DNA from: Streptomyces sp. NBC_01803
GTDB lineage: Bacteria > Actinomycetota > Actinomycetes > Streptomycetales > Streptomycetaceae
Assembly: GCF_035917415.1 (NCBI RefSeq)
Contig: NZ_CP109073.1
Span: forward strand, 3,952,501 to 4,016,500
Length of the DNA: 64,000 bases
Direction: 5' to 3'
The translations under genes were made by a program, and so were the position numbers. The notes below the pieces were generated by a model. It saw only the letters and a list, made by a program, of their open reading frames with translations. It was not told where the DNA came from and made no database searches. Of the stretch, positions 1 to 64,000 are shown piece by piece. Within the stretch, counting starts at the first letter, position 1; every line of letters begins with the position of its first letter.

Positions 1-280
1 CCGGCAGCCCCGAGTCGACGAAGCCCAGCCACTCCTGCCGCACGCCCAGGATCGCCCGGGCCTCGGCCATCTCCCGGGCCCGCACCTCGTGGATGTGCTC
101 CTCCAGATAGGGGTCGCCCTGGAGCTTGGGGTTGAGGATGGAGCCACGCTCCCCGCCGGTGCATGTCGCCACCAGGACGTCCACACCCTCTGCCACGTAT
201 TTGGCCATGGTGGCGGCGCCCTTGCTGGACTCGTCGTCCGGATGGGCGTGCACGGCCATGAGCCGGAGCTGCTCGGTCAA
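1..280 (-). CDS. mca: Mycothiol S-conjugate amidase Mca (N-terminal part, cut by window edge)
   Basis: Mca hydrolyses mycothiol S-conjugates formed with electrophiles and antibiotics, giving a mercapturic acid for export plus GlcN-Ins for mycothiol recycling. The translated N-terminus reads [20 protein letters not shown] and continues with the GERGS and [12 protein letters not shown] stretches of the MshB/Mca LmbE-like family; the AHPDDE motif supplies zinc ligands. A TTG start is chosen because a GAGGAC-rich stretch lies just upstream and family members begin a few residues before [18 protein letters not shown] at 337 in the same frame is the alternative. About 93 N-terminal residues are present and the rest lies beyond base 1. 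It is divergent from the DUF4307 gene. Confidence 0.93.
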
Positions 281-343
281 CGCTCGGTCCTCGTCCTCGT
301 CCTCGTCCGTCAGGTCACTCGTCGGCGTGGGGCACACGCCTTC

Positions 344-349
344 TATAGT
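344..349 (+). promoter_or_regulatory. Candidate -10 element (TATAGT) for the DUF4307 gene
   Basis: TATAGT fits the HrdB-type -10 consensus TAnnnT and would place a transcription start near 356, about 58 nt ahead of the DUF4307 start codon. No convincing -35 is visible. The leader between them carries short repeats of TTCCGAGT (about 371-403). Confidence 0.35.
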
Positions 350-413
350 GACTGATGGACCGCAGCCGCTATTCCGAGTTTCCGAGTATCCGAGTTTCCG
401 AGGACCGAGCGCC

Positions 414-836
414 ATGGCTGAAGTACGAGCGGACCTGCCCGAGGGGCGGTACGGCCGTTCTGGCACGGCCGATGCCCGTACTGACCGGCGGCTCAGGATC
501 ATCGGCGCCGTGCTCGGGGCCGCGCTGGTCGGCTTCGTGGTCTGGGCCGGGGTGTCGTACATCTCCGACCAGAAGGTCACCGGCGAGCTGACCGGCTTCG
601 AGGTGGTCTCGGACGGCGAGATCGAGGTGAACATCGCGGTCCGCAAGCCCTCCGGCACCGACGGCGTGTGCACGGTGCGCGCCCAGGCCGAGGACGGTCT
701 GGAGGTCGGCCGCGCCGATTTCCGCTTCGACGAGGACGCCGGTAGTGTGCACCGTTCCGTGACGCTCAGGACTACCGAGCGTGCCACCGCCGCCGAGCTC
801 ATGGGCTGCACGGAGGCCACGTCAGCGGCACGCTGA
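414..836 (+). CDS. DUF4307 single-pass membrane protein
   Basis: The 140-residue protein has a hydrophilic N-terminus, one membrane segment at about residues 25-47 ([19 protein letters not shown]) and an extracytoplasmic domain of about 90 residues with two cysteines (CTV, GCT). This is the architecture of actinobacterial DUF4307 proteins, whose function is unknown. In Streptomyces the gene sits next to mca and greA, as here. The ATG at 414 is preferred over upstream in-frame starts because it lies just before the hydrophilic leader typical of the family. It is followed by a gap of about 165 nt before greA. Confidence 0.8.
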
Positions 837-1002
837 GTGGTGGCGGGTTTGTCCATGGCAGCGGAGGGTAATGTCTCCGCACACATCGGTCGTCGTTGTG
901 AGAGTCGATTTTTCGATCGATGTAACGCCCGCCCAGGAGCGCACCGAGTCCGGGTCGGGCGCCTTGTTTTTATCCCCCTCTCTTTTCACCCGAGGAGCAC
1001 CT

Positions 1003-1503
1003 GTGACGCAGACCAGCGACACTGTCACCTGGCTGACCCAGGAGGCGTATGACCAGCTCAAGGCGGAGCTGGATCATCTGTCGGGTCCTGCCCGCGTCGA
1101 GATCGCGAAGAAGATCGAGCAGGCGCGCGAAGAGGGCGACCTCAAGGAGAACGCCGGGTACCACGCGGCCAAGGAGGAGCAGGGAAAGATGGAGGCGCGC
1201 GTGCGCCAGCTCACCCAGCTTCTGGAGAGTGCCCAGGTCGGTGAGGCCCCCGCGGACACGGGCGTGGTGGCGCCCGGCATGGTGGTGACGATCGCCTTCG
1301 ACGGCGACCCGGACGACACGATGACGTTTCTGCTCGCCTCGCGCGAGTTCGCCACGTCGGACATCGAGACGTATTCGCCGCAGTCGCCGCTGGGCAGCGG
1401 CGTGAACGGCAAGAAGGTCGGCGAGGAGGCCGAGTACACGCTGCCCAACGGCAGCGTCGCCCGCGTCAAGGTGCTGGAGGCCAAGCCCTATCAGGCGGCC
1501 TGA
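1003..1503 (+). CDS. greA: Transcription elongation factor GreA
   Basis: GreA binds in the RNA polymerase secondary channel and stimulates cleavage of backtracked RNA. The 166-residue protein has the N-terminal coiled coil with the conserved acidic tip (EGDLKENAGYHAAKEEQ at about residues 43-59) and a C-terminal FKBP-like domain ending in SVARVKVLEAKPY. Actinobacterial GreA has this length. The start is GTG, with GAGGAG at 992-997 as ribosome binding site. The D and E of GDLKENA that coordinate Mg2+ in the active site are present. It reads as a monocistronic unit between DUF4307 and the DUF255 gene. Confidence 0.96.
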   Translation: MTQTSDTVTWLTQEAYDQLKAELDHLSGPARVEIAKKIEQAREEGDLKENAGYHAAKEEQGKMEARVRQLTQLLESAQVGEAPADTGVVAPGMVVTIAFDGDPDDTMTFLLASREFATSDIETYSPQSPLGSGVNGKKVGEEAEYTLPNGSVARVKVLEAKPYQAA

Positions 1504-1530
1504 GCCCGCCGCGCGGTGCAAGATGGTCCC

Positions 1531-3531
<2,001 letters not shown>

Positions 3532-3570
3532 ACGGCGCCGCAGGCCCGAGCGCGGTTCCGCCGGCGGGTG

Positions 3571-3598
3571 AGCGGGACCGGCCGCGGCCGGTCCCGTT
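3571..3598. terminator. Palindromic bidirectional terminator
   Basis: CGGGACCGGCCG followed directly by its reverse complement (3573-3596), extended by one G-T and one A-T pair, forms a strong GC hairpin between the converging DUF255 and tetR genes. There is no long T tract, as is usual in Streptomyces. Confidence 0.7.
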
Positions 3599-3616
3599 CG
3601 GGACGCTCGGGCTCCG

Positions 3617-4240
3617 TCAGCCCTGGTCCGCCAGGTTGGTCCGCATGGTGGCCACCGCGCGGTCGATCACGTCGGTCAGGTCGTCCCGCAGGTCGTGGGC
3701 GACCCAGTAGATCAGCGCCGCGCGCAGGCCGCCGAGGATGGCGCTGATGAAGACCTGGATCTCCAGCTCGTCGGGGGAGCGGCCCAGGCGGGTGGCGAGG
3801 GTCGCGGCCAGGAGGCGGCCGGAGGCCGCCATGCTCTCGTCCAGGCGGGCCCGGACGGCGGGGACCGTGGCGACCAGCCGCATCCGCACCCGCACCTCGG
3901 CCAGTGCCTCGGGCGTGGTGTACGCCTGCCGGAGCGCCGTGCGGATGGCCTCCCGCAGGGCCGTCAGCGGTGGCTCGTGGGCAGGGCGGGCGCGCAGGGC
4001 GCTGTCGAGAACGGAGTCCTCCTCGTCCGTGAGGACGATGTCCTCCTTGGTCGGGAAGTACCGGAAAACGGTGCTCGGCGAGACCTCCGCGGCCTCCGCG
4101 ATCTGGTCCACCCGGGTGGCGTCGTAGCCCTGCTCCGCGAACAGCCGGTACGCCGCGCCACGGATCGCCCGCCGGGTGCGGATCTTCTTGCGTTCGCGGA
4201 GGCCCGCCTTGGCGGTGGGAGCGGAGGGCACGCGGGTCAT
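3617..4240 (-). CDS. TetR-family transcriptional repressor
   Basis: The 207-residue protein has a TetR helix-turn-helix at about residues 17-63 (RAIRGAAYRLFAEQGYDATR, then AEVSPSTVFRYFPTKED) and a ligand-binding C-terminal domain. Its ATG overlaps the stop of the upstream MFS exporter (ATGA), so the two are probably translated in a coupled way. Such repressors normally control the adjacent exporter and their own synthesis. A 30-bp inverted repeat just upstream of the exporter ribosome binding site is the obvious candidate operator. The inducer is unknown. Confidence 0.92.
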   Translation of the reverse strand: MTRVPSAPTAKAGLRERKKIRTRRAIRGAAYRLFAEQGYDATRVDQIAEAAEVSPSTVFRYFPTKEDIVLTDEEDSVLDSALRARPAHEPPLTALREAIRTALRQAYTTPEALAEVRVRMRLVATVPAVRARLDESMAASGRLLAATLATRLGRSPDELEIQVFISAILGGLRAALIYWVAHDLRDDLTDVIDRAVATMRTNLADQG

Positions 4241-5775
4241 TCTCGGACATCTCCCTCGGCCGCGACCAGGGTTGTCACCCCTGGCCGGTCCGCGCGGTGC
4301 TGCGGCAGCAGCAGTCCGGCCAGCAGGGCGCCGCCGAGCGCCGCGAGGGAGCAGACGTAGAGCGTGACGCTCATGCCGTGGGTGAACGCCCAGTCGGCGG
4401 AGTCGGTCAGCCCCGGGGCGCCGGTGTGCTCGGCGACGGAGTGCGCGGCGACGACCGACTCGCGGGACGCCTCGGCGGCCTGCGGCGGCAGGCCCTCGGT
4501 GTCCAGGCGGTCCCGGTAGACCTGGGCGAGCAGGCTGCCGAGCACCGCGACGCCGATGGCGCTGCCGACGTGCCGCAGGGTCAGCAGCAGCCCCGAGCCG
4601 GTGCCGGAGTGGTCCGGCGGCAGCGCGGCGATCGCCGCGTCGGTGGCCGGCACCAGTGCCAGCCCGGCACCCAGCCCGGTGACCGTCAGCCAGATGGCGG
4701 TCAGTCCGTAGCGGGACCCCACCTCGATGGTGCTGCCCTGGATGCCGGCGAACGACAGCAGCGCGAGCCCGGTGGCGACGACGCCGCGCGGTCCGAACTG
4801 GCGCACCAGCCCCTGGCAGCCCCGGGCCGCGACGAGCACCCCGGCCAGCAGGGGCAGCAGCCGCAGCCCGGTGCCGAAGGCGTCGTGGCCGCGGACCGCC
4901 TGGAGGTACTGCGGAAGCAGGAAGATCAGCCCGGCCAGGATGAAGCCGATCAGCGCGCCGATCAGGGCGTTGCCCCCGAAGACCGGATCGCGCAGCAGAC
5001 CGAGCCCGAGCGGCGGGCCCTCCCGCCGCCGCTCCCTGGCGATCAGCAGGAGCAGCAGCGGCAGGGAGGCGGCCCAGGCCGCCAGGACCAGCGGGTCGCC
5101 CCAGCCGCGGCTGGGCCCCTCGATCAGCCCGTACACCAGCGCGCCGAGCGCGCCGGCCACGCAGGCCGCGCCCAGCACGTCGACCCGGGGCGCGCCGCGT
5201 TCCCTGGTCTCTGGCAGCAGCGCGCAGCCGGCGAGCGCGACGGCGACCAGCGGGACGTTGACCAGCAGGACCGAGCCCCACCAGAAGTGGTCGAGGAGCC
5301 AGCCGCCGACGAGCGGGCCGAGGGGCAGCCCGGCGGTGAACGCGGCGGTGAGCGCGGCGATGGCCTTGGCGCGCTCGGCCGGGCCGAACAGGGCGGGCAG
5401 CACCGCGACCGTCAGCGGGCTCACCAGCGCGGCGCCCAGGCCCATGACCGCGCGCCCGGTGATCAGGAGCCCGGGGCCGCCGGCGAGGGCGCCGAGGACC
5501 GAGCCGGCCAGCATCACGGCCAAGCCGGTCACCAGCGTCAGGCGGCGGCCGAACCGGTCGCCGACCAGCCCGGCCGGGACCATGATGGCGGCGAAGACGA
5601 CGAGGAAGGCGTCGACCATCCACTGCTGCTGGCGGGTGCCCACCTTGAGGTCGGCGGCGATGGACGGCAGGGCCACGTTGAGGATGGTCATGTCCAGGCC
5701 CAGGACGAGCGTCGCGACGGCGAGCGCGCTCAGGGCCCACCAGCGGCGCGGGCCGAGCCGTGGGTCCATGTCCAA
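4237..5775 (-). CDS. MFS drug exporter, EmrB/QacA (DHA2, 14-TM) family
   Basis: This is a proton-coupled export pump of about 512 residues. It carries the DHA2 signature LDMTILNVALPSIAADL in TM1, the motif A-like GDRFGRRLTL after TM2, and many hydrophobic segments. It heads a two-gene operon with tetR. GGAGGT sits five nt before a TTG (5775) and eleven before an ATG (5769); the TTG is chosen on spacing, but either is possible and the difference is two residues. The substrate cannot be read from sequence; family members export cationic drugs, dyes or antibiotics. Confidence 0.92.
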   Translation of the reverse strand: MDMDPRLGPRRWWALSALAVATLVLGLDMTILNVALPSIAADLKVGTRQQQWMVDAFLVVFAAIMVPAGLVGDRFGRRLTLVTGLAVMLAGSVLGALAGGPGLLITGRAVMGLGAALVSPLTVAVLPALFGPAERAKAIAALTAAFTAGLPLGPLVGGWLLDHFWWGSVLLVNVPLVAVALAGCALLPETRERGAPRVDVLGAACVAGALGALVYGLIEGPSRGWGDPLVLAAWAASLPLLLLLIARERRREGPPLGLGLLRDPVFGGNALIGALIGFILAGLIFLLPQYLQAVRGHDAFGTGLRLLPLLAGVLVAARGCQGLVRQFGPRGVVATGLALLSFAGIQGSTIEVGSRYGLTAIWLTVTGLGAGLALVPATDAAIAALPPDHSGTGSGLLLTLRHVGSAIGVAVLGSLLAQVYRDRLDTEGLPPQAAEASRESVVAAHSVAEHTGAPGLTDSADWAFTHGMSVTLYVCSLAALGGALLAGLLLPQHRADRPGVTTLVAAEGDVRE

Positions 5776-5786
5776 GACACACCTCC

Positions 5787-5816
5787 GAGAGCCACCGCTA
5801 AATGATAGTGGCTCTC
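5787..5816. promoter_or_regulatory. Candidate TetR operator upstream of the exporter operon
   Basis: A perfect 9-bp inverted repeat, GAGAGCCAC and GTGGCTCTC, is separated by 12 bp (30 bp in all). It abuts the ribosome binding site of the exporter gene, where a bound TetR dimer would block transcription. Assignment to this TetR is inference from position. Confidence 0.6.
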
Positions 5817-5857
5817 AAAAGTGAGTCATTTCGATATGTGGGGGACTCCGTGGAGCG

Positions 5858-6505
5858 TCAGGTGATCGGCCGGTAGGCGATCAGCGAGATTCCCACGTAG
5901 TGCACGGCGAAGGCGGCCAGGGTCAGGGAGTGGAACAGCTCGTGGAAGCCGAACCATTTCGGCCATGGATCGGGGCGCTTGAGGCCGTAGATCACCCCGC
6001 CGGCGCTGTAGAGCACGCCGCCCACGACGACCAGGATCATCACCGCGATGCCCCCGGTGCGCAGGAAGTCCGGCAGGAAGAAGACGGCGGCCCAGCCCAG
6101 GGCGAGGTAGCAGGGGGTGTAGAGCCAGCGTGGGGCGCCGACCCAGAAGACGCGGAAGGCGATGCCGGCGACGGCGCCGGCCCAGACGCACCACAGCAGG
6201 AGCTGTCCTCGCGCGCCGTCGAGCAGCAGGATCGTGAACGGGGTGTAGGTGCCCGCGATGATCAAGAAAATATTGGCGTGATCCAGCCGTCTCAGCACGG
6301 CCTCGGCGCGCGGCGTCCAGTGGCCGCGGTGATAAAGGGCGCTGACACCGAACAGCAGGCAGGCGCTGAGGGTGTAGACGGCGCAGGCCACGCGGGCTCT
6401 GGGGCTTTCCGCCAGGGCGGTGAGGAAGACGCCCGCTATCAGCGCCGCGGGGAACATGCCGGCGTGCAGCCAGCCGCGCAACCGGGGTTTTGCCGACAGG
6501 GTCAT
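5858..6505 (-). CDS. PAQR/hemolysin III (TrhA) family membrane protein
   Basis: The 215-residue protein has seven predicted membrane helices and the PAQR motifs SALYHRGHW, LDHANIFLIIAGTYTPF and FHELFHSLTLAAFAVHY. The conserved S, H, D and HxxxH residues form a zinc-binding ceramidase-like core in the family. Bacterial members have been linked to membrane energetics and fluidity, but the reaction is not established. It is divergently transcribed from pckG, and the 140-bp gap would hold both promoters. Confidence 0.9.
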   Translation of the reverse strand: MTLSAKPRLRGWLHAGMFPAALIAGVFLTALAESPRARVACAVYTLSACLLFGVSALYHRGHWTPRAEAVLRRLDHANIFLIIAGTYTPFTILLLDGARGQLLLWCVWAGAVAGIAFRVFWVGAPRWLYTPCYLALGWAAVFFLPDFLRTGGIAVMILVVVGGVLYSAGGVIYGLKRPDPWPKWFGFHELFHSLTLAAFAVHYVGISLIAYRPIT

Positions 6506-6646
6506 GGGCAGATGGTAGCGAGCGGCGGGCCGCGCTCACATGAGCCCAACTAGACACAGAAGAGAAGTCGGGGCACTATCAGATGAGCGCCCAATCCCTA
6601 CGGATGAGCGACTCGCACGTAAAACCCTCAACCCTCTGGAGCGAAC

Positions 6647-8512
6647 GTGACGCTGATATCAGCCGCTCCCGTCGCCGCCAACGCCCCGACCCGCCACCAC
6701 AAGCTCATCGCCTGGGTGGAAGAGATCGCCGCGCTGACCGAGCCCGACCAGGTCGTCTGGTGCGACGGATCCCAGGAGGAATACGACCGCCTCAGCGCGG
6801 AGCTCGTGGCGAAGGGCACGTTCATCAGGCTGAACCCTGAGAAGCGGCCCGACTCGTACTACGCCGTGTCCGACCCGACCGATGTCGCCCGGGTCGAGGA
6901 CCGTACTTTCATCTGCTCCGAGCGGCCGGAGGACGCCGGTCCCACCAACCACTGGATGGACCCCGCCGACATGCGGGAGATCTTCACCGGTCGGCAGGGG
7001 CTCTTCCGGGGCTCCATGCGTGGCCGGACCATGTATGTGGTGCCGTTCTGCATGGGCCCGCTGGGCTCGCCCCTCTCCGCGCTCGGCGTGGAGATCACCG
7101 ACTCCGCGTATGTCGCCGTCGCCATGCGCACCATGACCCGGATGGGCACCGCCGTGCTCAAGGAGCTCGGCGAGGACGGGCATTTCGTGCGGGCCGTCCA
7201 CTCCGTCGGCGCTCCCCTGGCCGACGGCCGGGACGACGTGCCCTGGCCGTGCAACCCGGTCAAGTACATCTCGCACTTCCCCGAGACCCGCGAGATCTGG
7301 TCCTTCGGCTCCGGCTACGGCGGGAACGCGCTCCTGGGCAAGAAGTGCTACGCCCTGCGCATCGCCTCCGTCATGGCCCGCGACGAGGGCTGGCTGGCCG
7401 AGCACATGCTCATCCTCAAGCTCACCCCGCCCGCCGGGGAGGCCGCCCGTGACGGAGGAGCCAGGAGCCACTACGTCGCCGCGGCGTTCCCCTCCGCATG
7501 CGGCAAGACCAACCTCGCGATGCTCCAGCCGACGCTGCCCGGCTGGAAGGTCGAGACCGTCGGCGACGACATCGCCTGGATGCGCTTCGGCGACGACGGC
7601 CGGCTCTACGCCATCAACCCCGAGGCCGGCTTCTTCGGTGTCGCGCCCGGCACCGGCGACAAGACCAACGCCAACGCCATGCGCACTCTGTGGGGCAACT
7701 CGGTCTTCACCAATGTCGCCCTCACCGACGATGGTGATGTCTGGTGGGAGGGCATGACCGAGGAACCCCCCGCCCACCTGACCGACTGGCGTGGAAACGA
7801 CTGGACCCCCGACGCCGAGACCCCCGCGGCGCACCCCAACGCCCGGTTCACGGTGCCGGCGGCCCAGTGCCCGACCATCGCCCCCGAGTGGGAGGACCCG
7901 GCCGGGGTGCCGATCTCGGCCATCCTCTTCGGCGGGCGCCGCGCCACCGCGGTGCCGCTGGTCACCGAGTCCTTCTCCTGGCAGCACGGCGTCTTCCTCG
8001 GGGCCAACGTCGCCTCCGAGAAGACCGCGGCGGCCGAGGGCACGGTGGGCGAGCTGCGCCGCGACCCGTTCGCCATGCTGCCGTTCTGCGGCTACCACAT
8101 GGGCGACTACTTCGGCCACTGGCTGAAGACCGGCGCCAAGGCGGGCGACCCGGAGAAGCTGCCGAAGATCTACTACGTCAACTGGTTCAAGAAGGACGCC
8201 GACGGCGCCTTCGTGTGGCCGGGTTTCGGCGAGAACATCCGGGTGCTGAAGTGGATTGTCGAGCGGCTTGAGGGCCGGGCCGAGGGCGTCGAGAGCCCCA
8301 TCGGGGTCCTCCCGACGCCCGAGGCGCTGGACACCGAGGGCCTTGGCATCACCCGGGAGCAGCTCGAATTCCTCCTGGAGGTGGACCCGGAGATCTGGCG
8401 CCAGGAAGCGGCTTTGATCCCCGAGCACCTGCGCGCCTTCGACACCCACACTCCCGAGGAGCTGTGGGACGAATACCGGGCCCTGACGGAACGGCTGGAC
8501 CGACTGGGCTGA
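6647..8512 (+). CDS. pckG: Phosphoenolpyruvate carboxykinase (GTP)
   Basis: This enzyme converts oxaloacetate and GTP to PEP, CO2 and GDP, the entry step of gluconeogenesis. The 621-residue length fits the GTP class. Diagnostic segments include [14 protein letters not shown] (substrate/Mn site), the P-loop [15 protein letters not shown] with the reactive cysteine, and the nucleotide-binding region [15 protein letters not shown]. Start GTG at 6647 has CTGGAG at 6636-6641 as ribosome binding site. Transcription ends at a shared hairpin with the converging aminotransferase gene. The divergent region carries repeats of GATGAGCG (about 6580 and 6603) of unknown meaning. Confidence 0.97.
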
Positions 8513-8517
8513 GGGAA

Positions 8518-8545
8518 GGGCCCCGCACAACGGCGTGCGGGGCCC
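8518..8545. terminator. Bidirectional terminator between pckG and the aminotransferase
   Basis: An 11-bp perfect stem, GGGCCCCGCAC and GTGCGGGGCCC, with a 6-nt loop starts six nt after the pckG stop codon and lies between two converging genes. Confidence 0.8.
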
Positions 8546-8571
8546 GCGGGCGTCTTGGCGCTCGCCGGCGC

Positions 8572-9783
8572 TCAGTACTGGTTGTAGCCGTCCAGGAACG
8601 AGCCGATCCGCTCCACCGCGTCGGCCAGCTCGCTCGCCTGCGGCAGCGTCACGATGCGGAAGTGATCGGGCTCCGGCCAGTTGAACCCGGTGCCGTGCAC
8701 GATCATGATCTTCTCCGACCGCAGCAGGTCGAGGACCATCTGCCGGTCGTCCTTGATCTTGTAGACCTTCGGGTCCAGCCGGGGGAAGGCGTACAGCGCG
8801 CCCTTCGGTTTCACGCACGTCACGCCCGGGATGCTGATCAGCTTCTCGTACGCCACGTCCCGCTGCTCCTTGATCCGGCCGCCCGGCAGCACCAGCTGCT
8901 CGATCGACTGGCGGCCGAAGAGCGCGGCGGCCACCGTGTGCTGCGCCGGCATGTTGGCGCACAGCCGCATGTTGGCCAGGATCGTCAGACCCTCGATGTA
9001 GCTCGTCGCGTGCTCCTTGGGCCCGCACACCGCCAGCCAGCCGCAGCGGAAGCCGGCCACCCGGTAGTTCTTCGAGAGGCCGTTGAACGTCAGCGTCAGC
9101 AGGTCCGGGGCGATGGCCCCGGTCGGGGTGTGGACGGCGCCGTCGTACAGAATCCGGTCGTAGATCTCGTCCGAGCAGACCACCAGCCGGTGCCTTCGGG
9201 CGACCTCCGTGAGCTGCCGCAGCATCTCCGCGTCGTATACGGCCCCGGTGGGATTGTTCGGGTTGATGATCACCAGCGCCTTGGTCCGGTCGGTGATCTT
9301 GCGCTCGATGTCGGCGATGTCGGGCATCCAGTCGGAGCCCTCGTCGCAGCGGTAGTGCACGGCGGTGCCGCCGGCCAGCGCGACCGAGGCTGTCCACAGC
9401 GGATAGTCCGGCGCCGGGACGAGCACCTCGTCGCCGTCGTCCAGCAGCGCCTGCATCGACATCTGGATCAGCTCGGAGACGCCGTTGCCCAGATAGATGT
9501 CCTCGACCGACAGGTCGATGCCCTTGGTCTGGTAGTGCTGCATCACCGCGCGGCGGGCCGAGAGCAGGCCCCTGGCGTCCCCGTACCCGTGCGCGGTGCC
9601 CACGTTCCGGAGGATGTCCTCCAGGATCTCCGGCGGGCATTCGAAGCCGAACGCCGCGGGGTTCCCCGTGTTGAGCTTCAGGATGCGGTGGCCCGCCGCT
9701 TCCAGCCGCTGCGCCTCTTCGAGCACGGGACCACGGATCTCGTAACAGACATTCGCGAGCTTCGCCGACTGGATCACCTGCAT
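8572..9783 (-). CDS. AlaA-like PLP-dependent aminotransferase (class I)
   Basis: The 403-residue fold-type I aminotransferase closely resembles AlaA/AlaC alanine-synthesising enzymes: KLANVCYEIRGPVLEEAQRL at the N-terminus, NPNNPTG in the substrate pocket, SDEIYDRILYDG around the cofactor aspartate, and the PLP lysine in FNGLSKNYRVAGFRCGW. It most likely converts pyruvate and glutamate to alanine and 2-oxoglutarate. The ATG at 9783 is preceded by AAGGTGG at a good distance. Facing pckG at the pyruvate/PEP node is metabolically sensible but does not prove co-regulation. Confidence 0.9.
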   Translation of the reverse strand: MQVIQSAKLANVCYEIRGPVLEEAQRLEAAGHRILKLNTGNPAAFGFECPPEILEDILRNVGTAHGYGDARGLLSARRAVMQHYQTKGIDLSVEDIYLGNGVSELIQMSMQALLDDGDEVLVPAPDYPLWTASVALAGGTAVHYRCDEGSDWMPDIADIERKITDRTKALVIINPNNPTGAVYDAEMLRQLTEVARRHRLVVCSDEIYDRILYDGAVHTPTGAIAPDLLTLTFNGLSKNYRVAGFRCGWLAVCGPKEHATSYIEGLTILANMRLCANMPAQHTVAAALFGRQSIEQLVLPGGRIKEQRDVAYEKLISIPGVTCVKPKGALYAFPRLDPKVYKIKDDRQMVLDLLRSEKIMIVHGTGFNWPEPDHFRIVTLPQASELADAVERIGSFLDGYNQY

Positions 9784-9981
9784 GCACGCCACCTTACGGC
9801 CGTGTAACGCGGGGCGCCTTGTGTTTTCGCCCACGCGGGTGGTGAGCGGCCCGCGCGGGCTTGGTCCGGTGACCCCGCTCGGCGATCGCGCTCCGTTGAC
9901 CATCTCCATACTCGGTGCTAGGTAGGGTCGGGGATCCCGTTACCCCGCCCGTCCGATGTCGCTCGGCCACCCGGAGTCGCC

Positions 9982-11274
9982 ATGCCCACCGCGTTCGACA
10001 CGCTCGCCGACGAGATCGTCGATCACCGTTTCAAGGGCTTGCCGCCCGACGCGGTGGGGCGCACGATCGGGGAGCTGGCGGCGGAGCGGCGCGATCTGTA
10101 CACCGGCGGATTCACCACGCCGGTCCTGACGCTCTCCGCCGAGGCGGTGGAGCACAACCTGACGTGTATGGAGCGGTTCGTGGGGCGCCACGGCCTGGTG
10201 CTCGCGCCGCACGGCAAGACCTCGATGGCGCCGCGCCTCTTCCAGCGCCAGCTCGACCACGGCGCCTGGGGCATCACCGTCGCGGTGCCGCACCAGGCCC
10301 GCGTGGCGCGGGCGTTCGGCGTGCGGCGGATCTTCCTCGCCAACGAGGTGGTCGACCCCGCCGCCCTGGCCTGGCTCGCCGGCGAGCTGGACGCCGATCC
10401 CCGCTTCCGCTGCGTGTGCTACGTGGACTCCGCGCGCGGCGTGGAGCTGATGGACGCGGCGTTGCGCGCGGCCGGGGCGAGCCGCCCGCTGGAGGTCGTG
10501 GTCGAGCTCGGCGTGCCCGGCGGGCGCGGCGGTGTCCGGGACGAGGCGCAGGCGACGGCCGTGGCCGACGCGGTCGCCCGCACCGCCACGCTGCGGCTGG
10601 TCGGCGTCGCCGGGTACGAGGGTGAGATACCGGACGCCGACGCCGTCTCGGTGCGCCGCTGGCTGGACGGACTGTGCGCGCTGGCCGTGGAGTTCGACAA
10701 GGCGGGCCGGTTCGCCGGGCTCGGCGAGATCATCCTGAGCGCGGGCGGCAGCGCCTGGTTCGACGCGGTGGCGGGCGCGTTCACCGCCCTGCCCGAGCTG
10801 TCCCGGCCCGTCTGCAAGATGCTGCGCGCCGGGGCGTATGTCAGCCACGACGACGGCCGGTACCGGGACGTCACCCCTTTCAACCGGGCGCCGCTGGAAG
10901 GCTCGTTGCTGCCCGCCTTCCGGCTGTGGGCTCAGGTCGTCTCCCGGCCGGAGCCCTCCCTGGCCCTGATCAACGCCGGGAAGCGGGACATGGCCTACGA
11001 CCTCGGCCTGCCGGAGGTGCAGGCCGTACGCACCGTGGAGGGCCGGGTGCGCGGCGGGTACGGCCTCGTCGTCAGCAGACTGGCCGACCAGCACGCCTTC
11101 GTCGAGGGCCCGTCGGCCGACGGCGCCCGCGCGGGTGGCGGAGTGCTGCCGCAGGTGGGTGACTGGGTGGCACTGGGTATGTCGCATCCGTGCACGATCT
11201 TCGAGAAGTGGCCCCTGATTCCGCTGGTGGCGGGTGACGGCACGGTCACCGACTACGTCCGCACCTTCTTCTGA
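9982..11274 (+). CDS. D-serine dehydratase-like / alanine racemase N-terminal domain protein (amino acid deaminase)
   Basis: The 430-residue protein is a fold-type III PLP enzyme. TTPVLTLSAEAVEHNLTCME and LAPHGKTSMAP contain the lysine expected to bind PLP. The C-terminal GMSHPCTIFEKWPLIPLV carries the His-x-Cys zinc ligands of the eukaryotic-type D-serine dehydratase/D-threonine aldolase family. It probably deaminates or cleaves a D-amino acid; the exact substrate is not readable. TAGGGT near 9923 is a plausible -10. It is divergent from the aminotransferase. It precedes the Tad locus with a gap of about 110 nt and is probably not part of it. Confidence 0.85.
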   Translation: MPTAFDTLADEIVDHRFKGLPPDAVGRTIGELAAERRDLYTGGFTTPVLTLSAEAVEHNLTCMERFVGRHGLVLAPHGKTSMAPRLFQRQLDHGAWGITVAVPHQARVARAFGVRRIFLANEVVDPAALAWLAGELDADPRFRCVCYVDSARGVELMDAALRAAGASRPLEVVVELGVPGGRGGVRDEAQATAVADAVARTATLRLVGVAGYEGEIPDADAVSVRRWLDGLCALAVEFDKAGRFAGLGEIILSAGGSAWFDAVAGAFTALPELSRPVCKMLRAGAYVSHDDGRYRDVTPFNRAPLEGSLLPAFRLWAQVVSRPEPSLALINAGKRDMAYDLGLPEVQAVRTVEGRVRGGYGLVVSRLADQHAFVEGPSADGARAGGGVLPQVGDWVALGMSHPCTIFEKWPLIPLVAGDGTVTDYVRTFF

Positions 11275-11384
11275 GGTGTGCGGTCTCCGTTCCGTGCTGT
11301 TCCCCCACGCGGCGGAGTCGATAAGCTGCCCAACTGGCGGAGTCACCATACGAGACGGGTGTCCAAGGGCCCGGGGGGAGCGGC

Positions 11385-12266
11385 ATGCCGATTGCCATCG
11401 CGGTCACCAGCGCCGACCTCGTGCTGCCGCCCACCGACCAGCACACGCCCAGCGCGCACGTGCTGACCCCGCCGGAGCGGCAGGACTTCCCGGCCGCGCT
11501 CGCCGAGATCAGCGAGCTGCTCAGCGGCCACGGTCACCTGATAGTGCTGTACCCGACCACGACCCCGCTGCCGTACGTCCAACGGCTGCACGCCGTGCGC
11601 GCCATGCTGGAGTCCGACCGCGTCGCCCTGCTGCCCAGCGCCCTGCCGCCGCTCGGCACCGCGGTGCTGGTCCGTCAGCTCCGTCAGCTCTCCGCCTGCG
11701 ACTTCACCCCCGGGGTGCTCGGTGCCTCCGCCCGGCTGCTGGCCCACTACATCTACGCGGGCGCGCTGCTCGGCTCCGGCACCCGCCTGGACCGGGTCCC
11801 CGTCACGCTCCCGGCGACCAACGGCACCCGGCAGCCGGGCGGCCAGTGCGCCGTGCTGGCCGGGCCCACCCCCCAGCTGGTCCGGGCCGACGGTGATGTG
11901 TCCCTGGCGGGCCCGCAGTTCGCGACCACCCTCACGTACGCCCCCGGCGCCCTGGACAGCGCGTGGGTGACCCGCCGACTGGCCGGGCAGTGGCAGGTCC
12001 AGGCCCTGCACCCGGTGCACCTGCCGGCCGAGTCGGCCGCCTGGTGGGCCACCGCCAAGCTGGTGGAGTTCGCCGCCGCGATACCGGACGTCTCGCTGCT
12101 CTACCAGATGGTGAGCTCGATGCGGCAGGAAGCCTGCCACTGGTGCGGCCTCACGCTGATAGGCGACCGCTGCGCGTTCTGCTCGGCCCCCGTGGTGTCC
12201 CAGGAGCGCGCGCCGCGCGCGATAGGAACGTCGCGGCGCAGGGCACTCGCCCCGGGCGCGGGATGA
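11385..12266 (+). CDS. Conserved hypothetical protein with C-terminal zinc ribbon, first gene of the Tad locus
   Basis: The 293-residue protein has no family I recognise. It lacks a signal peptide and clear membrane helices. Near the C-terminus CHWCGL and, twelve residues on, CAFC form a four-cysteine zinc ribbon, followed by an Arg-rich tail. The gene runs 33 nt ahead of cpaB on the same strand, so it is likely the promoter-proximal gene of the pilus operon. Candidate -10 TAAGCT lies near 11321. Possible roles are assembly factor or regulator, but nothing in the sequence decides. Start ATG follows a GGGGGGAG-type ribosome binding site. Confidence 0.7.
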   Translation: MPIAIAVTSADLVLPPTDQHTPSAHVLTPPERQDFPAALAEISELLSGHGHLIVLYPTTTPLPYVQRLHAVRAMLESDRVALLPSALPPLGTAVLVRQLRQLSACDFTPGVLGASARLLAHYIYAGALLGSGTRLDRVPVTLPATNGTRQPGGQCAVLAGPTPQLVRADGDVSLAGPQFATTLTYAPGALDSAWVTRRLAGQWQVQALHPVHLPAESAAWWATAKLVEFAAAIPDVSLLYQMVSSMRQEACHWCGLTLIGDRCAFCSAPVVSQERAPRAIGTSRRRALAPGAG

Positions 12267-12299
12267 CAGCGACCACGACGGAGAGGGTAGACACGCTTC

Positions 12300-13058
12300 A
12301 TGAACGCTCGCCAGCGACGCGGCCTGCTGCTGCTGTTCGCCTCGGTGTTGCTCGCCCTCGGGGCGTTCGCCGGGGTGCTCGCGGTGATCAACGACGTCGA
12401 GTCGAAGGTCGGTCCGGAGACCACCGCGTACGAGCTGAGCGAGGACGTCGACCCCTATGAGGCGGTGACCGCCGACAAGCTCCGCGAAGTCAGCATCCCC
12501 GAGCGGTATGTGCCGGACTCGGCGGTCCTGGACCTGGCCGAGGTCGAGGACCGGGTCGCCGTCGGTCGGCTGCGCGAAGGGTCGCTGCTCCAGAGCGACA
12601 TGCTGGCCGCGCGGCCCGAACTGGACCCGGGTCAGGTGGAGATCGCCGTGATGATCGACGCCTCGACCGGCGTGGCCGGCAAGATCCGTCCTGGCGCGAC
12701 GATCAACATGTACGCCGCCTACCGGATCCGGCAGCAGGGCGCCCAGGGCAACGATGAGGAGGACACGGCCGAGATCGTGCGGCTGATGGTCAACAACGCC
12801 GAGGTCATCGAGGTCGGCGACCTCACCGAGGTCGAGGACGACGAGAGCAACGTCACCGCGGCCGTCCCGATCACCTTCGCCCTCGACAACACGGACGCAC
12901 AGCGCGTCACCTTCGCGGAGGCGTTCGCCGAGCAGGTGCGGCTGGCGCTCGTGGCCCCCGGTGACGAGCGGGAAATCCCGGAGGACGAACGGACATACAC
13001 CATCATCGGGGACATCCTCGGCGACCCCCACGCCGAACTCGGCGGGGTCCTCCCCTAA
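12300..13058 (+). CDS. cpaB: Flp pilus assembly protein CpaB/RcpC
   Basis: The 252-residue protein has an N-terminal membrane anchor at about residues 8-29 (LLLLFASVLLALGAFAGVLAV) and then an SAF-like domain: TAYELSEDVDPYEAVTADKLREVSIPERYVP with EDRVAVGRLREGSLLQ. A C-terminal RcpC domain follows (VAGKIRPGATINMYAAYR, then AVPITFALDNTDAQRVTFAEAF). CpaB/RcpC proteins help pilus assembly at the cell surface. The order cpaB, cpaE, tadE, tadA, tadB, tadC is canonical. ATG is used; the 16-nt gap to cpaE suggests one transcript. Confidence 0.88.
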   Translation: MNARQRRGLLLLFASVLLALGAFAGVLAVINDVESKVGPETTAYELSEDVDPYEAVTADKLREVSIPERYVPDSAVLDLAEVEDRVAVGRLREGSLLQSDMLAARPELDPGQVEIAVMIDASTGVAGKIRPGATINMYAAYRIRQQGAQGNDEEDTAEIVRLMVNNAEVIEVGDLTEVEDDESNVTAAVPITFALDNTDAQRVTFAEAFAEQVRLALVAPGDEREIPEDERTYTIIGDILGDPHAELGGVLP

Positions 13059-13074
13059 GGAAGCAGGTGGACCG

Positions 13075-14301
13075 ATGACGACGCGCATTCTGCCCGCGGT
13101 GGGTGATCCGGACACCGCCCGTTCGCTGATCACCCTGCTGAGCCAGCTCCCCGACAGCGAGCCGATGCGCTCCGTGCCGGACTCCGGCACGCTGCTGGAC
13201 ACCCTCGCCTCCCTCACCCACGAGTCGGTGGCCGAGCTGCCCGACGTCGTGGTGATCCACGAGCACATCGGGCCGCTGCCCGCCCTGGAGCTGATCCGCG
13301 AAGTCGCCCTTCGCTTCCCGGCCGTGGGCGTGGTGCTGGTGTCGGCGGAGCCCACCGCCGGGCTGTACTCGGCGGCCATGGACGCGGGCGCCCGCGGCCT
13401 CGCCGGACTGCCGCTGACCTACGACGAGTTGGGCGCCCGGGTGCTGGCCGCCGCCCAGTGGGCCGCGGGGATGCGCCGCCACCTCGGCGCGGGCGAGACC
13501 GTCGCGCCCGGCCCCGGCGGCCGGATCATCACCGTCTCCGGCGCCAAGGGCGGCGTCGGCGCCACCGTGCTGGCCACCCAGCTCGCGCTCGCCGCGCAGA
13601 CCGCCGGGCCCTTCGAGCGGGGCGCGATCCTCATCGACCTCGATCTGCTGTGCGGGGATGTCGGCTCGTACTTCGACGTCCAGTTCCGCCGCTCGGTCGC
13701 GGACCTGGCGGGCATCGCCGACATCACCCCGCAGGTGCTGGCCGAAGCGGTCTTCACGCACGAGACGGGCCTGTCCATGCTGATCGCCCCGGCCGAGGGC
13801 GAGCGTGGCGAGGACGTCAGCGACGCCACCGCCCGGCAGTTGCTGACGGCGGTCAGGTCGCGTTACGACGTCGTCGTGGTGGACTGCGGGTCGCACATGA
13901 ACAGCGCCAACGCGGCGGCCGTCGAGATGGCCGACATCGCCGTCCTCGTCACCACCCCGGACGTGATCGCGGTCCGCGCCGTCAACCGTATGGTCCGGAT
14001 GTGGGACCGGCTGCGCATCCGCAAGGCCGCCGACACGCTCACCGTCGTCAACCGCCTCGGGCGCACCAGCCACATCCAGCCGCAGCTCATCTCCCGGATC
14101 ACCGGCACGCATGTCGCGCGCAGCGTGATCCCGGCGGGCTTCCGGGAGTTGCAGGAGGCGCAGGACGCCGGCCGCATCCAGGACCTCGACGTCCGCGGCC
14201 AGGTGCGGCGCGCGATGTGGGCGCTCGCCGTCGAACTCGGCCTGATCGCCCCGGAGCCGGCCGCCGCCGGAGCCGGCAGGCGCCGGGGCAGGCGGCCGTG
14301 A
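13075..14301 (+). CDS. cpaE: TadZ/CpaE-like pilus-positioning ATPase
   Basis: The 408-residue protein has an N-terminal receiver-like domain (VVVIHEHIG at about residue 60, MDAGARGLAGLPLTYDEL at about 102-119) without an obvious phospho-acceptor pair. A MinD/ParA-type ATPase follows: the deviant Walker A SGAKGGVGATVLAT at about residues 153-166 has Ala where classic motifs have the second Lys, as in CpaE proteins. DLDLLCGDVGSYFD and VVVDCGS match the switch and Walker B regions. CpaE localises the Tad machinery. AGGTGG precedes the ATG. Its TGA overlaps the GTG of the next gene, implying coupling. Confidence 0.9.
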   Translation: MTTRILPAVGDPDTARSLITLLSQLPDSEPMRSVPDSGTLLDTLASLTHESVAELPDVVVIHEHIGPLPALELIREVALRFPAVGVVLVSAEPTAGLYSAAMDAGARGLAGLPLTYDELGARVLAAAQWAAGMRRHLGAGETVAPGPGGRIITVSGAKGGVGATVLATQLALAAQTAGPFERGAILIDLDLLCGDVGSYFDVQFRRSVADLAGIADITPQVLAEAVFTHETGLSMLIAPAEGERGEDVSDATARQLLTAVRSRYDVVVVDCGSHMNSANAAAVEMADIAVLVTTPDVIAVRAVNRMVRMWDRLRIRKAADTLTVVNRLGRTSHIQPQLISRITGTHVARSVIPAGFRELQEAQDAGRIQDLDVRGQVRRAMWALAVELGLIAPEPAAAGAGRRRGRRP

Positions 14302-14678
14302 TACGCGGGGCGGCGCGGAAACGGGACCGCGACCGGGGCGCGCTGCTGGTGGAGTTCACCGGCATCTTCCCGCTGATCCTGGTGATGCTGGCCCTCATCT
14401 GGCAGTGCATCCTCATCGGCTACACGTTCTCCCTGGCGGGGAACGCCGCCGACGAGGGCGCGCGGGCGGCGGCCGGTGCTGACGGCGACGCCGAGGCCGC
14501 GTGCGAGACGGCGGCCAGAGAACACCTGCCGGACGCCTGGCAGGCGGACATCTCGTGCCCCCTGGTGGGCAACATCCGCCGCGCCGACATCGACCTGGAG
14601 GTCCCCGTCCTCTTCCCCGGCGCGCTCAACCTGCCCATGACGATCTCCGGCTCGGCCGGCGCGGCGGAGGAGGGCTGA
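14298..14678 (+). CDS. TadE-like pseudopilin
   Basis: The 126-residue protein starts at a GTG overlapping the cpaE stop (GTGA). After a basic leader comes RGALLVEFTGIFPLILVML: Gly, four residues, Glu, the class IV-B prepilin cleavage pattern, with a hydrophobic pilin helix at about residues 18-43. The mature domain carries two cysteines (AACETAA and SCPLVG). TadE-family proteins are minor pseudopilins processed by the dedicated prepilin peptidase. It is immediately followed by a second TadE-like gene. Confidence 0.86.
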   Translation: MIRGAARKRDRDRGALLVEFTGIFPLILVMLALIWQCILIGYTFSLAGNAADEGARAAAGADGDAEAACETAAREHLPDAWQADISCPLVGNIRRADIDLEVPVLFPGALNLPMTISGSAGAAEEG

Positions 14679-14680
14679 CC

Positions 14681-15058
14681 ATGGCCGGACGGCTTCGTCG
14701 CCGGGACCCGCGGACCAACGACCGCGGCGTCACCGCCGTCGAGTTCGCGGGCTGGCTGCCGCTGCTCGTTCTCGTCGCCCTGACCGCGCTTCAGCTCGGA
14801 CTCGTCGGGTATGCCGCACAGCAGGCGGGATCCGCCGCCCGGGCCGCCGCCAGGACCGCCGCGCAGGAGGAGATCGAGGACGAGTACGCGGCGGCGGGAC
14901 AGGCGGCCGTCAGCGACTGGCTGACCGTGGCCGTCACCGCCGACCAGTCGTGCGGCGACGAGGCCACCGTGACGGCGCGCGTCACCGTTCCCTCGGTCCT
15001 GCCGTTCATCGATCTGTTCGGCGAGGCCAGCAGGACCGTGACCATGCCGTGCGACTGA
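14681..15058 (+). CDS. Second TadE/TadF-like pseudopilin
   Basis: The 125-residue protein has the prepilin motif RGVTAVEFAGWLPLLVLVAL at about residues 15-34 (Gly then Glu at +5), then a helix rich in small residues and a short extracellular domain with two cysteines (SCGDE and the terminal PCD). Its ATG begins two nt after the preceding stop. The two TadE-like genes are diverged copies of the same architecture and probably form a pseudopilin pair, as TadE and TadF do. Confidence 0.85.
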   Translation: MAGRLRRRDPRTNDRGVTAVEFAGWLPLLVLVALTALQLGLVGYAAQQAGSAARAAARTAAQEEIEDEYAAAGQAAVSDWLTVAVTADQSCGDEATVTARVTVPSVLPFIDLFGEASRTVTMPCD

Positions 15059-15083
15059 GGCGGTCGGCGGCCGGGCCGGAGCC

Positions 15084-15168
15084 GTCGACGAGGACGGCGC
15101 GGTCGACGAGGACGGCGCGGTCGACGAGGACGGTCGATGAGGAAGGCGCGGTCGGCGAGGACGGCGCG
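15084..15168 (+). repeat. 18-bp tandem repeat between tadE-like gene and tadA
   Basis: Five consecutive copies of GTCGACGAGGACGGCGCG with slippage-type variation: units at 15084, 15102, 15120 (truncated to 13 nt), 15133 and 15151. The unit length is a multiple of three, so full units keep frame, but the truncated third copy breaks it. The repeat fills most of the 164-nt gap before tadA and lies just upstream of its ribosome binding site. Confidence 0.9.
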
Positions 15169-15222
15169 AACGGCGGACGAAGACAGCGGGCAGCACCGGA
15201 ACAGCGAGGTAAGGAGCGAGCG

Positions 15223-16563
15223 ATGGGCCTGAGATCCCGAGTCCACGCCCCCGACGAGACCGCCGACGCCGGACCCGGCGACAGTCGGCTCGTCGCGACC
15301 TACCGCGCCAAGCTGCTGGAGGAGATCGACCTCGCCGAGATGTCCTCGCTCGGCACGAGCGACCGCCGCGACCGGCTGGAGCGCGTCCTGGGGCACATCC
15401 TCAGCCGCGAGGGCCCGGTCCTGTCCACCCAGCAGCGCGCCCTGCTCATCCGCCGCGTCGTGGACGAGGCCTTGGGCCTCGGCATCCTCGAACCCCTCCT
15501 GGAGGACGCCTCCATCACGGAGATCATGGTCAACGGCCCCGACCAGATCTACGTCGAACGCTCCGGCCGGGTCGAGCGGCTGCCGCTGCGCTTCGCGTCC
15601 GAGGAGCAGCTCATGCAGACCATCGAGCGCATCGTCTCCACGGTCAACCGCCGCGTGGACGAGTCGAATCCGATGGTCGACGCCCGCCTGCCCACTGGCG
15701 AGCGCGTCAACGTCATCATCCCGCCGCTGGCGCTGAGCGGCGCCACCCTCACCATCCGCCGCTTCCCGCGCGCCTACACCCTCGCCGAGCTCATCGGCTT
15801 CGGCACCCTGGACGAACAGCTCGTCCTGCTGCTGTCCGGGCTGGTGCGGGCGAAGTTCAACGTCATCGTCTCCGGCGGCACCGGCTCCGGGAAGACCACC
15901 CTGCTCAACGCCCTCAGCGGCCTGATCCCCGAGGGCGAGCGCATCGTCACCGTCGAGGACGCCGCCGAACTCCAGCTCCAGCAGAGCCACGTCATCCGCC
16001 TGGAGTCGCGCCCGCCCAACATAGAGGGCAAGGGTGAGGTCACCATCCGCGACCTGGTCCGCAACTCGCTGCGCATGCGCCCCGACCGCATCATCGTCGG
16101 CGAGGTCCGCGGCGGCGAGACGCTCGACATGCTCCAGGCCATGTCGACCGGCCACGACGGCTCGCTCGCCACCGTGCACGCCAACAGCGCGGAGGACGCG
16201 CTGCTGCGCCTCCAGACCCTGGCCTCCATGTCCGAACTCCAGGTGCCGTTCGAGGCGCTGCGCGACCAGATCAACAGTGCCGTCGACGTGCTCGTCCAGC
16301 TCACCCGGCACCCAGACGGGTCCCGGCGGCTGGCCGAGATCGCGATCCTGTCCTCGCACGGCCGGGAGGCGTTCCGCATCGCCACCGTCGCGGAGTACCG
16401 CGCCGAGCCGATGAGCCCCGACGGCCGCGTGCACGGCCGCTTCCACCACTACCCGATCCCCCGCGCCGTCGCCGACCGCCTCTACCTGGCCGGCGAGCCG
16501 CTCCCGCAGGCGTTCGGCGTCCAACTCGACGACTCCCACCTCGCCACCCGGGAGGCGAGCTGA
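15223..16563 (+). CDS. tadA: TadA/CpaF pilus assembly ATPase
   Basis: The 446-residue secretion ATPase powers Flp pilus assembly. It has the CpaF N-terminal domain (RRVVDEALGLGILEPLLED, ITEIMVNGPDQIYVER). Walker A GGTGSGKTTLLNAL lies at about residues 218-231, then the Asp box (TVEDAAELQL), Walker B region (RPDRIIVGEVRGGETLDMLQ) and His box (GSLATVHANSAEDAL). AAGGAG at 15211-15216 is the ribosome binding site for ATG 15223. The stop codon is two nt before tadB, so the motor genes are translated together. Confidence 0.96.
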   Translation: MGLRSRVHAPDETADAGPGDSRLVATYRAKLLEEIDLAEMSSLGTSDRRDRLERVLGHILSREGPVLSTQQRALLIRRVVDEALGLGILEPLLEDASITEIMVNGPDQIYVERSGRVERLPLRFASEEQLMQTIERIVSTVNRRVDESNPMVDARLPTGERVNVIIPPLALSGATLTIRRFPRAYTLAELIGFGTLDEQLVLLLSGLVRAKFNVIVSGGTGSGKTTLLNALSGLIPEGERIVTVEDAAELQLQQSHVIRLESRPPNIEGKGEVTIRDLVRNSLRMRPDRIIVGEVRGGETLDMLQAMSTGHDGSLATVHANSAEDALLRLQTLASMSELQVPFEALRDQINSAVDVLVQLTRHPDGSRRLAEIAILSSHGREAFRIATVAEYRAEPMSPDGRVHGRFHHYPIPRAVADRLYLAGEPLPQAFGVQLDDSHLATREAS

Positions 16564-16565
16564 TC

Positions 16566-17582
16566 ATGGGCACCCTGTCCCTCCTCGTCATCGGCCTGGT
16601 ACTGCTCGCGCTCGTCTGCGCCGTGGCCGGGCTCCAGCTCTACGCCACCGGGCGCGCCCAGCGCCGCGTGGTGCTCAGCCGGCTCACCGGGCCGGTGCCC
16701 GCCGCGGCCGACTCCGGGGCCGTCGGCGCGGGCATCGGCGCGGGCATCGGCCCGGTCCCGGGTGCCGAGCAGCCCGCGGCGCCGGGGACCGGGCGCCGGC
16801 GCCGCTTCCGGGGCCTCGACCGGCGGCTGCGGAACACCGAGTTCGGTCGTCGGCTGCGCTTGAAGCTTCAGGCCACCGGCCTCGACCTGACCGTCGGCGA
16901 GTACGCCGCGTATGTGCTGGGCGCGGTCGCCGCGCTCTGGCTGATCGGCTCGGCGGTGCTGGCGCCGTTCTTCGGCCCGGTGTTCGCGCTCGTCGCCCTC
17001 TGGGGCGGCAACGTCTTCCTCACCTGGCAGCGGACCAGGCGCACCGAGAAGTTCATCAACCAACTCCCCGAGCTGGCCCGGCTGATCGCCAACGGCACCG
17101 CCGCCGGACTGGCCATGCGCACCGCCCTGTCGATGGCCGCCGAGGAGATGGACGACCCGGCCGGCGCCGAGTTGGCCACCGTCGCCAACCAGCTCGCGGT
17201 CGGCCGTTCCCTGGACGAGGCCCTGCACGAGCTCGGCACCCGGCTGCCGTCCCGCGAACTCAACGTGCTGGTCACCACGTTGATCCTGGCCAACCGGGCC
17301 GGCGGCACCATCGTGGCCTCGCTGCGTAACCTCACCTCCACGCTGGAGGAGCGCAAGGAGACCCGGCGCGAGGTGCGCACCATGCTCGCCGAGATCAACG
17401 CCACCGCCGTCACCGTCCCGGTGCTCGGCCTCGGCGCGCTGCTGATGATCAACGCCATGTCGCCCGGCGCGCTCGGCCGGGTCACCGGCAGCGCGGGCGG
17501 GCAGATCGCCATGCTGCTCGCGCTCGGCCTGTACGTCGTCGGATTCATCGTCGTGCGCCGTTTCGGCCGGATCGACGTCTAG
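16566..17582 (+). CDS. tadB: TadB inner-membrane platform protein (T2SS-F domain)
   Basis: The 338-residue protein has an N-terminal helix (LSLLVIGLVLLALVCAVAGL), a Gly/Ala/Pro-rich cytoplasmic linker at about residues 40-80, and a pair of helices. The T2SS-F domain follows: LPELARLIANGTAAGLAMRTALSMAAEEM, then GRSLDEALHELGTRLPSRELNVLVTTLILANRAGG. Two C-terminal helices complete it. TadB and TadC form the platform turned by TadA. It begins two nt after tadA. Confidence 0.93.
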   Translation: MGTLSLLVIGLVLLALVCAVAGLQLYATGRAQRRVVLSRLTGPVPAAADSGAVGAGIGAGIGPVPGAEQPAAPGTGRRRRFRGLDRRLRNTEFGRRLRLKLQATGLDLTVGEYAAYVLGAVAALWLIGSAVLAPFFGPVFALVALWGGNVFLTWQRTRRTEKFINQLPELARLIANGTAAGLAMRTALSMAAEEMDDPAGAELATVANQLAVGRSLDEALHELGTRLPSRELNVLVTTLILANRAGGTIVASLRNLTSTLEERKETRREVRTMLAEINATAVTVPVLGLGALLMINAMSPGALGRVTGSAGGQIAMLLALGLYVVGFIVVRRFGRIDV

Positions 17583-17594
17583 GGGGCACGCCGG

Positions 17595-18482
17595 ATGGGA
17601 CTGCTGCTCGGCCTCGCCATGGGCGCCGCCGTCTTCGGGATCGTCACCGCCGTGCGCATGCTGCGCGCCGGCACCCCGCTGCCCGCCGACCTCCAGCTCG
17701 CCCTGGAGATCGGCTCCACCCGTGTCTCGGCGGGCGGTTCGGCCATCGACCGGCTCGGCATCCGTTTCGCGCCGCTGGTGCTGCGGCTGATGGGCCGCAA
17801 GGCCGTCGACCGCAAGCGCAAACGGATCGACCAGGCGGGCAACCCCGAGGGCCTCACCATCGACCGGTACGCCGCCCGACGCGCGGTGTACGGGCTCTTC
17901 GGCCTGCTGACCACGCTGGTCTTCATCGTGGCGGGCTTCCCGCTCTTCGCGCTGTTCGGCATCGCCTTCGGCGCGTTCGCGGCCGACCTGGCGATCTGGC
18001 AGGGCATCAGGACGCGCCGGGACGTCATCGACCGGACGCTCCCGGACTTCCTCGACGTGCTCGCCGTGGTCGTCTCGGCCGGCCTCGGCTTCCGGCAGGC
18101 CCTGGACCGGGTCTCGGCGCGCTACGAGGGCCCGTGGGCGGACGAGATCCGCATCGCGCTGCGCCAGATGGACGTCGGCGTCTCGCGGCGGCAGGCGTTC
18201 GACGAACTGCGCCGCCGCAACGACTCCGAGCCGGTCAACCAGTTCGTCTCCGCCCTCCAGCAGGGCGAGGAGCTCGGCGCCCCGATCGCGGACACCCTGA
18301 TCCAGATCGCCCGGGACATGCGCCGCACGGACGCCCAGAACGCCCGCCGCCGCGCCGCCCGGGCGATCCCGATGGCGACGATGGCGACCCTGGTCTTCAT
18401 GGTCCCGGCAACGATGATCATCATTGTGACCGGGATGATCCTGGGTTCCGGCACCGACTTCGGGCAGGTCCTCGGGGACTGA
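17595..18482 (+). CDS. tadC: TadC inner-membrane platform protein (T2SS-F domain)
   Basis: The 295-residue protein partners TadB. Helices at the N-terminus and at about 95-130 precede the T2SS-F domain: LPDFLDVLAVVVSAGLGFRQALDRVS, IRIALRQMDVGVSRRQAFDELRRR, FVSALQQGEELGAPIADTLIQIARDMR. It closes with an RRxxAxxxPxxxxxxLVFMVPATMIII membrane stretch. ATG at 17595 lies 12 nt after tadB. A gap of about 70 nt and a new promoter-like element follow, so the conserved motor operon probably ends here. Confidence 0.93.
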   Translation: MGLLLGLAMGAAVFGIVTAVRMLRAGTPLPADLQLALEIGSTRVSAGGSAIDRLGIRFAPLVLRLMGRKAVDRKRKRIDQAGNPEGLTIDRYAARRAVYGLFGLLTTLVFIVAGFPLFALFGIAFGAFAADLAIWQGIRTRRDVIDRTLPDFLDVLAVVVSAGLGFRQALDRVSARYEGPWADEIRIALRQMDVGVSRRQAFDELRRRNDSEPVNQFVSALQQGEELGAPIADTLIQIARDMRRTDAQNARRRAARAIPMATMATLVFMVPATMIIIVTGMILGSGTDFGQVLGD

Positions 18483-18523
18483 GCTGTTGCGAACCCGTAG
18501 CGGAGGAGCGACCGGCCCGCGCG

Positions 18524-18529
18524 TACGCT
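18524..18529 (+). promoter_or_regulatory. Candidate -10 (TACGCT) for the ESX-like gene set
   Basis: TACGCT matches TAnnnT. A start about seven nt downstream (near 18536) would give a short leader beginning in the GGAAGGGGG ribosome binding site of the next gene. No clear -35 is seen. Confidence 0.35.
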
Positions 18530-18551
18530 GGGCCGGAAGGGGGTGCCGCCG

Positions 18552-18848
18552 ATGGCAGATCTCGACGTTACCTATCAGGACATGCACGATGCGGCCGACC
18601 GGCTCCACACCGCCAAGGAGGAGCTGACGGTCAAGCTGGACCAGTTGCGGGTGTACATCAGCGACCTGGTCCAGGACGGCTATGTCACTTCCCGCTCGTC
18701 GCGGGCGTTCGACCAGTCGTACGGGGAGTTCACCTCCGGCGGCAAGCAGGCCGTCGAGTCCCTCCAGGGACTCGGCGACTTCCTGCACGGTGCCGCGGAC
18801 GGCTTCCGCGATCTGGACCAGCAGTTGGAGGAGGGGCTCCGCGAATAG
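18552..18848 (+). CDS. ESAT-6/WXG100-like small protein
   Basis: The 98-residue protein is almost entirely alpha-helical: two long amphipathic helices (DLDVTYQDMHDAADRLHTAKEEL and FTSGGKQAVESLQGLGDFL) separated by a turn around DGYVTSRSS, where WXG100 proteins carry W-x-G. Length and pattern fit the ESX superfamily, although the tryptophan is absent. ATG 18552 is preferred over GTG 18543 because the GGAAGGGGG ribosome binding site lies 9-10 nt before it. Export by a type VII or other route is unproven; no EccC-like gene is in the window. Confidence 0.7.
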   Translation: MADLDVTYQDMHDAADRLHTAKEELTVKLDQLRVYISDLVQDGYVTSRSSRAFDQSYGEFTSGGKQAVESLQGLGDFLHGAADGFRDLDQQLEEGLRE

Positions 18849-18873
18849 GCGGATACCCGCGGAGGGAGTGACG

Positions 18874-19515
18874 ATGGCCGACAAGTGGACCGACGCGGTC
18901 ACCATCGAACGTCAGGGGTTCCGGATATCCGTGCCCGACTCCTGGTGGGAGTTCGATCTGCGTCCGGAGACCAGGGACAACAGCATCCGCCGCATGGTCG
19001 ACGAGCGGATCCAGGGGCAGCCGGAGATGGCTGATCACCGGGACGTGATCACGTCGTTCCTGCGCCGCCAGGCGCGCGAGGCGTGGGACTCGGGGGCGGT
19101 GTACTGCGGCTGCATGGCCCAGAGCTTCGGCGGCGGCCCGCCGATCACCGCGTCCGTGACCGTCTCGCTGATCGGCGCCCGGACCTCGTCCGGCGAGGCG
19201 CTGCCGACCGACCCGGCCTCGATCGCCGCCCAGTTGGGCACCAGGCAGGCCCGCAAGGAGGGCGACGCCTGGCGCGAGGTCTCGACGGTGGACATCAAGG
19301 ACGTCGGCGTGGCCGCCCGCACCCGCGGTATCGAGGACATCTCGGTCCCCGGCGACACCCGCCATGTGCGCGCGGTGCTGATGCAGACGTTCATCCCGGT
19401 GCCGGACGACGCCCAGGCGGTGGCGCTGGTGTCGGGTAGCAGCCAGGTGCTGGACCTGGCCGACTCGTTCTTCGACGTCTTCGACGCGATCACGTCGACG
19501 TTCCGCTTCGTCTGA
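18874..19515 (+). CDS. Uncharacterised protein, possible LpqN/Mog1-like fold
   Basis: The 213-residue soluble protein has no signal peptide. Its N-terminal stretch FRISVPDSWWEFDLRPETRDN, later beta-rich segments and the end DSFFDVFDAITSTFRFV resemble T7SS-associated LpqN/PsbP/Mog1-fold proteins, which begin with an F-x-VPxxW motif; this is a pattern-level guess. It sits between two ESX-like genes with short gaps (25 and 14 nt), so it likely works with them. GGAGGGAG precedes the ATG. Two cysteines form a CGC triplet at about residue 75. Confidence 0.6.
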   Translation: MADKWTDAVTIERQGFRISVPDSWWEFDLRPETRDNSIRRMVDERIQGQPEMADHRDVITSFLRRQAREAWDSGAVYCGCMAQSFGGGPPITASVTVSLIGARTSSGEALPTDPASIAAQLGTRQARKEGDAWREVSTVDIKDVGVAARTRGIEDISVPGDTRHVRAVLMQTFIPVPDDAQAVALVSGSSQVLDLADSFFDVFDAITSTFRFV

Positions 19516-19529
19516 GAGCCGGGGGAATC

Positions 19530-19856
19530 ATGTCTGGAAGTGGCGACCGGATCGCGATCCCGTTGGACGCGCTGGGCGAGTTCGCCCCGCAGTTGCGCGC
19601 GGTCAAGGAGTACATGAACCGTACGGGGGACACCTTCGACGAGTACAACGACTCGTTCGGGGACGGCCGGATCGTCGACGCCCTCGACAGCTTCGTCAGC
19701 GGCTGGCGCGACGGCCGCGGCGACATCGGCGAACAGCTCACCGGGCTGGCCGAGATGGCGGAGACGGTGATCCAGACGGTGAACGACTTCGAGGCCGAGC
19801 TGGAACGCTCCCTCCAGGACGGCGGCGGAGAAGGCGGCGAACAGCAGGCGGTGTAG
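19530..19856 (+). CDS. ESX-like helical small protein
   Basis: The 108-residue protein is helical and acidic. A central GWRDGRGDIGEQLTGLAEMAE stretch holds a W and G two positions apart from the canonical W-x-G spacing, and long helices flank it; the C-terminus is Gly/Glu/Gln-rich. Together with the 98-residue protein upstream it could form a heterodimeric ESX-type pair. It starts 14 nt after the preceding gene. About 340 nt of non-coding sequence follow before the pilin gene. Confidence 0.65.
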   Translation: MSGSGDRIAIPLDALGEFAPQLRAVKEYMNRTGDTFDEYNDSFGDGRIVDALDSFVSGWRDGRGDIGEQLTGLAEMAETVIQTVNDFEAELERSLQDGGGEGGEQQAV

Positions 19857-20195
19857 CGGCGTTTCACCGCCCCGCCGGGTGGGCACGGGTGCTCATGCGC
19901 CGAGCGGAAAGTCGCGCTCAGCTGTCCATGGCAATACAGAATGCCAACGGATCGGCTAGGTCTCCCTGCCCAACTCCCGCTCGGTGTGGCACAGTCAGTG
20001 CCGATAGCTGTACGGGTTGGCCCGCTGGGAGGGGGTCGGGCATGGCGCATCCCGCCTTCACACGGGTGCCATCACGGCAGAGCAGCCCCCCGTCCCCCAT
20101 ACCCGGACGCCGCGCTTCGCAGTACGGTGAGACGCGGCGGGACAGGGGCCAAGAGAGGCCGGCTGAACCGGCGTCAGCCGGAGGAGAGGGACGCC
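19857..20195 (+). other. Non-coding region upstream of the Flp pilin gene
   Basis: No gene is supported in these 339 nt. GGCAC-agtca-GTGCC at about 19985-20000 is a small perfect dyad followed by a TAGCTG hexamer. TACGGT at 20123-20128 is a candidate -10 for the pilin gene, giving a leader of about 60 nt. A separate strong promoter for the major pilin, apart from the motor operon, would fit its need for high expression. Confidence 0.5.
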
Positions 20196-20399
20196 ATGAG
20201 CAGGCTGCTGTCGACCTGGAGCCACAAGATCACCGAACGCCTCCACGCCCGCTTCGACGACCGCGGCGCGGGGTTCGTGGAGTACGCGGGATTGCTGCTC
20301 CTGATCGCTTCGGTGGTGGTGGCCGTGATGGCACTGGACATAGACGACACCGTGGCCGACTCGGTCCGGGACGCGGTCGGAAGCATCACCGGCGGCTGA
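20196..20399 (+). CDS. flp: Flp/Fap-type major pilin
   Basis: The 67-residue prepilin has a basic leader of about 24 residues and the exact Flp processing motif: RGAGFVEYAGLLLLIASVVV, with Gly, then AGFV, Glu, Tyr. Cleavage after the Gly by the TadV-type peptidase encoded at 25.5 kb would leave a short, mostly helical pilin. GAGGAGAGGG is a strong ribosome binding site. The stop codon overlaps the presumed CTG start of the TadG-like gene. Confidence 0.93.
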   Translation: MSRLLSTWSHKITERLHARFDDRGAGFVEYAGLLLLIASVVVAVMALDIDDTVADSVRDAVGSITGG

Positions 20400-20977
20400 C
20401 GGACCCGAGTCGGGGTGCCGTCTTCCCGCTGTACATATGGATGATCAGTGGTCTGTTGACGGTGGCCTTTCTCTTTTTCGTCTTCGCCCAGGCGGCGGTC
20501 ACGCGCAGCAGCGGCCAGTCGGCGGCCGACGCGGCGGCCCTCGCGGCCGCTCGGGAGAGCAGGGATCATCTCTTCGATGAGTTCCTCGACGCGATCGATG
20601 GGGACGGAGACCTCGAGGACGTGCTCGAGGGTGACGACTTCTACGTGCCCGAGGCGTGCGCGGAGGCGGCGCCCCGGTTGGCCGACCGCAATGACGCCGT
20701 CGTCCGCTCGTGCGACCCGGATCACGAACGTACGGGGTACACCGTGGACGTGGAGACCCGCGACACTGTGGGGGAGTCCCTCCTCCCCGGCACGGAGGAT
20801 CAGACGGCACACGCCGAGGCGACCGCCGTCATCCGGAGTCTGTGCGAGAGCGAGTCGGAGGAGGACGACCGGGTGGAGCTCCGCTGTGACGACGACCGGG
20901 ATCTGGCTTTCGACCCGGGGAACGAGGACGAACTGCCCGAGGCCCGGGACCTGTTCTACATCTATTTGGACGACTGA
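20396..20977 (+). CDS. TadG-like pilin-helix protein with apparent CTG start
   Basis: In frame from 20396 the protein begins TDPSRGAVFPLYIWMISGLL, with a pilin-type helix (about residues 8-32) and then AAVTRSSGQSAADAAALAAA, the hallmark of TadG/RcpC-associated proteins. The remaining 150 residues are acidic with several cysteines. No ATG, GTG or TTG exists in this frame between the pilin gene and residue M16. An ATG at 20441 would delete the Gly cleavage site and half the helix. A CTG overlapping the pilin TGA (CTGA) gives the expected protein and is chosen. The Glu at +5 of the motif is replaced by Leu. Confidence 0.7.
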   Translation: MTDPSRGAVFPLYIWMISGLLTVAFLFFVFAQAAVTRSSGQSAADAAALAAARESRDHLFDEFLDAIDGDGDLEDVLEGDDFYVPEACAEAAPRLADRNDAVVRSCDPDHERTGYTVDVETRDTVGESLLPGTEDQTAHAEATAVIRSLCESESEEDDRVELRCDDDRDLAFDPGNEDELPEARDLFYIYLDD

Positions 20978-21012
20978 CCGACGACGAGTTGAACGCAAAG
21001 GAACCGCCCTCG

Positions 21013-21621
21013 ATGGACCTCCGTGATAGCAAGTCGCGCCTGATCCTGATCGTTGTCGCTCTGGGCGCCGCGCTCGTGGTCGCCGTCGCCAGTTGTGGCG
21101 GAGGAGGCGGTGACGACGGAGGCGGGGACGGCACCAGCAGCGCTCCCGCGGAGCAGACTGACGGTGGGGACACGGAGGAGGACGGGGCGTCCGAGGAGGA
21201 CCCGTCGAGCGAGGACCCGGCGGGGCAGGAGACCCTCGCCGAAGTGACGGGCGAGGAGGACATCACCCTGACCATCACCCGTGCCGAACGCGAGGCCGGT
21301 GGCTTCCTCACGATCGAGGGCACCATTCACAACGGCAGCTCCGAGAGCTGGGGCACGTCGACTTGGGCGGGCGAGGAAAGTGAATTGGCCGGCAACGACT
21401 TCTCCATGGCCGGGGCCACGCTGACCGCACACGAGGAACAGAAGAGGTACCTCATCCTCAGGGATACCGAGGGCCGCTGTCTGTGCACCAACTTCGGGCT
21501 GCAGATCGATGCCGGGGTCACGGAGACCTGGTTCGCTCAGTTCCCCGAGCCCGACGCCGGAACGACGGAGGTCGATTTCCAGATCGGGCAAATGCCTCCC
21601 GCCACCATTGAGATTCACTGA
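21013..21621 (+). CDS. Secreted lipoprotein of the Tad locus
   Basis: The 202-residue protein has a signal peptide with lipobox VASC (residues 26-29 counted from ATG 21013), then a long Gly/Asp/Glu linker of about 50 residues and a compact beta-type domain at about 80-200 (ITLTITRAEREAGGFLTIEG). CLCTN is its only close cysteine pair. The ATG is preferred over TTG 20989 because AAAGGAA lies at a suitable distance. It sits between the TadG-like and OmpA-family genes, and is likely part of a cell-surface module with them. No family recognised. Confidence 0.75.
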   Translation: MDLRDSKSRLILIVVALGAALVVAVASCGGGGGDDGGGDGTSSAPAEQTDGGDTEEDGASEEDPSSEDPAGQETLAEVTGEEDITLTITRAEREAGGFLTIEGTIHNGSSESWGTSTWAGEESELAGNDFSMAGATLTAHEEQKRYLILRDTEGRCLCTNFGLQIDAGVTETWFAQFPEPDAGTTEVDFQIGQMPPATIEIH

Positions 21622-21630
21622 GGGGTCGTG

Positions 21631-22350
21631 ATGAGGTACCTGCTGCACCAGTCGGCTCGGGCCGCCGCGGTCCTGACGACCGCCTTGGTCGCCGGGACGT
21701 TCGCCGTTCCGGTGGCGGCCGCCGACGAGAACGACGAAGTCGAACAGCCACCGGGGTACGAGGCCCCGGCTCCGCCCGACATCGACCCCGAGGCCGCTGG
21801 GCTCATGCTCGGCGACGGGGCCGCTCTCGCTGATCCGCGCGTGCTCGACATCAAGTTCATCAGTGAGGACCTCGGCGGTACGGAACAACCCGCAGAGAAC
21901 GGGGACGACGGCTCCGGAGACGGCGCGGACCCCGGAGGTGAGGAGCCCAACGGTGGAGGGGGCGGTGAGCAGCGCGAGGAACGCACCAGCGGGCAGCACA
22001 AGTTCACGCTTCAGACGGACGTTCTCTTCAGTGAGGGCAGCGACGAGCTTTCCGAGGACTCGCAGGGCGCTCTTCTTGAGGTCGCGGCGGCCATCAACGA
22101 GTACCAGCCGACACAGGTGAACATCTTCGGGTTCACCGACGACCAGGGCTCCTACGAGAGCGGCATCGAACTCTCCGACGGCCGGGCCAGGAACACCCAC
22201 GAGGCGCTGATAAGCCTCATCGACAACCCCTCGGTCATCGCGTTCAACGTCCGCGGCTACAGCGAGGACTATCCCTTGTACGACAACGGGACCGAGGAAG
22301 GACGCCAGCGGAACCGGCGGGTGGAGATCTCCTGGCCGACCAGCGAGTGA
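21631..22350 (+). CDS. OmpA-family peptidoglycan-binding secreted protein
   Basis: The 239-residue protein has a Sec signal peptide ending VPVAAADE, a Pro/Glu/Gly-rich spacer, and a C-terminal OmpA-like domain at about residues 125-239: FTLQTDVLFSEGSDELSEDSQ, NIFGFTDDQGSYESGIELSDGRARNTHEAL and the closing GRQRNRRVEI. The TD and the terminal RNRRVEI contact diaminopimelic peptidoglycan in the family. In a Gram-positive it would anchor surface structures, here plausibly the pilus base, to the wall. It overlaps nothing but lies nine nt after the lipoprotein gene. Confidence 0.9.
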   Translation: MRYLLHQSARAAAVLTTALVAGTFAVPVAAADENDEVEQPPGYEAPAPPDIDPEAAGLMLGDGAALADPRVLDIKFISEDLGGTEQPAENGDDGSGDGADPGGEEPNGGGGGEQREERTSGQHKFTLQTDVLFSEGSDELSEDSQGALLEVAAAINEYQPTQVNIFGFTDDQGSYESGIELSDGRARNTHEALISLIDNPSVIAFNVRGYSEDYPLYDNGTEEGRQRNRRVEISWPTSE

Positions 22351-22356
22351 GGTCTC

Positions 22357-24081
22357 TCAGTCGTTGATCCGCCACTGGGTCGCGGTCGTGAGGTAGGTGC
22401 GCAGATTCTCGTTGTACGGGTCGACGGTGACGTCGTCGATCCAGAGCATCACCAGATTGTTCTCTACGGTTTCCGCGCAGATGCCGACGCCCTCATGCAG
22501 TGTGAGGTCCTCCATGATGTCCTGCACGGGGATGATATTGGGCAATGTCGAGGCGTTGGCCGCCTCATGGCACTCCTCCGGAGTGGCGTCGGGGTCATTG
22601 ATGATTCCCGCGAAGGTCTGCGTATGGAATTCGATGCCCTGGCCTTCGAGATTGGGGTCGTCGCAGTAAATGTACTGCAACTCCCAATCGCCGAAGGGGC
22701 CGCTGGCGCCGGAGATGGTGTCGGGCTCGACCAGTAGCTCGTCGAAATCGACCAGGGTGCGGTTGGCGCCGACGCAGCGGTCGAGTGCCATGTCCGTGTC
22801 CGGAGTGAAGACTGGTGCGACGATGTCGAGTTCGACGTCGCCGTTCGTCAGCGTGTAGGGCGTGTCGGGGGCGGGCGCCGTCGGCGGTGACCCGGTACCA
22901 GCCCCGTCCTCGGCAGCACCGCCGCCCTCGTCATCCCGCGGGCTCTCCTCAGTCGGCGTGGAGGTCTGGCCCGTGTCGGGCGACGCGCCATTCCCTGAAT
23001 CGCCGTCGCCGCCGCCCAGGAACGACACCAGCACGCCGCCCGCGATGGCGGCCACCACCGCCGTGGCCGCCAGGAGAATTGCTGTTCGGCGCTGGACACG
23101 GCGCGGTGGGTCGGTCGGATCGGGACGGTTCGCTGGGGGTGCTGGGATATGCGGTGCCGCCGGGGGAGGCGCCGTTGTGCGGTTTGTCACCTCGGTCGCC
23201 ACTGCCGTCGGTAGCCAGCTTTCTCCCCGGCGCAGTGTCTGGTCCGGGGACAGGGCGCGGCACGCTTCGATGACCTGGGTCGGGGTGGGGCGGGTGGTTG
23301 GGGTCTTCGTCAGGCAGGCCGTGATCAGGTCGCGCAGCGGGGGTGGGGTCGTGGTGAGGTCGGGGGGTGCCTGGGCGATCCGGTACATCACCGCGTGGGC
23401 CGTGCCCTCGCCGAAGGGGTGGGTGCCGGTCGCCGCGAAGTGGGCGATCAGGCCCAGGGCGAAGACGTCCGCCGCGGGTGTGGCCGGGGCGCCGGTGATC
23501 TGTTCGGGGGCCATGTACGACGGCGTGCCGACCCGGACGTCCGCGCCGGTCAGGGCCGTCGCGTCGGCGGCCCGGGCGATGCCGAAGTCGATCACCTTCG
23601 GGCCGTCGGACGCCAGCAGGACGTTCCCCGGCTTCAGATCGCGGTGGATGATCCCCGCCGCGTGGATGGACTGCAGCGCCTCGGCCACCCCGCCCACCAG
23701 CAGCAGCACCGTCTCCACCGGCAGTGGCCCGTGCGCGCGTACCGCGTCGGCCAGGGAGAGGCCGGGGACGAAGGCCGTCGCGAGCCACGGGGCCGCGCCC
23801 TCGGTGTTGCTGTCGAGCACCGGGACCGTGTACACGCCCTGCACCCGCCGGGCCGCGCGCACCTCCAGCTCGAAGCGCCGCCGGAACTCCGCGTCCTGGG
23901 CGAACTCGGCGCGCACCACCTTGATCGCGACCGGCTGTCCGCCGCGCGTATAAGAGAGGTAGACGCTGCCCATGCCGCCCGCGCCGAGGCGGGCCTGGAG
24001 CCGGTAGCCGGCCACCTCCCGGGGATCCCCCGGTTCCAGCGCGCCGAACTGAGGCGGCGGTGTGCCGTGCTGCCCTGCCAT
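22357..24081 (-). CDS. Membrane Ser/Thr protein kinase (PknB-type) with extracellular sensor
   Basis: The 574-residue protein has a Hanks-type kinase domain at about residues 22-275: glycine loop LGAGGMGSVY, VAIKV, catalytic HRDLKPGN, DFGIA and GTPSYMAPEQ. A Pro-rich juxtamembrane region, one membrane helix at about 330-350 (AILLAATAVVAAIAGGVLVSF) and an extracellular domain of about 200 residues with several cysteines follow. There are no PASTA repeats. It converges on the OmpA-family gene with a 6-nt gap. Position next to the Tad locus suggests surface sensing but does not prove it. GGGGGA precedes the ATG. Confidence 0.93.
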   Translation of the reverse strand: MAGQHGTPPPQFGALEPGDPREVAGYRLQARLGAGGMGSVYLSYTRGGQPVAIKVVRAEFAQDAEFRRRFELEVRAARRVQGVYTVPVLDSNTEGAAPWLATAFVPGLSLADAVRAHGPLPVETVLLLVGGVAEALQSIHAAGIIHRDLKPGNVLLASDGPKVIDFGIARAADATALTGADVRVGTPSYMAPEQITGAPATPAADVFALGLIAHFAATGTHPFGEGTAHAVMYRIAQAPPDLTTTPPPLRDLITACLTKTPTTRPTPTQVIEACRALSPDQTLRRGESWLPTAVATEVTNRTTAPPPAAPHIPAPPANRPDPTDPPRRVQRRTAILLAATAVVAAIAGGVLVSFLGGGDGDSGNGASPDTGQTSTPTEESPRDDEGGGAAEDGAGTGSPPTAPAPDTPYTLTNGDVELDIVAPVFTPDTDMALDRCVGANRTLVDFDELLVEPDTISGASGPFGDWELQYIYCDDPNLEGQGIEFHTQTFAGIINDPDATPEECHEAANASTLPNIIPVQDIMEDLTLHEGVGICAETVENNLVMLWIDDVTVDPYNENLRTYLTTATQWRIND

Positions 24082-24128
24082 GCGTCCCCCGGCGGATAGT
24101 GGCGTATCTGCGGCCTGCGTCCGTGCGC

Positions 24129-24134
24129 ATCCTA
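24129..24134 (-). promoter_or_regulatory. -10 element (TAGGAT) of the kinase gene
   Basis: On the minus strand TAGGAT is a perfect HrdB-type -10 with the expected start near 24122, giving a leader of about 40 nt with GGGGGA before the ATG. Confidence 0.5.
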
Positions 24135-24148
24135 ATGCGGTGCGTAAC

Positions 24149-24175
24149 GGAACCGGACGGCGGTGCCGTCCGTCT
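24149..24175 (+). promoter_or_regulatory. ECF (SigE-type) promoter for the lipoprotein gene
   Basis: GGAACC at 24149-24154 and CGTCT at 24171-24175 with a 16-bp spacer match the ECF sigma consensus, which in Streptomyces is read by SigE under envelope stress. It points at the lipoprotein gene and overlaps the kinase promoter region on the other strand. Confidence 0.5.
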
Positions 24176-24212
24176 CAGCGGCGTGAAGAGCACCGAAAGA
24201 CCCCAGAGCCGG

Positions 24213-24698
24213 ATGAGCCCGATGAGCCGGATGAGCCCGACGGGCATGAAGAGCGCTCTGCTCGGCGCGCTTTTCCTCCTCCCCGTCCTGGCCGGCTGCG
24301 GCGACACGCCGACCGGCGCCGAGGAGCGGGCCGGCGGTGAGCCGACCGGCGGCGCGGAGTGGCGGGAGCCGGACGACTACCGGTACACCCTCGAATCGAC
24401 GTGCGGCGAACACAGCCTGATCGGCCTCTTCCAGGTCTCCGTCGTCGGCGGCCGGGTCGTCGAGGCGACCCCGGCCGAGCCGTGGCAGGAGCCGGTCGAC
24501 GGGGTGCCGACGATCGGCGAGCTGCTGGCGGAGGCCGACCGGGCCCGGGAGAACGGTGCGTTCAAGGTCGTCGTCGAGTACCCGGAGGGCTCCGACGCGC
24601 CGGACGGGCCGCCGTCCTGGATCGAGATCGACCAGGAGGAGATGACCATCGACGACGAGGTCTGCTACACCATCACCGACTACGCGCCGACCGCCTGA
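24213..24698 (+). CDS. DUF6174-like lipoprotein
   Basis: About 161 residues. The signal peptide reads LLGALFLLPVLAGCGD with lipobox LAGC, followed by a single domain: YRYTLESTCGEHSLIGLFQVSVVGGRVVEA, then PTIGELLAEADRARENGAFKVVVEYPEG and PSWIEIDQEEMTIDDEVCYTITDY. Four candidate starts lie in frame (GTG 24183; ATG 24213, 24222/24231, 24246) because the N-terminus consists of an 18-bp repeat, CGGATGAGCCCGATGAGC, present twice. The ATG at 24213 fits the ECF promoter with a leader of about 30 nt; 24246 is the minimal signal peptide. Function unknown. Confidence 0.75.
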   Translation: MSPMSRMSPTGMKSALLGALFLLPVLAGCGDTPTGAEERAGGEPTGGAEWREPDDYRYTLESTCGEHSLIGLFQVSVVGGRVVEATPAEPWQEPVDGVPTIGELLAEADRARENGAFKVVVEYPEGSDAPDGPPSWIEIDQEEMTIDDEVCYTITDYAPTA

Positions 24699-24740
24699 CC
24701 GCGCTTGCGCGCCCGCCCCCTGTCCGGGTACGACGGCCCC

Positions 24741-25301
24741 ATGAGCACCGAGGGGCAAGCAGCGGGTCACGCGGGTCGCACCGATGGCTTCACCTACGCG
24801 GACGTCGGCGCCACCCGCGATGGTGGCGCGGGAGCGGCGCTGCCGCCACCCGGGTTCCATCTTCTCCGGCGGCGGACCCGCGTCGGCACCGGCCCGGCGG
24901 CGCGCGACGCCGCCGGGCGGGCCCTGCTGGAGTGGCGGATGCACCGGGCCGTCGGGATGAGTGTGGAGGCGGACGCCGCCGAGGCGGTCGCCGGGGCCGA
25001 GATCACGGTCGGGCTCGGCGCCGGACCGCTGCGGCTGCGCGCCCCGTGCCGTGTCGTGTGGGTCGTCAGGGAGCCGGAACGGATCGGTTTCGCGTACGGC
25101 ACGCTGTCCGGACATCCCGAGGCAGGGGAAGAAGCGTTCGTCGTCGAACGGCTGCCGGACGACTCGGTCTGGCTGACGGTCACGGCGTTCAGCCGGGGCG
25201 TCGCCTGGTACGCCCGTGCCGCGGGGCCCTTGGGCAGGGCGGCACAGCGGCTCATCGCCCGGGGCTACGGACGGGCTCTGCGCCGCGTCACGAGCGGCTG
25301 A
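24741..25301 (+). CDS. DUF1990 family protein
   Basis: The 186-residue protein matches the DUF1990 family: FTYADVGATRDG at the start, GFHLLRRRTRVGTG, ALLEWRMHRAVGM, RIGFAYGTLSGHPEAGEEAFVVERL, and TAFSRGVAWYARAAGPLGRAAQRLIARGYGRAL at the end. No function is established. TACGAC lies six nt before the ATG, one base off TAnnnT, with no ribosome binding site, so the mRNA may be leaderless. It sits between the lipoprotein and prepilin peptidase genes without apparent functional link. Confidence 0.85.
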   Translation: MSTEGQAAGHAGRTDGFTYADVGATRDGGAGAALPPPGFHLLRRRTRVGTGPAARDAAGRALLEWRMHRAVGMSVEADAAEAVAGAEITVGLGAGPLRLRAPCRVVWVVREPERIGFAYGTLSGHPEAGEEAFVVERLPDDSVWLTVTAFSRGVAWYARAAGPLGRAAQRLIARGYGRALRRVTSG

Positions 25302-25506
25302 CCGGCGCACGGAGGGAACAGGTTCCGGTGGGGTGCGGTAGTGTTCCAATTGTTGGCAGCCGCTGACATCTTGTGCGGCCAGCGTCGTCACTCCCACCCC
25401 GACGACGGCTGGCGGGGCGGACCGTGAGCCACCCCCCCCCGCTCCGGTCCGACCCCATTCCACGGGCCGGTCTGCCCTCCCCCCACTCGGGCAGGCCGGC
25501 CCGCAT

Positions 25507-25512
25507 TACGCT
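25507..25512 (+). promoter_or_regulatory. -10 element (TACGCT) giving a leaderless prepilin peptidase mRNA
   Basis: TACGCT ends seven nt before the GTG start codon, so transcription would begin at or next to the G. No ribosome binding site is present. Confidence 0.4.
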
Positions 25513-25519
25513 TCGGGCC

Positions 25520-26275
25520 GTGCATCCCCTCCTCATCGCCGCCGCCGCGAGTTACGGCGCGCTGGCCGGATCGCTGCTGGTCCGCCCCGGGTACCGGCTG
25601 GCCGTCGAGCCGGAAGAGCCGTGGCGCTCCGCCTGTCCGGCGGGGCATCCGCTGGGCGCGCGTCCGCGCGGCTGGCTGGGCACCGGGCGCTGCGCCGCTT
25701 GCGGAGGCGCGGGCGCGGGCGCGGTGTCGGCCTACGGCGCTCCGCCCGTCCGGCTGGCGGCCGTGACCGCCGTGGTCTGCGCGGCGCTGGCCGTCGCCGT
25801 CGGAGCTCGGCCCGAACTGGTGGTCTGGCTGCTCGCCGTGCCGGCCGCGGTGTTGCTGGCCACCGTCGACTTCGCCGTGCAGCGGCTGCCGGACGTGCTC
25901 ACCCTCCCGCTGGCCGTCGCTGTCGCCGCCGGGCTCGGCGTGGCCGCTCTGCTGCCCGGGGCCGGCGGCAGCTGGCGCGGGGCGCTGTTCGGTGGGGCGG
26001 TGCTGACCGGGGTGTACTTCGTCCTCTTTCTCATCAATCCGCGCGGCATGGGCTTCGGGGACGTCAAACTGGCTGCCTCGATCGGAGTAGTCCTCGGGTG
26101 GTATGGCTGGTCCACTGTGTTCTTCGGAACACTCGTGGGCTTCCTGCTCGCGGCCGGCTACGGGTTCTCCCTGGTCATCGCGGGCGGGGCGGGGCGCGGG
26201 CGGACCATTCCGTTCGGGCCGTTCATGGCCCTGGGCGCCCTGGTCGCCCTCCTCCTCGGCGGACTCGCGGCCTGA
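25520..26275 (+). CDS. Type IV-B prepilin peptidase (A24 family, TadV/CpaA-like)
   Basis: The 251-residue membrane protein has both catalytic aspartate motifs of aspartic prepilin peptidases: VDFAVQRLPDVLTLPLAV at about residue 115 and GFGDVKLAASIG at about residue 178. About seven hydrophobic segments surround them. The N-terminal loop has CPAGH and CAAC, a zinc-type cysteine cluster seen in bifunctional peptidases. It should mature the Flp pilin and TadE-like proteins encoded at 14.3-20.4 kb. GTG 25520 is chosen by homology (HPLLIAAAASYGALAGSLL start); a GTG at 25423 would add 32 non-conserved residues. Confidence 0.9.
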   Translation: MHPLLIAAAASYGALAGSLLVRPGYRLAVEPEEPWRSACPAGHPLGARPRGWLGTGRCAACGGAGAGAVSAYGAPPVRLAAVTAVVCAALAVAVGARPELVVWLLAVPAAVLLATVDFAVQRLPDVLTLPLAVAVAAGLGVAALLPGAGGSWRGALFGGAVLTGVYFVLFLINPRGMGFGDVKLAASIGVVLGWYGWSTVFFGTLVGFLLAAGYGFSLVIAGGAGRGRTIPFGPFMALGALVALLLGGLAA

Positions 26276-26332
26276 TTCTGTGGAAGGTGCAGCCACCATG
26301 GCCACTCATGCGTTACGGTGGAAACCCCCCCT

Positions 26333-26368
26333 CGGGCCGGTCCGTAACCCCCCCCACGGACCGGCCCG
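26333..26368 (+). terminator. Intrinsic terminator after the prepilin peptidase gene
   Basis: A 13-bp perfect stem, CGGGCCGGTCCGT and ACGGACCGGCCCG, with a 10-nt C-rich loop, followed by a T-rich tail (CTTTCTTGT): one of the few classical terminators in the window. Confidence 0.85.
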
Positions 26369-26514
26369 CTTTCTTGTCCGCGGACCGCAGCCTGGCCACG
26401 GACCGCTGGTCCGCCAGTCGGCCGCGGATCCGCGCGCGCGGCGTGTGGACCGTACGTGCGCGGGACGCGGCGGCCGGATCCATCGGTTCCGGTGCCCGGG
26501 GCGTGGGCCCGGCA

Positions 26515-26520
26515 GTAGAG
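26515..26520 (+). promoter_or_regulatory. Candidate -10 (TAGAGT) of uppS
   Basis: TAGAGT fits TAnnnT and would give a leader of about 38 nt that includes the GGAGG ribosome binding site. Confidence 0.4.
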
Positions 26521-26564
26521 TGCCGGGGGTCGGGGAGAGGGCACCGGAGGGGCTGACACACACG

Positions 26565-27332
26565 ATGAGGAACAAGCTGCGCCGCCTGGCCGTGAGGCTG
26601 TACGCACGCCGGGTGGAGGGCAGGCTCGACACCGACGGCGGACCCAAGCACATCGGGGTCATCCTGGACGGCAACCGCCGCTGGGCCAAGGCGGCGGGCA
26701 GTACCACCAGGCAGGGCCACGAGGCGGGCGCCGCCAAGATCCAGGAGCTGCTCGGCTGGTGCGCCGAGACGGACGTCGAGGTCGTCACCCTCTGGCTGCT
26801 GTCGACGGACAACCTGAACCGCGCCCCCGAGGAGCTCACCCCCCTGCTGTCGATCGTCGAGGGCGCGGTGCGTGGGCTGGCCGAGGACGGTCGCTGGCGC
26901 GTCAACCACGTGGGCGCCTCGGACGCGCTGCCCGAGCGGACGCGGCGCGTGCTGCGGGAGGCCGAGGAGCTGGCCCGGGGCCGCGAGGGAATACTCGTCA
27001 ACGTCGCCGTGGGCTACGGCGGCCGGCAGGAGATCACCGACGCCGTCCGTTCCCTGCTGGCCAAGCGCGCGGCGGAGGGGCAGACGCTGGAGCAGGTCGC
27101 CGAGGGGCTGGGGGTCGAGGACATCTCCGAGCACCTCTACACCCGTGGCCAGCCGGATCCGGACCTGGTGATCCGCACCAGCGGCGAGCAGCGGCTGTCG
27201 GGCTTCATGCTCTGGCAGAGCGCCCACTCCGAGTACTACTTCTGCGAGGCGTACTGGCCGGCGTTCCGCAAGGTCGACTTCCTGCGGGCGCTGCGCGACT
27301 ACGCGGCCCGGCACCGGCGCTACGGCGTCTGA
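26565..27332 (+). CDS. uppS: Isoprenyl transferase (undecaprenyl diphosphate synthase family)
   Basis: The 255-residue cis-prenyltransferase makes the polyprenyl diphosphate carrier for cell-wall synthesis from FPP and IPP. Conserved regions are GVILDGNRRWAKAAG with the catalytic Asp at about residue 32, GHEAGAAKIQELL, LSTDNLNRAPEEL, and the C-terminal PDLVIRTSGEQRLSGFMLWQ with SEYYFCEAYWPAFRK. The ATG follows GGAGG at 26546-26550. Length is normal for actinobacteria. The gene is followed by tandem hairpins. Confidence 0.96.
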   Translation: MRNKLRRLAVRLYARRVEGRLDTDGGPKHIGVILDGNRRWAKAAGSTTRQGHEAGAAKIQELLGWCAETDVEVVTLWLLSTDNLNRAPEELTPLLSIVEGAVRGLAEDGRWRVNHVGASDALPERTRRVLREAEELARGREGILVNVAVGYGGRQEITDAVRSLLAKRAAEGQTLEQVAEGLGVEDISEHLYTRGQPDPDLVIRTSGEQRLSGFMLWQSAHSEYYFCEAYWPAFRKVDFLRALRDYAARHRRYGV

Positions 27333-27351
27333 GACCGCCGCGCCGGGCCGG

Positions 27352-27399
27352 GCGGAAGACGGGGCCGAAGACGGGGCGCAAGACAGGGCGGAAAATCCG
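27352..27399 (+). repeat. 12-bp degenerate tandem repeat
   Basis: Four adjacent units of GCGGAAGACGGG (27352, 27364, 27376, 27388), with the last strongly diverged. It lies just after the uppS stop in a gap with no gene. Confidence 0.75.
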
Positions 27400-27444
27400 C
27401 CGGAACACCATGCGAACCACCGGGCGGAAGCCCGGGCCGGACAC

Positions 27445-27473
27445 CTGGCCGGGCGGATTGTCCGCCCGGCCAG
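27445..27473. terminator. First strong hairpin downstream of uppS
   Basis: Perfect 13-bp stem CTGGCCGGGCGGA and TCCGCCCGGCCAG with a 3-nt loop. A smaller CGGGC-GGAA-GCCCG tetraloop hairpin sits just before it at 27421-27434. Confidence 0.75.
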
Positions 27474-27511
27474 CGCGTTCTTCGCATGAGATGCGCAGAC
27501 AGCGGGCATAT

Positions 27512-27547
27512 TCCCGGCGGACAGCGCATCGCCGCTGTCCGCCGGGA
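27512..27547. terminator. Second strong hairpin downstream of uppS
   Basis: Perfect 15-bp stem TCCCGGCGGACAGCG and CGCTGTCCGCCGGGA with a 6-nt loop. With the preceding hairpin it makes a tandem terminator in the 364-nt uppS-phoH gap, which otherwise holds only the 12-bp repeat. Confidence 0.75.
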
Positions 27548-27696
27548 GGCCCGTTTGCGCACCACGACACCCCCTATCTCAGGTGGGGATCAGGGCCGGT
27601 ACCGGGCCCGCGCGTACGGGCCGGGGCCGGCCGTCCTGACCCCCGGCGCTCTGGGCGCCTTGATTCCGCACCTCTTCCGAGGGGGTTCGTCCACAC

Positions 27697-29034
27697 GTGG
27701 TCACCAGCAAGAAGCGTTCGAACGACCGGCGCATGTACGTCCTCGACACCAGCGTCCTGCTCGCCGACCCGGCGGCCATCACCCGCTTCGACGAGCATGA
27801 AGTCGTCCTGCCGGTCGTGGTCATCTCCGAGCTGGAGGCGAAGCGGCACCACCCCGAGCTCGGATATTTCGCGAGGGAGGTCCTGCGTCGGCTGGACGAG
27901 TTCCGCGTCCGGCACGGCAGGCTCGACACCCCGCTGCCCGTCGGTGACTTGGGCGGCACGCTGAGGGTCGAGCTGAACCACTCGGATCCGGCCGTGCTGC
28001 CCGCCGCCATGCTGAACGAGCGGGGCCGTCTGACGGACAACGACTCGCGCATCCTCGCGGTGGCGCGCAACCTCCAGGCCGAGGGCCACGACGTCACCGT
28101 CGTCTCCAAGGACCTGCCGCTGCGCATCAAGGCGTCGTCGGTCGGGCTCGCCGCCGAGGAGTATCGCGCCGAGCTGGCGATCACCGACGCCGACGGCTGG
28201 ACCGGGATGGTGGACGTCGGTCTCACCGGAGAGGCCGTCGACGAGTTGTTCGCCACCGAGAGCGTCCACGACGAGCAGGCCGCCGCGCTGCCCGTGCACA
28301 CCGGTCTCGTCATCTCCTCCGAGCGGGGGCGGGCGCTCGGCCGGGTCACGCCGGACGGGCGGGTGAAGCTGGTGCGTGGGGACCGGGAGGCGTTCGGCAT
28401 CCACGGGCGCAGCGCCGAGCAGCGGATCGCACTCGACCTGCTGCTCGATCCGTCGATCGGGATCGTCTCCATGGGCGGCCGGGCGGGCACCGGCAAGTCG
28501 GCGCTCGCGCTGTGCGCGGGTCTGGAGGCCGTGCTCGAACGGCGGCAGCACAGCAAGGTGATGGTCTTCCGGCCGCTGTACGCGGTCGGTGGCCAGGACC
28601 TGGGCTATCTGCCCGGCACCGAGGCCGAGAAGATGAACCCGTGGGCGCAGGCCGTCTTCGACACGCTCTCCGCGGTGACCACCCGGGAGGTGATCGAGGA
28701 GGTGGTGGCGCGCGGCATGCTGGAGGTGCTGCCGCTCACCCACATCCGCGGCCGGTCGCTGCACGACGCGTTCGTCATCGTCGACGAGGCCCAGTCCCTG
28801 GAGCGGAACGTGCTGTTGACGGTGCTGTCCCGGATCGGCCAGGACTCTCGGGTGGTGCTGACGCACGATGTCGCCCAGCGGGACAATCTGCGCGTGGGCC
28901 GGTACGACGGCGTGGTGGCGGTCGTGGAGAAGCTCAAGGGCCACCCGCTCTTCGCCCATGTGACGCTGACGCGCTCGGAGCGGTCGCCCATCGCCGCGCT
29001 GGTGACGGAAATGCTGGAGGACGACAGGATCTAG
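27697..29034 (+). CDS. PIN-PhoH fusion protein (PhoH2/YlaK-like)
   Basis: The 445-residue protein joins an N-terminal PIN ribonuclease domain ([18 protein letters not shown], then [13 protein letters not shown]) with acidic metal-binding residues to a C-terminal PhoH ATPase domain. That domain has Walker [21 protein letters not shown] at about residues 263-282, Walker [14 protein letters not shown] and [11 protein letters not shown]. PhoH2 proteins act as RNA helicase/RNases. GTG 27697 has GAGGGGG upstream; ATG 27733, directly before YVLDTSVLL, is a shorter alternative. It stands alone between strong terminators. Confidence 0.94.
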
Positions 29035-29049
29035 TCGCCCGGCGCGTCC

Positions 29050-29085
29050 TCCGCCCGCCTCTCCCGAAAGGGATGGGCGGGCGGA
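29050..29085 (+). terminator. Terminator after phoH2
   Basis: Outer stem TCCGCCCGCC and GGCGGGCGGA (10 bp), a 2x2 internal mismatch, then inner stem TCCC-GAAA-GGGA: a long GC hairpin capped by a GNRA tetraloop, 16 nt after the stop codon. Confidence 0.8.
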
Positions 29086-29521
29086 AACGTGTAGGGTCCG
29101 GGAGGACTTGGGCGAAAGGGGCTTCGTGGGCGCAATCGCCTCGCGCGCGCGGCGGTCGGGGCCGAAGAGGCGCAGGCAGGCGCCTTGATGAGGGTTATCC
29201 GCGATTTGGCAAGCCCAAACCGCCTGTGAGCTTTCCCACATGAGACTGAATTGCCTCGGGGCATCCGCTTCCGGCAGTGTGTGCGTCTGTCAGGCCCCGC
29301 ATACGGCCCCGATGCCCCCCAAGGGCACCGCAAGGACTGCGTCTTACAACTGAACAGCCGCTCGCCGTATGCCGCCCGAAGTACCACGTGGATCTCGCGC
29401 CTCACGGCGCGAGACCCCGACCGGGCCAGTGCCTCCTGTGAGTACGCCAGGGGAGGCCCGTGTCGGGGGCACGATTGCGCCCGCAGGGTCAACCGAGTGG
29501 GCGATGTCGGAAGGAAACCGT
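29086..29521 (+). promoter_or_regulatory. Long structured leader upstream of the SLT-domain gene, with a CRP-like site
   Basis: No gene is supported in these 436 nt. TGTGA-N6-CCACA at 29225-29240 differs by one base from the CRP consensus TGTGA-N6-TCACA. Downstream are a 9-bp stem with tetraloop (TCTCGCGCC and GGCGCGAGA, 29393-29414) and a GCCTCC/GGAGGC pairing at about 29429-29458, indicating a folded 5' leader. I do not see the conserved blocks of the c-di-AMP (ydaO) riboswitch that often precedes wall-hydrolase genes in Streptomyces. Confidence 0.45.
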
Positions 29522-30229
29522 GTGACCGGGATTTCGGTCCGGGGATTCGCAGTGGCGTCCGCCACCGCGGTGACCACCGTCGGCGCTGCCGTCGGCGTGG
29601 CGTCCGGGGACGAGCAGACTCGTCCCGTGGACGACATCGAGGTGGTCGCGGCGGAAGCGACGTTGCTCGCGGAGATACCCGCTGGCACGAATGCCCAGCT
29701 GCACACCGCGTCGTTGACGCAGCAGGCGGAGTCGCAGGCCAACGCGGCCGACGCGGAGGCCCGGCGGGCCGCGCAGGAGGCGGCGCGGATCCAGGCGGCC
29801 GAGGACGCGGCCGAGCGGAAGGCCGAGGCCGAGCGGGAGGCTCAGGAGCAGGCGGAGCGCGAGGCGGCGGAGGCCGAGCTCGAGGCGCGGACCGCCGCGG
29901 CGCCCGCGGAGACAAGCTTCCCCGTGCAGTCGTCGTACACCAAGGCGGATGTCCAGGCGATGGCCCGCCAGATCGTGGCGGCCGACCAGTTCCAGTGTTT
30001 CTCCAACATCGTGGATCACGAGAGCGGCTGGGATCACACCGCGACGAACCCGTCCTCGGGGGCGTATGGCCTGATGCAGGCCCTGCCCGGTTCGAAGATG
30101 TCCTCGGCCGGAGACGACTGGCAGACGAACCCGGCCACCCAGATCCGCTGGGGCGTGAACTACATGAACGACCGGTACGGAAGCCCCTGCGGCGCCTGGG
30201 ACTTCTGGACCGCCAACGGCTGGTACTGA
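29522..30229 (+). CDS. Secreted transglycosylase SLT-domain protein
   Basis: The 235-residue protein has a signal-like N-terminus (ISVRGFAVASATAVTTVGAAVGVAS), a long Ala/Glu/Arg-rich coiled coil at about residues 75-125, and a C-terminal lysozyme-like SLT domain. That domain has the catalytic Glu in IVDHESGWDHTATNPSSGAYGLMQALPGSKM and the end NYMNDRYGSPCGAWDFWTANGWY. It should cleave peptidoglycan outside the cell. GTG 29522 is eight nt after GGAAGGA; ATG 29504 lies in front of that site and is rejected. Expression is probably controlled through the long leader. Confidence 0.9.
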   Translation: MTGISVRGFAVASATAVTTVGAAVGVASGDEQTRPVDDIEVVAAEATLLAEIPAGTNAQLHTASLTQQAESQANAADAEARRAAQEAARIQAAEDAAERKAEAEREAQEQAEREAAEAELEARTAAAPAETSFPVQSSYTKADVQAMARQIVAADQFQCFSNIVDHESGWDHTATNPSSGAYGLMQALPGSKMSSAGDDWQTNPATQIRWGVNYMNDRYGSPCGAWDFWTANGWY

Positions 30230-30246
30230 TCCGTTCCACGCACCGT

Positions 30247-30280
30247 GAAGTCCCCGTACCCGGGCCGGTACGGGGACTTC
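30247..30280 (+). terminator. Terminator after the SLT gene
   Basis: Perfect 14-bp stem GAAGTCCCCGTACC and GGTACGGGGACTTC with a 6-nt loop, 17 nt after the stop codon. Confidence 0.85.
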
Positions 30281-30374
30281 GGCGTTCACGCGGAGTGCCG
30301 GGCACCCGGGGGCCGCGCACGGTAACGTCATCCCCCGCACCGCGGTGAGTCATATGGGGGCGGAGGGAAACGGG

Positions 30375-31916
30375 ATGTCACGACTGAGCCGGGCCAGGGC
30401 CGGTCTCTCGCGTGTCGGGAGACGGGTGCTGGGCGCCAAGGCCGCTGCCGAGCGTGAGCAGGAGCGGCTGGAGGTGGAGGCCGGGGAACGCGGCGAGGCC
30501 GAGGCGGCGGTCGCGGTGCGGACGAGACGCGGGCCGGATCCGGCCGAGCGTCCGCTGGAGGCCAGGATCCGCCAGGCGGTGGTCGCCGACGGGTCGCCGC
30601 CGCCGGTGGCGGGCGGCGGGGCCGGAGCCGCGGGGGGCGGACGGCGGCCGGGCGGTGGCCTCCCTGAACCGTCCCCGAGCCGGCCCCAGCCGGCCGAGGT
30701 GATCCCGTGGGGTGTCCGGGTGGCGGCCGAGGCGGGCTGGCGGACGCTGGTGCTGGCCGGTGTGGTCTGGGTGCTGATTCAGGTGGTCAGCTCGATCAGC
30801 CTGCTCGTCATCTCCTTCACCGCGGGTCTGCTGATCACGGCGCTGCTCCAGCCGGTCGTGGGCTGGCTCAAGCGCGCGGGCTTCAGCCGCGGCGCGGCGA
30901 CGGTGGTCACCGCGTTCGGCGGTTTCGCCGTCATGGGTCTGATCGGCTGGTTCGTGATCTGGCAGGTGATAGAGAACTCCGACCAGCTCGTGGACCAGGT
31001 GCAGGACGGCGTCGAGGAGTTGCGGGACTGGATCCTGGCGCTGCCGTTCGACATCACCGAGGAGAACCTCAACGAGTGGGTCGACAACATCAATGAGTGG
31101 ATCAGCGACAACAGCGACACGCTGACCTCGGCCGGGCTCGAAGGCGTCAACTACGCGGTCGAGTTCCTGTCCGGCGCGGGCATCACCCTCTTCGTCGTCC
31201 TCTTCCTCCTCTATGACGGCCAGGGGGTGTGGCACTGGTTCCTGCGGCTGGTGCCGCGCGCGGCGCGCGAGGGCGTCGCGGGGGCCGGGCCGCGCGCCTG
31301 GATCGCCCTCACCGGGTATGTCCGGGGCACGGTGATAGTGGCGTTGATCGACGCGGTCGGCATCGGCATCGGGCTGTTCGTGATGGACGTGCCGATGGCC
31401 GTGCCGCTGGCCGTGATCGTCTTCGTCTCGTCGTTCGTGCCGCTGGTCGGCGCCATCGCCTCGGGCGCGCTGGCGGTTCTGGTCGCGGTGGTCACCAACG
31501 GCGTGGTGGACGCGGCGCTGGTGCTGGGCGTGGTGCTGCTGGTCCAGCAGATCGAGGGCCACATCCTCCAGCCGTTCATCCTGGGCCGGATGGTCCGGGT
31601 GCACCCGCTGGCCGTGGTGCTCGGTGTGGCGGCCGGCTCGATGCTGGCCGGCATCCCGGGCGCGATCATGGCCGTGCCGCTGATCGCCGTGACGAACACG
31701 GTCGTCGGCTATCTGCGGGCGTACCAGGAGGAGGCCGACCGGCGGCACGGCACGGTGGTGAGCGGCGCGACGGTCGCCGAGCTGGCCCCGACCCCGCCGC
31801 CGGTGGCCGTGGCCGGGGCTGGGACCGGGGCTGGGACCGGGAACGGTGCCGGTGCCGGAAGCGACGCCGGGACGGCGGGGGCCGGGGAAGGCGAAGGCGG
31901 CGAGGGCCAGGCGTAG
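30375..31916 (+). CDS. AI-2E family transporter (PerM/UPF0118)
   Basis: The 513-residue protein has a charged N-terminal region of about 110 residues, then the eight-helix AI-2E/PerM core: TLVLAGVVWVLIQVVSSISLLVISFTAGLLI, a soluble loop, and the family motifs FVPLVGAIASGALAVLVA and QQIEGHILQPFILGRMVRVHPLAV. The C-terminal 40 residues are Gly/Ala-rich. Members transport small molecules or sodium; the substrate is unknown. GGAGGGAAAC is the ribosome binding site. It converges on the hydrolase gene with a 16-nt gap. Confidence 0.92.
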   Translation: MSRLSRARAGLSRVGRRVLGAKAAAEREQERLEVEAGERGEAEAAVAVRTRRGPDPAERPLEARIRQAVVADGSPPPVAGGGAGAAGGGRRPGGGLPEPSPSRPQPAEVIPWGVRVAAEAGWRTLVLAGVVWVLIQVVSSISLLVISFTAGLLITALLQPVVGWLKRAGFSRGAATVVTAFGGFAVMGLIGWFVIWQVIENSDQLVDQVQDGVEELRDWILALPFDITEENLNEWVDNINEWISDNSDTLTSAGLEGVNYAVEFLSGAGITLFVVLFLLYDGQGVWHWFLRLVPRAAREGVAGAGPRAWIALTGYVRGTVIVALIDAVGIGIGLFVMDVPMAVPLAVIVFVSSFVPLVGAIASGALAVLVAVVTNGVVDAALVLGVVLLVQQIEGHILQPFILGRMVRVHPLAVVLGVAAGSMLAGIPGAIMAVPLIAVTNTVVGYLRAYQEEADRRHGTVVSGATVAELAPTPPPVAVAGAGTGAGTGNGAGAGSDAGTAGAGEGEGGEGQA

Positions 31917-31932
31917 CGCGGGGGTCGGGCCG

Positions 31933-33888
31933 TCAGCCCGCCCAGCCGTGCTTCGGCGGGTGGCGGACCTCCAGCAGCCAGCCGAGCCGGTCGGTGTCGG
32001 TCTCCGTCCAGTCGGTGGGCGGTGCGATCGCGGCCCAGGCGTCCACCGGGTTGGAGCCGTAGCGGTGGCCGTGCGGGGCCTGGGCTCCGTACGACACCGC
32101 CATGTCCACCGTCGTCTGCCAGAAGGTGACGAAGGGGAACCAGTCGATCGACGACGTGACGTCCGGGCCCAGCGGCCCGTTCAGCCACTCCGGGCGCTGG
32201 AAGAGGAGGCTGGGCGACCACCACACGACCGGGTCCGAGGCGTTCTGCAGATAGACGATCCGGGGCTCCTCCCAGACCTCTCCGGCCGGCCGCGCCAGGT
32301 CCTCTTCCGGGTACTGGGCGAACCGCACGTGTCGGCCCTGGTCGTAGGCCGGGCGCCACACCGGGCTGCCCGGATCGCGGTGCTCGGTCAGCTCCGAGTG
32401 GATCGGGCTGAAGTCGGGCGGTCCGATCATCAGCGCGCCATCCGTCCTGGCGATCATGTCGTCCAGACCGTCGAACGCGGACTCGATCGCGGAGACGGCC
32501 AGACTCTCGCCGAAGACCAGGAGCTTGGGCCGGTCGTTCTCCGGCTCCTGCTCCCAGCGCGCGTGCACCGCGTCGAACAGGGCCTCGGTGGCGATGCCGG
32601 CCTCGTTCCTGTCCACCATGAACGACGCCCAGCTCGGCAGGTAGGAGTACTGCATGGTGACGACCGCCGTGTCGCCGCCGTGCATGTACTCCAGCGCCTC
32701 CACCGTCGTCGGGTTGACCCAGCCGGTGCCCGTGGTGCCGGTGACGGCCAGCACCTCGCGGTCGAAGGCGCCAGTGCGTTCCAGCTCCCGCACGGCGAGC
32801 TCGGCGGCGTCAGCGTAGTCGTCGTACGCGGCGCGGCCGACGTAGGCGCGGATCGGGTCGAGCGCCTCCTCGCCGGTGAACTCGGCGATCTCCTGGGCGG
32901 AGATGGCGGTGCCGGTGAACGTCCGGCCCTTGTTGCCCAGGTCGTCCCAGGAGACGAGCGAGTCGGGGCTGCCGGAGAGCATCGGGGAATAGGGCCGCAT
33001 CACGCCGGGGTCGGTGCTGCGGTCCTTGGCGGCGGCGATGCGGTCGGCGACCTCCAGAATGCCGCGGTCCCAGACCACGTCGCGGGTCCCGACGACCACG
33101 ATGGCCGTGCTGAGCGCCAGCCCGAGGGCGACCGCGACCGGCCAGGGCACGAAACGGTTCAGCAGCCGGGTGAGCAGGCGCGTGCCCAGCCGGATGGACC
33201 GGGCCACCACCAGCAGCAGCGCCAGCACGGCGAGCGAGATGAGCGCGATCATCAGCGAGTGCCAGGTGAGCGTGGGCGGCATCCCCTGGAGGCGGCGGAG
33301 CTCGCGCTGCATGTCGGCGCTCCGGCCGAGCAGGAACGCCACGGCGCAGGGGAGCAGCAGGAGGTAGGCCAGCCAGCAGCGCGCCCGGACCGCCTCGCTC
33401 GGTCGCCAGGGTGACAGCAGCCGGAACAGCCAGCTCACCAGGGCACCGAGGCCGTATCCGATGGTGGCGGTGATGCCGCCGATGGCCCCCTGGTAGTACC
33501 AGGGGCGGGGGACCAGGGACGGCGTCAGGGACAGCCAGAAGAAGAAGGTACCGGCCAGGCAGGCGGTCAGGTCGGGCCAGCGGCGGACGACCCAGGTGGA
33601 GCCGGGCCGCTCCCAGTAGGGCTTGCGGGCCACCACGACGGCCACGCCACGGACCCGGCGGGCGGCCGAGCGCAGGGCCGCGCCGACGGGTTCGCCATCG
33701 GCGGGCCCGTCGGTGGTGGTGGGCCCGTCGGCGGTGGCGGGCCCGGCCGGCTCGTTCGGCCCGATCTCCTCCGGCGGGGGCGGCTCCTGCGGCCCGTCCT
33801 CCCACGGCCGCCGGGCGGTGTCCGGGCTGACGACGCCGGGTCCGGGCGCGCGCTCGGATTCCGTGCCCGATCCCGTCTGTTCATTCAC
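31933..33888 (-). CDS. Membrane alpha/beta-hydrolase (Abhydrolase_9 family)
   Basis: The 651-residue protein has an acidic/Pro-rich N-terminus, four to five membrane helices at about 115-290, and a large C-terminal alpha/beta-hydrolase domain. The nucleophile elbow is in LLVFGESLAVSAIESAF, preceded by YNYMHGGD-like EYMHGGDTAVVTMQYSYLPSW and followed by RIVYLQNASDPVVWWSP around the acid residue. This is the two-domain Abhydrolase_9_N plus Abhydrolase_9 arrangement of actinobacteria, whose substrate is unknown. The gap of about 700 nt upstream contains a pseudogene relic. Confidence 0.9.
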   Translation of the reverse strand: MNEQTGSGTESERAPGPGVVSPDTARRPWEDGPQEPPPPEEIGPNEPAGPATADGPTTTDGPADGEPVGAALRSAARRVRGVAVVVARKPYWERPGSTWVVRRWPDLTACLAGTFFFWLSLTPSLVPRPWYYQGAIGGITATIGYGLGALVSWLFRLLSPWRPSEAVRARCWLAYLLLLPCAVAFLLGRSADMQRELRRLQGMPPTLTWHSLMIALISLAVLALLLVVARSIRLGTRLLTRLLNRFVPWPVAVALGLALSTAIVVVGTRDVVWDRGILEVADRIAAAKDRSTDPGVMRPYSPMLSGSPDSLVSWDDLGNKGRTFTGTAISAQEIAEFTGEEALDPIRAYVGRAAYDDYADAAELAVRELERTGAFDREVLAVTGTTGTGWVNPTTVEALEYMHGGDTAVVTMQYSYLPSWASFMVDRNEAGIATEALFDAVHARWEQEPENDRPKLLVFGESLAVSAIESAFDGLDDMIARTDGALMIGPPDFSPIHSELTEHRDPGSPVWRPAYDQGRHVRFAQYPEEDLARPAGEVWEEPRIVYLQNASDPVVWWSPSLLFQRPEWLNGPLGPDVTSSIDWFPFVTFWQTTVDMAVSYGAQAPHGHRYGSNPVDAWAAIAPPTDWTETDTDRLGWLLEVRHPPKHGWAG

Positions 33889-34048
33889 TTCGTCTCCGCC
33901 CCGTCGGCCCCGACCGCCTGGCCATCACGCTAGGGGATCAGACGCGGAGGAGTTAAGGGGCGTTGCGACCTTGGGTCCTTTCCGTGCTGCCGGGGTGACG
34001 CGACGACATGGCGGACGTCCGGCGAGGGCCGCGGGTAGGGGGACCGGT

Positions 34049-34402
34049 GTGATGTCGGTCATCGCGGCGAGCATGCTCGCCTCCATGGTGGAGCAACTCC
34101 GTGAGCGCCGCGGCCCGCTGGCGACCCTGGTCGAGGTCGGCACCAGGCGCGGGCCCCCTAGGGCCTCGGTGCTCCGGCGCTCTGGCGGACCGCCGTGCCC
34201 GTGGTCCTCGGGCTGACCCTGGCGGCCTTCGTCGGAACGGGGCTCGGCACGCTGCCGATGGCCCTGGTCGGCCCGCCGGTCACCGGCTGGTTCGTGTTCC
34301 CGCCGATGGCGGCGGCGGGCCGGGATGATCGCGCTGGTGACGGTGGTCAGCCTGCCGGTCCGCTGGCACCTGATGTGTCCGGACGGCCTCCGCACCGAGT
34401 GA
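34049..34402 (+). pseudogene. Decayed C-terminal fragment of an FtsX-like ABC permease
   Basis: Reading across two frameshifts gives VMSVIAASMLASMVEQLRER (frame of 34049), then LWRTAVPVVLGLTLAAFVGT and VTGWFVFPPMAAAG (frame of 34195), then MIALVTVVSLPVRWHLMCPD and GLRTE before TGA at 34400 (first frame again). This is the usual C-terminal end of Streptomyces FtsX-like permeases. Nothing of the rest of the permease or its ATPase is present. The breaks lie near 34160 and 34320. No other gene is supported between 33889 and 34597. Confidence 0.75.
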
Positions 34403-34584
34403 TCCGGGTGGGTGCGACGTTCCGGTGCCTCACCCCACGCCACCCCCGGTCGGATGGCGGTCCGGCCCCGCGGGCCGGGGGCCCGTCCCGGCCCCGCGAG
34501 CGCCGTGTTCCGGCCGCCTGGCCCGTCTTCTCCGGCCGGGCCGGAAAGGGGTCGGCCGGGTGACCGGCCGGGTGGACCCGGCGG

Positions 34585-34590
34585 TAGATT
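34585..34590 (+). promoter_or_regulatory. -10 element (TAGATT) giving a leaderless fumC mRNA
   Basis: TAGATT ends seven nt before ATG 34598, so transcription is expected to start at the codon. GTGACC at 34560-34565 is a possible weak -35 (19-bp spacer). No ribosome binding site exists. Confidence 0.45.
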
Positions 34591-34597
34591 CGTCCCC

Positions 34598-35992
34598 ATG
34601 AGTGGTACGAACGAATACCGCGTCGAGCATGACTCGATGGGCGAGGTGCGGGTGCCGGCGGACGCCAGGTGGCGGGCGCAGACCCAGCGGGCCGTGGAGA
34701 ACTTCCCGATCTCGGGCCAGCGTCTGGAGCGGGCCCACATCGCCGCCCTCGCCCGGATCAAGGCGGCGGCGGCCACCGTCAACGCGCAGCTCGGCGTGAT
34801 CGAGAAGGACATGGCCGAGGCCATCGTCCAGGCGGCCGAGGAGGTCGCCGAGGGACGCTGGGACGAGCACTTCCCGATCGACGTCTTCCAGACGGGCTCC
34901 GGCACCTCCTCGAACATGAACACCAACGAGGTGCTGGCGACCCTGGCCACCGAGCGCCTGGGCCGCCCGGTCCACCCCAACGACCACGTCAACGCCAGCC
35001 AGTCCTCCAACGACGTCTTCCCCTCCTCCATCCACATCGCGGCCACCGGTGCCGTCACCGGCGAGCTCATCCCGGCTCTCGCGCACCTGGCGGAGTCCCT
35101 GGAGCGCAAGGGCGCCGAGTTCGCCGAGGTCGTGAAGTCCGGCCGCACCCACCTGATGGACGCCACCCCGGTCACCCTGGGCCAGGAGTTCAACGGCTAT
35201 GCCGCGCAGATCCGTTACGGTGTCGAGCGGCTGACCGCCTCGCTGCCGCGCCTGGCCGAGCTCCCGCTCGGCGGCACCGCCGTAGGCACCGGGATCAACA
35301 CCCCGCCAGGCTTCTCCGCCGCCGTCATCGCCGAGGTCGCCCGCACCACCGGTCTGCCGCTGACCGAGGCCCGCGACCACTTCGAGGCGCAGGGCGCCCG
35401 CGACGGTTTGGTCGAGACGTCCGGCCAGCTCCGCACGGTCGCCGTCTCGCTCACCAAGATCTGCAACGACCTGCGGTGGATGTCCTCCGGCCCGCGCACC
35501 GGCCTCGCCGAGATCGCCCTGCCCGACCTCCAGCCCGGCTCCTCGATCATGCCGGGCAAGGTCAACCCGGTGATCCCGGAGGCGGTCCTGATGGTCGCCG
35601 CCCAGGTCACCGGGAACGACGCCACCGTGGCCACGGCCGGCGCCTCGGGCAACTTCGAGCTGAACGTGATGCTCCCGGTCATCGCGAAGAACCTGCTGGA
35701 GTCCATCAGGCTGCTGGCCAACGCCTCCCGCCTGCTCGCCGACCGCACCGTGGACGGCATCACCGCCAACGTCGAACGGGCCCGCGAGTACGCTGAGTCG
35801 TCCCCGTCCGTCGTCACCCCCCTCAACCGATACATCGGTTACGAGGAGGCCGCCAAGATCGCCAAGCGCGCGCTGGCCGAGCGCAAGACCATCCGCGAGA
35901 CGGTCCTCGACGGCGGGTACGTGGAACGCGGCGAGTTGACGATCGAGCAGCTCGACGAGGCCCTGGACGTGCTGCGGATGACCCGCCCCTGA
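34598..35992 (+). CDS. fumC: Fumarate hydratase class II
   Basis: The 464-residue TCA-cycle enzyme interconverts fumarate and malate. The N-terminus [38 protein letters not shown] and [19 protein letters not shown] contain active-site residues. [19 protein letters not shown] and the fumarase/aspartase signature [16 protein letters not shown] (catalytic Ser loop) complete the assignment. The class II iron-free enzyme is of normal length. The gene is probably transcribed as a leaderless mRNA. Confidence 0.97.
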
Positions 35993-36044
35993 GCGTCCCG
36001 CGCACGTCACACCCGGATGCGCCCGCTGTCCGCGTCGGCCCGAA

Positions 36045-36050
36045 TACCAT
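36045..36050 (+). promoter_or_regulatory. -10 element (TACCAT) giving a leaderless DUF402 mRNA
   Basis: TACCAT ends six nt before ATG 36057; there is no ribosome binding site. Confidence 0.4.
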
Positions 36051-36056
36051 GTGTAG

Positions 36057-36785
36057 ATGACAACGGGAAAAGACGCGACCGGCGGTGCGCATCCGTGGCG
36101 GCCCGGCGATCACATTCTGTGGCGTTACCGGGCCAATGGCTCACAAGGCTCCAGCGACTTCCATATCTGCCGGCCCGTCACCGTTGTGCAGGACACCCCC
36201 GACCTGCTGGCCGTCTGGATGGCGCCGGGCACCGAGTGCATCAAGCCGGAGCTGGCCGACGGCACCTCCATCCACCAGGAGCCGCTGGCCACCCGCTACA
36301 CCAAGCCACGCACCACCGTCCGCTCCCGCTGGTTCGGCGCCGGGGTGCTCAAGCTGGCGTCCCCGGGCCGCCCGTGGTCCGTGTGGCTTTTCTGGGACCG
36401 GGGCTGGCGCTTCAAGAACTGGTACGTCAATCTTGAAGAGCCCCGGAGCCGGTGGCCGGGCGGGGTCGATTCCGAGGATCACTTCCTCGATATCGCGGTC
36501 TATCCCGACCGGAGCTGGGAGTGGCGGGACGAGGACGAATTCGCCCAGGCGCAGCAGGCCGGGCTGCTGGACCCCGGGCAGGCGGAGCGGATCCGCGAAG
36601 CCGGCCGGGAGGCGACCCGGCTGATCCGCGCGTGGGGCAGGCCGTTCTCCGAGAACTGGGCGTCCTGGCGGCCCGACCCGCGCTGGCGCACCCCGCAGCT
36701 GCCGGCCGACTGGGACCGGCCCGCCACCGTCCTGGCGTCCGTACCGGAAGCACACCGCATGCCGCATCACCCAAGAGCCTCTTGA
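36057..36785 (+). CDS. DUF402 domain protein
   Basis: The 242-residue protein has a DUF402 (FomD-like) domain: GDHILWRYRANGS at the start, PVTVVQDTPDLLAVWMAPGTECIKP, LFWDRGWRFKNWYVNLEEP, and FLDIAVYPDRSWEWRDEDEF with the acidic metal-binding residues. The C-terminal helix ends WGRPFSENWASWRPDPRW. Family members include nucleoside-diphosphate phosphatases such as FomD; whether this one hydrolyses nucleotides cannot be told. The fumC-DUF402 order is common in Streptomyces. Confidence 0.88.
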   Translation: MTTGKDATGGAHPWRPGDHILWRYRANGSQGSSDFHICRPVTVVQDTPDLLAVWMAPGTECIKPELADGTSIHQEPLATRYTKPRTTVRSRWFGAGVLKLASPGRPWSVWLFWDRGWRFKNWYVNLEEPRSRWPGGVDSEDHFLDIAVYPDRSWEWRDEDEFAQAQQAGLLDPGQAERIREAGREATRLIRAWGRPFSENWASWRPDPRWRTPQLPADWDRPATVLASVPEAHRMPHHPRAS

Positions 36786-36812
36786 TACGCCCCCTGGCAC
36801 CAAACGTAGGAT
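36782..36812 (+). promoter_or_regulatory. HrdB-type promoter of the GAF-SpoIIE phosphatase gene
   Basis: TTGATA at 36782-36787 and TAGGAT at 36807-36812, spacer 19 bp. The -35 overlaps the stop codon of the DUF402 gene. A leader of about 80 nt follows. Confidence 0.5.
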
Positions 36813-36900
36813 CGACCCCCACGACCGCTTCCGGCACCACCGCTTCTGGACAACGCCCTCACCCCGCACGCTAGTTCCCCGCCTGGATGGACAGCCCCCC

Positions 36901-38760
36901 GTGACGGACCCGACCTCCTCGCAGCCCGTGGCTCGCACGGCGGACGTACCCTCGTTCGCCGAGAGCTCGGCGCTGCCGCACGCGCGCTCCGAGCCCGACC
37001 CCGTGGAGCACCCACCCGTCCGCCCGACGGGCGGCGAGGGACTCAACGGCGGGATGCCCGAGACCGACCGGCTGCGGTTCGTGGGGGCGGCCACACGCCG
37101 GATCGCGCGGGGCATCGACCTGGACGAGATCGTGCTCGGGCTGTGCCGGGCCGCCGTGCCGACCTTCTCGGACGCGATCCTCGTCTACCTGCGGGATCCG
37201 CTGCCGGTCGGCGACGAGCAGCCGGTCACGCCGTGGGTGCTCAGGCTGCGCCGCACCGACCGGATCCCCGAGGCGCTGACCCTCGGCACGCTGGGCGACC
37301 TGCGCGCCGAGGGCACGGGCCCGCTGCAGGCGCTGCTCGCCGAGGCCACGCCCCGGCTTGAGGTGCGCGGCAACGGCCCGCTGGCCGAGGTGATGCGCGG
37401 CGTGCGGCCGGTCTTCACCGAATCGCAGGTGCCACGAGCCGCGCTGCGCGAGCTGACCGGGGCGGTGTACCCGCCGGAGGACCACCGCGCGATCGTCGCC
37501 CCGCTGCGCGGGCGCCGCCGGGTGATCGGCGCGACCGTCTTCCTGCGCGAGCCGCACCGCGAGCCGTTCGAGCACGAGGACCTCCAGGTCGCCCAGCAGC
37601 TGGCCACGCACTCGGCGCTCGGCGTCGACAAGGCGATGCTGTACGGGCGGGAGGCGTCGATCGCGGACGAGCTGCAGCGCACGATGCTCCCGGACGACCT
37701 GCCGCAGGTCACCGGCGTGCGGCTGGCCAGCCGTTATCTTCCGGCGGCGCAGTCGGCGCGGGTCGGTGGCGACTGGTACGACGCGATCCCGCTGCCGGGC
37801 AGCCGGGTCGCGCTGGTCGTCGGCGACGTGATGGGCCACTCGACGACCTCGGCCGCGATCATGGGGCAGCTGCGGACGACCGTGCAGACGCTGGCCGGGC
37901 TCGATCTGCCGCCGCAGGAGGTGCTGCACCACTTGGACGAGCAGGCGCAGCGGCTGGGCACCGACCGGATGGCGACCTGCCTGTACGCGGTGTACGACCC
38001 GGTCGAGCACCGCATCACGGCGGCCAACGCGGGTCACCCGCCGCCCGTGCTGCTGCACACCGACGGTTCGACGGAGCTGGTGGATCTGCCGCCCAACGCG
38101 CCGATCGGCGTGGGCGGCGTCGATTTCGAGACCGTGGAGATCGCCGCCCCGGCCGGCGCCACCCTGGTGCTGTACACGGACGGGCTGGTGGAGTCGCGCA
38201 CCCGGGACGTGTGGACCGGGGTGGGGCATCTGCGCGAGAAGCTGTCCGAGGTCTCGCGGCTGACGCGCCCGGACACGGCGGCCCCGCTGGAGCCGCTGTG
38301 CGACGAGGTGCTGGACATCGTCGGCCCCGGCGACCGGGACGACGACATCGCCCTGCTGGCCGCCCGGTTCGAGGGCATCGCCCCGGACAACGTGGCGTAC
38401 TGCCGCCTCGACCCGCGCGCCGAGTCGGTGCGCGAGGCGCGCCGACTGGTCCGGGAGAGCCTGACCCGCTGGGAGTTGCAGGAGCTGGGGGACTCGGTCG
38501 AGCTGCTCGTCAGCGAGGTCGTCACCAACGCCGTGCGGTACGCGGAACGGCCCGTGTCCGTGCGGCTGTTGCGCACCGACGCGCTGCGCTGCGAAGTGGG
38601 CGACGACGTACCGCAGTTGCCGCGCCTGCGGCAGGCCGGACCGGCCGACGAGGGCGGGCGCGGCCTGTATCTGGTGCAGCGGCTGGCCCGCGAGTGGGGC
38701 GCGACGCGGCTGAGCACCGGCAAGCTGGTGTGGTTCGAGATGGCCCTGCCCACCTCCTAG
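36901..38760 (+). CDS. GAF-SpoIIE phosphatase with C-terminal anti-sigma kinase (HATPase) domain
   Basis: The 619-residue protein comprises a short leader, a GAF-like domain at about 60-240, a PP2C/SpoIIE domain at about 250-490 and a HATPase_c domain at about 500-615. PP2C acidic residues are in GGDWYDAI, VGDVMGHST, DGLVESR and DRDDDIALLAAR. The HATPase domain is intact: N-box LLVSEVVTNAVRYAERP and G-box DEGGRGLYLVQRLA. Such proteins both phosphorylate and dephosphorylate anti-sigma-factor antagonists, linking signals to alternative sigma factors. The start is GTG 36901. No cognate antagonist gene is adjacent. Confidence 0.93.
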   Translation: MTDPTSSQPVARTADVPSFAESSALPHARSEPDPVEHPPVRPTGGEGLNGGMPETDRLRFVGAATRRIARGIDLDEIVLGLCRAAVPTFSDAILVYLRDPLPVGDEQPVTPWVLRLRRTDRIPEALTLGTLGDLRAEGTGPLQALLAEATPRLEVRGNGPLAEVMRGVRPVFTESQVPRAALRELTGAVYPPEDHRAIVAPLRGRRRVIGATVFLREPHREPFEHEDLQVAQQLATHSALGVDKAMLYGREASIADELQRTMLPDDLPQVTGVRLASRYLPAAQSARVGGDWYDAIPLPGSRVALVVGDVMGHSTTSAAIMGQLRTTVQTLAGLDLPPQEVLHHLDEQAQRLGTDRMATCLYAVYDPVEHRITAANAGHPPPVLLHTDGSTELVDLPPNAPIGVGGVDFETVEIAAPAGATLVLYTDGLVESRTRDVWTGVGHLREKLSEVSRLTRPDTAAPLEPLCDEVLDIVGPGDRDDDIALLAARFEGIAPDNVAYCRLDPRAESVREARRLVRESLTRWELQELGDSVELLVSEVVTNAVRYAERPVSVRLLRTDALRCEVGDDVPQLPRLRQAGPADEGGRGLYLVQRLAREWGATRLSTGKLVWFEMALPTS

Positions 38761-38781
38761 TCGCGATGTATCGCGTGTCTG

Positions 38782-38787
38782 TAGGCT
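38782..38787 (+). promoter_or_regulatory. -10 element (TAGGCT) giving a leaderless DUF1707 mRNA
   Basis: TAGGCT ends six nt before GTG 38794; no ribosome binding site is present. Confidence 0.45.
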
Positions 38788-38793
38788 GAGCGT

Positions 38794-39450
38794 GTGAGCG
38801 CTGAGAATCCGCCCGCCGTGCCGCTGGACAAGCAGCCGGTCGTCCGGGCTTCCGACGCGGACCGTGACCGGATCGCCGACATCCTGCGCGAGGCGCTGGC
38901 CGAGGGCCGCCTTGACCCCGACGAGCACGCCGAGCGGGTCGAGGCGGCGTACCGGGCGAAGACGTTCGGCGAGCTGGAGCCGCTGATCCGCGATCTCCCG
39001 GCCGGGCAGAGCCCGGCGGCCCCCGTCGCCGCGCCCGTGCGCGGCCCCGCCGCGGGGCGCGGTGGACACGGGCTGAGGGTCGCCAACGCCAAGAGCGTGG
39101 TGGCCGTCCTCAGCGGCGCCAGCCGGCAGGGCCGCTGGCGGGTGGGCGCGAAGATCAACGTGGTGGCGGTCTTCGGCGGCGTGGAACTGGACCTGACCGA
39201 GGCGATCTTCGAGCAGCAGTACGTGGTGATCAACGTCACCGCGATCTGCGGCGGCGTGGAGATCAAGGTGCCGGAGAACGTGAGCCTGCGCAGCGGCGGC
39301 AGTGGCGTCATGGGCGGTTTCGAGGTGCGGGAGTCGGAGTCCGGCGACCCGGGCGCGCCGGTCGTGCTGGTGCGCGGCGTGGCGATCTGGGGCGGCGTCG
39401 AGGCGAAGCCGGTGCCCGGGAAACGGGTGCGTGACCTGCGGGACGGGTGA
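38794..39450 (+). CDS. DUF1707 / LiaF-like C-terminal domain protein
   Basis: The 218-residue protein starts with a DUF1707 domain (VRASDADRDRIADILREALAEGRLDPDEHAERVEAAYRAKT, about residues 14-55) and a Pro/Ala linker. A repetitive beta-solenoid-like C-terminus follows, with FGGVELDLTEA, CGGVEIKVPENV and IWGGVEAKPVPGK; this matches the LiaF-type 'cell wall-active antibiotic response' domain. No membrane segment is visible. Function is unknown; LiaF domains act in envelope-stress sensing. The gap to the phosphatase gene is 33 nt, but it has its own promoter. Confidence 0.87.
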   Translation: MSAENPPAVPLDKQPVVRASDADRDRIADILREALAEGRLDPDEHAERVEAAYRAKTFGELEPLIRDLPAGQSPAAPVAAPVRGPAAGRGGHGLRVANAKSVVAVLSGASRQGRWRVGAKINVVAVFGGVELDLTEAIFEQQYVVINVTAICGGVEIKVPENVSLRSGGSGVMGGFEVRESESGDPGAPVVLVRGVAIWGGVEAKPVPGKRVRDLRDG

Positions 39451-39636
39451 CCGGAACGGCTGATCCGGCGGGCCACGTTGTCGCTCCGTGCATAAGCGTG
39501 CGCACAGCGGGTAGGGCTCGGGGGACCGTCACTCGTATGGCCGCATGGCGGGAAGGGTGATCTGCGGCATCGCCTTTGTCGGGTGAGGGTCCATCAGCGA
39601 AGAGCGACCCCCGGTAGCCGTCGTCAGGAGTTGACC

Positions 39637-40002
39637 GTGCTGCAATCGTCACCGCCACAAGAGTCCCAGTGGTCATCACCCGTACCAGCCAAGCGCAGTT
39701 CGAGAGATCTGGGTGGACCCTGGCACTCGGAGGCCGCCTGCCGGCGGGATGAGGCGGGGTTGTTCTTCGCCCCGTCCCAGGAGCCCACGGCGGCCAGGCT
39801 GTCCCGTGAGCAGGCGGCCAAGTCCGTGTGTGCCAGGTGTCCCGTGCTGCTGGAGTGCCGAGAACACGCGCTGCTCCAGCCGGAGCCGTACGGCGTGTGG
39901 GGCGGCCTGACGGCCGCCGAGCGCCGGGTGGTCCTCAGCCGCAGGCGCCGCCGGGAGGCGGCTTCCGGCGGCCGGCCGGCGGACATGGGCCGTATCGCGT
40001 GA
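39637..40002 (+). CDS. WhiB-like iron-sulfur transcription factor (WblI-like by position)
   Basis: The 121-residue Wbl protein has four cysteines: HSEAACRRDEAGLFF, then KSVCARCPVLLECREHAL, giving the C-x(n)-CxxCxxxxxC pattern that holds a [4Fe-4S] cluster. YGVWGGLTAAERR, the beta-turn that contacts sigma region 4, and a basic tail RRRRRREA follow. GTG 39637 has CAGGAG six nt before it. Location just upstream of glpX matches the wblI locus of S. coelicolor, but orthology needs a tree. Wbl proteins regulate development and antibiotic production. Confidence 0.9.
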   Translation: MLQSSPPQESQWSSPVPAKRSSRDLGGPWHSEAACRRDEAGLFFAPSQEPTAARLSREQAAKSVCARCPVLLECREHALLQPEPYGVWGGLTAAERRVVLSRRRRREAASGGRPADMGRIA

Positions 40003-40025
40003 GACCCGTGGGCCCGGCGGCCCCG

Positions 40026-40067
40026 ACCCCGCCCCCCAGCCGGCCGCGACGGGCTGGGGGCCGGGGT
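40026..40067. terminator. Bidirectional terminator between the whiB-like gene and glpX
   Basis: A stem of about 15 bp with one mismatch: ACCCCG-C-CCCCCAGCC pairs with GGCTGGGGG-C-CGGGGT across a 10-nt loop, between converging genes. Confidence 0.75.
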
Positions 40068-40091
40068 TCCGCCGAGCCCCGATGGTGCCGC

Positions 40092-41123
40092 CTAGCGGCC
40101 GCGGTCGAAGTCGATCGCGCTGTAGGCGCGGAGCTTGGTGAGACGGTGCGTGGAGTCGATCTGACGGAGGGTGCCGGAGCGGGACCGGACCACCAGGGAC
40201 TGGGTGGTGGCCGTCTCCGCGCGGTAACGCACGCCCCGCAGCAGCTCGCCGTCGGTGATGCCGGTGGCGACGAAGAACACGTTCTCGCCGCGGACCAGGT
40301 CATCGGTGTGCAGCACCCGGTCCAGGTCGTGGCCCGCGTCCAGGGCGGCCTGCCGTTCGGCGTCGTCCTTGGGCCACAGCTTCCCCTGGATCGTGCCGCC
40401 GAGGCACTTGATCGCGCAGGCCGCGATGATGCCCTCGGGCGTGCCGCCGATGCCCAGGAGCAGGTCGACGCCGGTGCCGTCGCGCGCGCTCATGATCGCG
40501 CCCGCCACGTCGCCGTCCGAGATGAACTTGATGCGCGCGCCGCTCTCCCTGACCTCCTTGACCAGGTTGGCGTGGCGCGGGCGGTCCAGGATGCAGACGG
40601 TCACGTCCGCCGGTGAGCCGCCCTTGGCCTTGGCCACCCGCCGGATGTTGACGGCCGGCGGCGCGTCGATGTCCACGTAGTCCGCGGCCTCCGGGCCGGT
40701 GGCGAGCTTGTCCATGTAGAAGACGGCGCTGGGGTCGAACATCGAGCCGCGCTCGGCCACGGCCAGCACGGAGACCGCGTTGCCCATGCCCTTGGCGGTG
40801 AGCGTGGTCCCGTCCACCGGGTCGACGGCCACGTCGCACTCGGGGCCCGAACCGTCGCCGACGCGCTCGCCGTTGTAGAGCATGGGCGCGTCGTCCTTCT
40901 CGCCTTCGCCGATGACGACGACGCCGTTCATCGAGACGGTGGAGATGAGGGTGCGCATGGCGCGCACGGCCGCGCCGTCCGCTCCGTTCTTGTCGCCGCG
41001 GCCGACCCAGCGGCCGGAGGCGAGAGCGCCGGCCTCGGTCACGCGGACCAGTTCGAGGGCCAGGTTGCGGTCGGGTGCTTCGGGGGCGACATCCAGCGGG
41101 GGCGGAAGGTGGTGATCAGTCAT
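40092..41123 (-). CDS. glpX: Fructose-1,6-bisphosphatase class II
   Basis: The 343-residue gluconeogenic enzyme hydrolyses fructose 1,6-bisphosphate. GlpX landmarks are [52 protein letters not shown] (metal and phosphate site), [18 protein letters not shown], and [26 protein letters not shown] precedes the ATG. It is the second gluconeogenic gene in the window besides pckG and the only recognisable fructose bisphosphatase here. Confidence 0.96.
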
Positions 41124-41313
41124 CGGAGACGACCTTTCTGCGCCGAGTCGCGCTGAGGGTTGCCTTCGACTTTATCCGCCTCTCGTACACATGAGCCGAT
41201 CGGCCTACTTTTGAGCGGACGTTGGAGGCGGGGGACCGTCGGGAGCGGGAGGCCGGGGGCGGGAGGCCGGGGGCGGGTGCGGATCCCGGGCCGGGATGCG
41301 CGACCATGGGGAG

Positions 41314-41922
41314 GTGGCGAACGACGTGGCGACCGATACGACCGAGACGGCGACCGACGCGCCGGACGACGCGGCGAGCGCGCGGCCGGACCGGCGGCGG
41401 CGCCTGGAGTCCGTGCGGAACATGGTGCTGTCCATGGCCGCGCTCTGCGCCGCCGTGCTCGCCCTGTTCGTCCTCAACCCCGACGAGGAGCCGGACGACA
41501 CGGTCCAGACCATGGAGTACGACGTGGCGTCGGTCACGGCGGCCCGCGCCGCGCCCTACGACCTGCTGTCCCCGGAGGGTCTGTCCGACCGCTGGCGGGC
41601 CACCTCCGTCCGGTACGACCCGCGGGGCGCGTTCGGCGCGACTTGGCGGCTCGGCTTCCTGGACCCCGGCGACGAGTACGCCGCGCTCACCCAGGCCGAC
41701 GGCGACCCCGCACGGTTCATCACCGAGGTGACGCGCGGCGCGGAGGACACCGGCGCCACCGAGCGCGTGGACGGCCGCGACTGGGCGCGCTACGAGGGCT
41801 CCAAGTACGACGCCTTGGTGCTGACGGAGCCGGACGTGACGACCGTGGTCATGGGCACGGCGCCCTGGGACCGGCTCGCGCACCTGGCCGGCGCGCTGGA
41901 GGTCAGGGCCGACCGCCCCTGA
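41314..41922 (+). CDS. DUF4245 membrane-anchored protein
   Basis: About 202 residues: an acidic/Thr-rich N-terminus, one membrane helix at about residues 37-57 (NMVLSMAALCAAVLALFVLNP), and an extracytoplasmic DUF4245 domain (LSDRWRATSVRYDP, ATWRLGFLDPGDEYAALTQADG, WARYEGSKYDALVLTEPDVTTVVMGTA). Function unknown. GTG 41314 is chosen because GACCAT ends six nt before it, close to TAnnnT and the same arrangement as its neighbours. ATG 41296 in the same frame is possible. It is divergent from glpX. Confidence 0.82.
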   Translation: MANDVATDTTETATDAPDDAASARPDRRRRLESVRNMVLSMAALCAAVLALFVLNPDEEPDDTVQTMEYDVASVTAARAAPYDLLSPEGLSDRWRATSVRYDPRGAFGATWRLGFLDPGDEYAALTQADGDPARFITEVTRGAEDTGATERVDGRDWARYEGSKYDALVLTEPDVTTVVMGTAPWDRLAHLAGALEVRADRP

Positions 41923-41961
41923 CCCTTCGTCGTCCGCCCGCGCCGCGCCCACCGGCCCGGC

Positions 41962-42555
41962 TCACAGGACGCTGACGGCCTCGTCGAAGTCCAGGCGCGG
42001 CAGGCGCGGGTTGTACGCGGTGTCGCCGGGCCTGCCGATGTTCACCACGACGAGCGCCCTCTGCCGGCCGTCCCCGAAGAACTCCTTGTCGACGGCCCCG
42101 GCGTCGAACCCGGACATCGGGCCCGCGGCGAGTCCGGCGGCGCGGACGCCCAGCACGAAGTACCCGATCTGAAGTCCGGTGCTCAGCAGCCCGGCCCGCT
42201 CCCGCCCCTCGGGGTCGGCGTAGGCCAGGTCCTTCAGGTCCGGGACCACGGGGAAGAGCTTCGGCAGCTTCTCGTGGAAGCGCAGGTCGAGCGAGAGGAT
42301 CGCGGTCAGCGGGGCGGCGGCGGTCTGCGCCCGGTTCCCCTCGGAGAGAAGGGGGAGCAGCCGCGCCTTCGCCTCGGCGCTGCGGAGCAGGGTCACGCGC
42401 AGCGGCGACGAGTTGTGCGCGGTGGGCGCGAGCTTGATCAGGTCGTAGATCGCGCGCACCTGCTCGTCCGTGACGGGCTCGTCGGTGAACGCCCGGGCCG
42501 TGTGGGCCTGGTGGAAGAGAAGGTCCTGGGCGGCGGCGTCGAGTGCGAGCGGCAT
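41962..42555 (-). CDS. Nitroreductase-family reductase (RutE/HadB-like, malonic semialdehyde reductase family)
   Basis: The 197-residue FMN-dependent enzyme has the family pattern ALDAAAQDLLFHQAHTARAFTDEPVTDEQVRAIYDLIKLAPTAHNSSPLRV at the N-terminus and later LLSTGLQIGYFVLGVRAAGLAAGPMSGFD, LVVVNIGRPGD. These match HadB/RutE reductases, which reduce malonic semialdehyde or halogenated aldehydes with NADPH. No pyrimidine-degradation (rut) genes are adjacent, so the substrate is uncertain. It starts at ATG 42555. Confidence 0.87.
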   Translation of the reverse strand: MPLALDAAAQDLLFHQAHTARAFTDEPVTDEQVRAIYDLIKLAPTAHNSSPLRVTLLRSAEAKARLLPLLSEGNRAQTAAAPLTAILSLDLRFHEKLPKLFPVVPDLKDLAYADPEGRERAGLLSTGLQIGYFVLGVRAAGLAAGPMSGFDAGAVDKEFFGDGRQRALVVVNIGRPGDTAYNPRLPRLDFDEAVSVL

Positions 42556-42672
42556 GGTGCTGCTGCCTTCCTTGAGGAGACGGAGCGCTCGACAAGGCGG
42601 AGCGCGAGGGAGCGGAACGCTGGCGGTTGAAAAATCAACCTCCGGGCCGTCCCAACTTCTCCGCCCCCGGGG

Positions 42673-42963
42673 CTATTCCCGCCCCAGCTCCGCTTCTTCC
42701 TCCGCCGCGTCCGCTGCACCCGCCGCACCCGCTCCGTCCGCCGCGGGCGCGGCCGATTCGCCCGCCGTCAGCGCCGCGTCCAGCCGGGCCCGGGCGCCGT
42801 CCAGCCACTGACCGCAGATCCGTGCCAGCTCCTCCCCGCGCTCCCACAGCGCCAGCGACTCCTCCAGCGTCGCCCCGCCGGCCTCCAGCCTCCGCACCAC
42901 GTCGATCAGCTCGTCCCTGGCCTGCTCATAGCTGAGCGCGGTGCCCGCGTCCGCTTCCGTCAT
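42673..42963 (-). CDS. xseB: Exodeoxyribonuclease VII small subunit
   Basis: The 96-residue protein has the XseB core [41 protein letters not shown] at about residues 10-50. The C-terminus is Ala/Glu-rich. It forms the ExoVII complex with XseA and acts in repair and in processing single-stranded DNA ends. It follows xseA by about ten nt. ATG 42963 is used; an upstream GTG at 42972 adds three residues and would lie two nt after the xseA stop. Confidence 0.93.
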
Positions 42964-42973
42964 GGCCGCCACC

Positions 42974-44200
42974 CTATGCCCGCCCCCCGGGCCGCTCGCC
43001 GACCGTCACTCCGAACGCACCGTCCGCGACCCGGGCCCGCAGCGGCTCACCCTCCGTCACCTCGTCGGCCGCGCGCACCGCCGAGCCGTCCGCCCGCTGC
43101 AGCACCGCGTACCCGCGCCGCAGCGTCGCCGCCGGGGACAGCGCGATCACCCGCGCCCGGGTGTGCTCCAGGTCCGCGCCCGCACGGTCCAGCAGATGCC
43201 CCAGCGTGCGCCGGGAGCGCCCGAGCAGCGCCGCGATCTCCTCCGCGCGTCCATCCATCATCCGGTGCGGATCGGCCAGCACCGGCCGGCTCCGGGCCGC
43301 CGCCAGCCCCCGCTCCTCACGGTCGAGCCGGGACTCCAGCACCCAGCGCGCCCGGTCCCGCAGCTGCCGCACCCGGGCCAGCTCCTCGCCCACGTCCGGC
43401 ACGACGCGCTTGGCCGCGTCCGTCGGCGTCGAGGCGCGCAGGTCGGCGACCAGGTCGAGCAGCGGCGCGTCCGGCTCGTGCCCGATGGCCGAGACCACCG
43501 GCGTGCCGCAGTCCGCGACCGCGCGCACCAGCCGCTCGTCGGAGAACGGCAACAGATCCTCCACGCTGCCGCCGCCCCTGGCCACCACGATCACGTCCAC
43601 TTCGGGATCCGCGTCCAGCTCCCGGACCGCCTCGATCACCTGCGGGACGGCGTGCACCCCCTGGACCGCCACGTTCCGCACCGCGAAGCGGACCGCGGGC
43701 CAGCGCAGCCGGGCGTTCTCCAGCACGTCCCGCTCGGCCGCCGAGGCCCGGCCCGTCACCAGGCCCACACAGCCGGGCAGGAACGGCAGCCGCCGCTTGC
43801 GCCCCGCGGCGAACAGCCCCTCCGCCGCCAGCGCGCGCTTCAGCCGCTCCAGCCGCAGCAGCAGCTCGCCCATCCCCACCGCGCGGATCTCCGTCGCCCG
43901 CAGCGACAGCTCGCCGCGCGGCGCGTACCACTCCGGCTTGGCGAGGACCACGACCCGGGCGCCCTCCGCTATCACGTCGGCCACCTTGTCGAAGACCCCG
44001 CGATAGCACGTCACCCGCACCGAGATGTCGTGCGAGGGGTCGCGCAGGGTCAGGAACACCACCCCGAGCCCCGGGCGGCGCGAGAGCTGGGTGATCTGGC
44101 CCTCCACCCACACCGCGCCGAGCCGGTCGATCCATCCCCCGATGAGCCGGGACACCTCGCCGACCGGGATCGGCGCCTCCGACGACGTCTGCACAGCCAT
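42974..44200 (-). CDS. xseA: Exodeoxyribonuclease VII large subunit
   Basis: The 408-residue catalytic subunit has an N-terminal OB fold ([25 protein letters not shown] at about residues 31-55). The nuclease core includes [51 protein letters not shown] and [29 protein letters not shown], whose Asp/Gly residues are catalytic. A coiled-coil tail and the closing [13 protein letters not shown] complete it. It is slightly shorter than E. coli XseA, as usual in actinobacteria. TAGCGT on the minus strand (44207-44212) ends six nt before the ATG, predicting a leaderless mRNA. Confidence 0.96.
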
Positions 44201-44277
44201 GCCGCAACGCTATCCCCGGGCACTGACAACGCCCGCGCGGTGGGGGCGCCCCCGGCCGCCCCCGTACCATGGGGCGC
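44201..44277. promoter_or_regulatory. Divergent promoter region of xseA and ispH
   Basis: In 77 bp lie TAGCGT on the minus strand (44207-44212, six nt before the xseA ATG) and TACCAT on the plus strand (44265-44270, seven nt before the ispH ATG). Both genes lack ribosome binding sites and are probably leaderless; their -35 regions would be back to back in the middle. Confidence 0.5.
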
Positions 44278-45261
44278 ATGGCTGAAGACTCCGAGCGCCG
44301 CCGCGTCCTGCTCGCCGCCCCTCGCGGCTACTGCGCGGGCGTCGACCGCGCCGTCGTCGCCGTCGAACAGGCCCTGGAGCAGTACGGCCCGCCGATCTAC
44401 GTGCGCCACGAGATCGTGCACAACAAGTACGTGGTGGGCTCGCTGGAGAAGAAGGGCGCGATCTTCGTCGACGAGACGGCCGAGGTGCCCGAGGGCGAGA
44501 TCGTCATCTTCTCCGCGCACGGCGTCTCCCCCGAGGTCCACCGCGAGGCCGAGCGCGGCCGGCTGGCCACCATCGACGCCACCTGCCCGCTGGTCACCAA
44601 GGTGCACAAGGAGGCCGTCCGCTTCGCCGAGGCCGACTACGACATCCTGCTCATCGGCCACGAGGGCCACGAGGAGGTCATCGGCACCAGCGGCGAGGCC
44701 CCGGACCACATCACCTTGGTCGACGGCCCGGACGACGTGGCGAACGTCGAGGTCCGCGACCCGGAGAAGGTGGTCTGGCTCTCCCAGACGACCCTCTCGG
44801 TGGACGAGACCATGGAGACCGTCGAGGGCCTCAAGCGGCGTTTCCCGCTGCTGATCAGCCCGCCCAGCGACGACATCTGCTACGCCACGCAGAACCGGCA
44901 GACCGCGATCAAGCAGGTCGCCGCCGACGCGGACCTGGTGCTCGTGGTCGGCTCGAAGAACTCGTCGAACTCCGCCCGGATGGTGGAGGTCGCCCTCGGG
45001 GCCGGCGCGGGCGCGGCGTATCTGGTGGACAACGCGGACGAGATCGAGGAGAAGTGGCTGGACGGCGTGAGCGCCGTCGGGCTCTCCTCGGGCGCCTCGG
45101 TCCCCGAGGTGCTGGTGGACGGCGTGCTGGCGTGGCTGGCCGAGCGCGGCTTCGGCGAGGTGGAGGTCGTCCAGCCGATGCGGGAGCACATCCAGTTCTC
45201 GCTGCCCAAGGAGCTGCGCCGGGACCTGCGGGCCGAGGCCGCCGCGAAGGCGCGCGGCTAG
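44278..45261 (+). CDS. ispH: 4-hydroxy-3-methylbut-2-enyl diphosphate reductase
   Basis: The last MEP-pathway enzyme reduces HMBPP to IPP and DMAPP. The 327-residue protein has the three [4Fe-4S] cysteines in [11 protein letters not shown] (residue 19), [15 protein letters not shown] and [12 protein letters not shown]. Conserved histidines are in [12 protein letters not shown] and [10 protein letters not shown], the catalytic Glu region in [11 protein letters not shown], and the substrate-binding [11 protein letters not shown]. It supplies precursors used by UppS, encoded elsewhere in the window. The stop codon forms a CTAG shared with the stop of the converging gene. Confidence 0.97.
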
Positions 45262-45803
45262 CCGGCCGTCCCCGGCCGCGCCCGTCGGCGGGCGCGGCGC
45301 CGGCGGAGCAGGACGCGCAGCAGGGCGAGGCCCTTGCGCAGCAGCACGATCACGACCGCCGCCAGGGTCCCGGCGAACAGGGCGGGGGCGCGCAGGGCCA
45401 GTTCGGTCATGACGCCCATCGGCCCGGCCGTGGTGACCAGGCCGGCGGCGAACGCGATCGGCGCCACGATCGGGGCGCAGACGAGGTCGGCGTGCCGGAC
45501 CCACAGCGCCGCGCCGACCGAGGTCAGGACCGAGAGTGCCCCGTAGAGCGCGGGCACCCCGCCGAGCAGGTCGCAGCACCAGGCGGCGGCCACCATGCTC
45601 ACCGTGGCCAGCACACCGCAGCCGAGGCCGGTCAGTCGCGGGCGGGGCGGCCCGCTCCGGCCCCGGGCCCCAGGCCCGGTCCCCGGGCGGCGGCCCGGGT
45701 GCCGCCGCGCCGCCGCCCCGCCGGGAGACGGCCGGGGCACCCTCGTCCGCACCACGGCGGGCGGACGCCGTGTGTGATGAGTCGTGTGCGTAGTGTGTTC
45801 CAC
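45258..45803 (-). CDS. DUF6542-like membrane protein
   Basis: About 181 residues. The N-terminus is His/Thr-rich ([15 protein letters not shown]) and then Arg/Pro/Gly-rich. A hydrophobic region of about four helices follows ([69 protein letters not shown]), closing with a basic [12 protein letters not shown] tail. This matches proteins found beside ispH in Streptomyces (DUF6542). Function unknown. GTG 45803 is the only sensible start; its ribosome binding site is weak. Its TAG stop overlaps the ispH TAG on the other strand. Confidence 0.75.
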
Positions 45804-45905
45804 GTCACCAAGGTAAGCGGCGCCCGGTGGCGGAAAGGGTGATGGACACGCTTGCGGGCTGTATGACTGTCCGTCCGGACCGGCGGGGGCGGGTGGCGGC
45901 GCCCG

Positions 45906-45911
45906 TAGACT
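45906..45911 (+). promoter_or_regulatory. Candidate -10 (TAGACT) of ychF
   Basis: TAGACT fits TAnnnT and would give a leader of about 38 nt containing the AGGGAAGT ribosome binding site of ychF. Confidence 0.45.
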
Positions 45912-45955
45912 GGTGCACCGGCCTTGTCCCGTTTCCACGCTCAGGGAAGTCTCAC

Positions 45956-47044
45956 GTGTCGCTCACGATCGGAATCGTCGGCCTGCCGAATGTCGGCAAG
46001 TCGACTTTGTTCAACGCCCTGACCAAGAACGACGTGCTGGCGGCCAACTATCCGTTCGCCACCATCGAGCCCAACATCGGTGTCGTCGGCGTCCCCGACG
46101 CGCGCCTGGCGCGGCTGGCCGGGGTCTTCTCCTCGCAGCGGATCCTCCCGGCCACGGTCGACTTCGTGGACATCGCGGGCATCGTGCGGGGCGCGAGCGA
46201 GGGCGAGGGCCTGGGGAACAAGTTCCTGGCCAACATCCGCGAGTCGGACGCCATCTGCCAGGTCATCCGGGCCTTCCAGGACGAGAACGTCGTGCACGTG
46301 GACGGCAAGGTCTCGCCCAAGAGCGACATCGAGACCATCGACACCGAGCTGATGCTCGCCGACCTGCAGACCATCGAGAAGGTGCTGCCCCGGCTCCAGA
46401 AGGAGGCCCGGATCAAGAAGGACAGGCAGCCGGTGGTCATGGCCGTCGAGGAGGCCAAGGCCATCCTGGAGGAGGGCCGCACGCTGTTCTCCGCCGGCAT
46501 CGCCCAGGGCGGCGAGCGGGCCGAGCCGCTGCGCGAGCTGCACCTGCTGACCGTCAAGCCGTTCCTCTATGTGTTCAACGTGGACGAGGACGAGCTGACG
46601 GACGAGGCGTTCAAGGCGGAGCAGCGCGCCCTCGTCGCCCCGGCCGAGGCCATCTTCCTCAACGCCAAGCTGGAGGCCGACCTCGCCGAGCTGGACGAGG
46701 ACGAGGCGCTGGAGCTGCTCCAGACCGTCGGCCAGAACGAGCCGGGCCTGGCCACCCTCGCCCGCGTCGGCTTCGACACCCTGGGCCTGCAGACCTACCT
46801 GACGGCGGGTCCGAAGGAGGCCCGCGCCTGGACGATCAAGAAGGGCGCCACGGCCCCCGAGGCGGCCGGGGTGATCCACACCGACTTCCAGAAGGGCTTC
46901 ATCAAGGCCGAGGTGATCTCCTTCGAGGACCTGATGGAGGCCGGTTCGGTCACCGAGGCCCGCGCCCGCGGCAAGGCGCGGATGGAGGGCAAGGACTACG
47001 TGATGCGCGACGGCGACGTGGTGGAGTTCCGCTTCAACGTTTAG
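45956..47044 (+). CDS. ychF: Ribosome-associated OBG-family ATPase YchF
   Basis: The 362-residue OBG-like protein has G1 GLPNVGKSTLFNALT, G3 DIAGIVRGASEGEGLGNKFLANIRE, and NVDEDE in place of the classic NKxD, consistent with ATP specificity. The C-terminal TGS domain (TYLTAGPKEARAWTIKKGATAPEAAGVIHTDFQKGFIKAEVI) ends in RDGDVVEFRFNV. It binds ribosomes and is linked to oxidative-stress responses. The start is GTG. The accessory region begins immediately downstream. Confidence 0.96.
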   Translation: MSLTIGIVGLPNVGKSTLFNALTKNDVLAANYPFATIEPNIGVVGVPDARLARLAGVFSSQRILPATVDFVDIAGIVRGASEGEGLGNKFLANIRESDAICQVIRAFQDENVVHVDGKVSPKSDIETIDTELMLADLQTIEKVLPRLQKEARIKKDRQPVVMAVEEAKAILEEGRTLFSAGIAQGGERAEPLRELHLLTVKPFLYVFNVDEDELTDEAFKAEQRALVAPAEAIFLNAKLEADLAELDEDEALELLQTVGQNEPGLATLARVGFDTLGLQTYLTAGPKEARAWTIKKGATAPEAAGVIHTDFQKGFIKAEVISFEDLMEAGSVTEARARGKARMEGKDYVMRDGDVVEFRFNV

Positions 47045-47115
47045 TGGCCCTCATGGCACGGAATCGCTGATTTGGCGAACGTGCAGGTCAGACGGGTCGA
47101 CCCCGCATTCGTTCC

Positions 47116-47202
47116 GTGCTGGATCGGTGCTGGATTTTTTCTGACGCATCGTCACCTGTTTTCACCCCTGGTCAGCCACACCGCGCTGGATCGGTGCTGG
47201 AT
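47116..47202 (+). repeat. Two paired GTGCTGGAT direct-repeat elements
   Basis: Site 1 (47116-47135) and site 2 (47183-47202) each contain two 9-mers GTGCTGGAT at an 11-bp period, i.e. one helical turn; the first 9-mer of site 2 has one change. The sites are 67 bp apart in the leader of the small hypothetical gene. A third copy lies at 51643-51662 in front of the XRE pseudogene. The layout suggests operator DNA for an XRE-type regulator. Confidence 0.8.
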
Positions 47203-47302
47203 GACTGGCGCAAGGGCCGCGCTGGGCTGGCTCTTGTCGTCCGGGCTTCCCAGCGCCCTCCGCGACTCTCGTGACACCCCAGCGAAGGGAATCCAGCCCA
47301 CC

Positions 47303-47722
47303 ATGCCCCTGCGTCGTGACCTGTTCATCCACGTTCCCCAGCCCGGCAAGGGCAAGGAAGCGGTCGAGCACCTCGGAGAGTGGCTCCGCCAACTCGACGG
47401 GCAGCCCGGCGGCCTGGGCGGCTCGGTTCTCTCGGAGTGTGCGGGCGAACTCCTGCCGGGCACCGTTGTTCTCCGCTTGGAGTTCGAGTCCACCGAGGCC
47501 GCCCGTGCCCGGTGGCCCAAGATCGAGAACACGGTGAATCCGGTGTACCCGGATGACAAGGCGGACACCTCACCCGACCAGGGCGGCGCGTTCTTCGACG
47601 GTACGAAGGATGCCGTCGAGGAGGGCGGCACGCTGGGCTTGCGGTTCACACGGGGCAACGGCCTGCTCGCCCGCATGCTGCACGTACATGCCTCCGTGGT
47701 GGACGAGTTCATCACCGCCTGA
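47303..47722 (+). CDS. Small uncharacterised protein, first gene of the accessory insert
   Basis: The 139-residue soluble protein starts PLRRDLFIHVPQPGKGKEAV and contains LPGTVVLRLEFESTEAARARWPKIEN. This alternation of strand and helix is reminiscent of ferredoxin-like dimeric barrels, but no family is recognised. GAAGGGA at 47284-47290 lies 12 nt before the ATG. Two GTGCTGGAT repeat pairs precede it and probably control it. Most of 47045-47302 is non-coding leader. Its link to the downstream kinase/lyase genes is only positional. Confidence 0.6.
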   Translation: MPLRRDLFIHVPQPGKGKEAVEHLGEWLRQLDGQPGGLGGSVLSECAGELLPGTVVLRLEFESTEAARARWPKIENTVNPVYPDDKADTSPDQGGAFFDGTKDAVEEGGTLGLRFTRGNGLLARMLHVHASVVDEFITA

Positions 47723-48095
47723 CACGAACGACGACGGCGTCCTCATCGGGCCGAGGGGACCGCGTCGCCGGACTCGGTCCGGTTGTCGGCCCAGGAGCAC
47801 GGGTTCGACCACAGGGGGGACGCCGCCGAACTGGCGCGGCGCTGCCCGGAGCACCTCGGCTGTCCCGGCGACCGAGCCGCCACCTGTCCGCACGCCGGCT
47901 ACCCGCGGCCCGGACTTGCCGTCGGTCATCGCGGATGGTGAGACCTGCGCGGCAGCGCGGTGCCGGCTCTCCGGCGCCCCGGGTCTTCGCCCTGGCCGGC
48001 CGAGAGGCCGACGTGGCCTGATGTCCAGGGCGGGACGGTTCCGGGCCTTCTGCCCTACTGGTCAACTGCTCGACAGGGCGGAGTACGATTCGTGC
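47723..48095 (+). other. Non-coding gap upstream of gntR
   Basis: No supported gene in these 373 nt: the six reading frames give only short or compositionally poor reading frames. The right end holds the gntR promoter: TACGAT at 48084-48089, six nt before ATG 48096, with GTCAAC at 48061-48066 as a possible weak -35 (17-bp spacer). Confidence 0.5.
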
Positions 48096-48776
48096 ATGTC
48101 ACTTGCGGATGACATCGAGATCATCGGTACCAGCACGGCCCAGCAGGTGGCCGATGGGCTGATGCGGATGATCCTTGAGGGAAAACTCCACCCGGGAGAG
48201 CGGCTTCGGGAAAGTGCGCTGGCGTCCTCGCTGGGGCTGTCCCGAAACACAGTCCGGGAGGCCGTGCGGCTGCTGCAGAGCGGCGGCCTGGTCCGTTACC
48301 ACTTCAACCGCGGCCTGGTCATCTGGGACCCCACGGACGCGGACATCGTGGACGTCTACCGCGCCCGCCTCCACTTCGAGGTGGCCGCGGCGACCTCGGT
48401 GACGCCGGAGACCGATCTTGAGGCCGTTCGCCGCGCGCTGGAGGAGTTCAAGCGTGCCCTCGTGACCCACGATCCCCGCACGATCGTGGAAAAGGACCTC
48501 GCTGTGCACCAGGCGGTGGTCCGTCTGCTCGGGAGCGAGCGCATCGACGGCTACTACGCGCAGCTCATGAACGAGTTGCGGTACTTCCTGCTCGTGCTTT
48601 CGTTCGACCACCGGGAGTACGAGAACACCGACGAGCTGAAGTCGGAGCATGACCGTATCTACGACGCTCTCGTCTCCCGGGACCACGAACGGGCGCGCAC
48701 CGTGATCACTGAGATCACCACCCGGAACCGCGACGCCGTTCGTGAGGTAGTCGCCAGGCGGGTGGCCGGACGCTGA
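48096..48776 (+). CDS. GntR-family regulator, FadR/FCD subfamily
   Basis: The 226-residue protein has an N-terminal winged helix (QQVADGLMRMILEGKLHPGERLRESALASSLGLSRNTVREAVRLLQSGGLV, residues 15-65) and an FCD effector domain (DIVDVYRARLHFEVAAA, KDLAVHQAVVRLLGSERI, ELKSEHDRIYDALVSRDHERARTVI) with the D/H metal-ligand pattern. It faces the phospho-lyase/kinase operon tail to tail and probably represses it. The promoter TACGAT is six nt from the ATG, so the mRNA is probably leaderless. The last codons and the stop lie in a large terminator hairpin. Confidence 0.93.
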   Translation: MSLADDIEIIGTSTAQQVADGLMRMILEGKLHPGERLRESALASSLGLSRNTVREAVRLLQSGGLVRYHFNRGLVIWDPTDADIVDVYRARLHFEVAAATSVTPETDLEAVRRALEEFKRALVTHDPRTIVEKDLAVHQAVVRLLGSERIDGYYAQLMNELRYFLLVLSFDHREYENTDELKSEHDRIYDALVSRDHERARTVITEITTRNRDAVREVVARRVAGR

Positions 48777-48801
48777 GCGTTCGGCCACCCGCCTGGCGAC
48801 T
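48749..48801. terminator. Long bidirectional terminator overlapping the 3' end of gntR
   Basis: The 20-bp perfect stem 48749-48768/48782-48801 continues through one G-T pair into ACGC-TGA-GCGT. The total is about 25 bp with a 3-nt loop that is the gntR stop codon. It ends one base before the stop codon of the converging phospho-lyase gene. Confidence 0.9.
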
Positions 48802-50157
48802 TCAGCGCAGCACCTGCTTCATGACCGCCTCCAGTGCTTCCAGGAGTCGGTCGGCGTCCGCCCGGGAGAACACCAGCGGAGGGCGGAGCTTGAGGACGCT
48901 GCCTCGCGGGCCGGACGCAGAGATGAGCACCCGCCGCTCACGCAGGCCGTTGACGATGCCCAGCGCGGCTGCCCCGTCGGGGGTGTTGCGCGCCGGATCG
49001 GACACCAGCTCGACGCCGATGAACAGGCCGGCGCCCCGGACCTCCGCGACCTGGGGGTAGGGGGCGGTCACGCGGGTGAGCTCGGCGAGCAGATAGTCGC
49101 CCACCTCGCGGGCGTTATCGCCGAGCCGTTCGTCCCGGATGACGTCGAGCACGGCCTGAGCCGCCGCGATGGCGACCGAGTTGCCGCCGAAGGTGTTGAA
49201 GTAGCGGATGTCGCGGCCGAACGCCTCGATCAGCTCGGGCCGGAAGACGGCCGCTGCCACCGGGATGCCGTTGCCCATGGGCTTGCCGGTCGTCATTATG
49301 TCCGGAATGATGCCGTGGCGCTGGAATCCCCACCATGCCTCTCCGGTCCGGTGGAAGCCTGCTTGGACCTCATCGGCGATGTAGAGCCCGCCGGCCGCGC
49401 GCACCTCCTCCAGGATCGGCTGGAGGAATCCCCGCGGGTGGGAGTAGACGCCGTCGGAGGAGAAGATCGAGTCCGCGATGAACGCCGCGAGGCCGACCCC
49501 GTGGCGCCGAAGGTCGTCGATCGCCGCGCGTACCTGCTCCCGCAGGTACGCGCCAAGTCCGGCCCCGGAGCCGTGCCGAAGGCTGTCGGGCGGCCTGATC
49601 GTCCTGACGTCGGCACCCACCGGCACGCCGGTGCCCAGCGACGGTGAGAACGAGGCGACCTCCGCCGTCAGACCGTGGTAGGCGTTCGACGTGACGATCA
49701 CGCCCCGGTTGCCCGTGTAGTGGCGCGCGACCCGTGTGGCGAGGTCGTTCGCCTCGGAGCCGGTGCACGTGTACATCACGTGTCCGAGTTCCCCGGGGAG
49801 GGTGCCGAGCAGATCCTCGGAGTAGGTGAGGATCGATTCCTGGATGTAGCGCGTGTTCGTGTTGAGGGTCGACATCTGCTGGTGTACGGCGTCGACGACG
49901 CGCGGGTGGCAGTGCCCGACACTGGCCACATTGTTGTAGGCGTCGAGATAGTCCTGCCCCGCCTCGTCGAAGAGCAGCGTGCCCGCGCCGCGGACGGTCT
50001 CGACGGGGGACCGGTAGAAGAGCCGGTACCCCGGACCGAGGAGCTGGTCGCGTCGGCTGATCTGCCGCTGGGCACGCGCCGGCAGGGAAGGGAGGAGGGA
50101 AGCGTCGAACGCGTTGACCATGGGTTGTGCAGGCTGCATTGCGGGGGACCCGGCCAT
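48802..50157 (-). CDS. Class III PLP enzyme, ethanolamine-phosphate/phosphohydroxylysine phospho-lyase-like
   Basis: The 451-residue protein belongs to the AGXT2L (ETNPPL/PHYKPL) branch rather than ordinary class III transaminases. YLDAYNNVASVGHCHPRVVDAV and QMSTLNTNTRYIQESILTYSEDL are near-diagnostic; also TGSEANDLATRVARHYTGNRGVI, IADEVQAGFHRTGEAWWGF, the PLP lysine in TTGKPMGNGIPVAAAVF, and YFNTFGGN. Such enzymes eliminate phosphate and ammonia from O-phospho-amino alcohols, giving an aldehyde. ATG 50157 follows AAAGG at a good distance; an ATG at 50184 overlapping the kinase stop is the alternative. Second gene of the operon. Confidence 0.88.
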   Translation of the reverse strand: MAGSPAMQPAQPMVNAFDASLLPSLPARAQRQISRRDQLLGPGYRLFYRSPVETVRGAGTLLFDEAGQDYLDAYNNVASVGHCHPRVVDAVHQQMSTLNTNTRYIQESILTYSEDLLGTLPGELGHVMYTCTGSEANDLATRVARHYTGNRGVIVTSNAYHGLTAEVASFSPSLGTGVPVGADVRTIRPPDSLRHGSGAGLGAYLREQVRAAIDDLRRHGVGLAAFIADSIFSSDGVYSHPRGFLQPILEEVRAAGGLYIADEVQAGFHRTGEAWWGFQRHGIIPDIMTTGKPMGNGIPVAAAVFRPELIEAFGRDIRYFNTFGGNSVAIAAAQAVLDVIRDERLGDNAREVGDYLLAELTRVTAPYPQVAEVRGAGLFIGVELVSDPARNTPDGAAALGIVNGLRERRVLISASGPRGSVLKLRPPLVFSRADADRLLEALEAVMKQVLR

Positions 50158-50183
50158 GGGAGAACCTTTCTGTTTGAGTGGCA

Positions 50184-51260
50184 TCAGGGAACTCTCAGCG
50201 CGCAGAGGGCGGCGCGGACCTCGTCGGCCGGAACCGACAGGGCGCGTCGCAGGCGCTGCCAGTCCCCTTGGGAATGCGAGTGCAGGTAGTCCCGCCGTTC
50301 CGGGTGGCGGGCCGCCCGCCACTCCGTGATCAGCGCACGCAGCAGGAGTCGGGCGGGGACGGCCGTCGCCAGCAGGGGGAGTTCCGACGCCTCGATCGGC
50401 CTGACACTGCGGTAGCCGGTCAGGAAGTCCATCGCCTGGGCCCAGGGAGCCTCCGCGTCCGCTCCGAGCTGATTGGCCATGCCGACACTCACCTCGAAGA
50501 TGACGGGCGACCGGAGGGTGTCGCCGAAGTCGAGGACACCCACCACGTAGTGTGATGCGCGCGGATCGACGAGCACGTTGAACGGACTGAAGTCGCCGTG
50601 GATGGCCTGGGTTTCGAGGGCTGCCAGTCGCGGCACGATCTCGCGGTCGAACCGGGCGAAGAGGTCCGCGCCGAGTGACCGGTTCGCCTCGTCGCCGACG
50701 TAGTCGGCCAGGGCACGCATGCGATGGAACAGTTTCAGGTCCCACATGAGCAGACGGTCCTCGGCCCCGTGGCGGAAATCGCGGAGCGCGATGTCCAGCG
50801 TGCCGAGAGCGGCGCCGACCGAGCGCAGTTGGCCGGCTGTCGGCGACTGGCTGCTCAGCGGGTCGCCCGGCAGGTACTCCATGACGCGCAGGACGCGCCG
50901 CTGTGGGCAGCCAGGGATCTCGATGACGGTCTCCACCTGGTCGGCCACTCCCGTGACCAGCCGCTGGACACGGAGCTGCGGGGCCGACCGCGCGACGAAG
51001 GCCATCGCCTCCGACTGGAGGTTGACCGCCGCCCGGTCCTCGTCCGGCGGAGAGATCTTGATCAGGAACTCGTCCCGACCGGTGCCGAGGTGGAACGTCT
51101 CGTCCTTCTCGGTGGGAATCCTGCGGAGCGATCCGTGGAGACCGTAGTGCAACGACAGGAGGCTGTGCACGAACTCCTCTCCCACGGCGGGGCCGGGGGC
51201 ACGGATGCCGGTCGCCGCAGCCGCCCGCGCGAGGAAGTCGCGGTCGTCCGCCCGCGTCAC
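50184..51260 (-). CDS. Phosphotransferase of the hydroxylysine kinase (HYKK/AGPHD1)-like APH family
   Basis: The 358-residue APH-fold kinase has VLRVMEYLPGDPLSSQSP, LGTLDIALRDFRHGAEDRLLMWDLK, catalytic loop AIHGDFSPFNVLVDPR and metal motif GVLDFGDTLRSPVIFEVSVGMANQ. The C-terminus is LLLRALITEWRAARHPERRDYLHSH. This layout matches hydroxylysine kinases more than antibiotic phosphotransferases. It is the first gene of the operon with the phospho-lyase. It would phosphorylate a hydroxylated amine (5-hydroxylysine or a relative) to make the lyase substrate. GTG 51260 is chosen because a leader ORF ends in GTGA there; GTG 51308 is an in-frame alternative. Confidence 0.85.
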   Translation of the reverse strand: MTRADDRDFLARAAAATGIRAPGPAVGEEFVHSLLSLHYGLHGSLRRIPTEKDETFHLGTGRDEFLIKISPPDEDRAAVNLQSEAMAFVARSAPQLRVQRLVTGVADQVETVIEIPGCPQRRVLRVMEYLPGDPLSSQSPTAGQLRSVGAALGTLDIALRDFRHGAEDRLLMWDLKLFHRMRALADYVGDEANRSLGADLFARFDREIVPRLAALETQAIHGDFSPFNVLVDPRASHYVVGVLDFGDTLRSPVIFEVSVGMANQLGADAEAPWAQAMDFLTGYRSVRPIEASELPLLATAVPARLLLRALITEWRAARHPERRDYLHSHSQGDWQRLRRALSVPADEVRAALCALRVP

Positions 51261-51313
51261 GGCCGGCGGTCCGCGCCGGACCGGGCGTCGCCGGAAAGGG
51301 CCGACCACGTCAT
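51257..51313 (-). CDS. 18-codon leader ORF coupled to the kinase start
   Basis: ATG 51313 lies six nt after GAGAGGA, the best ribosome binding site in the leader. It encodes MTWSALSGDARSGADRRP and stops in GTGA, where the G of the kinase GTG starts the overlap. The kinase GTG itself has no ribosome binding site, so ribosomes finishing this ORF probably reinitiate. The peptide composition gives no attenuation signal. Confidence 0.55.
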   Translation of the reverse strand: MTWSALSGDARSGADRRP

Positions 51314-51334
51314 GGGGAATCCTCTCGCTCAGCG

Positions 51335-51360
51335 AATATACAGTTCTACTGTAGAACAGT
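51335..51360 (-). promoter_or_regulatory. Promoter and palindromic operator of the kinase/lyase operon
   Basis: On the minus strand the -10 is TATATT (51335-51340). GTTCTAC-T-GTAGAAC (51343-51357, extendable to 51340-51360 with one mismatch) fills the 17-bp spacer upstream of it. A bound GntR dimer would block RNA polymerase. The start site would be near 51328, about 15 nt before the leader ORF. Confidence 0.6.
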
Positions 51361-51642
51361 AGTGCAGGCTGGCGTGTGGCGCCCGCAACGAAACGGCAGC
51401 GGAACATGCCGGGGTGGCCGCGGTCCTGGAAGATTCGGGCTCAGGGCCCAGGGCTCAGGGCTCAGTGGTCGGAGGCGGTCGGGGGGCGTGGGGCGGAGTG
51501 GCCGGTGTGGTGGGAATCGGTGCCGCCCATCATTTGCGGCGGGCGATGCGCCCGGCGCGTGTGAAGGTGTCCGCCACGGCGTTGGTCGAACCCGGCGGGT
51601 GCGGTAACGGGCGGCCTGACCTGATGTGTTGGAGCCGTCACG

Positions 51643-51662
51643 GTGCTGGATCCGTGCTGGAT
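51643..51662 (+). repeat. Third GTGCTGGAT direct-repeat pair
   Basis: Two perfect GTGCTGGAT units at an 11-bp period, the same arrangement as at 47116 and 47183. It lies 26 nt upstream of the XRE pseudogene start. The rest of 51361-51642 has no gene; 51438-51464 carries GGGCTCAG-type short repeats. Confidence 0.8.
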
Positions 51663-51688
51663 GGCATGGCCGACAGGACAGTTTCGGC

Positions 51689-52063
51689 ATGCCGCGTCCT
51701 GCCGACGACTACTCCGGGGCACGCATCGCGGACTTCCGAAAGCCGCGCCAGCTCACCCAGGCCGGCCTTGCCCAGCGCGCGTTCCCTTCGCCCGGCACCA
51801 TCGCCAAGGTGGAAGCCGGGCTCACCCCGGGCCACGCCAACCATCGTGCCGCGCGGGTTGCCCAGGCCCACCGCCGCGCTCGACGCACGGAGGTCATCAT
51901 GGCCGCTGCCGCGGTCGCCACGGATGGGACGCGTGTCGACACGGGTGTCATCGAGCGCCTGGCCGAGGCCCTTCCCGGGTACGAACCGCCGCCCCCCGCC
52001 GCCTCGTCGCAGCACTGGCCCGCACAACCGCCGCTGCCCGCCCGCTCGGGGAGAATCCCCTGA
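51689..52063 (+). pseudogene. Frameshifted XRE-family regulator
   Basis: The first 45 residues (PRPADDYSGARIADFRKPRQ, LTQAGLAQRAFPSPGTIAKVEAGLT) are a typical Streptomyces XRE helix-turn-helix N-terminus. The expected continuation SPxATPTIV then appears in another frame (SPRATPTIVPRGLPRP, near 51825). The original frame goes on with unrelated low-quality sequence to a stop at 52063. The usual long C-terminal domain is missing. If translated, the product would be a 124-residue protein with an almost complete HTH. Confidence 0.7.
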
Positions 52064-52315
52064 GCGCATGAGTTCCCCGCCGGCCCCGAGGGCTAGTGGG
52101 AGGCCGGGTTCAGGAACCGGGCCGGCGGGGCATCCTTGGCTCTCCCCCCGGCTGATGACCGGGAGGGCCAGAAGAGCGATCCGCGAGGAAGTGCGGCGGA
52201 TCGCGGGCCTCGGTCGTCCGGCGGGGCGGCCAGGGCCCCCATCGCCGGTGACCTATCGGCCTGACGGCCGGGTTCATGGCGGGCGTGTGGCTGTCCGACC
52301 CGCTCAACCATCGAG
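52064..52315 (+). other. Intergenic sequence, probably degraded
   Basis: No gene supported. The palindrome CCGGTTC-type (CCGGGTTC-AG-GAACCGG, about 52102-52120) is the only structure seen. Confidence 0.4.
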
Positions 52316-52657
52316 GTGCGGAACGTGAACGGCAGGCTTTCCGACGATCTGTCGCTGAAGCGGTTCATGAAGGAGGACGCCGGCCTCCACCTGCTCGCGG
52401 CTGGCGGCCGGGAGGACGCCGACGATCTGCGCGAGCGCCTGCGCGGGCTCGGCGCTCCCGTGGACCTCCGGCCTGACTTCCCCTACCGGGGCAGCTCACC
52501 GTCGGGTGCCGCGGCTGTCGTGCTCCGGGCATGGGCGCGGGTTCACAGGCCCCGCCCGATCGACGCCGGGACCCGAGCGGATCGACGTGCCGCCCGATCG
52601 CGAGAGGCCCAGACGCTTCAGACGGTGGAGGTGGCCGTCGTCGCCCGCTCGCGGTAG
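52316..52657 (+). CDS. Doubtful small ORF, possible gene remnant
   Basis: A GTG-started reading frame of 113 codons: RNVNGRLSDDLSLKRFMKED, AGLHLLAAGGREDADDLRERLR, then PSGAAAVVLRAWARVHRPR. The first 80 residues look protein-like and might be a worn effector-associated domain (EACC1-like order of a DDLxxL..FMKEDxxL helix then a short Ala-rich helix). The last 13 codons overlap the CDF gene on the other strand. No good ribosome binding site. Real status uncertain. Confidence 0.3.
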   Translation: MRNVNGRLSDDLSLKRFMKEDAGLHLLAAGGREDADDLRERLRGLGAPVDLRPDFPYRGSSPSGAAAVVLRAWARVHRPRPIDAGTRADRRAARSREAQTLQTVEVAVVARSR

Positions 52658-53556
52658 ATGTCGGGCTCCAGGTAGATCACCCGGGCGATGGGCTCCGCCG
52701 CGCGGACCCGGGTCTCGGCGTCGTCGATCGCCTGGGCGATCGTGGCCGCGTCGTCCCCGTGCCGGACCGCGATCTTGGCGGCGACCAGCAGCTCTTCCGG
52801 GCCGAGGTGCAGCGTCCGCATGTGGATGATCCGGGTGACCGCTTCACCGTCGACGATCGCCTCGCGGATCCGGGCGACCGACTCCTTGCTGCCGGCCTCG
52901 CCGAGCAGCAGCGACTTGGTCTCGGCCGCCAGCACCAGGGCGATCACCACCAGCAGCACCCCGATGCACAGGGTCCCGACGCCGTCCCACACGCCGTCGC
53001 CGGTGGCCAGCGCGAGGCTGACGCCGCCCAGGGCCAGCACCAGGCCGACGAGCGCGCCGAGGTCCTCCAGCAGCACCACGGGCAGCTCGGGGGCCTTGGC
53101 GGTTCGCACGAACTGGAGCCAGGACTGCCCGCCGCGCAGCTCGTTCGACTCCCTGATGGCGGTGCGGAAGGAGAACGCCTCGGCGATGATCGCGAAGATG
53201 AGGACGCCGACCGGCCAGTACCAGTGCTCCAGCTCGTGCGGGTGGCGGATCTTCTCCACGCCTTCGTACAGGGCGAAGACGCCGCCGACCGTGAAGAGCA
53301 CGATGGAGACGAGGAAGGCGTAGATGTAGCGCTCCCGGCCGTAGCCGAAGGGGTGCTCCTCGTTCGCGGCGCGCTGGGCCCGTTTGCCGCCGAGCAGGAG
53401 CAGCGCCTGGTTCCCGGAGTCGGCCACGGAGTGCACGCCCTCGGCGAGCATGGACGACGAGCCGCTGAACGCCGCCGCCGTGAACTTGCTCACCGCGATG
53501 GCGAGGTTGGCGCACAACGCCGCCACGATCGCCTTGGTTCCGCCTGACGCGCTCAT
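52618..53556 (-). CDS. Cation diffusion facilitator family transporter
   Basis: The 312-residue CDF transporter exchanges divalent metal (Zn, Fe, Co or Mn) for protons. Its membrane part has the substrate-site pattern SSSMLAEGVHSVADSGNQALLLLG in TM2 (His and Asp four apart) and LEDLGALVGLVLALGGV in TM5. The cytoplasmic C-terminal domain (HMRTLHLGPEELLVAAKI) is present. HPFGYGRERYIYAF is a conserved loop. The metal cannot be assigned. GGAAGGA precedes the ATG at a rather long distance. Confidence 0.92.
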   Translation of the reverse strand: MSASGGTKAIVAALCANLAIAVSKFTAAAFSGSSSMLAEGVHSVADSGNQALLLLGGKRAQRAANEEHPFGYGRERYIYAFLVSIVLFTVGGVFALYEGVEKIRHPHELEHWYWPVGVLIFAIIAEAFSFRTAIRESNELRGGQSWLQFVRTAKAPELPVVLLEDLGALVGLVLALGGVSLALATGDGVWDGVGTLCIGVLLVVIALVLAAETKSLLLGEAGSKESVARIREAIVDGEAVTRIIHMRTLHLGPEELLVAAKIAVRHGDDAATIAQAIDDAETRVRAAEPIARVIYLEPDIYRERATTATSTV

Positions 53557-53687
53557 GATCGTTCGAGGTCCTTCCGTCGCATTGTCGGCCGCTGTGGCGG
53601 CACATTGTGTCAGGCCGTGGCCCGAGTGCGCGCTTTCCCCGACAGCCCGAAAACGGTCATCACTTCGGGTGAAACTCTGGCCGTTCC

Positions 53688-53733
53688 TTGCGATTGGCAA
53701 CCCTCTGTCGTCAAGCTGTTGCCGATTGTCAAC
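53688..53733. promoter_or_regulatory. Two related dyad elements upstream of the UTRA-type gntR
   Basis: TTGCGATTGGCAA (53688-53700) and GTTGCCGATTGTCAAC (53718-53733) share the TTGC-cGATTG-CAA core and are each imperfectly palindromic. About 30 bp apart and 50-90 nt ahead of the regulator gene, they are candidate autoregulatory operators. Confidence 0.45.
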
Positions 53734-53779
53734 ACGCGCCGCACCCCGGGCCACCGGGGACCACCCGAGGGAGGGGCCC

Positions 53780-54532
53780 GTGCCGTTCGGTGAGCAGCCC
53801 GCGTATCTGAGAGTGGCGGAAGACCTTCGACAGCAGATCTCCGACGGCAGCCTGCCGCCGCACACCAGGCTCCCCTCGCAGGCCACCATCCGCGCCCGGT
53901 ACGGCGTCTCCGACACGGTGGCCCTGGAGGCGCGCAAGGTGCTGATGGCCGAGGGGCTGGTCGAGGGCAGATCCGGCTCGGGGACGTATGTCCGCGAGCG
54001 GCCCGTGCAGCGGGCCATCTCCCGCAGCGGCTATCGGACGCTGGGGGAGTGCTCGCCCTTCCGGCAGGAGCAGGCCGACGAGCGCGTGCGGGGGACGTGG
54101 GAGGGGCACAGCGAGCGGCTGACGGCGGCCGGGGCCGTCGCGGAGCGGCTGCGGATCGAGCCGGGGGAGCCGGTGATGTGCACGCACTATGTGTTCCGCG
54201 TCGTCGGCGAGCCCGCGATGCTCTCCACCTCCTGGGAGCCGCTGCGGCTGACCGGGCGCACGCCCGTGATGCTGCCCGAGCACGGTCCGCTGGCCGGGCG
54301 CGGGGTGGTGGAGCGGATGGCGGCCATCGATATCGTGGTGGACAACATGACGGAGGACGTCAGCGCGCGCCCCGCGCTGGCGGCGGAGGCCCGGGTGCTG
54401 GGCGGGCTGGCGGGCCATCCGGTGCTGGTCGTCACCCGCACGTTCCGCGCGGGGGGCGTCCCGGTGGAGACCGCCGACGTGGTGGTCCCGGCCGACCGCT
54501 TCCGCCTCGCTTATCACCTGCCGGTGCGCTGA
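53780..54532 (+). CDS. GntR-family regulator, HutC/UTRA subfamily
   Basis: The 250-residue protein has a winged helix at residues 8-65 (AYLRVAEDLRQQISDGSLPPHTRLPSQATIRARYGVSDTVALEARKVLMAEGLV) with GSGTYVRERP. A UTRA ligand-binding domain follows (AVAERLRIEPGEPVMCTHYVFRVVGEPAMLSTSWEPLRL, GLAGHPVLVVTRTFRAGGVPVETADVVVPADRFRL). GTG 53780 has GAGGGAGGGG before it. No obvious metabolic target is adjacent; it is divergent from the CDF gene, which it might regulate. Confidence 0.93.
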   Translation: MPFGEQPAYLRVAEDLRQQISDGSLPPHTRLPSQATIRARYGVSDTVALEARKVLMAEGLVEGRSGSGTYVRERPVQRAISRSGYRTLGECSPFRQEQADERVRGTWEGHSERLTAAGAVAERLRIEPGEPVMCTHYVFRVVGEPAMLSTSWEPLRLTGRTPVMLPEHGPLAGRGVVERMAAIDIVVDNMTEDVSARPALAAEARVLGGLAGHPVLVVTRTFRAGGVPVETADVVVPADRFRLAYHLPVR

Positions 54533-54636
54533 GGGCGCCCGCCCCCCGGGGGCGTTCCCGCGCAAGGCGCGACGGGGCGGACGGCACCGAAGTGACGGCG
54601 CTGGGCGGTGTCCCGCTCTCGCCGCCCGAGGGCCGC

Positions 54637-57108
54637 TCAGGGCGGCTCGCCGGGGAGGTCGAGCTCGAACCAGACCGTTTTGTCCACCGCGCCGCGCCGC
54701 GTGCCCCAGCCGCGGGACTCCCGGGCCACCAGGGCCAGGCTCCGGCCGCCGTCGTCGTCGGGGGCGGCCGTCGGCCCACGCGAGACGTTGACCGGGTCGG
54801 TCACTTCGATCAGCAGCGAGCCGCCGTACGCCATCCGCACCCTGACCGGGTCGGGAGCGTGCCGTCCGGCGCTGGTGACGAGCTCGCCGACCAGCAGCCG
54901 GGCCGTCTCGGTGAGCGCGTCCAGGCCCCACCCGCGCAGGGTCTCGGCCACGGCGCGGCGGGCGCGGTGGACCATCTCGCGCTCGGCCGGGAAGGTCCAG
55001 GAAGCCACCCGTTGTCCGGGCGGTCGGCCCAGGCGGGCGGCGAGCAGGGCGATGTCGTCGGAGGCGCCCTCCGCGGCGTGCGGGCGCAGCGCGCCGATGA
55101 CGCCGTCGCACACGTCCTCCATCGGAGTGCCGGGGCCGGTGGTGCGCGCCAGCAGCTCGCACAGCCGGTCGATGCCCACGGTCAGGTCCTCGTCGCGGTT
55201 CTCGACCAGCCCGTCGGTGTAGAGCACGAGCAGGGCGCCCTCGGGGACCTCGATCCGCCGCTCGTCGAAGGAGGTGCCCTCCAGGCCCAGCGGCGTGGCC
55301 GGGGGCAGCTCCAGCGCGGTGGCCGTCCAGCCGCCGGTCACCGGGTCCGGGCCGACCAGCACCGGTGGCAGGTGCCCGGCGGTGGCCAGGGCGCAGATCC
55401 CGGTGGCCGGGTCGTAGGCGGCGTAGACACAGGTGGCCAGCAGCGGGTCGTCCGGGTGCTGGGCGATGTCCGCGCCGAGGTCGTTGAGCCGGCGCAGCAC
55501 CTCGGCGGGGGCGAGTTCGAGCCCGGCCAGGGTGCGCGCGGCGGTGCGCAGGCGGCCCATGATCGCCGCCGCCCGCAGGCCGTGCCCGGTGGCGTCGCCC
55601 ACCACGAACGCGACCCGGCCGCCGGCCAGCGGGATGACGTCGAACCAGTCCCCGCCGATCTCGGTCCCCGTGGCGCCGGGCAGATAGCGGTGGCCGACCT
55701 CCACCCCGGCGACGGCGGGCAGCGCGCGGGGGAGCAGGCTGCGCTGGAGCATCAGCGCGGCCTCCCGCTCCCGGACGTACAGCCGCGCGTTGTCCAGGGC
55801 GATCGCGGCGCGGTTGGCCAGCTCCATGGCCAGGGCCAGGTCGTCGCGGTCGAACGCGGCCCGCTTCCCGGCACGGCTGACGGTCAGCAGCCCGAGGACC
55901 GTGCCCCGGGCGCGCAGCGGCAGCGTCAGCAGACAGTGGATGCCGAGATCGCGGGCGGCGGCGACCCTGGGATCGCCCGGGCCGACACCGGCGGCCACCG
56001 CCTCCGGCGTCTCGGCCAGATGCGGTACGCCGGTGGTCAGCACCGTCTCGAAGACGGTCCCGGGCTGGGAGCCGATGTCGCGGTCCGGCCGCAGGATCGT
56101 CGCGACGGCCGGGCCGTGCTCCTTCGCCGCGGTGCCGAGCTGGATCAGCGTCGCGTCGGCCAGCTCCCCGATGGGCCGCGGCTCCTCGCCGCGCACGACC
56201 GACTTCAGGATCTCGACGCTCGCGTAGTCGCCGAACCGGTGGATCAGGGCGCGGCAGAGCGTCTCGGCGATCGGCCGCATGTCCAGCAGGTCGCCCAGGG
56301 CGGTGCCCACGTCGTCCAGCAGGGCCAGCCGCTGCCGGGCGTGCTCGACCCGGCTCATGGCCTCCAGGCGCTCGGTGATGTCCAGCACGACACAGCTCAC
56401 GCCGATGGCGTGCCCGAAGCGGTCGGTCAGTCGGCCGAACGACATGGACTGGGCGCCGCGGCCGTCCGGCGAGGAGGTGACCAGGTCGGTCACGGAGCGG
56501 CCCGAGCGGAGCACCGTCCGCTGGAGCCGGTGGATCTCCTGTGCCATCGGCGATGGCAGTACGTCGAGGACGGTCCTGCCGAGGACCGACTCGGCGGGCG
56601 TGCCGTGCAGCCGGGAGAGAGCGTCGTTGACCCGGGTGTAGCGCTGCTCGGCGTCGAAGAGGGCGACGCCGAGCGGCGAGGCCGTGAACAGGGCGTCCAC
56701 GGCGGCGAGATCTTGTTCGACGGCCGCCATCCGGCTGGTTTCCACCAGATTGGCCAGAATGAACCGGCTGTCCTCCGCGCCCGTCAGTCGTGCGGCGCGG
56801 CACGCCAGCTCGACCGGGTGTCCGTCCCGGTGGCGCAGTGACAGCGTGCCGCGCCAGTGCCGTTCTCCGGGGGCCGGTTCGAAGGCCCAGGCGCGGCCAT
56901 CGGGGGTGAAGTCGGTCAGGGGGCGGCCCACCGCGCGGTCGTCGGGCCAGCCGAGGATCTCCTCGGCCATCGGACTCCACAGGGCGATGTCGCCGTCCAC
57001 GGTCAGCAGAACGGTGCCGACGCGCAAAACGTCGAGAAGGGAGCGTCGGACAGGGTGGTGGTCGGAGGCGTCTTCCCCGCCTCGCGGCCCGGAAGGATCT
57101 GTGCGCAA
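54637..57108 (-). CDS. PAS-PAS-GAF-SpoIIE phosphatase with degenerate HATPase domain
   Basis: The 823-residue protein starts with two PAS domains (about 20-125 and 130-255), a GAF domain (about 260-435), a PP2C/SpoIIE domain (about 445-680) and a C-terminal HATPase-like domain. PP2C acidic residues are intact in GGDWFDVI, VGDATGHG, DGLVENR and SDDIALLAAR. In the HATPase N-box the expected ELVTNAxRHA reads LLVGELVTSAGRHAPDP, with Ser for the Mg-ATP Asn, and the G-box is weak (DDDGGRSLALVAR). It probably acts only as a phosphatase. Start is TTG 57108 after GGGGG; no better start exists before the first PAS. Confidence 0.9.
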   Translation of the reverse strand: MRTDPSGPRGGEDASDHHPVRRSLLDVLRVGTVLLTVDGDIALWSPMAEEILGWPDDRAVGRPLTDFTPDGRAWAFEPAPGERHWRGTLSLRHRDGHPVELACRAARLTGAEDSRFILANLVETSRMAAVEQDLAAVDALFTASPLGVALFDAEQRYTRVNDALSRLHGTPAESVLGRTVLDVLPSPMAQEIHRLQRTVLRSGRSVTDLVTSSPDGRGAQSMSFGRLTDRFGHAIGVSCVVLDITERLEAMSRVEHARQRLALLDDVGTALGDLLDMRPIAETLCRALIHRFGDYASVEILKSVVRGEEPRPIGELADATLIQLGTAAKEHGPAVATILRPDRDIGSQPGTVFETVLTTGVPHLAETPEAVAAGVGPGDPRVAAARDLGIHCLLTLPLRARGTVLGLLTVSRAGKRAAFDRDDLALAMELANRAAIALDNARLYVREREAALMLQRSLLPRALPAVAGVEVGHRYLPGATGTEIGGDWFDVIPLAGGRVAFVVGDATGHGLRAAAIMGRLRTAARTLAGLELAPAEVLRRLNDLGADIAQHPDDPLLATCVYAAYDPATGICALATAGHLPPVLVGPDPVTGGWTATALELPPATPLGLEGTSFDERRIEVPEGALLVLYTDGLVENRDEDLTVGIDRLCELLARTTGPGTPMEDVCDGVIGALRPHAAEGASDDIALLAARLGRPPGQRVASWTFPAEREMVHRARRAVAETLRGWGLDALTETARLLVGELVTSAGRHAPDPVRVRMAYGGSLLIEVTDPVNVSRGPTAAPDDDGGRSLALVARESRGWGTRRGAVDKTVWFELDLPGEPP

Positions 57109-57192
57109 GCTGTACGCCCCCGTCGGGTGTCCTCACCGGGTCGGTCCGGCGAAGCAGGGCTGAATGTCCCTTATACCCGATTGTGCCCGCTG

Positions 57193-57396
57193 TCAGGAGT
57201 GAGCGCGGCTGCCCAGGTCGACGCGCTCCACGAGATAGTGCGCCCCGTCGTCGACGGGATCGGCGGCGTCGCTCAGACGCAGGCGCTGGATGAGGCGCTG
57301 GGCCTCCGCGCGCGTGGCGCAATGTCCTATGCGATAGCGGCTGCCGTTCGCGTCCTCGCGGACCACCTGCCAGGGCTGCAGGGTGCTGCTGTTCAT
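57193..57396 (-). CDS. SPOR-like small protein
   Basis: The 67-residue protein reads WQVVREDANGSRYRIGHCATRAEAQRLIQRL followed by HYLVERVD. This is a widespread Streptomyces family annotated as SPOR-domain-like. It has no signal peptide and acts presumably in the cytoplasm; function is unknown. AAGGGGGGTG precedes the ATG. It lies between the phosphatase and the coiled-coil protein genes with gaps of about 85 and 60 nt. Confidence 0.8.
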   Translation of the reverse strand: MNSSTLQPWQVVREDANGSRYRIGHCATRAEAQRLIQRLRLSDAADPVDDGAHYLVERVDLGSRAHS

Positions 57397-57457
57397 TCAT
57401 CACCCCCCTTCTGCATATGCCAGACCATACGCCAACGCCTCACCCATCGCGCAGGGT

Positions 57458-58771
57458 TCAGGCCACCGAACCGGCGTCGCGCACCGCCGCCGCGCGTGCC
57501 TGACGGGCCAGCGCGTCCGCCCGCCAGGCGAACGGCAGCGCTGCCGTCGTGTCGTGCGGCGCGGTGGCGAGGGCGCGGTCGCGCTGGTGTTCCGCCTCGG
57601 CCAGCCGGCCGCGGGCCGCGCTGCCCACCATGCCCCGATGGGTCGTCACGTAGTCCCGGGTCGCGGACAGCGTGCTGTCCGCGGTCAGCACGGCGTGGTC
57701 CAGGAGCACGCGGGCCCGCCGGTTCCCTGCCTCGCGGTCCCGGTCCGGGGCCAGCGCCCGCACCAGCGGGGTGCCCGTGTCGGCGAGGCGGCGCAGCGCC
57801 GCGAACGGGTCGTCCTCGCGCAGCGCTCCGGCCAGCCCCGCCTGCGCGCGGGTCACGGGGTCCCGCAGGGCGGGCACCGCGGGCGCCTCGGCGAGGTCGT
57901 GCTCGGCCGCCCGCACGGCCTCCGCCCGCGCGTTCTCCGCCGCCGCAAGCTCGCGCCCCCGGCGGAGCACGCCGTCCGCCAGCGTCTCCGCCTGGCCGAT
58001 GGCCCGTTCGGCCGCCCGGACCGCGTCGGCGGCGGACCGTTCGTCGTCCTCGGCCAGCGCCCGTTCCGCCCGGCGCAGCCGGCCTTCGGCGGCGGACAGC
58101 CGTTCCCCGGCCGCGGCGGGGTGGCCGCGCACCGGCGTGAGCGCCGTCTCCGGATACCGCGCCGCCAGCTCGTGCCACCGGGCCCGCGCCGCGTCGATCC
58201 GCTCCGGCAGGGCGCGGGCACGGCGGCGGGCGTTCTCCAGCGCCTCGGCCGCCCGGCCGGGCAGCCCACGGGCCTGACCGAACGAGCCGGCGACCGAGTC
58301 GAGCCGCGCGCGAGCGTGGGCGCAGCGGCCGATGATCTCGTGCAGCCGCCGGTGCCGCTCGGTCTCGTCGCGCCGCACCGCGGGGTCGTCCAGCCGGTGG
58401 CGCAGCCGGAGCGTTTCGCCGGCTTCCGCCCCGGCGTCCGCGACGGCGGCGCGGAAGGGGCGCGTGGCCTCCTCCCCGGCCTGCTCGGCGGCGAAGTCCA
58501 GCTCCTCGATCCGGGCGAGCACCGCGTCGTCGAGCCGGATCAGCAGGCCGCGGGCCTCGGCGTCGAGCTCTTCGACGGGCGGCTCCCCGGCCCACGCCCC
58601 GGCCTCGGACGGCGGGGCGGTCGCCTGTCCCCGCCACCGGAGCGGCACGCTCCGGTAGGCGCCGCGCCCGCCCGACCGGCGGGCGTGGTAAAGGACCACC
58701 AGGACGACGGCCATCAGCAGCGCGAGCGGCAGCACGAGGACGACCGCGTCCGGTTCCCGAGCCGTGTTCAT
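57458..58771 (-). CDS. Membrane-anchored Ala/Arg-rich coiled-coil protein
   Basis: The 437-residue protein has an N-terminal membrane segment (VVLVLPLALLMAVVLVVLYHARR, about residues 10-32). The rest is almost pure alpha-helix rich in Ala, Arg and Glu, with several long coiled-coil stretches. I recognise no enzymatic motif; homologues in Streptomyces are hypothetical. The composition limits homology inference. The start ATG 58771 sits 16 nt from a palindrome that may be an operator. It is divergent from the peptide-binding lipoprotein gene. Confidence 0.75.
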   Translation of the reverse strand: MNTAREPDAVVLVLPLALLMAVVLVVLYHARRSGGRGAYRSVPLRWRGQATAPPSEAGAWAGEPPVEELDAEARGLLIRLDDAVLARIEELDFAAEQAGEEATRPFRAAVADAGAEAGETLRLRHRLDDPAVRRDETERHRRLHEIIGRCAHARARLDSVAGSFGQARGLPGRAAEALENARRRARALPERIDAARARWHELAARYPETALTPVRGHPAAAGERLSAAEGRLRRAERALAEDDERSAADAVRAAERAIGQAETLADGVLRRGRELAAAENARAEAVRAAEHDLAEAPAVPALRDPVTRAQAGLAGALREDDPFAALRRLADTGTPLVRALAPDRDREAGNRRARVLLDHAVLTADSTLSATRDYVTTHRGMVGSAARGRLAEAEHQRDRALATAPHDTTAALPFAWRADALARQARAAAVRDAGSVA

Positions 58772-58786
58772 GGGTCCGCCCTTCGC

Positions 58787-58811
58787 CGGAGGGAGAACGA
58801 TTCTCCTTCCG
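58787..58811. promoter_or_regulatory. Palindrome upstream of the coiled-coil protein gene
   Basis: CGGAGGGAGAA-CGA-TTCTCCTTCCG: 11-bp arms with a single G-T pair around a 3-nt centre. It could be an operator or a leader hairpin. The following 58830-58885 is a GC-only low-complexity stretch of GGCGCCC-type repeats. Confidence 0.45.
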
Positions 58812-59015
58812 ACGGTAGGCGAGCTCCTCGGGGCCCGCGACTCGCGGCCCGGCCGCCCGGCGCCCGGCGCCCGGCGCTCGGCCTGGCTCCCGCGCTCCGC
58901 CGGACGGGTGGCCTCGTCCCGTCCGGTCGCCGTGTCGCCGCGCTCCCATGCCGGGCCTCACCTTCAGTGGGCGCATACGTGTGATCAGCGCACCGGTGAG
59001 GCCGGAGGTAACAGC

Positions 59016-61058
59016 ATGTCAGGGGTGCCAGCGAGACCAGGCCGGGCCCGGGCGGCCCGTTACGCGGCGTCGCTCCTCGCGGGAGCCCTGCTCATCCCGC
59101 TCCTCGCCGGGTGCACCGGCCAGGACGAGCACGACGCCGCCATCGCCGGCGCGGCCCAGTCGGTCACCACGGCCAGGCGTGCCCAGCTGACGAGCGGCGG
59201 CTCCGTCACTTGGGGCGTCGACCGTCTCCCGGCCACGCTCAACGCCTTCCAGTCCGGCGCCGACCGGGTCACCGATCAGGTCGTCGGCGCCGTCCTGCCC
59301 ACGCTCTTCACCGTCGACGCGCACGGCCGGCCCCAGCTCAACACCGACTATCTGCGCTCGGCCGAGATCACCGGGCGCGAGCCCCGGCAGACCGTCGTCT
59401 ACACCCTCCACCCCGAGGCCAGGTGGAGCGACGGCGAGCCGATCGGCGCGGCCGACTTCGTCGCCCAGTGGAAGGCCCTGAACGGCGAGGACGACGCCTA
59501 CCGGTCCGCGCGCAACGCCGGCTACGACCGCATCGAGAAGGTGGCCGAGGGGCCCGGGCGGCATCAGGTCAAGGTCACCTTCGCCAAGCCGTACGCCGAC
59601 TGGAAGTCCCTGTTCACCCCGCTCTACCCGCAGGCCGTCACCGGTGACGCCGATGCCTTCAACGAGGGAGCCCGCGCCGAACTCCCGGCCGCCGCCGGGC
59701 CGTTCGAGCTCAAGGAGATCAACAGCAAGGAGTCGACGGTCACCCTCGTCCGCAACGACGCATGGTGGGGCGACCCCGCCCTGCTCGACCGCCTGGTCTT
59801 CGCCGCCGTGCCGCGCGACCAGCGGCGCGCGGCGCTCGTGGACGGGAAGCTCGACATCGCCGAGATCCGCCCGGCCGACGCCGACCGTGTCACCGCGGCG
59901 GGCGGCACGGACGGCGCGAGCGGGGCGGGCGGGGACGGGGACGAGAAGGGGGAGCCGGGGCGTCGCCACGCGGCCGGTGTCGACGCGCTGCACGACCTGG
60001 CCGTCGCCCGGCTGGCTCCCGACGCCGGGGACGAGATCGCCGCGCGGGAACGGTTCGCGCGCTCCTTCGCCGAGTCGGAACGGGCTCGCGAGCGCGCCTT
60101 CGCCACCCGCGAGGAGGCGGCCAGGGAACGGCTGCGCGGCTTCACCGTGCATCGCGCCTACGACGCGGCGTACACCCAGCTGGCGATGAACGGGGCGTCT
60201 GACGCGCTCGCCGACGAGCGCGTCCGCTGGGCCGTCGCACGGGCGCTGGACCGCGAGGCGCTCGCCGCCGAGGTGCACGAACCGGCTGGTCTGCCCGCCC
60301 GGCCGCTCGGCAGCCACCTGCGCGTGCTCGGCCAGAGCGGCTACCAGGACAACAGCGACGCGCTCGGGGAGACCGGCGCCGACGCGGCCAGGGCAGCGCT
60401 GGAGGAGGCGGGCTGGCGCCACGCCGAGACGGACGCCGACGCCGACGCGGACACGGACACGGACGGGAAGAAGGACGCGGCGAAGGACGACGGCGAGGCC
60501 GGGGCGGGAGCGGCGGCGGCGCCGGTCCGGGCGAAGGACGGAAAGCCGCTCGAACTGCGGTTCGTGCTCCCCTCGGGCCCCGAGGGCGAGCAGTTGCGGC
60601 GGGTGGGGCGGCGCGTCATCGAGATGCTGGCGGAGACCGGGGTCGCGGCGGAGATCACGGAGGTGGACCCGGCCGACTACTTCGCGAAGCACATCGCCGA
60701 GGGCGCCTACGACCTGGCCCTCTTCTCCTGGCCCGCCACCGCCTACCCGGCGACGGACGCGGCGCCGCTGTTCGCCAAGCCGCGGTCGGTCCCGGGCGGG
60801 GAGTCGCTGATCGGGCAGAACTTCACCCGGGTCGGCACCGACTACATCGACCAGCTCCTGACCCAGGCCGCCGGCGAGCTGGAGGAGAAGGAGTACGACC
60901 GGCTCCTGAACAAGGCCGACGCCCGCATCTGGGCCACCGCGGGCTCGATCCCCCTCTTCCAGCGTCCCCAGCTGGTCGCGACCCCGACCGACCTGGCGGG
61001 CGTCGGAGCGTTCGGCCTGGAAACCCCCCGCTACCAGGACATCGGCTACCGCCGCTGA
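59016..61058 (+). CDS. ABC transporter family 5 substrate-binding lipoprotein
   Basis: The 680-residue lipoprotein has a basic N-terminus and lipobox LLAGC (Cys near residue 29), then the oligopeptide-binding fold. TVVYTLHPEARWSDGEPIGAADFVAQWKALNG is the family signature, followed by FTPLYPQAV and, near the end, LLTQAAGELEEKEYDRLLNKADARIW and PLFQRPQLVATP. It is longer than the usual 530-600 residues owing to two inserts: a charged Glu/Arg helical stretch at about 305-370 and an Asp/Lys/Ala-rich repeat at about 470-510. No permease or ATPase genes are adjacent. GGAGGTAAC precedes the ATG. Confidence 0.9.
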   Translation: MSGVPARPGRARAARYAASLLAGALLIPLLAGCTGQDEHDAAIAGAAQSVTTARRAQLTSGGSVTWGVDRLPATLNAFQSGADRVTDQVVGAVLPTLFTVDAHGRPQLNTDYLRSAEITGREPRQTVVYTLHPEARWSDGEPIGAADFVAQWKALNGEDDAYRSARNAGYDRIEKVAEGPGRHQVKVTFAKPYADWKSLFTPLYPQAVTGDADAFNEGARAELPAAAGPFELKEINSKESTVTLVRNDAWWGDPALLDRLVFAAVPRDQRRAALVDGKLDIAEIRPADADRVTAAGGTDGASGAGGDGDEKGEPGRRHAAGVDALHDLAVARLAPDAGDEIAARERFARSFAESERARERAFATREEAARERLRGFTVHRAYDAAYTQLAMNGASDALADERVRWAVARALDREALAAEVHEPAGLPARPLGSHLRVLGQSGYQDNSDALGETGADAARAALEEAGWRHAETDADADADTDTDGKKDAAKDDGEAGAGAAAAPVRAKDGKPLELRFVLPSGPEGEQLRRVGRRVIEMLAETGVAAEITEVDPADYFAKHIAEGAYDLALFSWPATAYPATDAAPLFAKPRSVPGGESLIGQNFTRVGTDYIDQLLTQAAGELEEKEYDRLLNKADARIWATAGSIPLFQRPQLVATPTDLAGVGAFGLETPRYQDIGYRR

Positions 61059-61076
61059 CCCCCGGGCCCGGACGAG

Positions 61077-61112
61077 CGCACCGGGCGTTCCGGCGCCGGA
61101 ACGCCCGGTGCG
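61077..61112. terminator. Perfect 36-bp palindromic terminator
   Basis: Eighteen bases followed directly by their exact reverse complement (61077-61094/61095-61112), 18 nt after the lipoprotein stop codon. In RNA this forms a GC stem with a minimal loop. Confidence 0.85.
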
Positions 61113-61226
61113 GCGAGCGGACCACGGCCTGGGGCCGCGCCCGGCGGCCACCGGTCCGGGCCGTCCCGGGCGCGCGGCGAGGGGCCGCGGCGGGGCCGCA
61201 CCCGACCGTGTGGGGCGGGGGCACCG

Positions 61227-61232
61227 TACGAT
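61227..61232 (+). promoter_or_regulatory. Candidate -10 (TACGAT) of typA
   Basis: TACGAT fits TAnnnT and gives a leader of about 85 nt before the typA ATG; a GGGAGA ribosome binding site lies within it. Confidence 0.4.
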
Positions 61233-61323
61233 GGCTTGTGAGGCCGGTGTCGCGGCCTGTCCCGAGGGCAGGCGCTCTCTGCCGAGCCGTCTCAGTCACG
61301 ATCTCGGGAGAAACCCCCCAGCC

Positions 61324-63192
61324 ATGCCTACGCGCCATGACATCCGCAACGTCGCCATCGTCGCCCATGTCGACCACGGGAAGACCACCCTGGTCGACGC
61401 CATGCTCCGGCAGGCGGGCGCCTTCGCCGCGCACCAGCACGTCGACGACCGGGTCATGGACTCCAACGACCTGGAACGCGAGAAGGGCATCACGATTCTC
61501 GCGAAGAACACCGCCATCCGCTACCACCCCAAGGGTGGCGGCAGTCCGGTCGTCATCAACATCATCGACACCCCCGGCCACGCCGACTTCGGTGGTGAGG
61601 TCGAGCGCGGTCTGTCGATGGTCGACGCGGTCGTCCTCCTCGTCGACGCCTCCGAGGGCCCCCTGCCGCAGACCCGTTTCGTGCTGCGCAAGGCCCTCCA
61701 GGCCCGACTGCCGGTCATCCTCTGCGTCAACAAGACCGACCGCTCCGACGCCCGCATCTCCGCGGTGCTCAACGAGACCTACGACCTCTTCCTCGATCTC
61801 GACGCGGACGAGGAGCAGATCGAGTTCCCCATCGTCTACGCCTCCGCCCGGGCCGGCATCGCCTCGCTGACCCAGCCCGCCGACGGGACCATCCCGTCCG
61901 ACAGCGACAGCCTGGAGCCGTTCTTCACCACGCTCCTGGAGACGGTCCCGGCGCCGGTCTACGAGGAGGGCGCGCCGCTCCAGGCGCACGTCACCAACCT
62001 CGACGCCGACAACTTCCTGGGCCGTATCGCGCTGTGCCGCATCCGGCACGGCAACCTGCGCAAGGGCCAGACCGTGGCCTGGCTCAGGCGCGACGGCACC
62101 TCGCAGAACGTCCGCGTCACCGAGCTGCTGATGACCGACGCGCTCACCCGCAAGCCCGCCGAGGAGGCCGGCCCCGGGGACATCTGCGCGGTGGCCGGCA
62201 TTCCGGAGATCATGATCGGCGAGACCCTGGCCGACCCGGAGAACCCGGTCGCGCTGCCGCTGATCACCGTGGACGAGCCGGCCATCTCGATGACCATCGG
62301 CACCAACACCTCGCCCCTGGTGGGCCGCGGCGGCAAGGGCCACAAGGTCACCGCCCGGCTGGTGAAGGACCGCCTGGACCGCGAGCTGATCGGCAACGTG
62401 TCGCTGCGCGTCCTGCCCACCGAGCGCCCCGACGCCTGGGAGGTGCAGGGCCGCGGCGAGCTGGCGCTGGCCATCCTGGTGGAGACGATGCGCCGGGAGG
62501 GCTTCGAACTGACCGTCGGCAAGCCCGAGGTGGTGACCCAGGTGATCGACGGGGCGCTCCACGAGCCGGTGGAGCGGATGACGATCGACGCCCCCGAGGA
62601 GCACCTGGGCGCCATCACCCAGCTCATGGCCGGCCGCAAGGGCCGCATGGAGACGATGACGAACCACGGTTCGGGCTGGGTGCGCATGGAGTTCCTGGTG
62701 CCCTCGCGCGGACTCATCGGTTTCCGGACCGAGTTCCTGACCGAGACGCGCGGCACCGGCATCGCGCACAGCATCTATGAGCGGCACGAGCCCTGGGCCG
62801 GCGAGCTCCGCACGCGCCAGAGCGGCTCCCTGGTCTCCGACCGGTCCGGCACCGCGACGCCGTACGCGATGCTCAACCTCCAGGAGCGCGGAACGATCTT
62901 CGTGGAGCCCGGCACCGAGGTCTACGAAGGCATGATCGTCGGCGAGAACTCCCGCGCCGATGATATGGACGTGAACATTACAAAAGAGAAGAAGCTCACC
63001 AACATGCGGGCCGCGGCGTCGGACACGACAGAGAATCTGATCCCGCCGCGCAAGCTTTCGCTGGAGCAATCTCTGGAGTTCTGCCGCGAGGACGAGTGTG
63101 TGGAGGTCACCCCCGCGGAGGTGCGGATCCGTAAGGTCGTTCTGGATCAGCGGGAGCGCGCGAGGGCCACGTCGCGGGCCAAGAGGAGCTGA
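61324..63192 (+). CDS. typA: Translational GTPase TypA/BipA
   Basis: The 622-residue ribosome-binding GTPase resembles EF-G. G1 is AIVAHVDHGKTTLVDAML, G2 EREKGITI, G3 DTPGHADFGGEVER and G4 NKTD. Domain II and the BipA-specific C-terminal region are present (FLVPSRGLIGFRTEFLTETRGTGI, LQERGTIFVEPGTEVYEGMIVGE, NITKEKKLTNMRAA and the end LEFCREDECVEVTPAEVRIRK). It assists 50S assembly and stress adaptation. In Streptomyces it lies beside the bldK oligopeptide permease, as the next gene here suggests. Confidence 0.97.
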   Translation: MPTRHDIRNVAIVAHVDHGKTTLVDAMLRQAGAFAAHQHVDDRVMDSNDLEREKGITILAKNTAIRYHPKGGGSPVVINIIDTPGHADFGGEVERGLSMVDAVVLLVDASEGPLPQTRFVLRKALQARLPVILCVNKTDRSDARISAVLNETYDLFLDLDADEEQIEFPIVYASARAGIASLTQPADGTIPSDSDSLEPFFTTLLETVPAPVYEEGAPLQAHVTNLDADNFLGRIALCRIRHGNLRKGQTVAWLRRDGTSQNVRVTELLMTDALTRKPAEEAGPGDICAVAGIPEIMIGETLADPENPVALPLITVDEPAISMTIGTNTSPLVGRGGKGHKVTARLVKDRLDRELIGNVSLRVLPTERPDAWEVQGRGELALAILVETMRREGFELTVGKPEVVTQVIDGALHEPVERMTIDAPEEHLGAITQLMAGRKGRMETMTNHGSGWVRMEFLVPSRGLIGFRTEFLTETRGTGIAHSIYERHEPWAGELRTRQSGSLVSDRSGTATPYAMLNLQERGTIFVEPGTEVYEGMIVGENSRADDMDVNITKEKKLTNMRAAASDTTENLIPPRKLSLEQSLEFCREDECVEVTPAEVRIRKVVLDQRERARATSRAKRS

Positions 63193-63524
63193 TAGGTCCC
63201 GGTTTGTCCGGAACCTCAAACGCCCAGTTCATGTCAAGCCTGTTATGAGCCGGAAGTCTGGTTGACCGTCCGGTATCCGGACCGTGGCGCTTGTTCCGTG
63301 TCGCTTCAGTCCGGATACCGGAGAGTGTTACTAGGTCTTTGTCCGGTTTTGCGCGATCCTCTCTCCTCATCTTCATCAAAATGAAATCGAAGATCGGTGG
63401 TTCACCGAAGATTCATGCCCAATAGTTGTGGGCATTGCAAACCGGACGCGTGTTGACGCGGGTAGATGTCTTCGCGCTCCCGGGTTTCCTGTGCATCGAA
63501 AGTGGACTCCCAAGGAGGCAACCC
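63193..63524 (+). promoter_or_regulatory. Regulatory gap between typA and the BldKB-like gene
   Basis: 332 nt without a gene. TCCGGTATCCGGAC (63269-63282) is the reverse complement of GTCCGGATACCGGA (63309-63322): a 14-bp stem with a 26-nt loop, a likely typA terminator or attenuator. An imperfect dyad around TCGGT-GGTTC-ACCGA with ATGAA/TTCAT outer arms spans about 63380-63416. The AT content is higher than in the flanking genes, as expected of a heavily regulated promoter region such as that of bldK. Confidence 0.5.
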
Positions 63525-64000
63525 CATGCGTGGTGCGCGCAGCGCCAAGTGGGTCGCTACTGCGATAGTCGTGGCTCTGGCCGCGACCGCCTGTGGTGGC
63601 AGTGATGACGGCGAGGGTGGCGACGGCGGCGACAACACGTCCGCGGGGAACCCCGACGGCATCGTCCGGATCGACGGCGGCGAGCCCCAGAACCCGCTCG
63701 TTCCCACCAACACCAACGAGCAGTTCGGCGCGCTGGTCGTCCAGAACGTGTTCTCCAAGCTGCTCGACTTCGACGACCAGGGCCAGATCTACATGGTCGC
63801 GGCCGAGTCGGTCGAGCCCAGCGAGGACAACGGCACCTGGACCGTCACGCTGAAGGAGGGCTGGACCTTCCACGACGGAACGCCGGTCACCGCGCAGAGC
63901 TACGTGGACGCGTGGAACTGGGCCGCCAACATCGACAACAACCAGAACAACAGCTTCTGGTTCGCCGACATCGTCGGTTACGAGGACGTGCACCCGGCCG
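63525..64000 (+). CDS. BldKB-like oligopeptide-binding lipoprotein (N-terminal part, cut by window edge)
   Basis: The signal peptide RGARSAKWVATAIVVALAATACGG carries a lipobox ATAC near residue 23. The mature part starts with an Asp/Gly linker and then GIVRIDGGEPQNPLVPTNTNEQFGALVVQNVFSKLLDFDDQG, VTLKEGWTFHDGTPVTAQSYVDAWNWAANIDNNQNNSFWF. The pattern closely follows BldKB of Streptomyces, the receptor of the oligopeptide permease needed for aerial growth. AAGGAGG at 63511-63517 is a perfect ribosome binding site. About 158 residues are inside the window; permease genes would be expected beyond. Confidence 0.88.

Follow-up and report, generated by a model that had tools for sequence, protein, structure and literature searches.

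A kinase gene and a gene for a PLP-dependent enzyme lie next to a GntR-type regulator gene in the 64,000-nucleotide stretch of the Streptomyces sp. NBC_01803 chromosome analysed here (the window). The locus raises the question of whether these genes form a catabolic module acting on an O-phosphorylated amino alcohol, as an earlier note on this DNA had proposed and, if so, which amino alcohol is involved. All three genes were found at the positions given in that note. The starts of the kinase and lyase genes were refined through comparison with relatives and from the upstream sequence, giving the following layout:

48096-48776, plus strand: GntR-family regulator with an FCD (FadR-type) ligand domain, 226 aa
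48802-50157, minus strand: predicted PLP-dependent O-phospho-amino-alcohol phospho-lyase of the ETNPPL/A1RDF1 family, 451 aa from the ATG at 50157 (open frame to 50745)
50184-51260, minus strand: APH-fold small-molecule kinase of type K1, 358 aa from the GTG at 51260 (open frame to 51407)
51257-51313, minus strand: 18-codon ATG reading frame, a possible leader, whose stop overlaps the kinase start (GTGA)

The kinase and lyase genes make up a two-gene unit, with 26 nt between the kinase stop and the lyase start, and the regulator gene converges on it tail-to-tail. The short frame preceding the kinase is possibly a leader, or may have arisen by chance. The operon includes neither a transporter nor an aldehyde dehydrogenase gene, and a promoter scan found no sigma-70-type site. 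The GC content of the module (0.67-0.70) is similar to that of the adjoining stretch at 46-48 kb and below that of the remaining surroundings (0.69-0.77), which says little about transfer.

The lyase contains an Aminotran_3 domain (Pfam PF00202, 241.3 bits). Its top matches in the PDB are the phospholyase 5g4i (356 bits) and the ETNPPL structure 6tor (350 bits), the next being a racemase at 181 bits; these two entries also supply the first four chains in a fold search. In a tree whose outgroup consisted solely of six class III enzymes from the same genome, the window protein falls with A1RDF1 (the 5g4i protein) and ETNPPL in a group of 82 rows (SH-aLRT 100), apart from those six. An Asn-Asn-Val signature at positions 84-86 is common to A1RDF1, ETNPPL and the window lyase; the own-genome class III rows have Gly, Ser or Ala at 84 and Gly at 85. 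The PLP lysine, invariant in 21 rows, is Lys301 in the 460-residue translation used for residue numbering (P0002), or Lys292 in the 451-residue protein. Judged by its family placement, the PLP enzyme is a phospho-lyase family member and not an ordinary transaminase, which is the grouping that the earlier note had put forward for checking. PbfA is likewise a class III PLP lyase rather than a transaminase, but the window lyase scores 187.2 bits against the PbfA model (NF049939), below the cut-off of 525. A PbfA-like role in phosphonate metabolism was rejected on this ground, even though the model closest to the regulator is phosphonate-associated (NCBIfam TIGR03338, phnR_burk, 101.9 bits, below its cut-off of 271.5).

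The kinase carries an APH domain (PF01636, 77.6 bits). It matches the fused kinase-lyase model PRK06148 with 183 bits and APH(3')-VIIIa with 23 bits, and none of the APH resistance models exceeded its cut-off (best score 23.4 bits, cut-off 520). By these scores the window kinase is not an antibiotic kinase; the grouping with antibiotic phosphotransferases that the earlier note had wanted checked was not found. The microcompartment-associated aminopropanol kinase 6ef6, an amino-alcohol kinase sharing the APH fold, ranks fifth in a fold search with the window kinase. In sequence, however, the two are of different types: 6ef6 was absent from a single-sequence search with the window kinase (P0001) at E values up to 1 and received 28.7 bits in a profile search with K1, as against 249 bits with a kinase of the type designated K14 (locus L040, single-sequence search).

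Gene neighbourhoods at 80 related loci revealed a tight association between the two activities. A K1-type kinase directly adjoins the lyase gene on the same strand in 54 loci; the other 26 have K1 elsewhere within 4 kb (3), K14 within 4 kb (6), neither (16), or no room for a neighbour (1). The eight ordinary class III genes present at these loci served as a control; none of them has a kinase within 100 nt. Neighbours were sorted by single-linkage clustering with labels assigned partly by eye; since the label for kinases (KIN) also covers ABC ATPases, kinase counts were redone with HMMs. The pairing is wide and goes far beyond chance. It is not obligatory, because 16 of the 80 loci have neither kinase type within 4 kb. 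K1 and lyase domains are joined in one chain in 13 of the fetched proteins, and in the fused models PRK06148 and PRK06149 the window kinase and the window lyase each align to the opposite end. In the kinase tree the window protein falls into a group of 10 (support 100) with rows from Mycobacteriaceae, of the Arthrobacter type and from the same genus. The lyase tree places it with these same rows, so that kinase and lyase are co-inherited. These data bear on the reading suggested by the automatic gene names, namely an ordinary class III transaminase and a resistance-type kinase that are neighbours by chance. This reading, contradicted by the family placement of both proteins as well as by co-occurrence, fusions and co-inheritance, was rejected as extremely improbable. 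The earlier note had named two outcomes that would tell against its proposal, a lyase grouping with transaminases and an antibiotic-kinase grouping without co-occurrence; neither was found.

In animals, hydroxylysine kinase and 5-phosphohydroxylysine phospho-lyase follow a two-step logic like that of the window pair. The animal enzymes are named HYKK and PHYKPL in PMC5200902. The idea of a bacterial kinase and phospho-lyase pathway holds as regards the lyase family, the non-antibiotic kinase and the co-occurrence; it is not new in principle, because a bacterial phospho-lyase structure (5g4i) has already been solved. The chemistry itself is known. The further claim that automated annotation hides the module stands in part. 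The NCBI names listed for relatives are, as predicted, "aspartate aminotransferase family protein" and "phosphotransferase". On the other hand, "hydroxylysine kinase" is the JGI name of 13 among the 120 listed kinases and the UniRef name of two more, and a plasmid record of Arthrobacter sp. Hiyo8 has "hydroxylysine kinase" together with "ethanolamine-phosphate phospho-lyase".

The new observation made here is that the bacterial modules divide according to their kinase, K1 or K14. A1RDF1 of Paenarthrobacter aurescens TC1 belongs to the same lyase family as the window protein (42-43% identity in fold-search alignments), and its cluster on pTC2 also has kinase, permease and regulator genes nearby. 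It differs from the window in that the kinase is of type K14, the regulator is annotated as TetR and lyase residue 327 is Met; an aldehyde dehydrogenase gene is present as well. This residue proved to separate stand-alone K1-linked from K14-linked lyases. In the window it is encoded as follows:

49204-49206, minus strand: codon for Arg327 of the lyase (P0002 numbering; Arg318 of the 451-residue protein)

Arg occupies position 327 in all 78 stand-alone K1-linked rows and in none of the 12 K14-linked rows (11 proteins, two rows being the same protein). The criterion emerged in this analysis and was not taken from print. Since Arg327 tracks phylogeny, few independent events underlie its link with kinase type. 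Human ETNPPL, an animal enzyme sharing fold and Asn-Asn-Val signature with the window lyase, has Glu at this position. The proteins described by PRK06148 and PRK06149 are single chains that run to about 1000 aa and include a middle part; rows of this fused kind have Glu or Lys. Overall, the fused K1-lyase proteins lack the Arg and have Glu (7), Lys (3), Val (1) or Thr (1). Ten of their kind are placed with ETNPPL, which acts on phosphoethanolamine, or close to it. A K1 kinase alone therefore does not exclude ethanolamine.

The regulator has GntR (PF00392, 54.7 bits) and FCD (PF07729, 58.2 bits) domains, and two sites in its surroundings are candidate operators:

51347-51361: perfect palindrome TACTGTTCTACAGTA upstream of the kinase gene, overlapping a second inverted repeat at 51339-51353
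48055-48068, plus strand: CTACTGGTCAACTG, second operator candidate, upstream of the regulator gene

The palindrome occurs as an exact copy only here in the 5.85 Mb genome. A homologue of the regulator is linked to the kinase-lyase pair in four other loci (L009, L010, L012 and L129). In three of these (L009, L010 and L129) it is divergent from the kinase gene and the intervening gap holds the palindrome core, TGTTCTACA; in L012 a related site lies upstream of the kinase. With up to three mismatches allowed, the window shows no excess of matches to the palindrome (two, against a shuffle mean of 2.48), and at up to one mismatch a reversed control pattern also matches in the genome. The palindrome is likely to be the operator of the GntR regulator. 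The site at 48055-48068 is possibly a second operator; it is weaker than the kinase-side site, and its pattern was made after the fact.

Which amino alcohol is degraded? The neighbouring genes vary too much between lineages to define the substrate by themselves, and inference from them alone was rejected. A plain ethanolamine module, in which an ethanolamine kinase and a phosphoethanolamine phospho-lyase yield acetaldehyde, would agree with the names of the two solved lyase relatives (phospholyase and ethanolamine-phosphate phospho-lyase), with the position of ETNPPL among rows that have long open frames of the fused K1-lyase type and with the activity of A1RDF1 on phosphoethanolamine. EutC was not found in the organism's own genome, which leaves room for such a role. 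However, A1RDF1 itself sits with K14, the K14-linked lyases lack Arg327, and, of three K14 loci searched, two have a permease above the ethanolamine-permease cut-off (TIGR00908, 620 bits in L040 and 599 bits in L085, cut-off 381.75). As modules linked to ethanolamine and 1-amino-2-propanol use K14 and a lyase without Arg327, neither compound is probably the substrate here; we consider ethanolamine rather unlikely. An amino alcohol with a carboxylate fits better, be it 5-hydroxylysine or one of the short hydroxylated omega-amino acids; it is a serious candidate, though somewhat short of an even chance, and the chance of some other amino alcohol is much the same.

Between the two carboxylate-bearing options, degradation of 5-hydroxylysine by a HYKK-like kinase to 5-phosphohydroxylysine, and by the lyase to 2-aminoadipate semialdehyde, would fit the database names of the kinase family and an Arg327 that could hold the carboxylate. 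Two aldehyde dehydrogenase genes are found nearby in L129, as is a YdiJ-like gene (458 bits, cut-off 1350). In L015, a locus without a K1 kinase, the distance between the lyase gene and an L-pipecolate-oxidase-like gene (330 bits, cut-off 600) is about 2.8 kb. In the organism's own genome, HGLS was not found and no piperideine-6-carboxylate dehydrogenase scored above its cut-off, so that no complete pathway for hydroxylysine is apparent there; a route through 2-oxoadipate and D-2-hydroxyglutarate, hinted at by the YdiJ-like gene, is unsupported for want of HGLS. We regard hydroxylysine as a minority possibility. The chemistry and Arg327 would also suit 4-amino-3-hydroxybutyrate or 5-amino-4-hydroxyvalerate, from which succinate or glutarate semialdehyde would result, and in L129 the second gene downstream of the lyase is SSADH-like (581 bits). 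Yet this score is under the curated subfamily cut-off of 646 and the window operon has no SSADH, making these short acids a decidedly unlikely choice.

Taken together, the operon very probably encodes an amino-alcohol kinase and a phospho-lyase under their own GntR switch; the substrate is probably neither ethanolamine nor 1-amino-2-propanol. We infer that the kinase would use ATP to phosphorylate the hydroxyl of a 1,2-amino alcohol, R-CH(OH)-CH2-NH2, and that the PLP enzyme would strip phosphate and ammonia from the product, the resulting aldehyde, R-CH2-CHO, passing to general metabolism. Repression of the operon by the GntR/FCD protein would take place at the palindrome that precedes the kinase gene, and would be relieved once the protein binds the substrate or an intermediate. 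It seems conceivable, if tentative, that bacteria have two parallel catabolic systems of this type, with a common lyase fold but distinct kinases. In this view K14 would serve small neutral amino alcohols, and stand-alone K1, present in at least three phyla, would act on a carboxylate-bearing amino alcohol held by Arg327. The change of kinase would then have gone with the change at position 327, and the window operon would be a K1 system with a GntR regulator of its own.

Lyases like that of the window occur widely, and in many cases they still go by the name of transaminase. Should the kinase type and residue 327 prove to predict the substrate, a large number of misnamed pairs could be put to the test, genes may be assigned to a bacterial route for hydroxylated amino acids, and the regulator with its operator would provide a ready-made sensor for the compound.

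The genome is a single contig of 5,847,022 bases, and the window corresponds to positions 3952501-4016500. The genes considered here are arranged as follows, the starts of the kinase and lyase genes having been chosen from relatives:

51260-50184, minus strand, kinase gene
50157-48802, minus strand, lyase gene, in the same operon as the kinase
48096-48776, plus strand, GntR/FCD regulator gene, convergent with the kinase-lyase operon

An ATG frame of 18 codons is found at 51257-51313. Its stop overlaps the GTG start of the kinase (GTGA), and it is possibly a translated leader.

The lyase matches the C-terminal ends of two NCBIfam models of fused kinase-lyase proteins, PRK06148 (471 bits) and PRK06149 (372 bits), all other models scoring 238 bits or less. 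Its best PDB sequence matches are 5g4i, the A1RDF1 phospho-lyase (356 bits), and 6tor, human ETNPPL (350 bits), with the next best far lower at 181 bits; chains of these two structures also make up the first four fold-search matches of the predicted structure (mean pLDDT 85.6). Asn84-Asn85-Val86, a marker of the phospho-lyase family, is present. For the lyase tree, L013 (stops) and L008 (short) were removed beforehand and thinning at 78% identity left 88 rows from 155. The window lyase, 5g4i and 6tor fall inside a group of 82 rows (support 100); the six outgroup rows, exclusively class III enzymes from the same genome, have branches that are long or nearly so (1.41-2.45). The kinase matches the N-terminal ends of the same fused models (PRK06148, 183 bits; PRK06149, 144 bits), whereas no homoserine kinase model scores above 43 bits and no antibiotic APH model above 23. 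In the fold search its predicted structure (pLDDT 93.7) most resembled homoserine kinase 2ppq, and the microcompartment-associated aminopropanol kinase 6ef6 ranked fifth. The kinase tree separates the window's type, K1, from K14, the type akin to 6ef6, with support 100 (78 of 102 rows). It places the window kinase with Mycobacteriaceae, Arthrobacter-type and same-genus kinases in a group of 10 (support 100), a placement that the lyase tree matches (group of 8, support 97).

Profiles were built from 64 (K1) and 8 (K14) kinases of the studied loci and applied to the best 80 of 590 confirmed lyase loci. Among these 80, a K1 kinase adjoined the lyase on the same strand in 54, and three more loci had one elsewhere within 4 kb; six had a K14 kinase inside that distance; neither type was found within 4 kb in 16, including 11 from Enterobacterales, and one locus offered no room to look. 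Twenty further stretches, one per genome, were hand-picked among the better matches (genomes with a match, 11/199 and 34/394): K1 was adjacent in 15, with the lyase preceding the kinase in 10 of them, and the remainder had K14 (3), a weak K1 match (1) or none (1). Gap lengths are rough because they were taken from open frames. Ten further class III genes in the surveyed loci served as controls. None of the eight ordinary ones (365 bits or less with the lyase profile) had a kinase within 100 nt, and two had one 3.2-3.4 kb off; of the two scoring as lyases, one had a kinase at 7 nt and the other had none. Nor did the window kinase find a match at seven paralogue loci of its own genome (flanks of about 1.5 kb). 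In 13 of 15 stretches, most of them picked for long open frames, K1 and lyase domains form a single chain (11 chains of 959-1022 aa, two of 786 and 815 aa); in the other two they are separate genes. From the adjacency, the fusions and the matching trees it follows that kinase and lyase travel together. In a set of 199 genomes from the genus, the window's own was the sole one with a match exceeding 55% identity.

The 786- and 815-aa chains (L164, L165) are direct fusions, below the size of the others. On plasmid pAtK84c (L154), the gene upstream of an Arg327 lyase is annotated as glycerate kinase and matches neither profile. The eleven Enterobacterales loci without K1 or K14 within 4 kb (L046, L047, L050, L053, L060, L061, L063, L065, L077, L080, L086) have Pro327 lyases, and in eight the gene immediately upstream looks, by eye, like a DeoR-type regulator; the kinase, if any, would lie elsewhere.

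The two kinds of module differ at lyase position 327 (numbering of P0002, the 460-residue window translation). Arg occupies it in 78/78 rows where a stand-alone K1 kinase lies no more than 4 kb away (five K1 types assigned by hand) and in none of 12 K14 rows (Pro 9, Met 2, Leu 1; both Met rows are one protein, A1RDF1). Ten large-fusion rows, judged by open-frame length, have Glu (7) or Lys (3), the two direct fusions Val and Thr, and ETNPPL Glu. The 19 rows without a nearby kinase, which include one without room and one with a short weak K1 match, have Arg (7), Pro (11) or Ala (1); six rows of unassigned kinase type have Arg (3) or Pro (3). Position 327 precedes the Thr of FNT by four residues. 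In class III enzymes this motif extends to the active site of the partner subunit, so that contact with the substrate is plausible. The split is confounded by descent. The main K14 lyases fall, together with the window clade and further lyases linked to K1, in one group of 33 rows (support 98), and A1RDF1 lies apart from it; thus at least two K14 lineages lack Arg.

On plasmid pTC2, the genes beside A1RDF1 are annotated as homoserine kinase, amino acid permease and aldehyde dehydrogenase; the kinase is K14 (203 bits versus 42 for K1). At other K14 loci the permease matches the curated ethanolamine permease model (Pectobacterium L040, 620 bits; Acinetobacter L085, 599; cut-off 381.75) or falls slightly under that cut-off (Cellulomonas L056, 336); the L052 and pTC2 permeases do not match this model. 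Against 6ef6 the L040 kinase scores 249 bits, and L051 has a gene resembling acetate/propionate--CoA-ligase.

A perfect palindrome, TACTGTTCTACAGTA, lies upstream of the kinase (51347-51361) and occurs in exact form just once in the genome. Allowing one mismatch brought up no second genomic copy, and a reversed control pattern gave a match too; at three mismatches there was no excess in the window. Its core, TGTTCTACA, recurs as TAATGTTCTACAGTT between regulator and kinase in L009 and L010 (Mycobacteriaceae) and L129 (genome G486), and AACTGTTGAACAGCA precedes the kinase gene of Arthrobacter sp. ISL-28 (L012). No such sequence was seen in the 200-260 bases inspected at L011 and L150. FadR-type regulators prefer TnGTnnnACnA-like sites. 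A weaker putative site precedes the regulator gene (48055-48068); its pattern, devised afterwards, has four window matches, three at one place, versus 0.94 expected. A regulator homologue is linked in four of five close relatives examined (L009, L010, L012, L129) and not in the fifth, L011. The annotation of L150 places YdhC, a regulator of HTH type, some 4.8 kb away from its kinase.

Thirteen JGI rows among the 120 listed kinases bear the name "hydroxylysine kinase", and "ethanolamine-phosphate phospho-lyase" is already in use as an annotation name. PMC13275390 describes a Herbaspirillum operon with hydroxylysine kinase, 2-haloacid dehalogenase and 4-aminobutyrate aminotransferase. PMC12138971 states that gene fusion can show function even with both partners uncharacterized, its gene-fusion references including a hydroxylysine-kinase paper (ref 76). 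No characterised stand-alone K1 module appeared in the literature searched, which took in these papers along with PMC12930750, PMC5731063 and PMC5200902, and few subscription papers.

As to the substrate, EutC and HGLS were not found in the window's own genome, and piperideine-6-carboxylate dehydrogenase had no match there over cut-off. Neighbours at L129 include aminobutyraldehyde-dehydrogenase-like (702 bits, subfamily cut-off 615), SSADH-like (581, cut-off 646), YdiJ-like (458, cut-off 1350) and CrtO/amine-oxidase-like genes and a permease; these clusters also flank the pair in L010 and, up to the contig end, L009. Paenarthrobacter L011 has HAD type II (131 bits, cut-off 125) and FAD oxidoreductase neighbours. 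At L018 a gamma-glutamyltransferase gene (4750-6420; 372 bits, cut-off 358) immediately precedes the kinase. In L032, L036, L045, L073 and L088, mostly with K1, carboxyltransferase-domain and LamB/YcsF genes (identified by Pfam on one member each, the rest by cluster) adjoin the lyase. The carboxyltransferase-domain and LamB/YcsF neighbours are a possible sign that the kinase-lyase route is supplied from a lactam.
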